Assembly (NCBI GenBank): GCA_030765785.1
Contig: JAVCCC010000054.1
Coordinates: 1 to 39,663, forward strand
DNA: 39,663 nt
Direction: 5' to 3'
Source: Candidatus Aceula lacicola
GTDB lineage: Bacteria > Omnitrophota > Gorgyraeia > Zapsychrales > Aceulaceae
Shown: positions 1 to 39,663 of the stretch, piece after piece
How positions within the stretch are numbered: the first letter of the stretch is position 1
Layout: the number at the start of each line of letters is the position of its first letter
Translations under genes and position numbers: made by a program
The notes under the pieces: model-generated
What the model was told of the DNA's origin: nothing
Seen by the model: only the letters and a program-made list of their open reading frames with translations
Database searches by the model: none

Positions 1-26
1 CTCAGAAGCGCCAATGAGCGCTTGAG
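1..26. repeat. GC-rich inverted repeat at the left edge
   Basis: AAGCGC at 6-11 is the exact complement of GCGCTT at 18-23, with a 6-nt loop, and CTC/GAG at 1-3/24-26 extend the stem past a two-base bulge. No T-run follows. It may be the end of a structure belonging to an upstream gene outside the window. Its role cannot be judged from here. Confidence 0.35.
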
Positions 27-103
27 ACGTGGATATGATAGATAGAGATAAAGCTTTGAAACGGAATGATAAATTTGTTTTTATAAAAAGGGAGAAGAAA
101 AAA

Positions 104-3100
104 ATGAGAAGAAGAATTATAATTAGTTTTTTGACAATAGCAGCCTTTTTAGGTCTTTCGGTTTCAGCTTATTGCGCGCCTAGTGCTTTTGGGCGTAACG
201 TAAGAGTTCCGACATCTGCAAGCTCTCCAGACGTATCAGAGGCTCAGTCAGAAGTTCTTGAAGAACAAGACCTGTTGGATTCCTATTATCTAGAATCAGG
301 GGATGAGGAAGAGGAAGGTTATAGGTCTGGAATTGCTTCTCCTGTTAGCATTGCCAACAACACGTTAGCCAATGAAGATAGCTATGTTGAAGGCCAATTC
401 TTTATTAAATTCAAAAATCCTTCTGACAATCCAAAGATGTTTGATAATTTGTCTGCAGAGGATGTTTTTTCTGCTACGCCTGATCTTGCAAGAATTGTAG
501 CTAAATACGATATTCGTCCTACAAATATTAAAAGACTTTTTTCCAAATTAACAAATTCTACAAAAGAAAACATTCGAAATAAAGCAGCCGCGCTTAAAAA
601 TACGTTCATTTTTATATCTTATAGTGAAGACAGCGTTAAGCTTATTGAAGAATTGAGCGCACTGCCTGAATCTATTTATGCAGAAAGAATCCCAAAAATA
701 AAGGCTTTTTATACTCCAGACGATCCAGAATATTCTCAACAATGGCATTTGCCTCAAATTCAAGCTTCAGCGGCTTGGGATATTTATAATGCTAATACAG
801 ATAATAGCGAGGTTGTTATTGCTGTTGTTGATGATGCGGTGAAGCTAGGTCACGAAGATTTAAATAGTAATATTTGGGTCAACCCAAATGAAATTCCGAA
901 CAATGGTATTGATGATGACGCTAATGGATATATAGATGATGTTAATGGCTACGATGTTGCAGAAGATGATAATGACCCAAATCCTCCAGCCAATGCAACA
1001 AATACCTATTTTATGCATGGAACACATGTGGCAGGTATTGCTGCAGCTGTTTCCAATAACACAATAGGCGTTTCTTCTATATCAGGTGCAGGGCAGAACA
1101 AAGTTAAGATTATGGCTGTTAAGACAAAAGAGGACTCGAGCCCAGGTGGTTCTTTAGAAGCTACATTTGAAGGCTTAGAATATGCAATTGCAGCGGACGC
1201 TAATGTTATTAATATGTCATGGGGTGGGAGTGGATATTCTCGAACTTATCAAGATCTTTTTATTGTAGCACATTCTTTGGGTGTTACATTGGTAGCAGCA
1301 GCAGGAAATGATTTTACTGAAAGCTATAAATATCCAGCAAGCTATCTTTATGTTGTTTCTGTTGGGGCAACTGATCAGTCTGATCAAAAAGCAACTTTTT
1401 CTAATTATGGCTATCAAATAGATGTTATGGCTCCTGGCATTGATATTTTGAGTACATTACCCGTTAATGATAGTTCTTATGGAAACCTAAGCGGAACTTC
1501 TATGGCTTCTCCTTTAGTTGCTGGATTAGCAGGGCTGATACGTTCATATAATGATGCTCTTACTCCTCATCAGGTGGAAATTTTAATAGAAGAAAATTGT
1601 GACAATATTGATGCGCAAAATTTAGATTATATGGGGAAGATAGGTGCTGGAAGGATAAATGCAAATAATATTATGCAGGATTTACAAGGAAATAATATTC
1701 CTGAGGATGAAGACTTTACAGCTATTAATAGCTATTTAACTTCATCTTGTTGGGGGGTTACAGACTTTGGTGATTACGATAATGATGGCGATTTAGACAT
1801 TTTGGTTACTGGCTGGCTTGTTGAAGGTCCAGGGTCATCCTTAGATGTAACAAAAGTTTTGCGTAATGATGGCTTAGTAAATGGGGAATGGGAATTTGTA
1901 GACATAAATGCAGGGCTACCTGGCCGACATTATTCTGATGTTATGTGGGCAGATTATGATAATGATGGATATTTAGACATTACATTAACGGGGAGCAATA
2001 AGATCGAGCTATATCATAATGATGGGTTAGTAGGCGGTCAGTGGACATTTACAAAATTAAGTAACTTTCTTGTTTATACCCAGCCGGGTCATTCGGCCTG
2101 GGGTGATTACGATAATGATGGTGATTTAGATCTTCTTGTCGCAAATTTTGGTCCAGACCTTTATCGCAATGATGGATTAGTAAATGGCCAATTTCATTTT
2201 ACGCGTATTTGGGGAGCTTTTCCTCAGCAGCAGACTATTAATGCAGTTGCATGGGGTGATTACGATAATGATGGTGACTTAGATGTTCTTTCTTCAGGGG
2301 CAGCTGTTTATCCGCAGGAAACAAAAATTTATCGCAATGATGGTCAAGGAACAGGAAATCAATGGCAGTTTACAGATATTAATGCGAATTTTCCATCGTT
2401 AAGATTAACGTTCCATGAATGGGGTGATTACGATAATGATGGTGACTTAGACATTTTGTTGTCAGGACTTCTTCCTTCTTCGCCAGGATCAACAACAGGA
2501 GACCCGATTGTTAAAATTTATCGCAATGAAGGAAGTGGTCAATTTATTGATATTAATGCAGGGTTAACGGGTGTTTATGTATGCGATGGTGCAAGCAATG
2601 TTTCTTGGGGGGATTATGACAATGATGGCGATTTAGATGTCGCTTTGCTTGGAAAGATTGCTTATGATTCTTGGAATCAGCGCATGGTTTCTAGAATATT
2701 TATAAATGATAATGGTATTTTTAATGAAAATAATGCTGAACTTATTGGCGGGTCTGTTGGCGCTATTGTTTGGGGAGATTTTGATGGTGATGGAGATTTA
2801 GATATTCTTGCCAATGGTTGGGTAGACGGTGGCGGCAACTGTGCGATATTTCATCAGCACGCAAGAACGCAAATTTATAAAAATAATTCTATTATTGCTA
2901 ATGATGTTCCAACTCAACCGACAAATATTCAAGCTAGCGTTTTAGGTAGCGATGTGGTTTTAAGTTGGCAGAAATCGACCGACAGTGAAACACCGCAAGA
3001 TGGGCTTAATTATAATATTTTTATCGGAACTTCGCCAAGCTCGGTAGATGTGGTTTCTCCAATGTCTCAATTAAGCGATGGGTGGCGTAGAGTTGTTTCA

Positions 3101-4711
3101 TTGGGGTCTCAAAATCAAAACACCTCTTGGGCAGTTTCTGATTTAGGAGATGGAACATACTATTGGGGTGTTCAAGCGATTGATACGGCGTTTGCGGGAT
3201 CTCTTTTTGCTACGGGAAGTTTTATAATAAATACTGGTTCTCCAACGACTTTCACTATTTCAGGAACTGTTAAGGATGTTGCAAACAGTAATATAGGTAC
3301 GGCTCAGCTGACTAAGATTATAAATGGATCAGCGAGTACAGTTTCTGTTGCGAGCGGTAGCTATTCTTTTGTTGTAAATTCTGGAGACACTGTTTCGTTG
3401 ACACCTTCAGCACCTGGATATGCTTTTGTTCCCGCGACCAAGACTTTTTCAAATATTACAGCTAATCAGGTTCAAAACTTTGTTGGAACTCTGCAGACAT
3501 TCACCGTCTCAGGAACAGTCTTGGATAGCAATGGCAACACAATCGCAAGCGCGACTGTCAATGGTCAAGATGCATCGTCAGGAAGCTATTCATTTATTGT
3601 TAACTATGGTGAGAACATAACTCTTGTCCCGCAAGCGGCAGGTTATGACTTTACACCAACAGATAAAACGTTTAGCAATGTAACAGGTGATGAAGTTCAA
3701 AATTTTGTTGGAACTCTGCAGACATTCACCGTCTCAGGAACAGTCTTGGATAGCAATGGCAACACAATTGCAAACGCTACTGTCAATGGTCAAGACGCAT
3801 CGTCAGGAAGCTATTCATTTACCGTTAGCTATGGTGACAACATAACACTTGTCCCACAAGCGGCAGGTTATGATTTTACACCAACAGATAAAACGTTTAG
3901 CAATGTAACGGGTGATGAAGTTCAAAACTTTGTTGGAACTCTGCAGACATTCACCGTCTCAGGTTCTGTCTTGGATGCTAATTATGATCCTATTCCTGGT
4001 GCGACTATAAATGGTCAGGATGTATCAAGCGGTAATTATTTATTTACGGTTAATTATGGTAACAATATAACGTTGATACCTCATGCTGTGGGGTATGATT
4101 TTGTGCCAGTTTTAGTAACATTGACTAACATTGTAACTGATCAATATCAAGATTTCGTGGGAAAAATTCAAATGTTTACTATTTCAGGTATTATTAAATA
4201 TTCAAATGGATCTGGCCCAGTTGAAGACGTTAAATTAAAAGATGACGAAGGAAATCTTTTAGCTGTGACAAACGTAGAAGGACTTTATTCTTTTGATAAA
4301 GAATATGGTTGGTCTAATACTGTAACACCATCAAAAGTTGATCACGTATTTGATCCGCAACAAAGATCATATGCGAATCTTCAGACAGATAGAAATCATC
4401 AGGACTATAAATCAAAAAGACATCTTTTAGTTATCTCAGGACGTATTGTAAATATGCCAAACGATATCGATTTAACTGGATTTCAAATCATAGGAGAGAA
4501 TGGAGAAGTTTTGGCAATAACAGGCGTAAATGGAAAATATTCTTTTGAAAAGTCTGTTGGGTGGTCTGGTAAAGTGAAGCCTTTTAAGCTTGGTTATAAA
4601 TTCTTGCCACGGCAAAGGAGATATCAAAATATTCAAACAAATTATTTTGCAGAGGATTATTTGGCACAGAGAATAATATCATCACAGAGAATAATATCAT
4701 CTATTCACTAA
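104..4711 (+). CDS. Secreted subtilisin-like (S8) serine protease with FG-GAP/VCBS repeats and beta-sandwich repeats
   Basis: A predicted exported S8-family protease of 1535 aa. I chose the ATG at 104 rather than one at 29 because GGAG lies 9 nt upstream and the reading then begins with a classical signal peptide (MRRRIII, hydrophobic core, SAYCA cleavage region). The catalytic triad is visible as D243 (AVVDDAV), H305 (HGTHVAG) and S466 (GTSMASP), with the oxyanion Asn in AAGND. An inhibitor-like propeptide region precedes the protease domain. About residues 555-910 hold seven copies of a W-G-D-Y-D-N-D-G-D-L-D type motif, the Ca-binding signature of FG-GAP/VCBS repeats. An FN3-like domain follows (about 945-1045), then six carboxypeptidase-regulatory-like repeats of about 75 aa, three nearly identical. 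The C-terminus has a duplicated QRIISS. No sortase or PEP-CTERM signal is seen. The substrate is unknown; cell-surface or extracellular protein degradation or adhesion is inferred. Confidence 0.93.
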   Translation: MRRRIIISFLTIAAFLGLSVSAYCAPSAFGRNVRVPTSASSPDVSEAQSEVLEEQDLLDSYYLESGDEEEEGYRSGIASPVSIANNTLANEDSYVEGQFFIKFKNPSDNPKMFDNLSAEDVFSATPDLARIVAKYDIRPTNIKRLFSKLTNSTKENIRNKAAALKNTFIFISYSEDSVKLIEELSALPESIYAERIPKIKAFYTPDDPEYSQQWHLPQIQASAAWDIYNANTDNSEVVIAVVDDAVKLGHEDLNSNIWVNPNEIPNNGIDDDANGYIDDVNGYDVAEDDNDPNPPANATNTYFMHGTHVAGIAAAVSNNTIGVSSISGAGQNKVKIMAVKTKEDSSPGGSLEATFEGLEYAIAADANVINMSWGGSGYSRTYQDLFIVAHSLGVTLVAAAGNDFTESYKYPASYLYVVSVGATDQSDQKATFSNYGYQIDVMAPGIDILSTLPVNDSSYGNLSGTSMASPLVAGLAGLIRSYNDALTPHQVEILIEENCDNIDAQNLDYMGKIGAGRINANNIMQDLQGNNIPEDEDFTAINSYLTSSCWGVTDFGDYDNDGDLDILVTGWLVEGPGSSLDVTKVLRNDGLVNGEWEFVDINAGLPGRHYSDVMWADYDNDGYLDITLTGSNKIELYHNDGLVGGQWTFTKLSNFLVYTQPGHSAWGDYDNDGDLDLLVANFGPDLYRNDGLVNGQFHFTRIWGAFPQQQTINAVAWGDYDNDGDLDVLSSGAAVYPQETKIYRNDGQGTGNQWQFTDINANFPSLRLTFHEWGDYDNDGDLDILLSGLLPSSPGSTTGDPIVKIYRNEGSGQFIDINAGLTGVYVCDGASNVSWGDYDNDGDLDVALLGKIAYDSWNQRMVSRIFINDNGIFNENNAELIGGSVGAIVWGDFDGDGDLDILANGWVDGGGNCAIFHQHARTQIYKNNSIIANDVPTQPTNIQASVLGSDVVLSWQKSTDSETPQDGLNYNIFIGTSPSSVDVVSPMSQLSDGWRRVVSLGSQNQNTSWAVSDLGDGTYYWGVQAIDTAFAGSLFATGSFIINTGSPTTFTISGTVKDVANSNIGTAQLTKIINGSASTVSVASGSYSFVVNSGDTVSLTPSAPGYAFVPATKTFSNITANQVQNFVGTLQTFTVSGTVLDSNGNTIASATVNGQDASSGSYSFIVNYGENITLVPQAAGYDFTPTDKTFSNVTGDEVQNFVGTLQTFTVSGTVLDSNGNTIANATVNGQDASSGSYSFTVSYGDNITLVPQAAGYDFTPTDKTFSNVTGDEVQNFVGTLQTFTVSGSVLDANYDPIPGATINGQDVSSGNYLFTVNYGNNITLIPHAVGYDFVPVLVTLTNIVTDQYQDFVGKIQMFTISGIIKYSNGSGPVEDVKLKDDEGNLLAVTNVEGLYSFDKEYGWSNTVTPSKVDHVFDPQQRSYANLQTDRNHQDYKSKRHLLVISGRIVNMPNDIDLTGFQIIGENGEVLAITGVNGKYSFEKSVGWSGKVKPFKLGYKFLPRQRRYQNIQTNYFAEDYLAQRIISSQRIISSIH
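3491..4170 (+). repeat. 225-bp tandem repeats inside the S8 protease gene
   Basis: The segment beginning CTGCAGACATTCACCGTCTC recurs at 3491, 3716 and 3941, an exact period of 225 bp or 75 codons. The first two full copies differ at only a few bases. The third starts identically and then diverges. Each unit encodes one carboxypeptidase-regulatory-like beta-sandwich of the FTVSGTVLD...NFVGTLQT type. The near-identity at DNA level indicates recent duplication or ongoing gene conversion, and copy number may vary between strains. Confidence 0.9.
4665..4700 (+). repeat. 18-bp perfect tandem duplication at the C-terminus of the S8 protease gene
   Basis: The 18-mer CACAGAGAATAATATCAT occurs at 4665-4682 and again directly at 4683-4700. 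It stays in frame and duplicates the hexapeptide QRIISS next to the C-terminus. The event looks recent because the copies are identical. Confidence 0.85.
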
Positions 4712-4740
4712 GAAGATAGTTTGTGATAGTGGGGTCGCGA

Positions 4741-4775
4741 GGGCGGGGTTCTTAGGAATCCCGCCCATTTTTTTT
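4741..4775 (+). terminator. Rho-independent terminator after the S8 protease
   Basis: GGGCGGGGTTC (4741-4751) can pair with GAATCCCGCCC (4756-4766), counting one G-U pair, around the loop TTAG. This gives an 11-bp GC-rich stem, followed after one A by eight T residues (4768-4775). It is a textbook intrinsic terminator and isolates the protease gene from the next unit. Confidence 0.93.
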
Positions 4776-4782
4776 AGATGTT

Positions 4783-4811
4783 TTGACAAATAAATCTTCT
4801 TGATATACAAT
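4783..4811 (+). promoter_or_regulatory. Sigma-70-type promoter for the 203-aa gene
   Basis: TTGACA at 4783-4788 and TACAAT at 4806-4811 are separated by 17 bp, and the gene starts at 4853 with AAGGGA as its ribosome binding site. The preceding terminator makes this the likely sole promoter of the gene. Confidence 0.75.
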
Positions 4812-4852
4812 TTAACTCTTACTTAATAAATGTTTTTAAATGAAGGGATTTT

Positions 4853-5464
4853 ATGCAAGATATGACAATGGTTCAAGAAGGTTCGATGCGTGATTTGGCA
4901 ATTCAAAGTTCAAAGAATTTTAAGAAATCTTGGATTGACCTCGGACGTGTTTTGTATTCTATCTGGAGAGACAAGACTTATAAGGAGTGGGGATATCAGA
5001 ATTTTGATACTTATGTAACTAAAGAAGTCGGCATTCGAAAAGCAACATCGCTAAAGCTTCTGAAATCGTATTATTTTCTTGAAAAAGAAGAGCCGCTATA
5101 TGTTGATAAAGAGTATGCTGATAATGCTGATGCAGCAAAGATTCCTAGTTATGAAGCTGTTGATGTTTTAAGACAAGCCAAAGATAAAAATATTAACCAT
5201 GAAGATTATCAGTCTCTTAAGGAGAAAGTTTTTTTAAAAGGTAAGGATTCTAAGGAAGTTCGAAAAGACCTAACTCTTTTCATGCGTGAACGCGAAGAGC
5301 TTGATCCTGAAGAAGCCTGGCAAAAGAGAAAACAAACGAATATTAAGCGTTTTGTCGGGACACTTAAATCTTTGAAAAGAGAGATGGAAGATTCAAAGAT
5401 TCTTCCGGCTCAAATAGCAAAAGAAGTTAACAGTCTTATTGCCAAGTTAGAAGACCAACTCTAA
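4853..5464 (+). CDS. Uncharacterised 203-aa protein with a helix-turn-helix-like segment
   Basis: I do not recognise a named family with confidence. The protein is highly charged, predicted largely helical, and has no signal peptide or membrane segment. Residues about 25-75 (W-I-D-L-G-R-V-L-Y... then YQNFDTYVTKEVGIRKATS) resemble the region in phage/plasmid-type small regulators where a 'G(Y/F)xxFxxYxxxExGIxxxxAxxLI' helix-turn-helix recognises DNA. A middle helical part (about 97-145) and a C-terminal basic/coiled stretch (about 155-203) follow. The gene is bounded by its own promoter, an upstream terminator and the hrcA promoter, so it is probably monocistronic. DNA-binding is an inference. 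Alternatively the domain could mediate protein contacts. AAGGGA 4 nt before the ATG supports the start. Confidence 0.8.
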   Translation: MQDMTMVQEGSMRDLAIQSSKNFKKSWIDLGRVLYSIWRDKTYKEWGYQNFDTYVTKEVGIRKATSLKLLKSYYFLEKEEPLYVDKEYADNADAAKIPSYEAVDVLRQAKDKNINHEDYQSLKEKVFLKGKDSKEVRKDLTLFMREREELDPEEAWQKRKQTNIKRFVGTLKSLKREMEDSKILPAQIAKEVNSLIAKLEDQL

Positions 5465-5486
5465 TAAAATTCCTAAAAATATTTTA

Positions 5487-5514
5487 TTGACAAGAAAGAA
5501 GTTTTTGTTATAAT
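5487..5514 (+). promoter_or_regulatory. Sigma-70-type promoter of the hrcA-grpE-dnaK-dnaJ operon
   Basis: TTGACA (5487-5492) and TATAAT (5509-5514) are both perfect consensus hexamers with a 16-bp spacer. The predicted transcription start falls at about 5521, on the first arm of the CIRCE operator. The operon therefore reads from a strong housekeeping promoter held down by HrcA rather than from an alternative heat-shock sigma site. Confidence 0.88.
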
Positions 5515-5520
5515 TTTAAC

Positions 5521-5547
5521 TTAGCATTCTCGAGGTAAGAGTGCTAA
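5521..5547. promoter_or_regulatory. CIRCE operator (HrcA binding site)
   Basis: TTAGCATTC (5521-5529), a 9-nt spacer, then GAGTGCTAA (5539-5547). The known CIRCE consensus is TTAGCACTC-N9-GAGTGCTAA, so only one base in the left arm differs. It overlaps the predicted transcription start and sits 63 bp before hrcA, the usual arrangement for HrcA autoregulation. Confidence 0.96.
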
Positions 5548-5610
5548 TTTTACTCTAACACATTATATTTACAGGGTTTTTATTCTAGAAGAAATTAGAA
5601 AAGAAGAGAC

Positions 5611-6354
5611 ATGAGCTTAAAACGTTTAGATCCGCAGTATCGAAAAGAGAAGATTTTGGCCTATGTTGTCAGCCATTATATTCAAGATATAGTGCCAGTT
5701 AGTTCTAATCAAATTGTTGAAGAGCAACTTTTTGCTTTAAGTCCAGCAACGATTCGAAATGTTTTAGCTGAGCTTGAGGATGATGGGTTTTTAACCCATC
5801 CGCATACTTCAGCAGGGCGTGTTCCAACTCAAGATGGATATCGATATTATGTTGATCATTTAATGGAAGAAATTAATCTTTTGGCTGCTGAAAAGCAAAG
5901 AATTATGGCTGAATATAGCCAGGGCATTTTAGAATTAGAAGTTCTTTTAGAAAAAACATCAGAGATTTTGTCGCAGGAAACGCAGTATCCAAGCATTATT
6001 TCTATAGATGGATATGGGGATAAAATATTTTGTCGTGGCATTAGTTTTGTTGCTGGATATCCAGAATTTCATAATTTTCAGAAGATTGAATGTCTTCTTC
6101 GTCTTCTTGAGCAGAAGGAACGGATTTTGGAAATTATTAATCGAGATTTAGAAAAGAAAATTCACATTTATATCGGTGATGAGGCAGGTTGCTCAGACAT
6201 GGACGGTTGTTCTTTAATAGTTTCTCGATATGGAAAAAAAGATGGTCCGCAAGGACGTGTTGCGCTTTTAGGTCCAACGCGTATGAATTATGAAAAAACA
6301 ATTTCGACTTTAGAATACTTTACAGAGTTGATTGATGAAATGTTAGTAGGATAA
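5611..6354 (+). CDS. hrcA: Heat-inducible transcription repressor HrcA, compact form
   Basis: Repressor that binds CIRCE and controls the chaperone operon in concert with GroE. The N-terminal winged helix is typical (RKEKILAYVV, LSPATIRNVLAELEDDG, TSAGRVPTQDGYRYYVD, residues 11-83), and the C-terminal half of the GAF-like domain is clear (YPEFHNFQKIECLLRLLEQKE, then GCSLIVSRYG and LLGPTRMNYEK, residues 150-230). At 247 aa it is about 90 residues shorter than common HrcA proteins of about 340. The missing part lies between residues ~125 and ~140, where the IQLVPLG-type strand and the inserted dimerisation domain normally sit. The reading frame is intact, so this looks like a real compact version. 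It is first gene of the operon, ending 5 bp before grpE. Confidence 0.93.
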   Translation: MSLKRLDPQYRKEKILAYVVSHYIQDIVPVSSNQIVEEQLFALSPATIRNVLAELEDDGFLTHPHTSAGRVPTQDGYRYYVDHLMEEINLLAAEKQRIMAEYSQGILELEVLLEKTSEILSQETQYPSIISIDGYGDKIFCRGISFVAGYPEFHNFQKIECLLRLLEQKERILEIINRDLEKKIHIYIGDEAGCSDMDGCSLIVSRYGKKDGPQGRVALLGPTRMNYEKTISTLEYFTELIDEMLVG

Positions 6355-6359
6355 AGAAT

Positions 6360-6893
6360 ATGAAAAAAGATGAAAAGAAAAAAGAAAAGAAAAATGATGT
6401 CGTTATTCTCAAAAAAGAAGAGCATCAAAAGTTATTAGATGAAGCGTCTGAGCATAAAGATAAATATTTAAGAATTTATGCTGAGTTTGAAAATATGAGG
6501 AAGCGTACAGAGCGTGAAAAGCTTGAATTTGTAAAATACGCAAATCAAGAATTGATTGTGGAATTTTTAAGTATTCTCGACGATCTAGAGCGATCTGTTG
6601 AAGCAGCGCGTGCTAACCATGAAGATTATACCGCCTTTTTAAAAGGTGTTGAAATGGTGATGGCACATGTTTATGATCTTTTGCGTAAAAATGATGTTAA
6701 ACCAATTGAAGCTAAAGGAAAAATGTTTGATCCGCATTGTCACGAAGCGTTAATGCAGGAAGAAACGGATGATGCCGAAGAAGGAATTGTTTTAGATGAA
6801 TTTCAAAAAGGATACACATTCGGCGATAAAGTAATTCGCACAAATAAAGTAAAAGTTGCAAAACAAAAACAAAATCAACAAGAACAAGAATAA
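6360..6893 (+). CDS. grpE: GrpE nucleotide exchange factor
   Basis: Cytoplasmic nucleotide exchange factor that releases ADP from DnaK. The 177-aa protein begins with a Lys/Glu-rich tail and a long dimerisation helix, followed by the family core: YLRIYAEFENMRKRTERE (about 37-55), LSILDDLERS (about 74-83), GVEMV, and the C-terminal beta domain with DPHCHEAL and GYTFGDKVIRTNKVKVAK. Length and motif order are normal. It lies 5 bp after hrcA and 49 bp before dnaK. The start at 6360 has only a weak ribosome binding site (GGATAAAGA), which suggests coupling to hrcA translation. Confidence 0.95.
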   Translation: MKKDEKKKEKKNDVVILKKEEHQKLLDEASEHKDKYLRIYAEFENMRKRTEREKLEFVKYANQELIVEFLSILDDLERSVEAARANHEDYTAFLKGVEMVMAHVYDLLRKNDVKPIEAKGKMFDPHCHEALMQEETDDAEEGIVLDEFQKGYTFGDKVIRTNKVKVAKQKQNQQEQE

Positions 6894-6942
6894 CAAATTT
6901 TAAAAAGTAGATATAATTTAAAGAAAGAAGGAGGGTATAAGA

Positions 6943-8874
6943 ATGGCAAAAGTTATAGGAATTGATTTAGGAACATCAAATTCAGCGGCTGCAGTTATGG
7001 AAGCAGGCCGTCCATCGATTATTCCATCAGCAGAAGGTGCGGGTGTTGCATCAGGTAAGGCGTTTCCGTCTTTTGTTGCATTTGACAAAGAGGGTAATCG
7101 TCTTGTTGGTGAGCCAGCAAAAAGGCAAGCTGCCGTTAATCCGCAAGGAACGGTTTATGCTGCTAAAAGAAAGATGGGAACTAACGAAAAATTTACTGTA
7201 GACGGAAAAGATTATACCCCTCAACAGATCAGTGCCTTTATTTTACAAAAGATTAAAGCAGATGCAGAGAAATATCTTGGCGACACTGTCGAGGAAGCCG
7301 TTGTTACAGTCCCTGCGTATTTTAATGATAATCAAAGACAAGCAACAAGAGATGCTGGAGAAATTGCGGGATTAAAGGTGTTGCGCATTATCAATGAGCC
7401 AACAGCTGCTTGTTTGGCTTATGGTCTTGATAAAGCAGGTAAAGAGCAAAAAATTATGGTTTTTGATTTTGGCGGTGGAACCCTTGATGTTACTATCCTT
7501 GAGATGGGATGGGATGAATCGCATAAAGCAGCAACATTCGAAGTGTTGTCTACTAGCGGAGATAATCATCTTGGTGGAACAGATATGGATAATGTGCTGA
7601 TTGATTATATTTGCGAAGAGTTCAAAAAAGAAAGCGGCGTTGATTTAAAGAATGACAAAATGGCTTTCCAAAGACTTCGTGAGGCAGCTGAGAAAGCAAA
7701 GGTCGAGCTTTCTTCGACGATTTCCACAGATGTTAACCTTCCTTTTATTACAGCGGATGCAACAGGACCAAAGCATCTTAACTTAAAGATTGAACGTGCA
7801 AAATTGGAAAGTTTGGTTTCTTCCATTGTTGATCGTTGTCAAGATCCTATCACTCAAGCTTTAAAAGATGCTGGAGCAAAATTGGGAGAAGATATCAAAA
7901 TTGATAAAGTTATTTTAGTTGGTGGGCCAACACGCATGCCGATTGTTCAAGAATTTGTTGAAAAACAAGTTGGTCAAAAAATTGAGCGGGGCATCGATCC
8001 AATGGAATGTGTAGCTCTTGGTGCTGCAGTGCAAGGGTCTATCATCAAAGGTGATTCTAAAGAAGTTCTTCTTTTAGATGTTACGCCACTTTCTCTAGGG
8101 ATTGAAACATTGGGAAGTGTTTGCACAAAATTAATTGAAAGAAATACAACGATTCCGACGAAGAAAAGCCAAATCTTTTCAACGGCAGATGATAATCAAA
8201 CAGCGGTAACCATTCGCGTTCTTCAAGGGGAACGTCAACTGGCAGGGGACAATACAGAGCTTGGGCGTTTTGATCTTGTTGGGCTTCCTGCGGCACCGCG
8301 CGGAATTCCACAGATTGAAGTTACGTTTGATATTGATTCTGATGGAATCGTGCATGTTTCTGCAAAAGATAAGGCAACTGGAAAAGAGCAGTCGATTAAA
8401 ATTACTGCACCAACTAAATTGTCAGATGAAGATATTGATAAGATGGTTAAAGAGGCAGAAAAGTTTTCGGAAGAAGATAAGAAGAAAAAAGAAGAGATTG
8501 AGACTGTTAATCAGGCAAATAGTTTTGTTTATGCTACAGAAAAATCTTTGAAAGATTATGGAGATAAAGTTTCCGCTGACGATAAAGCTAATATTGAAAA
8601 AGAGCTTGTTGCTTTAAAAGAGGTCATTAAAACAAATGATGTTGAGAAAATTAAGCCAGTAATGGAATCTTTGCAGACGGCAAGTCATAAGTTAGCTGAA
8701 GAAATGTACAAAGCAAGCGCGGCTCAGCAAGCACAGGGTCAATCTGGAGGTGAAGCGCAAGCAGGTCCAGACGGTGATCAAACAGCTCAAGATTCTGAAG
8801 CAAAGGGTCCGAATAAAGAAGAGGTGGTGGACGCTGATTTTACAGCAGAGGATGATAAAAAAGAAAGCGTTTAA
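6943..8874 (+). CDS. dnaK: Chaperone DnaK (Hsp70)
   Basis: ATP-dependent Hsp70 chaperone of 643 aa. The ATPase domain shows the phosphate-1 loop [10 protein letters not shown] (5-14), [31 protein letters not shown], the phosphate-2 loop [10 protein letters not shown] and [10 protein letters not shown]. The substrate-binding domain contains [14 protein letters not shown] and the GERQLAGDN region, and the helical lid ends in a Q/G/A-rich tail before EEVVDADF. A strong ribosome binding site (GAAGGAGGG) lies upstream of the ATG, stronger than those of its neighbours, fitting high expression. It is the third gene of the CIRCE-controlled operon with GrpE and DnaJ, its co-chaperones. No truncation or missing motif is seen. 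Confidence 0.98.
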
Positions 8875-8937
8875 ATATTTAGATAGTGAATATTTCACAC
8901 GATAAACGTGCGGGATAAATTCGTTTAACAAGCTTAC

Positions 8938-8955
8938 AGAAGCCTAAAGGCTTCT
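8938..8955 (+). other. Hairpin between dnaK and dnaJ
   Basis: AGAAGCC (8938-8944) and GGCTTCT (8949-8955) form a perfect 7-bp stem with a TAAA loop in the 100-bp gap. It lacks a T-run, so it is not a standard terminator. A shorter TAAACG/CGTTTA pairing lies just upstream. A partial terminator, RNA processing site or 3' stabiliser for dnaK mRNA are all possible. Confidence 0.5.
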
Positions 8956-8974
8956 ATGAGTTTGGAGTTCATTT

Positions 8975-10111
8975 ATGAAAAAAGATTATTACGAAGTTTT
9001 AGGGGTTAAAAGAGAAGCGACGATAAGCGAGATTAAGAAATCTTATCGCAAGCTTGCACTTTCACATCATCCGGATCGTGTTTCCGAGGATAAAAAGAAA
9101 AAAGCAGAAGAAGAGTTTAAGGAAATTTCTGAAGCTTATGCTGTTTTGTCAGATCCAAGCAAGAGAAAAACGTATGATCAACTTGGTCATGCGGGCATTG
9201 ATCAAAATTATACGTCAGATGATATTTTTAGAAATGCTGATTTTAGTAGCATTTTTCAGAATATGGGCTTTGGTGGGGATGTCTTTGAAGATATTTTAGG
9301 TGGATTTGGTTTTGGCGGAGGATCTAGCAGATCGCGTGGTTCAAGACGTGGGCAAAATATTCAATATGAAGTCGAGCTTACTTTAAAAGAGGCATTTGAT
9401 GGACTTAATAAAACAATTAAAGTTCCTCGTCATGATTTTTGTAAACCATGCAATGGTTCTGGGGCAAAGCCTGGAACGCAACCTAAGGCGTGTCCAAGAT
9501 GTCAAGGCAGAGGTCAAGTTGTCACAGATAGTGGTTTTTTTAGAATGGCACAGACTTGTCCTCAATGTCGCGGTGAGGGAAAAATAACTTCTGAATTTTG
9601 TCCTAGTTGTCAAGGTCAAGGCGTTGTGCGTGTGATGAGAAAAATTGAGGTTAAGTTTCCGGCTGGTGTTGCCACAGGCTCACAGCTTCGCATTCAAGGT
9701 GAAGGGGAGGTGGGAAAAGCTGGACGAGGTGATCTTTATGTTTATATTCGCGTTCGTGAAGACGAAATCTTTAAACGTGAAGGACATGATGTTTATATAA
9801 ATTTACCACTTCATTTTATTAAAGCAGCGCTTGGCGCAGAAGTAAGCGTTCCAACACTTGGTGGAAATGTTAAGATGAAAATTCCTACAGGAACGCAAAG
9901 TGGAAAAATGTTTCGACTTAGAGCAAAGGGAATGCCAGATTTGCGTGGGCGAGGAGTTGGTGATCAATATGTGCGTGTGATGCTGCAAGTGCCAACAAAA
10001 CTTTCGAAAGAACAAAAAAAGATTTTAGAAGAGTACGCTCGCGTTAGCGGTGAGGAAATTCTTGAACAAAACGAGTCTTTTTCAGAGAGATTAAAGAAAG
10101 TCTTTAAATAG
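8975..10111 (+). CDS. dnaJ: Chaperone DnaJ (Hsp40), type I
   Basis: Co-chaperone that delivers substrates to DnaK and stimulates its ATPase. Of 378 aa, the J domain is residues 4-70 with the HPD triad at 32-34. A Gly/Phe-rich linker spans about 98-127. The zinc domain has all four CxxCxGxG modules (C156/C159, C173/C176, C195/C198, C209/C212), which coordinate two zinc ions. The C-terminal substrate-binding domains run from about 220 to 350 ([39 protein letters not shown]). Length is normal. GGAG precedes the ATG. It lies 100 bp after dnaK with a hairpin in the gap, and 11 bp before the FmdB-like gene. Confidence 0.97.
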
Positions 10112-10122
10112 GGAAATTATTT

Positions 10123-10389
10123 ATGCCAACATATGAATATGAATGTTCTTCATGCGGCCATCAGCTAGAAATTTTGCAGTCTATAGTCGAGAAGCCTTTA
10201 AAGAAATGTCCTGAATGTGAAAAAAACAGTTTGCAGCGTTTGCTAGGCATAGGGGCAGGCGTTATTTTTAAAGGGAGCGGATTCTACGAGACTGATTACA
10301 AGAAAAAGGAACCTTCAAAAAACGAATCTCAGCCAAAGCCGACCTGTCCGTCAGATTGCCCCAACAAAGGCTGCCCGGCAAATTCATAA
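10123..10389 (+). CDS. FmdB-family small zinc-ribbon protein
   Basis: An 88-aa protein starting MPTYEYECSSCGH, the hallmark of the FmdB/CxxC_CxxC_SSSS putative regulatory family. C8/C11 and C29/C32 form the zinc ribbon, followed by KGSGFYETDY as in many family members. The tail is Lys/Pro-rich and ends with three further cysteines (C75, C79, C84), which could add a second metal site. The biochemical role of this family is not established; amidase/formamidase regulation was proposed for the founding member. It lies 11 bp after dnaJ and so is probably heat-shock co-regulated, a placement seen in many genomes. Confidence 0.88.
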   Translation: MPTYEYECSSCGHQLEILQSIVEKPLKKCPECEKNSLQRLLGIGAGVIFKGSGFYETDYKKKEPSKNESQPKPTCPSDCPNKGCPANS

Positions 10390-10460
10390 TTTCTTGAAAT
10401 GATAGGTATTTTGAAAGAGACGAAATTTCTTAGATTTTGGTTTTCTGACCCTAATTATTC

Positions 10461-10469
10461 TGGTATTAT
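10461..10469 (+). promoter_or_regulatory. Possible extended -10 promoter for the DUF1015 gene
   Basis: TGG immediately followed by TATTAT (10464-10469) fits an extended -10 element, 65 bp before the start codon at 10534. There is no good -35 box at 16-18 bp, and the 144-bp gap shows no clear terminator for the heat-shock operon. Readthrough from upstream is possible. Confidence 0.4.
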
Positions 10470-10533
10470 TTCTTATATCCTAGAATGCCTGCTTAGGCTT
10501 GAAGTTAACCATATTTAAAAGAAAGTTTTAAAC

Positions 10534-11802
10534 ATGACACAAATTAGAGCATTTAAAGCCGTACATTATAATCAAAAAAAGATTGCTGATTTATCTCAAG
10601 TGGTTTGTCCGCCATATGATGTTATTTCGCCTGAGGCTCAAGCCGCTTTTCATAGTGCCCATCCTAATAATTTTATTCGTATTCTTTTGGGAATGAGTAA
10701 GGCTAAAGATAATTCTTATGATAATAAATATACGCGCGCAAAAAAGATTTTTTCAGAATGGATGAAAAAGTATATTCTTGTTCAAGACGACAAGCCATGC
10801 TTTTATCTTTATAAGCAAGAATATAAAGTGTGTGGCCAAAAGAAGGCGCGAATAGGATTTTTGACATTAATGCATCTTCAGGACAAGGAAGAATCGAAGA
10901 TTTATCCTCATGAGAACACGCACATGGAAGCTAAAAAAGATCGTCTTCGTCTTTGGCGTAATGTCAAAGCGAACTTAAGTCCGATTTTTGTTTGTTTTTC
11001 GGATAAGTACAAGAGGATTGAGGGTATTTTTCATGATGTTGCTTCTCAAAAAGAGTCCATCATTGATATTGTTGATAATGATCAGGTTCGCCATATTGTT
11101 TCGCGCATGGATGATCCAGCCTCTATTGAAAAAGTCAAAAGTTTAATTGATGGACAGCAATTGTTTATTGCTGATGGGCATCATCGCTATGAAGTGGCCA
11201 TGGAATATCGAAAATCTCGTATGCAACGAAAGAAAAAGACAACAGGAAAAGAATCTTTTAATTATATTATGACGTATATGACAAATTTAGAGTCTAAGGA
11301 TTTGGTTATTTTTCCTATTCATCGTGTCGTTAAGAAATTTCCTTCAAAAATAGATTTTCTGGAAGAATTTTTTAGAATTGATAAAATAAAGAATATTCAA
11401 GACCTTCAAAATTTGCTTGGTAAAGCTGGTAAAAATGAGCATGCTTTTGGTCTCTATACGCGGGACGGAATCAAATTGTTGCGTTTGAAAAATAGAATTC
11501 TTATTGATCAGCATATCCATGAAGGCTCCAAAGAGTTCCGAAGTTTAGATGCTACGATTTTAAAAACACTTGTTTTTGATCGTGTTAATATTATGTTAGA
11601 CAGTATTACATATAAGAAAGATTTAAATGAAGCGGTTAAGATGGTTGATTCAAAAAAAGCTGCAGCATGTTTTGTCATGAATGCTGTTGGAGTTGAACAG
11701 CTTAAAGCTATTGCGTTAAATGGTGAGAAGATGCCGCCCAAGACAACTTATTTTTATCCAAAAGTTCTTTCGGGGCTAACTATCCATAAGATGGATTCAT
11801 AA
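10534..11802 (+). CDS. DUF1015 family protein
   Basis: A 422-aa cytoplasmic protein of the DUF1015 family. Recognition rests on the N-terminal RAFKAVHY...VCPPYDVIS (5-30), NFIRILLG (about 48-55), YPHENTHMEAKKDRL (about 125-140) and the strongly conserved FIADGHHRYEVAMEYR (about 211-226). No reaction has been established for the family; the conserved HHR motif has prompted suggestions of phosphotransfer or HipA-like folds, but I would not assign one. In some genomes it neighbours serine or central carbon metabolism genes. Here it is 15 bp upstream of accD and probably shares its transcript. Length matches the family. Confidence 0.88.
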   Translation: MTQIRAFKAVHYNQKKIADLSQVVCPPYDVISPEAQAAFHSAHPNNFIRILLGMSKAKDNSYDNKYTRAKKIFSEWMKKYILVQDDKPCFYLYKQEYKVCGQKKARIGFLTLMHLQDKEESKIYPHENTHMEAKKDRLRLWRNVKANLSPIFVCFSDKYKRIEGIFHDVASQKESIIDIVDNDQVRHIVSRMDDPASIEKVKSLIDGQQLFIADGHHRYEVAMEYRKSRMQRKKKTTGKESFNYIMTYMTNLESKDLVIFPIHRVVKKFPSKIDFLEEFFRIDKIKNIQDLQNLLGKAGKNEHAFGLYTRDGIKLLRLKNRILIDQHIHEGSKEFRSLDATILKTLVFDRVNIMLDSITYKKDLNEAVKMVDSKKAAACFVMNAVGVEQLKAIALNGEKMPPKTTYFYPKVLSGLTIHKMDS

Positions 11803-11817
11803 AACAAAGGCTTATTT

Positions 11818-12663
11818 ATGGCATTGTTCGGAAAAGATAAATATACGCTTGTTAAGGTTCGAAAAAAGACAATTCCAGACGGTCTTTGGGTCAAATGTCC
11901 AGATTGTCAATCGCCGCATTATAAAAAAACTTTAAAAGACAACCAAAATGTTTGCCAAAAATGTAATTTTCATCTTCAGCTGACTTCGGATGAGAGAATT
12001 GAACTTCTTTTAGATAAAGGAAGTTTTAAGGAGCATGATCCTGATTTAGTTTCTGCAGATCCGTTAAAGTTTCAAGGACCTAAAACATATCAAGAAAAAT
12101 TAAAAAGTGATCGAAAGAAGACAAAATTAAAGGACGCCGCTATAACTGGTGTCGGTGTGATTAATGGAGTCAATGTTGCTATTGGAATTACAGATTCGCG
12201 TTTTATTATGGGATCTATGGGGTCTGTGGTTGGTGAGCGCATCACGCGCATCACAGAACATGCAACAAAGAATAAATTGCCACTTATCATTATTTCAGGA
12301 TCAGGCGGTGGCGCTAGAATGTATGAAGGAATGTTTTCCTTAATGCAAATGGCTAAGACATGCGCTGCTTTGGCAAAGCATTCTGAAGCAAAGCTTCTTC
12401 ATATTTCGGTCTTAACAAATCCAACAATGGCAGGAATCATGGCATCATTTGCTGGGGTTGGAGATGTGATTATGGCTGAGCCAAAGGCTTTGATTGGTTT
12501 TGCAGGGCCGAGAGTTATTGAGCAAACAATACGCCAAAAACTTCCCGCTGGGTTTCAAAGATCAGAATTTTTAATTGAACATGGATTGATCGACATGATT
12601 GTTGATAGAAAAGATCTCAAAGAAACCATCTCCAAGGTTGTAAACTATACCCGCAATTCATAG
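11818..12663 (+). CDS. accD: Acetyl-CoA carboxylase carboxyltransferase subunit beta
   Basis: AccD and AccA form the carboxyltransferase that moves CO2 from biotin-BCCP to acetyl-CoA, making malonyl-CoA for fatty acid synthesis. The 281-aa protein has the N-terminal zinc ribbon (C27/C30 and C46/C49), then the crotonase-like fold with GVGVINGVNVAIGI, SGSGGGARMYEGMFSLMQMAKT and EPKALIGFAGPRVIEQT. The last two carry the oxyanion-hole glycines and CoA-binding region. Length is usual. accA, accB and accC are not in the window. It lies 15 bp after the DUF1015 gene. No terminator is apparent in the 100 bp that follow, which hold the next promoter. Confidence 0.96.
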   Translation: MALFGKDKYTLVKVRKKTIPDGLWVKCPDCQSPHYKKTLKDNQNVCQKCNFHLQLTSDERIELLLDKGSFKEHDPDLVSADPLKFQGPKTYQEKLKSDRKKTKLKDAAITGVGVINGVNVAIGITDSRFIMGSMGSVVGERITRITEHATKNKLPLIIISGSGGGARMYEGMFSLMQMAKTCAALAKHSEAKLLHISVLTNPTMAGIMASFAGVGDVIMAEPKALIGFAGPRVIEQTIRQKLPAGFQRSEFLIEHGLIDMIVDRKDLKETISKVVNYTRNS

Positions 12664-12696
12664 AGAATATCTAGTGGCTCCCATTAAATTTTATAG

Positions 12697-12724
12697 TTGC
12701 ACGAATAAATGATCTTGTTATAAT
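12697..12724 (+). promoter_or_regulatory. Sigma-70-type promoter for the ABC ATPase-GGDEF operon
   Basis: TTGCAC (12697-12702) and a perfect TATAAT (12719-12724) with a 16-bp spacer, 40 bp before the start codon at 12764. AGGA lies in the leader as ribosome binding site. Confidence 0.75.
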
Positions 12725-12763
12725 AGGGACTAATTATTAATATTAATAAAAGGATTAGTATAT

Positions 12764-13867
12764 ATGGCCTTGATTACATTAAAAGGTATAAATAAGACTT
12801 ATAAAGGCGATGTTAAGGTTGTCAAAGATGTTAACCTTGAAATTAAGGATAAAGAGTTTCTTGTTCTAGTTGGGCCTTCTGGATGTGGAAAATCAACAAC
12901 GCTTCGCATGGTTGCAGGGCTTGAGGACATTTCCGAAGGGACGGTGCAGATTGGTAATCGCATTGTCAATGATGTTCCTGCCAAAGATCGTGATATTGCT
13001 ATGGTTTTTCAGAATTATGCCCTCTATCCTCATATGACTGTTTTTGAAAACATGTCCTTTGGGCTTCGTCTCAAGAAATATCCTAAAGAAGAAATCACTC
13101 GTCGTGTGCATGAAGCCGCGGAAATTTTAAATATTAAAAAGTTGTTAGACCGTCATCCTCGTCAGCTTTCTGGAGGGGAACGTCAGCGTGTTGCGGTTGG
13201 TCGTGCTATTGTAAGAAAGCCAAAAGTTTTTCTCTTTGACGAACCTTTGAGCAATTTGGATGCTAAAATGCGCGTTCAAATGCGTACTGAAATTCATAAA
13301 CTTCGCACAAGGCTTCAGACGACATTTATTTATGTCACACATGATCAAACTGAAGCATTAACTTTAGGTGATCGTGTCGCAGTCATGAAAGATGGTATTG
13401 TTCAGCAGTGCGCTGATCCCATGACAATTTATGATTTTCCAGCCAATAAATTTGTTGCTGGATTTATTGGTTCTCCGCCGATCAATTTCATGGTTGGTAA
13501 AATTATAAAGATAAAAGGAAGATTTTATTTTGATGAAGGTAACTTCCAGTTAAAATTAGTGGAAGAAATGTCTAAAGTTATTGCGTCATATGAAGATAAG
13601 GTTGTTACGCTTGGTGCAAGAGCGGAAGATATTTATGACAAATTGTTCGTTTCTGAATCTTCTCCCGACAACACAATCAGCGCTGTTTGCGAGGTTGTGG
13701 AGCCTTTGGGGTCAGAAGTGTATTTATATTTAAATACTGGAAAACATATATTCATTGCACGCGTTGGGGCGCATAACCGTCCGGAAATTAATTGTGAAAT
13801 GAGTTTGGTGTTCGACATGAACAAGGTGCATTTTTTTGACCAAGAAACTGAAAAAACAATTATCTAG
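12764..13867 (+). CDS. Sugar-type ABC transporter ATP-binding protein (MsmK/UgpC/MalK family)
   Basis: ATPase component of a CUT1-type carbohydrate importer. The 367-aa protein shows Walker A GPSGCGKST (37-45), Q-loop Q83, signature LSGGERQR (135-142), Walker B VFLFDE (155-160), D-loop SNLDAK and switch His193 (VTHDQTEALTLGD). The C-terminal ~130 residues are a TOBE/OB regulatory domain (AGFIGSPPINFMVG, LGARAEDI, VVEPLGSEVYLYL, with a final FF-type MNKVHFFDQET). There is no permease or solute-binding gene nearby, so it probably serves several distant importers, as MsmK/MsmX do. It overlaps the next gene by 32 bp, implying translational coupling to a diguanylate cyclase, an unusual partner. 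Confidence 0.94.
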   Translation: MALITLKGINKTYKGDVKVVKDVNLEIKDKEFLVLVGPSGCGKSTTLRMVAGLEDISEGTVQIGNRIVNDVPAKDRDIAMVFQNYALYPHMTVFENMSFGLRLKKYPKEEITRRVHEAAEILNIKKLLDRHPRQLSGGERQRVAVGRAIVRKPKVFLFDEPLSNLDAKMRVQMRTEIHKLRTRLQTTFIYVTHDQTEALTLGDRVAVMKDGIVQQCADPMTIYDFPANKFVAGFIGSPPINFMVGKIIKIKGRFYFDEGNFQLKLVEEMSKVIASYEDKVVTLGARAEDIYDKLFVSESSPDNTISAVCEVVEPLGSEVYLYLNTGKHIFIARVGAHNRPEINCEMSLVFDMNKVHFFDQETEKTII

Positions 13868-15134
13868 CTTCACACTACTTCCAATTGTTATCGTTTTTAT
13901 TTTTTTGGTTGTTTTTTTTATTTATTCTATTAAATTTAACAATCATTTCTTCGTCGTTATCCTAGCAACACAGTTTGTCATCCTTGTTTTCCTAATTTTT
14001 CTCCGAAATAGATTTTTACAGCAAAAGACTGTTTATGATCTTCAAGAAGAAGACCGTCTAGAGGAAATCAATCTTTTATGTTCAAAAGTTGAGAAAGAGG
14101 ATTTTAATAAAGAATCGCTTAAGGTACGATTTGAAGATTATTCGAAGTTAAAAATATTGGCAGAGAAGTTGAGCTTAAGCGAAACACGGCTTGAGGCTGC
14201 GAATGTTTTGACTGAGCAAGCAGATGAATTAATTGGAAAGAATGATGCAACAACGATCCTGTATCTTTTAGATCTTGAGACTGGTGAGCCTTCCATGATT
14301 TCTTCAGTTCACAATAAAGCGAAGGTAAACGTTAAATCAAAAAAAGGCGATTATCTTGATCGCTGGGTTTTAAAGAAATTAAAACCTCTTTTGGTGGAAG
14401 ATATTAAAAGTGATTTTAGGTTTGATACGACACAGGGCATTTCAAAGGATGGCGGGAGAGAAAAAAGATCACTTATTTCAATTCCTCTAGTTTTAGGTGA
14501 AAAGATTCTTGGTGTTTTGCGAGTTGACAGCCCTAACGAAAAGAGATTCTCGATGGAGGACTTACGGCTTTTATCTCGCATTGGAGATTTGGGTGCCGTT
14601 GCGATGGAAAGTGCTTATTTATATGAGCGCATACAAGATCTCGCCGTTAAGGACAGTTTGACTGGACTTTATTTAAGAAGGTTTTTGATGGATCGGTTAA
14701 ATAGTGAGCTTCCAAGAGAGTTGAGAAGTAAATCTGATTTGTCTCTTCTGGTCGTTGATTTAGATTATTTTAAGAAATACAATGATCAATTTGGTCACAT
14801 TGCAGGTGATATGGTGCTTAAGAAATTAAGTGAGCACTTAGTGGATATTTTTAATAATCCTGGAGATATTATTTGTCGATATGGTGGCGAAGAGTTTGTT
14901 GTGATGTTGCCCGATTGCACAAAAATACAAGCTAAGAAATTAGCTGAAGATTTACGAAAAAAAGTAGAAGAAACAAAGATTATTTTAAGGCGAGAAAAAA
15001 CAAAAGTAACAGTTTCTATAGGAGTTGCAACTTTTCCGACGGATGCGCAAATTAAAGAAGAGCTCATTCATAAAGCGGATCAGGCTATGTATCAAGCAAA
15101 GCGAAAAGGGCGAAATAAAGTATGCCTATCATAA
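13836..15134 (+). CDS. Membrane-anchored GAF-GGDEF diguanylate cyclase (TTG start)
   Basis: Predicted diguanylate cyclase making c-di-GMP. Translation starts at TTG 13836: AAGGTG lies 7 nt upstream and no ATG fits the N-terminus. The 432-aa protein has two membrane helices (about 11-31 and 36-56), a coiled-coil linker (about 65-125), a GAF-like sensor domain (about 125-262) and a GGDEF domain (about 268-430). The active-site signature is RYGGEEF (348-354), with metal/base residues in VVDLDYFKKYND and DSLTGLYLRR. The inhibitory RxxD site is absent: the equivalent tetrapeptide is NPGD (341-344), so product inhibition at the I-site is unlikely. It overlaps both neighbours in frame-shifted fashion (32 bp upstream, 13 bp downstream). 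Confidence 0.93.
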   Translation: MTKKLKKQLSSFTLLPIVIVFIFLVVFFIYSIKFNNHFFVVILATQFVILVFLIFLRNRFLQQKTVYDLQEEDRLEEINLLCSKVEKEDFNKESLKVRFEDYSKLKILAEKLSLSETRLEAANVLTEQADELIGKNDATTILYLLDLETGEPSMISSVHNKAKVNVKSKKGDYLDRWVLKKLKPLLVEDIKSDFRFDTTQGISKDGGREKRSLISIPLVLGEKILGVLRVDSPNEKRFSMEDLRLLSRIGDLGAVAMESAYLYERIQDLAVKDSLTGLYLRRFLMDRLNSELPRELRSKSDLSLLVVDLDYFKKYNDQFGHIAGDMVLKKLSEHLVDIFNNPGDIICRYGGEEFVVMLPDCTKIQAKKLAEDLRKKVEETKIILRREKTKVTVSIGVATFPTDAQIKEELIHKADQAMYQAKRKGRNKVCLS

Positions 15135-16135
15135 TGATATTATTAGATTTAATTCTTTTAGTTTTTGTTATTTATTTTGCTAGAAAATGTTTTAATGAAA
15201 AACAGCAGAAACAAGAAAGTGAGCTTTCTGATATTCAAGAAAGACTTAAAAGAATTTCTAAGAGTTATGACGACGTTTTTCAAGATCGAAAGGATATTGA
15301 ACAAAAGGCAACGGAGATTTTCACACTGTATGATATTACAAAAGAAATCACTGGGACTTTGCATGAGCAGGAAGCTTTTGAAGTTTTTAGAGAGGCGCTA
15401 AAGGTAAACATGTTTTTCGATGATTGTCGGTTAATTCATTCTGAGGGTGATCGTCGAAGAAATATGCCAGATTCTAGTGATTATTTTATTTTTCCGATTA
15501 AGGGTCGTCGAAAAGAGTTGGGGTGTATTGCAATTAAGGGTCTCTTAGAAAAAGATAAAGAGAAATTTATTATTTTGGCACAACAATTTGGTCTTGCGTT
15601 ACAGCGTGTGAAGCTTTATCAGGAAGTTGAGCAGATAGCGATTACAGATAGTCTGACGGGAGTGCATACGAGACGTTATTTAATGGAGCGGTTTGAAGAG
15701 GAAAATAAGCGTGCCTTAATTCGAAAAACAAAATTATCATTTTTGATGATTGATGTTGATTATTTTAAGATGTTCAATGACCAGCATGGGCATTTGGTTG
15801 GAGATCAGGTGTTGCGGTCGGTCGGTCTTTTGATTCAAGAAAATATTCGCGAGATTGATTTTGCAGGTCGCTATGGAGGAGAAGAATTTTGCGTTGTTTT
15901 GCCCGACACGGATACAGAGGGAGGATTCTTTGTTGCTGAACGTATTCGAAAGGCAATTGAAGAAGCTGAAATTCAAGCCTATGATGCCAAGGTTCGCGTT
16001 ACGGTCAGCGCCGGTATTTCTTGTTTTCCTGCAGATGGGAAAAGTGTCTCGGAACTTATTGATAAATCTGATTTGGCACTGTACCGTTCTAAAAAGCGTG
16101 GACGAAATTGCACAACCGCTTTTGATAAATATTAA
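15122..16135 (+). CDS. Membrane-anchored GGDEF diguanylate cyclase with I-site
   Basis: Second predicted diguanylate cyclase, 337 aa. One N-terminal membrane helix (about 3-20) is followed by a long coiled coil (about 24-62), a short degenerate GAF-like region (about 65-165) and a GGDEF domain (about 170-335). The signature is RYGGEEF (250-256), and the inhibitory I-site RxxD is present as R243-E-I-D246, five residues before GGEEF. It overlaps the preceding cyclase by 13 bp. An alternative ATG at 15134 overlaps that stop codon by one base (TAATG), but AAGGG about 11 nt before 15122 favours the upstream start. The two proteins share domain order but differ in sensors and feedback site, so they are probably old duplicates with distinct inputs. 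Confidence 0.92.
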   Translation: MPIIMILLDLILLVFVIYFARKCFNEKQQKQESELSDIQERLKRISKSYDDVFQDRKDIEQKATEIFTLYDITKEITGTLHEQEAFEVFREALKVNMFFDDCRLIHSEGDRRRNMPDSSDYFIFPIKGRRKELGCIAIKGLLEKDKEKFIILAQQFGLALQRVKLYQEVEQIAITDSLTGVHTRRYLMERFEEENKRALIRKTKLSFLMIDVDYFKMFNDQHGHLVGDQVLRSVGLLIQENIREIDFAGRYGGEEFCVVLPDTDTEGGFFVAERIRKAIEEAEIQAYDAKVRVTVSAGISCFPADGKSVSELIDKSDLALYRSKKRGRNCTTAFDKY

Positions 16136-16280
16136 TTAATTTATTAATATTTATATTATTACTTATAAAAGCTTTTTTGTAAGTTTTCATAAGTTGTTTA
16201 TTATCATAATTTTATGTTTTATTCAAAAAATGTTACATTTTCTTGAATATATTGCTTTTTTCAGGTAAAATAACCACTCT
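16136..16280. promoter_or_regulatory. AT-rich intergenic region with a promoter immediately before the glucokinase
   Basis: The 145-bp gap is extremely AT-rich. TTGAAT (16243-16248) and TAAAAT (16266-16271) are 17 bp apart, placing the transcription start within about 3 nt of the ATG at 16281. No ribosome binding site precedes that ATG. An all-AT perfect inverted repeat (arms 16127-16136 and 16143-16152) overlaps the upstream stop codon. It could be a weak terminator or simply reflect composition. Confidence 0.55.
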
Positions 16281-17213
16281 ATGAATCAATTTGTCATTGG
16301 TATTGATATTGGTGGTACAAATATAAAATTTGGCCTTGTTAGCAAAAAAGGGCAGATTGTTTCAAGGTTAAATTTGAAAACAAGTTCTGTCGGCAAGAAT
16401 GTTAGCCAGCTGGCTGAAGGTCTGGTGTCCGCCTGTCTTAAGCTCATATCTGAAAATCATTTAGCAAAAAAACAAATTCTTGGGATTGGCATTGGCCTTC
16501 CTGGTCTTGTAAATATTAAGCGTAGCATTGTTTATTCTTTAACAAATATTAAAGGATGGAAAAATGTGCCGTTTAAAAAGATTATTGAAAAAAGAATTGG
16601 CATTTCAACTTTTATTGATAACGATGTGAACGTGGTTGCGCTGGCAGAATGGAAATATGGCGCAGGAAAAGGCGTGACAGATCTAATCTGTATGACGCTT
16701 GGCACAGGTGTCGGAGGAGGACTTATTTTAAATAATACTCTTTATCGTGGAGCAGGATTTGCTGCAGGTGAGGTGGGGCATATTCCTATTAATGAAAAGG
16801 GAAAGAAATGTAATTGTGGCGGTTTCGCTTGCATGGAAACAGTCGTTGGTAATCAGTATTTAGAGAAAAAGGCTAAAAAGGTTTTTAATAAAGAAAACAT
16901 AACTCTTGAGCAAGTGACAGCTTTAGCCGACAAAGGAAATAAGAAGGCAATTTTATTTTGGGAACAAACCGCAGAGCATATCGCCAATGGACTTATTGGC
17001 ACGATTAATACGCTTAATCCGAGCTTAGTTGTTGTTGGTGGTGGTGTTGCTAAAGCGCATAAATATATTTTTCCTGTGATGCGTCAGGTTATTAAAAAAC
17101 GGGCTATGCATATTCAGGGACGCATGGTAAAGATCAAGAAAGTAAAATTAGGGCAAGATGCAGGCATTATTGGCTCACAGGTTCTAGCTTTAGAGATGTT
17201 AAAGATACGTTAG
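16281..17213 (+). CDS. ROK-family glucokinase
   Basis: Predicted ATP-dependent glucokinase of the ROK family, 310 aa, cytoplasmic, feeding glucose 6-phosphate to glycolysis and nucleotide-sugar synthesis. The ATP phosphate loop is IGIDIGGTNIKFGLV (6-20). The catalytic Asp is D115 in DNDVNVVALAEW, and MTLGTGVGGGLI binds phosphate. The ROK zinc motif is complete: H167 (GEVGHIPI) with C177, C179 and C184 (CNCGGFACME). No N-terminal helix-turn-helix is present, so it is a kinase and not a repressor. ROK substrate range varies (glucose, N-acetylmannosamine, allose), so the exact sugar is inferred. It is 12 bp upstream of lptD. Confidence 0.93.
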   Translation: MNQFVIGIDIGGTNIKFGLVSKKGQIVSRLNLKTSSVGKNVSQLAEGLVSACLKLISENHLAKKQILGIGIGLPGLVNIKRSIVYSLTNIKGWKNVPFKKIIEKRIGISTFIDNDVNVVALAEWKYGAGKGVTDLICMTLGTGVGGGLILNNTLYRGAGFAAGEVGHIPINEKGKKCNCGGFACMETVVGNQYLEKKAKKVFNKENITLEQVTALADKGNKKAILFWEQTAEHIANGLIGTINTLNPSLVVVGGGVAKAHKYIFPVMRQVIKKRAMHIQGRMVKIKKVKLGQDAGIIGSQVLALEMLKIR

Positions 17214-17225
17214 GCATAAATAAAT

Positions 17226-19529
17226 ATGAAAAATAAGAATTTAAATTTTGTTATTTCCTCGACATTGATTGTTTTTTTATGTTTAATATTTTGCGTTAAT
17301 TTGTTTGCTCAGCAAGGTGAAGATTCTTCTGGAGATGTTGTGTTGGTTGATGTTGACTCGGACGAAGAGATAATTGAGGGAGATGTTGTTGAAGAAAAGA
17401 TAGAGCCAGTGGTTAGTCAGCCAAAAGAAAAGCCTCCTGTGCAAAAAGTAGTTGAAAAAGAAGAGATTCAGGAAGAATCTGATTTTAATGAAAAAACAAT
17501 TAATCCTGTCGAGATTGATGGTGATAATGTCGAGCTTATGCAAGATGAAAATAAGGTTATTATTGATGGGAATGTTTCTATTGTTAAGGGGGATACTCGC
17601 TTAACGTGTGATCGTGTTGAATATTATCATGAGGACAAAAAAGCTTTTGCTCAAGGTAATGTTGTTTTGTCTAATCCAGAAGGCAAGATATTTGGAGAGA
17701 ATTTGGTTTTTGATTTTGGTGCGATGACTGGAGAGCTTGCTGGAGCAAAGATTGTGTCTGCTCCTTATTATGGCGAGGGAGAAAAGATTTCTAAGGTTGG
17801 CGAGAATCATATGGTCATGACGCAAGGATATGTCACGACATGTGATTTAGATAAGCCTCATTATAAAATGAAATCTAAAAAGATTGATGTTTATCCAGGA
17901 GATAAAGTTCAAGCTCACAGTGTTCGCATGATTATTGGCAAGTTGCCGATTATTTATTTTCCTCAGTATACGCAGATTATTAATGATACAGAACCGCGTG
18001 TTGTTTATACCCCAGGGTATGATAAAAAATGGGGTATTTTCTTGTTAACCGCATGGAGATATTATTTTAATCCGAATTTTAAAGGAAATATTCATTTAGA
18101 TATTCGAGAGAAAAAAGATTTTGCTTGGGGTGTTGATGTTGATTATAAGGTGCCGGGGTATGGCGAAGGGTTGATTAAAACATATTATATGAATGAACGC
18201 AATATTGTTTCTAAACGTTTTTGGGATGAACGACTTGGTCCAACGATAGAAAAAGAGCGCTTTAAGGTGGAGTGGCGTCATAAGTGGAGAATTGATGAAA
18301 CAAGCAATGTTGTTTTGCAGTATTATAAATTAAGTGATAGTGATTTTTTAAAAGATTATTTTGAGCGAGAACATGATGATAATCCTAATCCGGAAACATT
18401 TTTCTTATTTACGAAAAGTTTGGATAAAGGTATTTTTAGTTTTAGAGTAGATAAAAGAGTGAATCGATTTGTTTCGAGCGTTGAACGTCTTCCTGAAATT
18501 GGATATGATGTGACTAATCAAGAAATCGGAAGAACAGGTCTGTATTTCCAGAGTCAGAATCTATTTTCTAATTTGTCTTACCCGAATGCCTCGCCATCAG
18601 ATGTAAGAAAAGATACGGTGAGATTCGATTCTATGAATAAGATATCGTTTCCTAAAAAGATTGCTTTTATTGATTTCACTCCGTTTGTTGGTCAGCGCGA
18701 GACCTTTTATAGTAAGACTAAAGATCTTTCGCGAGATCATATTATTCGTAGTATTTTTGAAACAGGTGCAACGTTAAGCACGAAGTTTTATAAGACGTTT
18801 GATGTTGAAGCTGATCTTTGGGGTATGGAGCTTGATCGCCTAAGGCATATTATTACGCCAACAATCAGCTATTTATATCGACATGATCCTTCTTTTCCAG
18901 CCGCCAAGTTAGATGTTTTTGATAGTGCGATTGATTCCATTACACGTGCACACAAAATAGACTTTTCTTTAGAAAATAAATTACAAACAAAACGTGATGG
19001 TCAAAATGTTGATTTGTTACGCTTTATTGCAACAACAGATTTCTTGCTTAAGGATGACGTCGGAAAAGGAAGCTTTGATACAATTAAGACGGATATTGAA
19101 TTTCGACCAACAGAGTGGTTGTCGTTCTTCCATGATTCAGAATACAATGCGCATCAAGAAAAACTTATTTCAAGTAATTTTGAAATGTATATCAATTCAG
19201 GGGACAAGTGGTCTTTTAGTTTAAGTAAGCGGTATCATATTGATGTTGATGACCAAATTACTGCAGAGCTACAGTATGTGATTAATCCAAAATGGAAAGT
19301 TAAAATATATGAACGCTTTGATATAAATCACGGTATGCAAAAAGAACAAGAGTTTACTCTTACGCGTGATTTGCATTGCTGGGAGATGGATGTCAGTTTT
19401 AATGAAACAAGAGGTCAGGGAAGCGAGATTTGGCTTGTCTTTCGCTTAAAGGCATTTCCTGATATGAGCATTGATATAATGAGCACAGGTTTTAATAAGA
19501 AAAAAGCAGGATCTCAAAGTAGTTTATAG
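17226..19529 (+). CDS. lptD: LPS-assembly protein LptD (OstA/Imp)
   Basis: Outer-membrane beta-barrel that inserts LPS into the outer leaflet. The 767-aa protein begins with a signal peptide (about 1-29, ending NLFAQ), then an acidic, Pro-rich linker (about 30-90) that is unusual in length. An OstA/LptA-like jellyroll follows (about 95-205: DNVELMQDENKVIIDGNVSI, AFAQGNVVL). The region with YVTTCDLDKPHYKMKSKKI (about 200-225) and LPIIYFPQY is typical of LptD, and alternating barrel strands continue to the C-terminus. Its presence supports an LPS-bearing outer membrane. It sits between the glucokinase and the polysaccharide operon, fitting coordinated envelope building. The lipoprotein partner LptE is not seen here. 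Confidence 0.92.
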   Translation: MKNKNLNFVISSTLIVFLCLIFCVNLFAQQGEDSSGDVVLVDVDSDEEIIEGDVVEEKIEPVVSQPKEKPPVQKVVEKEEIQEESDFNEKTINPVEIDGDNVELMQDENKVIIDGNVSIVKGDTRLTCDRVEYYHEDKKAFAQGNVVLSNPEGKIFGENLVFDFGAMTGELAGAKIVSAPYYGEGEKISKVGENHMVMTQGYVTTCDLDKPHYKMKSKKIDVYPGDKVQAHSVRMIIGKLPIIYFPQYTQIINDTEPRVVYTPGYDKKWGIFLLTAWRYYFNPNFKGNIHLDIREKKDFAWGVDVDYKVPGYGEGLIKTYYMNERNIVSKRFWDERLGPTIEKERFKVEWRHKWRIDETSNVVLQYYKLSDSDFLKDYFEREHDDNPNPETFFLFTKSLDKGIFSFRVDKRVNRFVSSVERLPEIGYDVTNQEIGRTGLYFQSQNLFSNLSYPNASPSDVRKDTVRFDSMNKISFPKKIAFIDFTPFVGQRETFYSKTKDLSRDHIIRSIFETGATLSTKFYKTFDVEADLWGMELDRLRHIITPTISYLYRHDPSFPAAKLDVFDSAIDSITRAHKIDFSLENKLQTKRDGQNVDLLRFIATTDFLLKDDVGKGSFDTIKTDIEFRPTEWLSFFHDSEYNAHQEKLISSNFEMYINSGDKWSFSLSKRYHIDVDDQITAELQYVINPKWKVKIYERFDINHGMQKEQEFTLTRDLHCWEMDVSFNETRGQGSEIWLVFRLKAFPDMSIDIMSTGFNKKKAGSQSSL

Positions 19530-19552
19530 ATAGATTAGGAGATTGTAGAGAT

Positions 19553-20875
19553 ATGAATATTGCAATTATTGGTTCTGGGTATGTTGGTCTTGTGACAGGT
19601 ATTTGTTTGGCTGATATTGGGCACAAGGTTGTTTGTGTTGATAATGATATTTCAAAAATTAAGAAGCTAAAAAATTTAGAGCTTCCTATCTATGAGCCGG
19701 GGCTTGAAGATCTTTTAAAGCGGAATGTTAAAAAGAAGCGATTAAGTTTTTCTTCATCTGTAACAGATGCGTCTAAGAAAGCAGAAGTTATTTTTATTGC
19801 TGTTGGAACGCCGTCAAAGAAGAACGGAGATGCGGATTTAACGTATGTAGAAGGAGCTGCACGAGATATCGCTAAAGGCATGGATTCTTATAAGGTGATT
19901 GTGGAGAAATCAACAGTGCCTGCACATACCGGAAAAGAAATTAAGCGTGCCATAAGGCTTGTACTTCATCAAAAGCATAAGAATAAAAGGGTTAAGAATA
20001 TTGATTTTGACGTTGCCTCTAATCCAGAGTTTTTGAGAGAAGGATCGGCAGTAACTGATTTTATGAATCCAGATCGCATCGTTGTTGGCGTTGAGACTAA
20101 AAAAGCCGAGAAAATTTTACGTGAAGTTTATAAGCCTTTAAAGGCGCGGTTGATTATAACAGATATTAATTCTGCTGAAATTATCAAACATGCGTCTAAT
20201 TCATTCTTAGCGACTAAAATTTCTTTTGCCAATGCGATTTCACAAATTTGCGATAAGGTAGGAGCTGATGTGCTTAAAGTTGTAGAAGGTATGGGACTTG
20301 ACAAGCGAATTGGTCGGGATTTCTTATCCGCAGGCGTTGGATATGGCGGTAGTTGTTTTCCGAAAGATGTTGATGCTTTTGTTCGTTTAAGCGAAAAAGT
20401 TGGATATGATTTTTCGCTTTTAAGAGAAGTTCGCTGTATTAATGAATCTCAGAAGAAAGCTTTTTTGAAACTAATTGAAAGTCATATGTGGATTTTGAAG
20501 AACAAAACCGTCGGCGTTCTAGGTTTAGCGTTTAAGCCAAATACAGATGACATGCGAAGCGCACCATCGTTTGATATTATTAAAAGTTTGCAGAAAGAGG
20601 GCGCTAAAATTAAGGCTTATGATCCGCAGGCTATGGGAAATTCTAAAAAGATATTTTCTGGCGTTAAGTTTTGTAAAGATGCGTATGATGTTGCTAAGAG
20701 TGCCGATTGCCTTGTCGTTTTAACGGAATGGGATGAATTTTCAAAAATTAATTTTAGAAAGATTCGTCAGCTTATGAATAATCCTTTGGTGTTTGATGGT
20801 CGAAATATGTATGATCGGCAAGAGATGAAAAAGCTTGGATTTGAATATTACGGGATTGGAATAAATAGCATTTAG
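19553..20875 (+). CDS. ugd: UDP-glucose 6-dehydrogenase
   Basis: NAD-dependent oxidation of UDP-glucose to UDP-glucuronate. The 440-aa protein has the Rossmann motif IGSGYVGLVTG (6-16), VGTPS (84-88), EKSTVPAHTG, SNPEFLREGSAVTDFMNPDR, and the catalytic cysteine C268 in GYGGSCFPKDVDA, all standard for the TuaD/RkpK type. The C-terminal UDP-binding domain contains VLGLAFKPNTDDMR. TTAGGAG precedes the start. It opens the polysaccharide region 23 bp after lptD. Its product is the substrate of the UDP-xylose synthase at 23129, and can also be a building block itself. Confidence 0.96.
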   Translation: MNIAIIGSGYVGLVTGICLADIGHKVVCVDNDISKIKKLKNLELPIYEPGLEDLLKRNVKKKRLSFSSSVTDASKKAEVIFIAVGTPSKKNGDADLTYVEGAARDIAKGMDSYKVIVEKSTVPAHTGKEIKRAIRLVLHQKHKNKRVKNIDFDVASNPEFLREGSAVTDFMNPDRIVVGVETKKAEKILREVYKPLKARLIITDINSAEIIKHASNSFLATKISFANAISQICDKVGADVLKVVEGMGLDKRIGRDFLSAGVGYGGSCFPKDVDAFVRLSEKVGYDFSLLREVRCINESQKKAFLKLIESHMWILKNKTVGVLGLAFKPNTDDMRSAPSFDIIKSLQKEGAKIKAYDPQAMGNSKKIFSGVKFCKDAYDVAKSADCLVVLTEWDEFSKINFRKIRQLMNNPLVFDGRNMYDRQEMKKLGFEYYGIGINSI

Positions 20876-20890
20876 ACAAAAGGGGCATAG

Positions 20891-21823
20891 ATGCGTATTG
20901 TAGTTACAGGTGGAGCCGGGTTCATCGGCTCAAATTTTATTCATCATATTCTAAAGAAGTATCCCAAATATAAAATTATTAATATTGATAATCTTACTTA
21001 TGCAGGGAATTTGCATAATCTTAAAGATATTGAGAGAAATAAGAATTATAAATTTGTAAAAGCTGATATTTGTGATCGTAAGCAAATTGATAAAGTTATT
21101 AAAGGGTGCGATTGGATTGTTCATTTTGCAGCTGAATCGCATGTGGATCGCTCTATCGAGAGCGCAGATATCTTTACCTTAACGAATGTCCTCGGGACAC
21201 AGGTTCTTTTAGATGCTGCTGTGCGTCATAAAATAAAGAAATTTATTCATATCAGTACGGATGAAGTTTATGGAAGTCGGAAAAAAGGATTTTTCAAAGA
21301 AACAGATATTTTAAATCCAAGCAGTCCTTATGCAGCGAGTAAAGCAGCCTCTGATTTGATGGTTATGGCGTATCGCACGACTTATGGATTACCTATTATT
21401 ATTACTCGTAGTTCTAATAATTTTGGGCCTCGTCAATATCCTGAAAAAGTCATTCCTTTATTTATTACGCGCTTGATGAAAAATAAAAAAGTTCCGTTAT
21501 ATGCTAAGGGAGAAAATCTACGTGATTGGATTTTTGTTGAAGATAATTGTTGCGCTGTTGACTTAGTCGCGCATAAGGGAAAAGTAGGAGAAATTTATAA
21601 TATTTGTGCGAAGAATCATTTAAGCAATATTCAGCTGACAAAAAAGATTTTAAAGCGAATGAATAAGCCGACAACAATGATTAAGAATGTTAAAGATCGC
21701 CTTGGCCATGATTTTCGCTATGCGGTTAGTAATGCAAAGCTATGTAAGCTTGGATTCAAGCCCAAATACTCTTTGGATAAGGCACTTGATTTAACGGTTG
21801 AGTGGTATGCAGAACAATTATGA
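20891..21823 (+). CDS. rmlB: dTDP-glucose 4,6-dehydratase-type SDR
   Basis: Extended SDR of 310 aa, closest to RmlB, which makes dTDP-4-dehydro-6-deoxyglucose. The NAD motif [10 protein letters not shown] is at 7-16, and IDNLTYAGNLHNL (32-44) is the RmlB signature. The catalytic set is T123-D124-E125 (STDEVYGS) with Y147 and K151 (SPYAASK). RSSNNFGPRQYPEKVIPLFITR is the substrate-binding segment typical of RmlB. RmlA, RmlC and RmlD are not in the window; the DegT aminotransferase at 32987 could act on a keto-deoxy sugar from this enzyme. GGGG lies shortly upstream of the ATG, and the stop overlaps the next start as ATGA. Confidence 0.88.
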   Translation: MRIVVTGGAGFIGSNFIHHILKKYPKYKIINIDNLTYAGNLHNLKDIERNKNYKFVKADICDRKQIDKVIKGCDWIVHFAAESHVDRSIESADIFTLTNVLGTQVLLDAAVRHKIKKFIHISTDEVYGSRKKGFFKETDILNPSSPYAASKAASDLMVMAYRTTYGLPIIITRSSNNFGPRQYPEKVIPLFITRLMKNKKVPLYAKGENLRDWIFVEDNCCAVDLVAHKGKVGEIYNICAKNHLSNIQLTKKILKRMNKPTTMIKNVKDRLGHDFRYAVSNAKLCKLGFKPKYSLDKALDLTVEWYAEQL

Positions 21824-23118
21824 AAGAATTAAAACAAAAGATAATATCAAAAAAAGCTAAGATTGGTGTTATTGGTCTTGGTTATGTGGGCTTGCCTCTT
21901 GCGATTAGTTTTGCGCGTGTTGGTTTTTCTGTTTTTGGATTAGATAAAAATGTAGCACGTGTTAAGCGTATTAAGCAGGGAAGAAATTATAATGAAGATG
22001 TTTCTATCCAAGAAATTTCAAAGCTTTTAAAGAAAAAGAAATTTAGTGTTTCATCAGATCTTTCTTTGCTTTCTAAGGTGGATGTTATTTTTATATGCGT
22101 TCCGACGCCGTTAAAACGAAAATATACTCCAGATATTTCATATATTTTAAGTTCAGTTAAAACCATCAAGGAGTATATCAAAAAAGGCACGCTTGTTATT
22201 TTGGAAAGCACAACATATCCTGGTACGACCGAAGAATTAATTTTGCCAAAGCTTCAGCAAGGTGGTTTTAAAGCAGGCAAAGATTTTTATTTGGCTTTTT
22301 CTCCTGAACGCATTGATCCGGGTAATAAAAAGTACCCTGTGACAAAGATTCCCAAAATAGTTGGAGGCATCGACAAGGCGTCTGGTGTGCTTTCCAAGGA
22401 GCTTTATAAAAAGATTATTAAAAGTGTTCATGTTGTTTCTTCACCAAAGGCGGCGGAGATGGTTAAGCTTTTGGAAAATTCATTTCGTTTAGTTAATATT
22501 AGCTGGATTAATGAAGTTGCGATGATGTGTCACAAAATGAATGTGGATATTTGGGAAGTTATTGAAGGGGCAAAAACAAAACCTTTTGGTTTTATGCCGT
22601 TTTATCCAAGCCTTGGAGTGGGAGGTCACTGTATTCCAGACGACCCGCTATATTTGTATTGGAAGGCCAAGCACCACGGAGTTAGTTCAAAATTTATTAA
22701 ACTCTCGGCGGACACTAATGATAAAGTGCCGGAATACGTGCTTCATCGTTTGAAGGCGTTTTTAAAAAAGAATAAAAGACCGTGTGAAAAGGCAAAGATA
22801 TTAGTTGTTGGTGTGACATATAAAAAAGATGTTAAAGATTTGCGCCGATCTCCAGCATTGAAATTTTTGGAACTTTTAAAGAAAGAAAAATATAAGGTTA
22901 GTTATTTTGATCCTTTGATCCCTTATTTAGAGATTGGATCGTTTCATCTAAAATCAATAAAATTAAATGAGAAAATGCTGAAGTCGGCTGATTGCGTCAT
23001 TATTGCAACGCAGCACACGGGTGTTGATTATAAAAAGATTTTGTTAAATTCTAATTTTGTTTTTGATCTGTGTAATGTATATAAAGGGAAAAGAAGTCCT
23101 AAATTAATGACTTTATAA
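21820..23118 (+). CDS. Nucleotide-sugar 6-dehydrogenase, WbpA/UDP-HexNAc type
   Basis: Predicted NAD-dependent oxidation of a UDP-N-acetylhexosamine to its uronic acid. The start at 21820 overlaps the preceding stop as ATGA, giving 432 aa; an ATG at 21802 would run further into rmlB. The motif [10 protein letters not shown] spans 19-28. [17 protein letters not shown] and [10 protein letters not shown] follow, with the catalytic C271 in [11 protein letters not shown]. The SPERxDPGN and GGHCIPxDP forms separate the WbpA/WecC branch from the Ugd branch at 19553. UDP-GlcNAc is the most likely substrate, but UDP-ManNAc or UDP-GalNAc cannot be excluded. It lies between the RmlB-like gene and the UDP-xylose synthase. 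Confidence 0.9.
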
Positions 23119-23128
23119 AAGGAAAATT

Positions 23129-24073
23129 ATGGCTCAGAAAAGAAAAGTATATTTAATTATAGGTGGTGCAGGATTTATCGGAAGCCATTTATGTGATCGC
23201 ATAATTCAAGATGGACAGAAGGTTGTTTGTGTTGATAATTTAATTACGGGAAGCCGAAATAACATAAAGCATCTTTTAAAGAACAAGAATTTTTCTTTTT
23301 TTAAACAAGATGTTTCAGAGAAATTTACAATAACAGGTCCGATTGATTATGTTTTGCATTTTGCTTCACCGGCAAGTCCTGTTGATTATTTAAAATATCC
23401 GATTGAGACTTTAAAAGTTGGATCTTTTGGAACTTATAATGCTCTAGAATTGGCTAAAGAGAAGAAAGCCAGATTTTTCTTAGCATCTACGTCTGAGGTT
23501 TATGGTGATCCTTTGGTTCATCCCCAAGTGGAAAGTTATTGGGGCAATGTTAATCCTATTGGTATCCGAAGTGTTTACGATGAGTCAAAGAGATTTGCAG
23601 AAGCTATCACGATGGCGTATCAAAGAGAGCACAAGGTTGAAACGCGGATCGCCCGAATTTTTAATACATACGGGCCTCGTATGCAAACTTTAGATGGAAG
23701 AGTTGTTCCGAATTTTATTTATCAATTGTTACATAAAAAGCCGCTTACTGTTTATGGAACAGGAAAGCAAACGCGTTCTTTTTGTTATGTTGATGATTTA
23801 GTTGAGGGAATTGTTCGGCTTCTCCATTCTAATATTAAGACGCCTGTTAACTTGGGAAATCCTTTAGAATTTACAATTTTAGAGTTAGCGCAAATTATTC
23901 AGAAAGTGGCAAGAACAAAATGTCGTATTGTTAAAAAGCCGTTACCTAAAGATGATCCAAAGCAGCGAAAGCCAAACATCTCGCTTGCAAAGACAAAATT
24001 AAAATGGAAACCAGCTGTTAATGTAAAGCAAGGATTGTCTCAAGCCATTGCATGGTTTGAGCAGCAAATGTAA
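23129..24073 (+). CDS. uxs: UDP-glucuronate decarboxylase (UDP-xylose synthase)
   Basis: SDR enzyme that oxidises, decarboxylates and re-reduces UDP-glucuronate to UDP-xylose. The 314-aa protein has [10 protein letters not shown] (12-21), [12 protein letters not shown] (35-46), [19 protein letters not shown] (77-95), the T121/E123 pair in STSEVYGDP, and Y150/K154 in [12 protein letters not shown]. The ASPASPxx[11 protein letters not shown] and [12 protein letters not shown] segments are strongly characteristic of UXS. It is a soluble bacterial form without a membrane anchor. Together with Ugd it forms the two-step route from UDP-glucose to UDP-xylose. It starts 11 bp after the WbpA-like dehydrogenase with AAAGGA as ribosome binding site. 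Confidence 0.93.
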
Positions 24074-24077
24074 TTAT

Positions 24078-25022
24078 ATGAATGAGAATTCTAGAATTTT
24101 AATCGTTGGTCATAACGACATGATAGAGAAGTCGTTGTCGGAATATTTCTCTGATAATGATTTTGTCAACGTCTTTTCGTCTTCTCAGATGGGGCTCGAT
24201 ACAACGATACAAAGCTCTGTATATCAGTTTTTTTCAGAAGTTGAGCCTGAATATGTTTTTTTAGGATCTGTTTGCTCCGGGGGTATTGAAGTTAATAAGA
24301 ACAATCCGGCGGATTTTTTTTACAAGAATTCTGAAAGTCAAAACAATGTCGTGTATGCTGCGCAAAAGTTTGGTGCAAAGAAGTTGATGTATTTTTCTAG
24401 CTCTTGTGTTTATCCGAAAGAGTGTCCGCAGCCGATAAAGGAAGAGTCTTTGATGGCAGGGGTCTTGGAGCCGACGAGTGAGGCTTATTCAGCAGCTAAG
24501 CTTGCCGGAATAAGATTGTGCCAGAGTTTTCGTGCGCAATATGGGCTTAATGCTATTGTTGCGATTCCTGCGACTGTTTATGGACCTGGCTGTGATGTTG
24601 ATTTAGCAACGGCACATGTACTGGGTGCTTTAATTGGCAAGTTTTATGAGGCAAAAGAAAGCAATCAAGATGAGGTTGTTGTTTGGGGGACTGGCAATGC
24701 TAGAAGAGAGTTTGTCTTTGTTGATGATTTTGTTAGTGCTTGCGTGTCTTTAATAAAAAAATATAATGAAACATCAATTGTTCATATTGGGACGGGAAAA
24801 GATGTTTCAATTAATGAATTAGCTCAGATGATTAAAGAGATTTGTGGTTTTACGGGAAAGATTGTTTTTGACGAAACAAAGCTAGAAGGTACGATGAAAA
24901 AACTTTTAGATAATAGCAAGATTTTAGATCTTGGTTGGAATCCAAAAGTGAATATGCAAGAGGGAATTGAGAAAACATATCAGTGGTATGTTAATCAAAG
25001 AAAAGCGGAGACGATAAAATGA
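24078..25022 (+). CDS. NAD-dependent epimerase/reductase related to GDP-L-fucose synthase, degenerate NAD motif
   Basis: Extended SDR, 314 aa from the ATG at 24078 just after the uxs stop (an ATG at 24048 would overlap uxs by 26 bp). Similarity to GDP-fucose synthase lies in FSSSCVYPKECPQPIKEE (about 106-123), YSAAK (Y137/K141), WGTGNARREFVFVDDF and the ending KLLDNSKILDLGW. The N-terminal nucleotide motif is IVGHNDMIEKS (9-19), where a GxxGxxG is expected; two of the three glycines are gone. Either NAD(P) binding is altered or the enzyme has changed function. GDP-mannose dehydratase is not in the window, so fucose synthesis is uncertain. The stop overlaps the next start as ATGA. Confidence 0.82.
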   Translation: MNENSRILIVGHNDMIEKSLSEYFSDNDFVNVFSSSQMGLDTTIQSSVYQFFSEVEPEYVFLGSVCSGGIEVNKNNPADFFYKNSESQNNVVYAAQKFGAKKLMYFSSSCVYPKECPQPIKEESLMAGVLEPTSEAYSAAKLAGIRLCQSFRAQYGLNAIVAIPATVYGPGCDVDLATAHVLGALIGKFYEAKESNQDEVVVWGTGNARREFVFVDDFVSACVSLIKKYNETSIVHIGTGKDVSINELAQMIKEICGFTGKIVFDETKLEGTMKKLLDNSKILDLGWNPKVNMQEGIEKTYQWYVNQRKAETIK

Positions 25023-25951
25023 AAATTTTAGTAACCGGCGGAGCCGGATATATTGGATCTATTTTAGTGCCGGAGCTTCTCAAAGCTGATCATGATGTAG
25101 TTGTTGTTGATAATTTTATGTATAATCAGAGTTCGCTCCTTGATTGTTGTGCGAATAAGAAATTAAAGATTGTGCGAGGTGATTGTCGAGATAAAGCTGT
25201 TATTGAAAAAGAGTTAAAAGATGTGGACGCAATTTTTCCTTTGGCTTGTTTGACAGGAGCGCCACTTTGCAGCAAGGATCCTTTAGGAGCACAATCTGTT
25301 ATTGTTGACGCTGTCAAAATGATTTTGAACCTGAAGAGTCATGATCAGATGATTATTTATCCGACGACAAATAGCGGTTATGGTGTTGGGCAAAAAGATA
25401 AGTTTTGTACAGAGGATACTCCTTTAAATCCTGTTTCGCTTTACGGAAAATTAAAATGTGAAGCTGAGAAGATGATTTTAGATAAAGGAAATGGCATCAC
25501 TTTAAGGCTTGCAACAGCTTTTGGTGTGAGTCCAAGAATGCGACTTGATCTCTTGGTCAATGATTTTGTTTATCGGGCTGTTTATGATCGTTGTGTGATT
25601 TTATTTGAGGCGCATTTTAAGAGAAATTATATTCATGTGAGAGATATCGCTCAGGCGTTTATGTTAGGATTGACTAATTTTGATAAAATGAAGAATGAGC
25701 CGTACAACGTTGGTTTAAGCGATACAAATTTGAGCAAAAAAGAACTTTGCGAAGAAATTAAGAAGCATGTGAAAGAGTTTTATTTTTATGAATCTCCTAT
25801 TGGAGAGGATCCTGATAAGCGTGATTATGTTGTTAGCAATGAGAAGATAGAAAAGCAAGGATTTAAGCCAAATATTTCTTTGTCAGACGGTATTGAAGAA
25901 TTAGTTAAAGGATATAATATTATCAAGCGAAATAATTACGCAAATATTTAA
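25019..25951 (+). CDS. NAD-dependent epimerase/dehydratase (extended SDR)
   Basis: A 310-aa extended SDR with a normal NAD motif GGAGYIGS (7-14) and catalytic Y142/K146 (SLYGKLK). The Ser/Thr position is in YPTTNSGYG (114-122). The substrate region contains TLRLATAFGVSPRMR and FKRNYIHVRDIAQAF, seen in epimerases adjacent to transketolase and HddA genes in surface-polysaccharide clusters. The sugar cannot be read from sequence; a 4,6-dehydratase or 4-epimerase on a GDP- or UDP-sugar is possible. It is coupled by ATGA to the SDR upstream. The following 595 bp hold only a decayed transketolase. Confidence 0.85.
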   Translation: MKILVTGGAGYIGSILVPELLKADHDVVVVDNFMYNQSSLLDCCANKKLKIVRGDCRDKAVIEKELKDVDAIFPLACLTGAPLCSKDPLGAQSVIVDAVKMILNLKSHDQMIIYPTTNSGYGVGQKDKFCTEDTPLNPVSLYGKLKCEAEKMILDKGNGITLRLATAFGVSPRMRLDLLVNDFVYRAVYDRCVILFEAHFKRNYIHVRDIAQAFMLGLTNFDKMKNEPYNVGLSDTNLSKKELCEEIKKHVKEFYFYESPIGEDPDKRDYVVSNEKIEKQGFKPNISLSDGIEELVKGYNIIKRNNYANI

Positions 25952-25967
25952 ATTGAGAGAAGACATT

Positions 25968-26547
25968 ATGAAAAAACAATTAAAGAAAAAAGCTGGGATA
26001 TTCGAAAATATAGCCGGATATTGTAATCAATAGTATTTTTGATAGCACGATGGCTGCAGCAATTACTGAGATGTCGACGAAGAGGGAAAAGGCAAATGAT
26101 GTTCGATTAGATAGACTTGTTTTGCCAACTTTGTACGGTGAAGGTGAAGATTTCTTTAGCGGTGTTTTAACTTTGCAGCGACAGGTGGTATGGCACACGT
26201 TGCACTTGAGGCAGCAGAGAAGTTTAGTAAAGATGGAATAACGTTGGCGTTATCGATGTCTACACTATTCCAATTAATGAAAAGAATTTTATTGAAGCTA
26301 TTGGTGGTCTCAGAAATTAATTGCTCTTGAAGAACATTTTGTCTCTGGTGGTTTTTCATCGGCTGTTTGTGAGGTTCTGCAGGATAATGGCGTTATCATT
26401 CCTGTTAAGCGCATTGGTCTTTTGATGGATAAGGGGTATTGTTATGAATACGGTGGACGTGGTGTTATTCATTAGCATTACGGTATTGATGCCGATAGTG
26501 TTGCGCAAAAAAATAAACGAGTTTTTAAAATAAAGATAAAAGCTTAA
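25968..26547 (+). pseudogene. Decayed transketolase (C-terminal domain remnant)
   Basis: No intact frame exists between 25952 and 26546, but three shifted frames read as a transketolase C-terminal domain: ATGGMAHVALEAAEKF (from about 26181), VIDVYT-P-NEK (from 26249), then QKLIALEEHFVSGGFSSAVC and RIGLLMDKG (from 26312). These match the family's ATGG(M), VI(D/N)xxTIKP and xxEEHxxxGG(L/F)GSAV elements. At least three frame changes and an in-frame TAG at 26473 disrupt it. The stop TAA (26545-26547) still overlaps the next start as TAATG. The first codons from ATG 25968 (MKKQLKKKA, then WDIRK in another frame) weakly resemble the start of a transketolase N-terminal subunit, so a large internal deletion is likely. 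The part between about 26023 and 26160 is not recognised. Confidence 0.87.
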
Positions 26548-28043
26548 TGTCTCTTGATATTGTTTTAGTCAATCCAAGTATAAAGAAAGAAATGTTTGGC
26601 AAGCTCGGCGAGAGTCTTGCTGGTATTGAGCCGCCTTTATGGATTGGGCTTTTGGCCGCTGTTTTGCGTGAACGAGGGTTTTCTGTTAAGATTATTGATG
26701 CAGATGCTGAAGGCTTAGGCGCAAGAGAGACTGTTGATAAAATTATTGAATATAATCCAATAAGCATTGGCATTGGTGCTATTGGAGCTAATCCTTCTGC
26801 TAGTTCAACGCCGAAAATGATTGGCGTTCGTCATGTTTTATTTTTGCTCAAAGAAGAAAATATAACTTCCAAAACAATTCTTTACGGTATCCATCCATCT
26901 GCCCTTGCTGAGCAAACTCTCAGAGAGGAAGAGGCAGACTTTGTTTGTCGAGGAGAGGCATTTGATCCAGTATCTAAACTTTTAGAGGAGCTTAAATCCC
27001 AGAAAAAAGAAGTAGGTCTTGATATCAAAGGTTTGTGTTTTTTGAAAGATGGAAAGTTTGTTGATCAAGGCTGGGCGGAGGTTGTTGAAGATTTAGATAG
27101 TTTGCCTTTTGTTGCATGGGATTTACTGCCGATGGATAAATATCGTGCACATAATTGGCATTGTTTTGGAGATATCGAACATCGATCGTCGTATGCTATT
27201 ATTTATTCGAGCTTAGGATGTCCGTTTCATTGTCATTATTGCAACATCCATGCCCTTTACAGTGGAAAGCCAGGGATTCGTTTTCGAAGCCCGAAGAGAG
27301 TTGTTGAAGAAATTGATTATTTAGTTGAGAATTATCAAGTAAGACACATGAAAATTTTAGATGAGCTTTTTGTTATCGACAAAGAGCGTATGTTTGAAAT
27401 TTGCGATCTTTTAATTGAGCGAAATTATAATATAAATTTCTGGGTGTATGCACGTGTGGATACTGTTTCTGAGGAAATTTTAAGGAAGTTAAAAGCCGCA
27501 GGCGTTAATTGGCTTTGTTATGGGATTGAGGCAGGATCTGTTGATGTGCGACAAGGTGTTTCGAAAGGACGATTTGATCAAACTACCGCTAGGAAAGTTA
27601 TGAAAATGACTCAGGATGCGGGTATCAATATTCTTGGTAATTTTATGTTTGGTCTTCCGGACGATACGCTAGAAACGATGCAAGAGACGTTTCAATTGGC
27701 TCAAGAAATTAATTGTGAATATGTTAATTTTTATACCACTATGGCTTATCCAGGGTCGCCTCTTTATAAAGATGCGGTCGAAGAAGGCCTGGCATTACCT
27801 GGCGGATGGATGGGATTTTCTCAATTTAGTCCTGAGACGCTTCCTTTGCCAACAAAGTATTGTACATCCGAACAAGTTTTAAGTTTTCGAGACAATGCGT
27901 TTAATGAATATTATAAGAATTCAAGATATTTAGATATGATTTCAGAAAAATTTGGACAAAAAATAGTAGATCATATCAATGAAATGCTTAAGCATAAATT
28001 AAAAAGAAATATTTTGTCCGCCAATTTAGATAAAAAATCTTAG
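26547..28043 (+). CDS. B12-binding-domain radical SAM protein
   Basis: Radical SAM enzyme of 498 aa. Residues about 1-150 form a cobalamin-binding-type Rossmann domain (DIVLVNPS, PPLWIGLLAAVLRERGFSVKIIDAD), without a DxHxxG lower-ligand motif, as is common in this class. The radical SAM domain starts near 215 with the cluster cysteines C225, C229 and C232 (CPFHCHYC), followed by DELFVIDKERM, YGIEAGS and NFMFGLPDDTLETM. No SPASM domain is evident. B12 radical SAM enzymes methylate unactivated carbons or rearrange substrates; in a polysaccharide operon a C-methylation or sugar/lipid modification is plausible but unproven. The start overlaps the transketolase remnant's stop. Confidence 0.88.
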   Translation: MSLDIVLVNPSIKKEMFGKLGESLAGIEPPLWIGLLAAVLRERGFSVKIIDADAEGLGARETVDKIIEYNPISIGIGAIGANPSASSTPKMIGVRHVLFLLKEENITSKTILYGIHPSALAEQTLREEEADFVCRGEAFDPVSKLLEELKSQKKEVGLDIKGLCFLKDGKFVDQGWAEVVEDLDSLPFVAWDLLPMDKYRAHNWHCFGDIEHRSSYAIIYSSLGCPFHCHYCNIHALYSGKPGIRFRSPKRVVEEIDYLVENYQVRHMKILDELFVIDKERMFEICDLLIERNYNINFWVYARVDTVSEEILRKLKAAGVNWLCYGIEAGSVDVRQGVSKGRFDQTTARKVMKMTQDAGINILGNFMFGLPDDTLETMQETFQLAQEINCEYVNFYTTMAYPGSPLYKDAVEEGLALPGGWMGFSQFSPETLPLPTKYCTSEQVLSFRDNAFNEYYKNSRYLDMISEKFGQKIVDHINEMLKHKLKRNILSANLDKKS

Positions 28044-28058
28044 GAGAGGCGGACAGAT

Positions 28059-28080
28059 AATCCCGCGAAGCGGGATTTTA
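28059..28080 (+). terminator. GC-rich hairpin after the radical SAM gene
   Basis: AATCCCGC (28059-28066) and GCGGGATT (28070-28077) form a perfect 8-bp stem closed by a GAA loop, ending in TTTT then A. The short T-run makes it a weak terminator at best; it may act as an attenuator or mRNA 3' stabiliser between the radical SAM and kinase genes. Confidence 0.5.
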
Positions 28081-28125
28081 CCGAATAATATCAAAAATTC
28101 ATTAATAATCTATAGGAGTTAATTT

Positions 28126-29136
28126 ATGATTATAAGTCGAACCCCTTTTCGCGTTTCTTTTTTTGGAGGAGGAACAGATTATCCTGCTTGGTTTAATGAA
28201 AACAAGGGTGCATCGCTTGGGACAACGATTGATAAGTATTGTTATATCACATGTCGTTATTTGCCACCTTTTTTCGATCATAAATCACGCATTATTTATT
28301 CTAAAGTGGAACATGTGCAGAATGTAAACGAGATTCATCATCCTGCTGTGCGCGAGGTTATTAAATTTTTAAATATTACTGATGGACTTGAAGTTCACCA
28401 CGACGGAGATCTTCCTGCTCGAACAGGGTTGGGTTCTAGTTCGTCTTTTACGGTCGGACTTTTAAACGCATTATATGCTTTAAAAGGAAAAATGGTTAGC
28501 AAACAGCGTTTAGCCGAGGAAGCGATACATATTGAGAAGGAAATGTGTAAAGAAAATGTAGGGTGTCAGGATCAAGTTTTAGCTGCTTATGGTGGTTTTA
28601 ATTATGTTGAGTTTGGTGGGCCTGCTCATTTGAAAACAACAAAGGTAACGATTTCAAAAAAGAAGTTAAAGTTTTTGCAAGATCGCTTGATGTTATTTTT
28701 TACTGGATTCTCAAGAACGGCGTCGGAGATTGCTAAGCATCAGATTGAGAATATTCCAAAGAAGAAAAAAGATTTAACTGAGATGTACGAAATGACAGCA
28801 ACGGCACTTGATATTTTAGGTGGAGAAAATATATCAGAGTTTGGAAAACTTTTAGATGAGTCTTGGAAGATTAAAAGGCAGTTATCAGAAAAGATATCAA
28901 CGCCTTATGTTGATGAGATTTATGAAAATGCTAAGAAAGCCGGAGCGCTTGGTGGAAAGCTTCTAGGAGCAGGGGGCGGTGGTTTTGTGTTGTTGTTTGC
29001 TGAGCCTGAGAAGCAAAAACAAATTAGAGCGGCACTAGATCCTTTGCTTGAGATTCCATTTATGTTCGAGACTCAAGGAAGTCAGATTATTTTTTATCAG
29101 CCTAATACTGGAAAAGTGGAGCAGTCTCTTGTGTAA
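28126..29136 (+). CDS. hddA: GHMP kinase, D-glycero-D-manno-heptose 7-phosphate kinase-like
   Basis: Predicted sugar kinase of the GHMP superfamily, 336 aa. The N-terminus RTPFRVSFFGGGTDYPAW (5-22) and the ATP loop PARTGLGSSSSFTV (97-110) match the HddA family, and the third motif is LLGAGGGGFVLLF near residues 286-298. HddA phosphorylates D,D-heptose 7-phosphate at C1 for GDP-heptose synthesis. GmhB (34853) would then remove the 7-phosphate and HddC (29129) would activate the sugar, so all three steps are encoded in this region. The isomerase GmhA is not seen here. AGGAG lies about 9 nt upstream of the ATG. It overlaps hddC by 8 bp. Confidence 0.85.
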   Translation: MIISRTPFRVSFFGGGTDYPAWFNENKGASLGTTIDKYCYITCRYLPPFFDHKSRIIYSKVEHVQNVNEIHHPAVREVIKFLNITDGLEVHHDGDLPARTGLGSSSSFTVGLLNALYALKGKMVSKQRLAEEAIHIEKEMCKENVGCQDQVLAAYGGFNYVEFGGPAHLKTTKVTISKKKLKFLQDRLMLFFTGFSRTASEIAKHQIENIPKKKKDLTEMYEMTATALDILGGENISEFGKLLDESWKIKRQLSEKISTPYVDEIYENAKKAGALGGKLLGAGGGGFVLLFAEPEKQKQIRAALDPLLEIPFMFETQGSQIIFYQPNTGKVEQSLV

Positions 29137-29839
29137 TTTATCAAAAATAGACGTTATTGTTTTAGCTGGTGGATTGGGTAAAAGACTTCGTTCTGAGACA
29201 GGAAGCACGCCAAAGGTTTTAGCTAATGTTAATGGTGTTCCTTTTCTTGATATTCTTCTTAAAAATCTTTCGGATCAAGGATTTAAGAAGATTGTTCTAT
29301 GTACGGGCTATCAGTCCGAGGAGATTGAGTCTTACTATCAGGAAAATACCTTAGGTTTGACGATAGAGTTTTCTAAAGAAAAAGTTCCTCTTGGAACAGG
29401 AGGGGCTATCAAGAAGGCTCGATCATTTGTGCGAAGCGACAAATTTCTTGTTCTTAATGGTGATTGTTTTTGTACGGTTTCTTTTAAAGATTTCCTGAAA
29501 TTTCATATTGAAAAGAATGCTTTTGCCTCGATGGTTTTAACGGAGACAGAAGATAAGAAAGATTTTGGATCTGTTATGATTGATAGTAATAATGCTATTA
29601 AGAGTTTCCAGGAAAAGAGCGAAAAATCTTTTTCGCCGTTTGTTAGCGCTGGCATTTATTTTTTTAACAAGGAAGTTTTTGATGTCATGCCAAGCCAAGA
29701 AGCTTTTTCGATTGAGCATGATTTTTTCCCAGATCTTGTTAATAAGCAATTCTTTGGTTTTGTCACAGACCAAGGTTTTTTAGATATCGGCACTCCTGAT
29801 CGATATAAAGAAGCACAAGAAAAATTAAACAAAAATTAA
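29129..29839 (+). CDS. hddC: Sugar nucleotidyltransferase, HddC-like (TTG start)
   Basis: Predicted GTP:heptose-1-phosphate guanylyltransferase or a related enzyme. The frame remains open upstream to an ATG at 29048, but that adds 27 unrelated residues inside hddA. TTG 29129 has GGAG exactly 7 nt upstream and yields 236 aa with the active-site loop VLAGGLGKRLR (11-21) close to the N-terminus, as in the family. K29 (TPKVL) and the GD pair (LNGDCF, 111-112) bind nucleotide and metal. PLGTGGAI (87-94), SAGIYFF and FLDIGTPDRYKEAQ complete the HddC/ManC-like pattern. Substrate assignment relies on the adjacent HddA-like kinase. It overlaps hddA by 8 bp, consistent with coupling. Confidence 0.86.
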   Translation: MCNLSKIDVIVLAGGLGKRLRSETGSTPKVLANVNGVPFLDILLKNLSDQGFKKIVLCTGYQSEEIESYYQENTLGLTIEFSKEKVPLGTGGAIKKARSFVRSDKFLVLNGDCFCTVSFKDFLKFHIEKNAFASMVLTETEDKKDFGSVMIDSNNAIKSFQEKSEKSFSPFVSAGIYFFNKEVFDVMPSQEAFSIEHDFFPDLVNKQFFGFVTDQGFLDIGTPDRYKEAQEKLNKN

Positions 29840-29843
29840 GCTT

Positions 29844-30956
29844 ATGCGCATTGGTATTAATTGTCGATCATTTCTTCGAAAACAATATACGGGCATTGGA
29901 CGATACGCGTTTAATCTTGTTCAGTCTTTAGGTGATCTGGATAAGGACGATGAGTATTTTTTGTATGCAAAAAAAGGGCTGTTTGATTTTAAAAGAAATT
30001 TGCCGCGATTCCAAAGTAAGAATTTTCATCCTCGAATTGACTGGTTAAATCGTGGAGTTGATAAAACTTTAGGAAATATTGATATTTATCATTCACCAAG
30101 CCCTGATTTTCTTCCCTGTGATCAACCAAAGATCATTGTGTCTGTTCATGATTTAATTTATAAAACGTATCCACAAGGCCACACGCAACAAACGATTGAT
30201 CAGACTGAGGAGCATTTTCAAGAAATTGTGAAAAAGGCAGCAAAGATTATTTGTTGTTCAGAAAATACGAGAAAAGATCTTCATAAATATTTTTCAGTTA
30301 ATGAGCAAATGACGTGTGTTATTCATCAGGGCGTAGATAAGAGAAAATTTTATGTTATTTCGGACAATGAATCTCATAAGGCGGATGTTGTTTTACGAAA
30401 GAAAGGAATTCATAGACCATTTGTTCTTTTTATCGGGACTATTGAGCCCCGCAAGAATTTAAAGAATTTAATTTTTGCGGTGTCGATTTTGAAAAAGAAA
30501 AGAAGTTTTTCAGGGCAGCTTGTTATTGCTGGCATGAAGGGATGGATGAGTGAGGATTTGTCTGATTTTATAAAAGATGAGAATTTGCAGGATGATATTT
30601 GTATTTTGGGATATGTGAGTGATGAAGAATTGCGTATTTTATATAACAAGGCAGATGTTTTTTCATTTCCATCTTTTTATGAAGGATTTGGATTTCCTAT
30701 TTTAGAAGCTTTTAATTGTGGCGCTGCTGTTGTTACGTCGAATACATCTTCTTGTGCTGAAGTTGCTTTGGATGCTGCTGTTCAAATTGATCCGTATGAT
30801 CCGATTCAGATTTCTAATGGAATTGAACGTATTTTAGACGATGTCTTTTTTCGAGATGATCTTAAAAGAAAGGCCTTAAAAAGAGCGGAAGATTTCTCGT
30901 TTGAAAAGACAGCAAAACAAACACTAGATATTTATAGGGAAGTTTTTGAATCATGA
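29844..30956 (+). CDS. Glycosyltransferase, GT4 family (GT-B fold)
   Basis: A 370-aa retaining glycosyltransferase. The N-terminus MRIGINCRSFLRKQYTGIGRYA carries the GT4 acceptor-side glycine loop. Later features are SVHDLIYKTYP (100-110), GTIEPRKNLKNL (198-209), which marks the donor domain, and the EX7E motif E280-E288 in FYEGFGFPILEAFNCG. This arrangement is typical of mannosyl- and other hexosyltransferases of O-antigen or capsule synthesis. Donor and acceptor are unknown; with hddC directly upstream, a GDP-sugar donor is plausible. No membrane helix is evident, so it is presumably peripheral at the inner membrane. It overlaps the next gene by ATGA. Confidence 0.9.
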   Translation: MRIGINCRSFLRKQYTGIGRYAFNLVQSLGDLDKDDEYFLYAKKGLFDFKRNLPRFQSKNFHPRIDWLNRGVDKTLGNIDIYHSPSPDFLPCDQPKIIVSVHDLIYKTYPQGHTQQTIDQTEEHFQEIVKKAAKIICCSENTRKDLHKYFSVNEQMTCVIHQGVDKRKFYVISDNESHKADVVLRKKGIHRPFVLFIGTIEPRKNLKNLIFAVSILKKKRSFSGQLVIAGMKGWMSEDLSDFIKDENLQDDICILGYVSDEELRILYNKADVFSFPSFYEGFGFPILEAFNCGAAVVTSNTSSCAEVALDAAVQIDPYDPIQISNGIERILDDVFFRDDLKRKALKRAEDFSFEKTAKQTLDIYREVFES

Positions 30957-31792
30957 AGATAAGCGGCTTTACTATTGTTCGCAATGCAATTAAGTTTAAT
31001 TATCCTGTTTTGGAGTCGATTCAATCGATTTTGCCGATTTGTGATGAATTTATTGTTAACGTTGGAGATTCTGAAGATGAGACTTTAGCTCTTATTCAAT
31101 CTATTGATGATCCAAAGATTAAAATTATTCAAAATACCTGGGACATGTCGCAAGGCAAAGAGGTGTTGTCGTTTCAAACAAATCTTGCGCTTGAAGAATG
31201 CATAGGAGATTGGGCATTTTATTTACAAACAGATGAGGTCATTCATGAAAATGATCTTGAGCGTATAAAAAAGGTAATGCAAAGGAATTTAAACAAAGAG
31301 GTTGATGCTTTAAGGTTTAAATGGCTGCATTTTTTTGGAAGTTATTTTCGTTATAGAATTGATCGAGGATGGTATCAGAAGCAAAACAGGATTGTTCGAA
31401 ACAATGGACAGGTAGAATCGTGTGGAGATGCTTACGGTTTTCAGCGGAAAGACGGAGCTGTTTTAAGATGGGCGCATACAAGTGTTTTTTTATATCATTA
31501 TGGGTGGGTGCATCCCCAAGAAGTAATGGCGCAAAGACGGAAAAATGCTAATGATATTGGTTTTATTGAGTTAACGGAGAAAGATAAAGAAGAAAAATAT
31601 CAGTTTGGAGATTTAAATCGTTTTCCGCCTTATTTTGGATCGCATCCTAAGGCTATGAAGAAAAAAGTAAAGAGTCATATTTTAAGTTGTGAGGATTTAA
31701 AAGATGTTGCCAGGCGATTTTGGTGGCATCCAGCGAGAATTTTGAAGCTTCGTTACAAGACGTATAAACGTATTAAAGAAAAAATTGTTTAG
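30953..31792 (+). CDS. Glycosyltransferase, GT2-like (GT-A fold)
   Basis: A 279-aa protein beginning with GFTIVRNAIKFNYPVLESI (5-23) and continuing CDEFIVNVGDSEDETLALI, as in GT2-type enzymes where the first beta strand binds the nucleotide. The metal-binding position is likely Q-T-D-E in YLQTDEVIHE rather than a clean DxD. The central region has a Trp/Tyr-rich stretch (WLHFFGSYFRYR, HYGWVHPQEVM) found in a subfamily common in polysaccharide clusters. The specificity is unknown. Start and upstream stop overlap as ATGA, and the GT9 gene follows within 3 bp, so all three transferases are probably translated together. Confidence 0.85.
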   Translation: MKISGFTIVRNAIKFNYPVLESIQSILPICDEFIVNVGDSEDETLALIQSIDDPKIKIIQNTWDMSQGKEVLSFQTNLALEECIGDWAFYLQTDEVIHENDLERIKKVMQRNLNKEVDALRFKWLHFFGSYFRYRIDRGWYQKQNRIVRNNGQVESCGDAYGFQRKDGAVLRWAHTSVFLYHYGWVHPQEVMAQRRKNANDIGFIELTEKDKEEKYQFGDLNRFPPYFGSHPKAMKKKVKSHILSCEDLKDVARRFWWHPARILKLRYKTYKRIKEKIV

Positions 31793-31795
31793 ATA

Positions 31796-32881
31796 ATGAA
31801 AAGCCCTCAAATGTATAAGAAGATTTTAATCATTAATATTTTTGGCATAGGAGATGTCCTTTTTACAACTCCGATAATAGCAAATATTAAAAAATATATG
31901 CCAGATGCTGTGATTGGGTATGTGTGCAATAAACGTACAGCTGATGTTTTAAAGAATAATTCAAAGATTGACAAAGTTTTTATTTACGAAAAAGATGATT
32001 TTCGTGATCTTTTTAAGAATTCGAAAAAAGAGTATTTAAGGAAATTTTTTGGGCTTTTGAGTGAAATTAAGAAAGAAGATTTTGATTTGGTGATTGACGT
32101 TTCGCTGAATAAATATAGTTCTTTTCTATTGTGGTTAGCAGGCATTAAAGAGAGAATAGGTTTTAATTATAAAAATCGTAGTCCTTTTTTAACTAAGAAA
32201 ATAAAATTAGTTGGGTATGAAAATAAGCATGTGGTTGAGTATTATTTAGATCTTTTGGATATAATTGGTATTCCTTCTACTGAAAAGAATTTAGAATTTT
32301 ATGTTTCACAACACGATGCGCAATGGGCAGATCAATATTTAAAAGATAATGGTATTTCTGATACTGATAAGATTATTGCAATTGTTCCAGGCGGAGGGGC
32401 TAGCTGGGGAAAAGATGCTCAATATAAAAGATGGCCTGTTGAAAACTATGTGAAATTAGCTGATAAAATAGTTGAAAAAACTCACTATAAAATTATACTG
32501 TTAGGTGGACCTTCCGAGGAAGAGCTTTGTCAGTCTATGGCTCAGACAATGAAACATCGACCTCTTAATATTTGTGGCAAGACATCTTTGGGTCAGCTTG
32601 CGGCTTTTTTAAAAAGAAGTCGGCTTGCCATTGTTAATGATGGAGGACCTTTGCATGTGGCAGTTGGATTAAATGTTAAGACAGTCTCTATTTTCGGTCC
32701 AGTAGATGAAATAGTTTATGGGCCTTATCCAAAAGGAAGCCATATTGTAGTATCAAAAGAGATTGTGTGTCGACCGTGCTATCGAAGATTTCGAGTGTCG
32801 CGTTGTGCGCATTATTATTGTTTAAAAACGCTTAGCGTCGATGACGTCTTAGCAAAAATAAGGTTCATTTTTGATTGCTAG
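31796..32881 (+). CDS. LPS heptosyltransferase family protein (GT9)
   Basis: A 361-aa GT9 (WaaF/WaaC-type) transferase, adding heptose or a related sugar to the LPS core. The acceptor-side motif is NIFGIGDVLFTTP (14-26) with catalytic Asp D20. The donor side has IVPGGGASWGKDAQYKRWP, LLGGPSEEE and the conserved VNDGGPLHVAVGLNVKTVSIFGP. A Cys-rich tail (CRPCYRR...CAHYYCL) matches the CxxC...C segment of many GT9 enzymes. An in-frame ATG at 31811 is an alternative start, as neither has a clear ribosome binding site. The HddA/GmhB/HddC genes nearby could provide its activated heptose, although classical WaaC/F use ADP-heptose, not GDP-heptose. Confidence 0.92.
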   Translation: MKSPQMYKKILIINIFGIGDVLFTTPIIANIKKYMPDAVIGYVCNKRTADVLKNNSKIDKVFIYEKDDFRDLFKNSKKEYLRKFFGLLSEIKKEDFDLVIDVSLNKYSSFLLWLAGIKERIGFNYKNRSPFLTKKIKLVGYENKHVVEYYLDLLDIIGIPSTEKNLEFYVSQHDAQWADQYLKDNGISDTDKIIAIVPGGGASWGKDAQYKRWPVENYVKLADKIVEKTHYKIILLGGPSEEELCQSMAQTMKHRPLNICGKTSLGQLAAFLKRSRLAIVNDGGPLHVAVGLNVKTVSIFGPVDEIVYGPYPKGSHIVVSKEIVCRPCYRRFRVSRCAHYYCLKTLSVDDVLAKIRFIFDC

Positions 32882-32906
32882 GTCGCAACCAAAATTGAAT
32901 TAATTC

Positions 32907-32964
32907 GCGCAGGCTGACTTGACGTTCTCCGCCAAGAATCTTGGCGGATCCTTAAGTCAGGCGC
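32907..32964 (+). promoter_or_regulatory. Nested inverted-repeat leader before the DegT gene
   Basis: The 105-bp gap holds a strong composite fold. CCGCCAAG (32929-32936) and CTTGGCGG (32940-32947) form a perfect 8-bp stem with an AAT loop. Outside this, CTGACTT (32914-32920) pairs with AAGTCAG (32954-32960), and GCGC (32907-32910) with GCGC (32961-32964), leaving a 3-nt AGG bulge. The AGGAG of the next gene lies about 8 nt after the structure. There is no T-run, so a simple terminator is unlikely. No known riboswitch class is recognised. Confidence 0.65.
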
Positions 32965-32986
32965 TTATTAAAGGAGTGACGAGAAG

Positions 32987-34096
32987 ATGAGTATTCCATT
33001 TGTTGATTTTCGGCCTCAATATGATGAAGTGAAAAGTGAGGTTGATGCGGGTGTTAAAAAAGTTTTTGAGACTGGAAATTTTATTCTGGGACAAGAAGAA
33101 AAAGATTTTGAAGTCAGTTTTGCAAAGTATTGTGATGCACAATATGGCATAGGGGTTAATTCTGGAACAGATGCATTGCACTTGGCTTTACGTGCGCTTG
33201 ATATTGGTCCAGGAGACGAGGTTATTGTACCAACATTTACGTTTATTGCTTCTGCGTTAGCTATTTCTTATACAGGAGCAACGCCTGTCTTTGCAGATAT
33301 TGAAGAAGGCACGTATGCGATTGACACAAAAACTTTAGAGTCACGTATTACTGAAAAGACAAAAGCTATTATGCCAGTTCATTTGTATGGACAGCCAGCG
33401 AATTTAAATGAAGTTTTAGCAGTCGCTAAAAAGCATAATTTAAAGATTGTCGAAGACTGTGCACAGGCGCACGGAGCACTTTATGAGAATAAAAAAGTTG
33501 GTTCATTTGGGGATATCGGATGTTTTAGTTTTTATCCGACAAAAGGGCTTGGTGCTTTTGGTGATGGAGGGTTTATTTCAACCAATGATAAAGATCTTTA
33601 TGATAAGGTTTTGATGCTTAGGGACTATGGAAGAAAAGGTCGCTATGAACATATCATTAAAGGATACAATTCTCGACTTGATACAGTTCAGGCGGTTGTT
33701 TTAGAGGCGAAGTTAAAACATTTCGACAAATGGAATAAAATGCGTAATGAAGCAGCTGCATATTATGATACTTTTTTGAGTCAAATTGATGGCGTGCAAG
33801 CTCCTGTTATTCGAGAAAATAGAACGCATACATTTCAAACATTTGCTATTCGAGTAAGAAATAGAGATGTGGTATGTGAGCAAATGCAAAAGAAGGGAAT
33901 AGGGGTTTTAATTCATTATCCAATTCCAATTCATCTTCAAGAGGCGTATAGTGAGCTTAAGTATAAAAAAGGTGATTTACCAGCATCAGAGAAGATTGCA
34001 GACGAGATTTTATCTTTACCGATGTTTCCGCATATTAAAAAAGAGCAAATTGATTTAGTTTGTGCAACGCTAAAGGAGTTATTAGCAAATGGATAA
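32987..34096 (+). CDS. DegT/DnrJ/EryC1 PLP-dependent sugar aminotransferase
   Basis: A 369-aa aminotransferase that converts a nucleotide-linked keto-sugar to an amino sugar. It starts IPFVDFRPQYDEVKSEV, and shows VNSGTDALHLALRAL (58-72), PTFTFIASALAI, VEDCAQAHGA with D157 binding the PLP nitrogen, and the Schiff-base lysine K186 in SFYPTKGLGAFGDGG. The YDSRLDxxQA-like segment is GYNSRLDTVQAVVLEAKL. It resembles FdtB/QdtB-type 3-aminotransferases as well as 4-aminotransferases, so the amino position is undecided. The RmlB-like dehydratase (20891) could generate its keto-sugar substrate. A strong AAAGGAG and a structured leader precede it. It overlaps the next gene by 8 bp. Confidence 0.92.
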   Translation: MSIPFVDFRPQYDEVKSEVDAGVKKVFETGNFILGQEEKDFEVSFAKYCDAQYGIGVNSGTDALHLALRALDIGPGDEVIVPTFTFIASALAISYTGATPVFADIEEGTYAIDTKTLESRITEKTKAIMPVHLYGQPANLNEVLAVAKKHNLKIVEDCAQAHGALYENKKVGSFGDIGCFSFYPTKGLGAFGDGGFISTNDKDLYDKVLMLRDYGRKGRYEHIIKGYNSRLDTVQAVVLEAKLKHFDKWNKMRNEAAAYYDTFLSQIDGVQAPVIRENRTHTFQTFAIRVRNRDVVCEQMQKKGIGVLIHYPIPIHLQEAYSELKYKKGDLPASEKIADEILSLPMFPHIKKEQIDLVCATLKELLANG

Positions 34097-34856
34097 AACA
34101 TTGGTCAGTGTCGTTGTTATTACAAAGAATGAAGAAAATAATATTGCTGAATGTCTTTTAAGTGTTCATGGTTGGGCTGATGAGATTATTGTTGTGGATG
34201 ATGAAAGCACAGATCGAACAGTAGAGCTTTCAGAAAAATATGCTGATAAAGTATTTCATCGAAGAATGGATAATGAAGGGACTCATCGGAATTGGGCATA
34301 TGCACAGGCTAAAAATGAATGGGTTTTAAGTCTTGATTCTGATGAGCGCATAACTCCTGAACTTAGAGATGAAATTTCTCAAGTATTAAAAGAAAACAAA
34401 ATATATCATGCGTTTACGATTCCAAGGCGTAATTATTTGGGAGATTATTGGGTAAAATTTGGTGGCCAATATCCTGCTGCACAGCTAAGGCTTTTCTTAA
34501 AAGATCACTTTAAGTATGAAGAAGTGGAAGTGCATCCACGCGTTTTCTTAGATGGAGAAACGGGTTATTTGACAAAGAATATGATTCATTATAGTTATCG
34601 AGATTTTTCACATTTTTTAGCAAAGCTTAATGGACAGACAACACTTGAGGCAAAGAAGTGGGTGCAGACAGGCAGACAAATGTCTTTTGGACGAGCGGTA
34701 TGGCGAACAATGGATCGATTCCCTCGAAGCTATATTCGGAAAAAAGCATATAAAGATGGTTTTATCGGATTTATGGTATCGTTCTTTGCTTCGCTTTATC
34801 AAATTATAAGTTATGCAAAATATTGGGAAATGAAACAAAGGATAAAGGAAAAATGA
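34089..34856 (+). CDS. Glycosyltransferase GT2, WaaE/KdtX-like
   Basis: A 255-aa inverting GT-A transferase resembling the LPS-core WaaE/KdtX beta-1,4-glucosyltransferases. The N-terminal VSVVVITKNEENNI (6-19), ADEIIVVDDESTDRT (30-44) and the metal-binding DSD (83-85, SLDSDERI) are clear. Further family features are NYLGDYW, QLRLF and EVHPRV, with HYSYRDFSHFLAK in the C-terminal half. A C-terminal hydrophobic patch (FIGFMVSFFASLYQIISYAKYWEM) probably associates with the inner membrane. It overlaps the DegT gene by 8 bp and gmhB by ATGA. The sugar transferred is unknown. Confidence 0.92.
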   Translation: MDKTLVSVVVITKNEENNIAECLLSVHGWADEIIVVDDESTDRTVELSEKYADKVFHRRMDNEGTHRNWAYAQAKNEWVLSLDSDERITPELRDEISQVLKENKIYHAFTIPRRNYLGDYWVKFGGQYPAAQLRLFLKDHFKYEEVEVHPRVFLDGETGYLTKNMIHYSYRDFSHFLAKLNGQTTLEAKKWVQTGRQMSFGRAVWRTMDRFPRSYIRKKAYKDGFIGFMVSFFASLYQIISYAKYWEMKQRIKEK

Positions 34857-35452
34857 AAATTGTTTTTTTTGACAGAGATGGGGTTATTAATGAGTTTCCG
34901 GGTTTCGGGAATTATGTAACGAAAGTAAAGAACTTTCATTTTATTAAAGGATCAATTGATACGATTGTTGATTTAACAAACAGAGGATATCATATTTTTG
35001 TTGTGTCGAATCAGGCGGGAGTTGCTAAGGGGATTTATTCAGCAAAAAAACTTAAGCAGATTAATGATTATATGATGCGACATGTTAAAAAAGCAGGAGG
35101 ACGGATCAAAAAAGTTTTTTATTGTATGCACCGCTCTGATGCTGGATGTGATTGTCGAAAACCAAATACGGGTTCGATCGAGCGTGCGCTTAAAATTATT
35201 AATAAAAAGTCAAAAGATGCAAAATATGCCTATTTTGTTGGTGATGATAAAACAGATATTGAAGCAGGCCATAACGCAGGATGTAAAACCATTTTAGTGT
35301 TATCTGGAAAGAATCGTCGAAAAGATGCAAAAAATTGGGTTGTTCAGCCTGATTTTATTGCAAAGACTCTTTCAGATGCAAGAAAGATTATTATTGATGA
35401 AAATTCTCGTTATTCATGCCTCGGCAGGGGCAGGGCATCAAAAAGCTGCTGA
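34853..35452 (+). CDS. gmhB: D-glycero-D-manno-heptose 1,7-bisphosphate phosphatase, C-terminally extended
   Basis: HAD-superfamily phosphatase removing the C7 phosphate from heptose 1,7-bisphosphate. The start is ATG 34853, overlapping the upstream stop as ATGA with AAAGGA before it. Nucleophile and acid are D7 and D9 (FFDRDGVIN), motif II SNQAGVAKG (52-60), motif III/IV VGDDKTDIEAG (129-139). The zinc loop has C91, H93, C99 and C101 (CMHRSDAGCDC). The protein is 199 aa, but residues 183-199 (DENSRYS...) lie inside the next gene in another frame and look unrelated to the family. A TGATGA in a shifted frame at 35395-35400 would end it at the normal length of about 181. Confidence 0.9.
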   Translation: MKIVFFDRDGVINEFPGFGNYVTKVKNFHFIKGSIDTIVDLTNRGYHIFVVSNQAGVAKGIYSAKKLKQINDYMMRHVKKAGGRIKKVFYCMHRSDAGCDCRKPNTGSIERALKIINKKSKDAKYAYFVGDDKTDIEAGHNAGCKTILVLSGKNRRKDAKNWVVQPDFIAKTLSDARKIIIDENSRYSCLGRGRASKSC

Positions 35453-36482
35453 AGCTATTTATAATAGCATTAAAAAACATACCGATTTTGATGCGCAATG
35501 CGTTGATGCCTTAGATTATACAAATCCTTTCTACAAGAAACTTTACCGAAAAACATATGCTCTTTTAATTAGTAAATGTCCGCAAGCGTGGGGATTTTTC
35601 TTTTGGTTTGCGGATATTCGTTTCTTATTAAGAAGCGTGCAGTGGACGCGACGCTTATTTAATACAATTAATGCGCAAAAATTGCATAAATTTTTAAAGA
35701 AAGAGAATTTTGATTATATTATTTCGACACATTTTTTTCCAAACGAAGTTGCTGGATTCTTAAAATGTAGAGAAGAGATTAAATCGAAAATAATTTGTGG
35801 TGTTACGGATTATGATGCACATAGCATTTGGATTTCTAAAGGCGTTGATCGTTATTGTGTTGCTTGCGAACATACAAAAAAGACGTTGACGTCTTTAGGC
35901 GTTTTAGACCAAAAAATTTCGATTACGGGCATTCCAACGGATGAGAAATTTTCACAAAGTCAAGATCGAGAAGCTCTTTGCGATAAGTTAGGGCTTAAAA
36001 AAAATATTTTTACCATTTTGATTGCGACAGGATCTTTTGGGATTGGACCGATCGAAGAGATCATCGCATCATTGTCTGGATTTCAACGAGTTGTTATTTG
36101 TGGACATAATAAGAATTTATTTAATCGGCTATCAAAGAATAAAGATGGTCTTACGAAGGTATGTGGTTTTATTGATAATATGCAGGAGTTTATGGCGGTT
36201 TCCGACGCTATGGTTACAAAGCCAGGCGGTCTTTCAATTTCAGAGGCATTGGTTTCAGGTCTTGTGCTTATCTTTTTTAGTGCTATTCCTGGACAAGAAA
36301 CAAATAATATTAAAGTTTTAAAAGAATATGGCATCGGGGTAAGTGGCGTGACGATTTTAGAGATGGCAGAAGAAATTAAAACTTTAAACGCATCCAAAGA
36401 ATATCGAGATTTAGCGGCAGAGAACATAAAGAAATTAGTTCGTCCGTCTGCAGCTCGTGATATCGTTAAGTTAATCGTATAA
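35397..36482 (+). CDS. MGDG synthase/processive diacylglycerol glycosyltransferase-like (GT28)
   Basis: A 361-aa GT-B glycosyltransferase with MurG-like fold. The start ATG 35397 gives the conserved N-terminus MKILVIHASAGAGHQKAAEA, whose GAGH loop binds the acceptor lipid head group; a possible ATG at 35325 lies deep inside gmhB. The N-terminal domain fits MGDG_synth (VDALDYTNPFYKKLYRKTY, IISTHFFPNE, VTDYDAHSIWI). The C-terminal GT28 domain has TGIPTDEKF, IATGSFGIGPIEEI, and KPGGLSISEAL for UDP-sugar binding. Glycolipid synthesis from UDP-glucose or UDP-galactose is the likely reaction. It overlaps gmhB by 56 bp, long for this operon where 4-8 bp is usual. Confidence 0.9.
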   Translation: MKILVIHASAGAGHQKAAEAIYNSIKKHTDFDAQCVDALDYTNPFYKKLYRKTYALLISKCPQAWGFFFWFADIRFLLRSVQWTRRLFNTINAQKLHKFLKKENFDYIISTHFFPNEVAGFLKCREEIKSKIICGVTDYDAHSIWISKGVDRYCVACEHTKKTLTSLGVLDQKISITGIPTDEKFSQSQDREALCDKLGLKKNIFTILIATGSFGIGPIEEIIASLSGFQRVVICGHNKNLFNRLSKNKDGLTKVCGFIDNMQEFMAVSDAMVTKPGGLSISEALVSGLVLIFFSAIPGQETNNIKVLKEYGIGVSGVTILEMAEEIKTLNASKEYRDLAAENIKKLVRPSAARDIVKLIV

Positions 36483-36499
36483 TCTAATCATTAAAGAAT

Positions 36500-38347
36500 A
36501 TGAATAAACAAATTGCTCAGGTTGTTGTTGGCCTTCCTGTTGATAGGTCTTTTGACTATAAGATTGATTCGCCATTTTTAGGGAATGTGAGTGTTGGTCA
36601 GCGTGTTATTGTTCCATTTCAGGCTAAGAAGATGATGGGGTTTGTTGTTGGCTTGAAAGATACAAGTCCTTTTGCGAAATTAAAATCGATCATCAATGTT
36701 TTAGATGCCGAGCCAGTTATATCTTCAACGCTTCTTGAATTGGCAGAAGAATTCTCAAAATATTATTGCTGTTCTTTCGGAGAGGCTGTTGAAACATTTT
36801 TGCCGAGAAATTTAAAGAAAACCAAGAAGCCCGTTGAAATTTCTGTTTTAGAAAAAGAAATGGTGAATGCAGGGAAGTCTAGTTTTCTTTTGATTTGCGG
36901 GCAACCTCTTGATAAAAGTTGGCAAAAGATTTTGAATGAAGTTAAGAATACCGTCGATAAGAATCAAGGCGTTATTATTCTGGTACCTGAGAATTCAAGA
37001 ATTAAATCTGTTGTCAGTCAAATAAAAGCACACGTAAAGAATGAAGTTGTTGTGCTAGATAAGAAGCTTAAAGGAACCGATGAGCTTAAAAGCTGGATAA
37101 GGCTTAAGAAGGCAGAGGCTTCGATTGTTGTTGGTACGCGTTCGTGTATTTTTGCTCCGATTTATAATTTAGGATTAATTGTTATTTTGGAAGAAGATAA
37201 TTTTTCTTACAAGCAAGATCAGTCGCCGTTTTATCATGCTCGCGATGTCGCGCTTATGCGTTCGAAGATTGAAAAGTGTTCTTTAATCGCTTTTGCTGAG
37301 GTTCCGTCGGTGGAAATGTTTTTCTTGGCAGAATCGAAAAAAGAAGATCTTTTGAATTTGTATCCTAAAACGAATTTATCTGTTCAAGTTGTTGATATTT
37401 CAAACTATAGGCCTAAAAAGAATTCTTTGGTATCTATTCCTCTCTATTACGCCATTGAAAAGACGTTGAACGAAAGAGGCAAGATATTGCTTTTAATGAA
37501 CAAAAAAGGGTTTAGTAGCTATGGGGTTTGCGCAAAGTGTCAGCATGTTTTAAAATGTCCTCGCTGTGATGTTCATTTAACATATCTTTTTCATTCAAAG
37601 CAAGTTGTTTGTAGGCATTGTCATTATAGTGCGAATCGTCCAGAGATTTGCCCGAGTTGCAATAGTGGATATGTTAATTTTTCAGGTCAGGGCATTGAAA
37701 AGCTTGAGAGTGAAGTTGCTCGTATTTTTCCAATGGCACGTGTTAGTTGCTATGACAGCGATACAAAGAAATTTAATAGAAATTCTAATGTCTTGGTAGC
37801 GACACAGGCAGTCTTGAATCTAGAGGCAAAGCCTTCATTTGATTTAACGGCTGTTGTGCAAATTGATAGCGAGCTTAATCGTTTAGACTATAGAGCTGCG
37901 CATAAAACTTTTTCTTTATTGCTTCATCTTAAGAATTTGACAAAGAAACAAATGATTATTCAGACGAGGTTATCGGATAATTATTGTATTCAAAGACTTG
38001 CTAAAGATGATTTCTTAGGATTTTATGAAGATGAATTGGAGCTAAGAAAAGAAATAGAATGTCCTCCGTTTGTTCATATGGCAGAGGTCCTTGTTCGGTC
38101 GCTTAAGCAGGAAGATGCGTTGGCGCAGGCAGATTGTTTGTATCAAAGTTTTTTGGATCAGAATATTAAAGATATTGAGATTTTAGAGCCGCAGCCTCAT
38201 ATGATTGCTCGGTTGCGTGACCAATATCGATTTGCTATATTGATAAAAGGAAAAAATGTTGAAAAGATTGTAAAGGTTATCCGACAAAGTTTTAAAGATA
38301 TAAAAAGAAAATCGAGTACGATTATAACGGTTAATATTGACCCTTAA
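36500..38347 (+). CDS. priA: PriA-like primosomal protein N' lacking helicase motifs
   Basis: PriA restarts stalled replication forks and reloads DnaB. This 615-aa protein has the 3'-end-binding domain (VVVGLPVDRSFDYKI, VGQRVIVPF, residues 8-40) and all eight zinc cysteines (C344, C347, C353, C356, C371, C374, C384, C387), plus the C-terminal domain with PPFVHMAEV. But the ATPase motifs are lost: GVTGSGKT is GQPLDKS (134-140), DEEH is LEED (230-233), and QVAGRAGR is LHLKNLTK (475-482). GTRSCIFAP and FSYKQ, YHARDVA are kept. The helicase is thus probably inactive, and DNA/primosome binding may remain. E. coli PriA has 732 residues. UniProt-annotated actinobacterial PriA proteins are known to lack helicase motifs too. 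It starts 17 bp after the glycosyltransferase. Confidence 0.93.
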   Translation: MNKQIAQVVVGLPVDRSFDYKIDSPFLGNVSVGQRVIVPFQAKKMMGFVVGLKDTSPFAKLKSIINVLDAEPVISSTLLELAEEFSKYYCCSFGEAVETFLPRNLKKTKKPVEISVLEKEMVNAGKSSFLLICGQPLDKSWQKILNEVKNTVDKNQGVIILVPENSRIKSVVSQIKAHVKNEVVVLDKKLKGTDELKSWIRLKKAEASIVVGTRSCIFAPIYNLGLIVILEEDNFSYKQDQSPFYHARDVALMRSKIEKCSLIAFAEVPSVEMFFLAESKKEDLLNLYPKTNLSVQVVDISNYRPKKNSLVSIPLYYAIEKTLNERGKILLLMNKKGFSSYGVCAKCQHVLKCPRCDVHLTYLFHSKQVVCRHCHYSANRPEICPSCNSGYVNFSGQGIEKLESEVARIFPMARVSCYDSDTKKFNRNSNVLVATQAVLNLEAKPSFDLTAVVQIDSELNRLDYRAAHKTFSLLLHLKNLTKKQMIIQTRLSDNYCIQRLAKDDFLGFYEDELELRKEIECPPFVHMAEVLVRSLKQEDALAQADCLYQSFLDQNIKDIEILEPQPHMIARLRDQYRFAILIKGKNVEKIVKVIRQSFKDIKRKSSTIITVNIDP

Positions 38348-38362
38348 AAGGTGTTTAAGAAA

Positions 38363-39289
38363 ATGAAAATAGTTTTTTTTGGAAGTGATGATTTTGCATC
38401 TAAGAATTTAGAAAGCCTTGTTTCTTCTGGGCATGAGGTTTTAGCTTGCGTAACTCAGCCGGATAGACCAAAGGGAAGAGATTTAAAGATTGCTTTACCT
38501 CTGCCAAAGATTGTATCTGGAAAGTATGGCATCGATGTTTTGCAGCCTAAAGATTTGAAGGATGCAGGATTTTTAGAAAATCTTAAAAGTTATGATGCGG
38601 ATCTTTTTGTCGTTATCGCATATGGACGTATTTTGACAAAGGAAATTCTCGATATTCCAAAGATGTTTTCAATCAATGTACACGGGTCGCTACTTCCAAA
38701 ATATAGAGGAGCAGCACCGATTAATTGGGTGATTATAAATGGTGATGAAAAGACCGGTATTACGATTGCTAAAATTGATCAAAAGCTTGATTCGGGAGAT
38801 ATTCTAAAGCAAAAAGAACTGGAAATTAAAAAAGATGATACGTCAGCAACTTTACGTGCGCGCATGATTGATGAAAGTATTGATTTTCTTTTAAATTGTT
38901 TGAGTGATATTAAGAATAATAATATTTCTTTTCAGAAACAAGATAGTTCTAAGGTGAGCATTGCTCCCAAGCTTACAAAAGATTTAGGATGTATTGATTG
39001 GAATAAATCTGCATTTAAAATTCATAATCTTATTCGCGGGCTAAGGCCCTGGCCAAGCGCTTATACAAAATATAATGGAAAACTTTTAAAGATTTTAGAA
39101 GCTGAAGTTTTAGATCAGGATTCCACTGCTCCTGGCGAGATCTTGGATGTCTCAAAGCAAGGTTTTGTTGTAGGAACACAAGACAAAGTCCTTCTTGTTA
39201 AGCGAGTCCATCTTGAATCTTCTAAGCCAATGGATGCGGCTAGTTTTGTCGCAGGTCATAAGATCGAATCTGGCACCATTCTTGGGTAG
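38363..39289 (+). CDS. fmt: Methionyl-tRNA formyltransferase
   Basis: Formylates initiator Met-tRNA using 10-formyltetrahydrofolate. I prefer ATG 38363 (308 aa, MKIVFFGSDDFA) with AAGG about 12 nt upstream over the in-frame GTG at 38351. The hydrolase-like domain contains TQPDRPKGRD (31-40), the catalytic N105 and H107 in INVHGSLLPKYRGAAPINW, and D143 in DSGDIL. The C-terminal OB-like domain has WNKSAFKIHNLIRGLRPWPSAYT and a final HKIESGTI. Length is normal. It follows priA by 15 bp, the frequent priA-def-fmt order in bacteria, but def is absent between them. Confidence 0.96.
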   Translation: MKIVFFGSDDFASKNLESLVSSGHEVLACVTQPDRPKGRDLKIALPLPKIVSGKYGIDVLQPKDLKDAGFLENLKSYDADLFVVIAYGRILTKEILDIPKMFSINVHGSLLPKYRGAAPINWVIINGDEKTGITIAKIDQKLDSGDILKQKELEIKKDDTSATLRARMIDESIDFLLNCLSDIKNNNISFQKQDSSKVSIAPKLTKDLGCIDWNKSAFKIHNLIRGLRPWPSAYTKYNGKLLKILEAEVLDQDSTAPGEILDVSKQGFVVGTQDKVLLVKRVHLESSKPMDAASFVAGHKIESGTILG

Positions 39290-39321
39290 CTTCAAGCAAG
39301 CGCTTTCCCAAATCCCCCAAA

Positions 39322-39406
39322 ATACCCTTTAATCCTTATATATATAGACTATACTTTTATAGTTAGGGTAGAGTTTTATATATAAAAGTACACGTAAGAA
39401 GGGTAT
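39322..39406 (+). promoter_or_regulatory. Nested inverted repeats in the leader of the right-edge gene
   Basis: ATACCCTT (39322-39329) is the exact complement of AAGGGTAT (39399-39406), which contains the ribosome binding site of the next gene. Inside it, TACTTTTATA (39352-39361) and TATAAAAGTA (39381-39390) form a perfect 10-bp inverted repeat with a 19-nt spacer. ACTATA/TATAGT (39348-39353/39358-39363) offers a competing small hairpin. A TATACT at 39350-39355 could be a -10 box, in which case the 10-bp repeat would be an operator over the promoter instead of an RNA fold. The 119-bp gap after fmt has no convincing terminator. Confidence 0.6.
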
Positions 39407-39408
39407 AC

Positions 39409-39663
39409 ATGTTTCACTATTATCGTAAAAGTAATTTTACTATAAAGGTTATTGCTTTAGCCATAATCCTTGTGTTTGCGTCTAGCAGTTTATACCCATC
39501 TTATGCCTTGGCCCAGTCAGTGTCAGGACTGCCTATGCCAGGAACTATGGTGTCTTTAAGCCCGGTATTCACGCCTACCATTCTTCGTGGATTAAGAGTC
39601 TATCCTGACAATTCTCTTAAATTCGACTTTATCGTCGATTCTGGTGATACCGGGCTTAAAGGC
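39409..39663 (+). CDS. N-terminus of a secreted protein, truncated by the window edge
   Basis: An open frame runs from ATG 39409 (AGAAGGG just upstream) for 85 codons to the end of the window without a stop. The translation starts MFHYYRKSNFTIKVIALAII and has a hydrophobic core, with a likely signal peptidase I site after YALA (about residue 35). The mature start is QSVSGLPMPGTMVSLSP, then FTPTILRGLRVYPDN, FDFIVDSGDTG. I recognise no domain; a large extracytoplasmic protein is likely given the signal peptide. The codon for the final Gly is the last complete one. GC is a little higher than in neighbouring genes. Confidence 0.85.
   Translation, partial: MFHYYRKSNFTIKVIALAIILVFASSSLYPSYALAQSVSGLPMPGTMVSLSPVFTPTILRGLRVYPDNSLKFDFIVDSGDTGLKG

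Follow-up and report, generated by a model that had tools for sequence, protein, structure and literature searches.

A PriA orthologue with eroded helicase motifs in Candidatus Aceula lacicola and related Omnitrophota

Introduction

Nearly all bacteria keep the motor of PriA, although E. coli survives without it, and in E. coli the zinc domain of this protein has an important part in the docking of PriB and the loading of DnaB. A stretch of 39,663 nucleotides from Candidatus Aceula lacicola (hereafter the window) carries a priA gene in which the zinc cysteines are intact and the motifs expected of a helicase motor are changed. This raises the question of whether the gene still encodes a genuine PriA and, if so, what such a protein may do at a stalled fork.

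The PriA pseudohelicase as a kind is already known. The PriA of Deinococcus radiodurans was shown experimentally in 2015 to have no ATPase or unwinding activity, yet it binds forks and DnaB, and poor PriA helicase motifs are general in the Deinococcus-Thermus phylum (PMC4504706). The E. coli variant K230A supports DnaB loading in vitro (PMC10175261), and for Caulobacter a joint action of DciA and PriA has been proposed but not demonstrated (PMC9825169). Our literature search found no paper on PriA of the Omnitrophota, biochemical data included. New here are how deeply the motor has eroded, how widely the motor-less state extends through one order and numerous other families of a single phylum, and the additional disappearance of the zinc domain from several sublineages.

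Results

Gene and domain structure

The priA gene (36500..38347, + strand) starts with ATG and runs for 615 codons without internal stops, as an earlier note on this DNA had claimed. Its product matches the NCBIfam priA model TIGR00595 with 336–337 bits (cut-off 230), the match beginning at model position 15, i.e., past the P-loop. The 3′-DNA-binding domain (residues 1–105; 36500..36814; PF17764, 1.9e-27) is the best preserved part, and the PriA C-terminal domain (residues 523–615; 38066..38344; PF18074, 5.3e-15) is also above its Pfam cut-off. Inspection of the residues located the cysteine-rich zinc domain (residues 344–387; 37529..37660) inside helicase lobe 2, with all eight cysteines present (344, 347, 353, 356, 371, 374, 384, and 387). 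The retention of these cysteines and of both terminal domains thus agrees with the earlier note. The Pfam models Zn_ribbon_PriA (21.7 bits) and DEAD (21.2 bits) each remained under their 26-bit cut-offs.

An AlphaFold model of the protein (pLDDT 86.9, pTM 0.84) was compared with known structures using Foldseek. The top match was E. coli PriA on fork DNA (8fak; TM 0.81, E 1e-50), and the top nine matches were all PriA chains, with other proteins ranking below them. The protein is therefore predicted to keep the PriA fold, and it appears to share with E. coli PriA (PDB 8fak and 6dcr) the layout of 3′BD, HD1, HD2, CRR, and CTD. The whole-protein model, the terminal domains, the zinc region, the predicted fold, and the orthologous gene position all place it in the PriA family.

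Upstream of priA lies a gene for an MGDG-synthase-like glycosyltransferase (35325..36482, +; PF06925, 1.3e-26), whose ORF overlaps the preceding HAD-phosphatase ORF, suggesting a later start for the glycosyltransferase gene. The immediate downstream neighbour is fmt, encoding methionyl-tRNA formyltransferase (38351..39289, +; Formyl_trans_N, 1.1e-40). The order glycosyltransferase–priA–fmt extends through almost all of the order to which the window belongs, and in genomes with a canonical PriA fmt is usually downstream of priA too, often several hundred bases farther. This shared slot beside fmt indicates that the gene in the window is the ancestral priA in place, not an added paralogue. As a separate observation, priA and fmt nearly touch in the pseudohelicase clade (in the window, fmt starts at 38351), whereas most canonical genomes have several hundred bases between them; the loss of this gap suggests that a gene, perhaps def, left the slot.

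Loss of the helicase motifs

Alignment to E. coli PriA placed the replaced motifs exactly where the earlier note had put them. The P-loop GVTGSGKT reads GQPLDKSW (Walker A position GQPLDKS, residues 134–140; 36899..36919), with S140 standing at E. coli K230. Motif II, DEEH, has become LEED (residues 230–233; 37187..37198), of which E232 alone is widely retained across the order. Motif III is gone; the motif V region has changed from GTQMLAKG to ATQAVLNL (ATQAVLNLE, residues 434–442; 37799..37825); and motif VI has changed from QVAGRAGR to HLKNLTKK (LHLKNLTK, residues 475–482; 37922..37945), with the loss of the arginine finger. Alignment to E. coli and canonical relatives further showed a shortened linker (residues 106–131; 36815..36892), from which the segment preceding Walker A, carrying a Q-motif-like LTxEQ helix in canonical Omnitrophota PriAs, has been deleted, and about 12 residues ahead of motif V are also absent. 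The protein lacks both the ATP site and the winged-helix domain of E. coli PriA, the latter being already missing in canonical Omnitrophota PriAs.

When the whole protein was scanned, no P-loop or DExH pattern was found at any position, so a hidden P-loop elsewhere was rejected. The signatures of an active SF2 DNA helicase (Walker A GxxGxGK[TS], motif II DExH, and motif VI QxxGRxGR) are all lacking, and the combination of degenerate helicase motifs with conserved DNA-binding domains is that of the Deinococcus-type pseudohelicase. The description of this protein as having no recognisable helicase motifs is right for the catalytic ones but slightly too strong overall, because the TRSAxFxP block, the second Glu of motif II, YKQ, and the TQ core of motif V persist. 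Judged from its sequence, the protein has probably lost ATP binding and hydrolysis, although such losses would be compatible with atypical nucleotide binding.

Distribution across the Omnitrophota

To place the protein among its relatives, 132 PriAs of the phylum were read. The P-loop occurred in 45/45 canonical PriAs, in 0/49 from the window's order, and in 0/33 from 16 other families of the class; motif VI GRxGR was likewise present in all 45 canonical proteins and in none of the 82 pseudohelicases from the order and the other families. The motor-less state is thus common to the whole order and many further families, and not the single-lineage peculiarity implied by the earlier note. Within the order, the Walker A Lys was retained in none of the 46 full-length PriAs, and the Asp of motif II was missing in most. 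Among the 16 other families, f30 (G076) was intermediate, with GSGK kept and DEEH changed to YEEG. The motor was also lost in a family of another class (f51, five copies) and in the very divergent family f11 (three copies). Canonical Omnitrophota PriAs (e.g., L039 and L080) occupy the orthologous locus and have the same domains as the window protein, but retain GxTxSGK[TS], DEEH/DEEQ, GTQM, and GRxGR, and mostly score 540–690 bits against TIGR00595.

Two further observations concern individual families. The f11 PriAs (L221, L222, and L224) are so divergent that a TIGR00595 search at 1e-20 missed them; they keep the eight-cysteine region and have no helicase motifs. A mirror case occurs in f48 (L140:1670-3685, − strand), where all helicase motifs are kept but four of the eight zinc cysteines are missing.

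Some motor-less PriAs have lost the zinc domain as well. Within the order, 11 of 49 PriAs (those of nine f7 genomes, G052 of f7, and G031 of f4) are without it, and so are all five f51 copies. These proteins (L083–L085, L087, L092–L096, L099, L100, and L134–L138) belong to the separate sublineages f7, f4, and f51. One of them, L083, still matches the 3′BD and PriA_C models, and its predicted structure, although weaker (pLDDT 75), still has PriA structures as its top matches. The zinc domain, kept in the window protein, is therefore not strictly required.

Number of motor losses

In a tree of rpoB, 29 genomes without any canonical PriA formed a supported clade, including the sampled members of the window's order together with f9, f11, f17, f18, f32, f37, f43, and f45–f47. 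One old loss of the motor is thus well supported. The families f16/f26/f30, f19, f28, and f38 were placed elsewhere, some beside canonical families, and parsimony on this tree gave eight changes of the pseudohelicase label, at least five of them forced by well-supported branches. A single pseudohelicase clade was not rejected by the AU test (p 0.163). A tree of PriA itself, with the motif columns left in the alignment, grouped nearly all pseudohelicases, and this grouping was probably helped by long branches and those columns. Several motor losses are likely.

RpoB itself offers a marker for the main pseudohelicase clade: the proteins of this clade (G000:C39:21160-24690 in the window genome; L184–L212) are without about 80 residues, around TIGR02013 positions 220–297, which are present elsewhere in the class.

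Conservation and selection

For a test of selectivity, we took 122 residues that are ≥95% conserved in canonical PriAs and counted their retention in the window's order. The 3′ domain retained 91% of them, the YKQ block 83%, the zinc region 66% (with the zinc-less sublineages counted), and the C-terminal domain 65%, versus 7% for Walker A, 8% for motif III, and 3% for motif VI. The loss therefore hit the ATP site rather than the DNA-binding surface. Members of the order outside the zinc-less sublineages retain the zinc cysteines, and F18, D19, and Y20 are invariant in 29 aligned PriAs of the order.

The dN/dS of the window PriA against that of its nearest relative, G001, was about 0.09 (Nei–Gojobori; dS was 1.45, making this value approximate), and 0.05 for the zinc domain. 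The gene is therefore not evolving neutrally, and a pseudogene or assembly error was rejected given the open frame, this ratio, and a state common to 49 PriAs of the order.

A subtler form of decay is that PriA-based restart is being abandoned in these lineages, leaving a protein of little use, with the motor, then the zinc domain, and then the gene lost in stages. The distribution offers such a series, from canonical to motor-less to motor-less and zinc-less proteins and finally to seven genomes of 92–97% completeness (G028, G068, G103, G134, G137, G198, and G203) in which the PriA search gave nothing but weak hits to helicases; these genomes may have lost PriA entirely or have gaps in their assemblies, and for some the latter is probable. 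Pairwise dN/dS is also somewhat higher among pseudohelicases (0.09–0.25) than among canonical PriAs (0.06–0.08). However, pseudohelicase PriAs, although somewhat relaxed, are clearly constrained: the ratio stays in that low range, the gene is a single uninterrupted frame in the loci examined, and 40 columns are invariant across the 29 PriAs of the order, unlike the outcome of neutral decay. We consider a decaying remnant unlikely.

Genome context

The genome containing the window (1.5 Mb in 56 contigs; 96% complete, with 2.96% estimated contamination) has one PriA match above the cut-off. The earlier note had proposed looking for a second PriA or PriC in the genome, and neither was recognised. 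No second canonical priA emerged from the TIGR00595 search, the remaining matches being weak, local, and to other helicases; they lie on frames of 628, 703, 702, and 476 amino acids, the first three of which also match the RecG model. A second priA could have been missed in this fragmented assembly, but hardly in those of all its relatives. The genome has two full-length RecG matches (C46:1596-3491, the 703-amino-acid frame, and C12:2368-4263, the 702-amino-acid frame), possibly reflecting either contamination of the bin or a real duplication.

The window genome carries DnaB, a DciA-type loader, and RecG. DnaB was present in all 29 genomes searched and a DciA-like match in 27 of them (23 above the cut-off); PriC was above the cut-off in none of the 29. 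Matches to the DnaC/IstB model were mostly on frames of 440–500 amino acids, which look like DnaA. RecG was found in 74/74 genomes. A takeover by a new restart factor was also rejected: RecG and UvrD-type helicases occur alike in canonical and pseudohelicase genomes and PriC is absent, so among the genes searched (PriC, RecG, and UvrD-type helicases) no compensating gene was found.

These data also bear on whether the protein has been recruited to a job unrelated to restart, e.g., 3′-end binding in repair. Its departure from the canonical sequence is large, with about 25% of residues identical to E. coli PriA when the folds are aligned, but what it preserves are the fork-recognising parts, the gene is still in its ancestral slot, and DnaB and DciA persist with no other restart factor recognised in the search for PriC; such a change of role seems quite improbable. 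The idea that the protein is a helicase after all, by way of an unconventional nucleotide site or a motor supplied in trans by a separate ATPase subunit, could appeal to lobes still predicted to fold and to the kept TRSAxFxP, YKQ, and second Glu of motif II, but it is very improbable given that the P-loop and arginine finger are lost, the Asp of motif II is mostly gone in the order, and nothing is conserved there in place of any of the three.

Discussion

The window PriA is probably an orthologous pseudohelicase that retains fork recognition and serves as a platform for DnaB loading without unwinding. The role of structural loader or fork-binding factor proposed in the earlier note is thus the best reading of a sole PriA under purifying selection with a predicted PriA fold and a lost ATPase signature, and it concerns a function read from sequence: the protein would have no ATPase activity, would bind DNA, and would recruit DnaB or DciA.

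According to the mechanism we propose, the 3′-binding domain would bind the 3′ end of the nascent leading strand, and the remaining scaffold of the helicase lobes, the zinc domain, and the C-terminal domain would grip the fork. PriA bound in this way may act as a passive platform for the reloading of DnaB, probably with the DciA-type loader of the genome. Where the lagging strand needed clearance, RecG or a UvrD-type helicase might perform it; alternatively, restart might be limited to forks with single-stranded lagging arms.

Two known systems offer a guide. ATPase-dead variants of E. coli PriA (K230A and K230R) still assemble primosomes. As sister lineages do without the zinc domain, the way in which DnaB is loaded in E. 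coli is not simply transferable to the Omnitrophota. The PriA of D. radiodurans, with degenerate Walker A and B motifs, binds single-stranded DNA, forks, and DnaB in an organism without a clear PriB or DnaT homologue, and the window protein, by its sequence, appears to share its loss of the motor. In D. radiodurans, however, the P-loop Lys has become Arg in a motif that can still be aligned, whereas the window protein has lost the P-loop, motif III, and motif VI altogether, along with the segment ahead of the P-loop, and several relatives are zinc-less.

Annotated actinobacterial PriA (PRK14873) is also said to be without helicase motifs; our literature search found no paper documenting that loss. 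The window PriA scored up to 427 bits against models of the general subfamily (PRK05580.1–3) versus 194 bits for the best PRK14873 model, and, on these model scores, it is apparently a member of the general PriA lineage whose motor was lost separately from that of the Actinobacteria. The earlier note's proposal of an independent case outside that phylum therefore holds as regards the distinct subfamily, but the case is not the first, since D. radiodurans precedes it (PMC4504706).

A broader reading, which we offer tentatively and rate at somewhat less than an even chance, is that a large part of the Omnitrophota restarts replication on a motor-less PriA, that the ATPase was lost repeatedly and convergently, that the zinc domain was also lost in at least three sublineages, and that restart there is a purely binding-driven loading of DnaB through DciA.

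The presence of motor-bearing, motor-less, and motor-plus-zinc-less PriAs at one locus in related families constitutes a natural experiment on which activities of PriA are indispensable. Judging from the conserved residues, recognition of the 3′ end and of the fork would be what persists once everything catalytic is gone. These compact, minimal PriAs are offered for the study of DnaB reloading in bacteria with a DciA-type loader.
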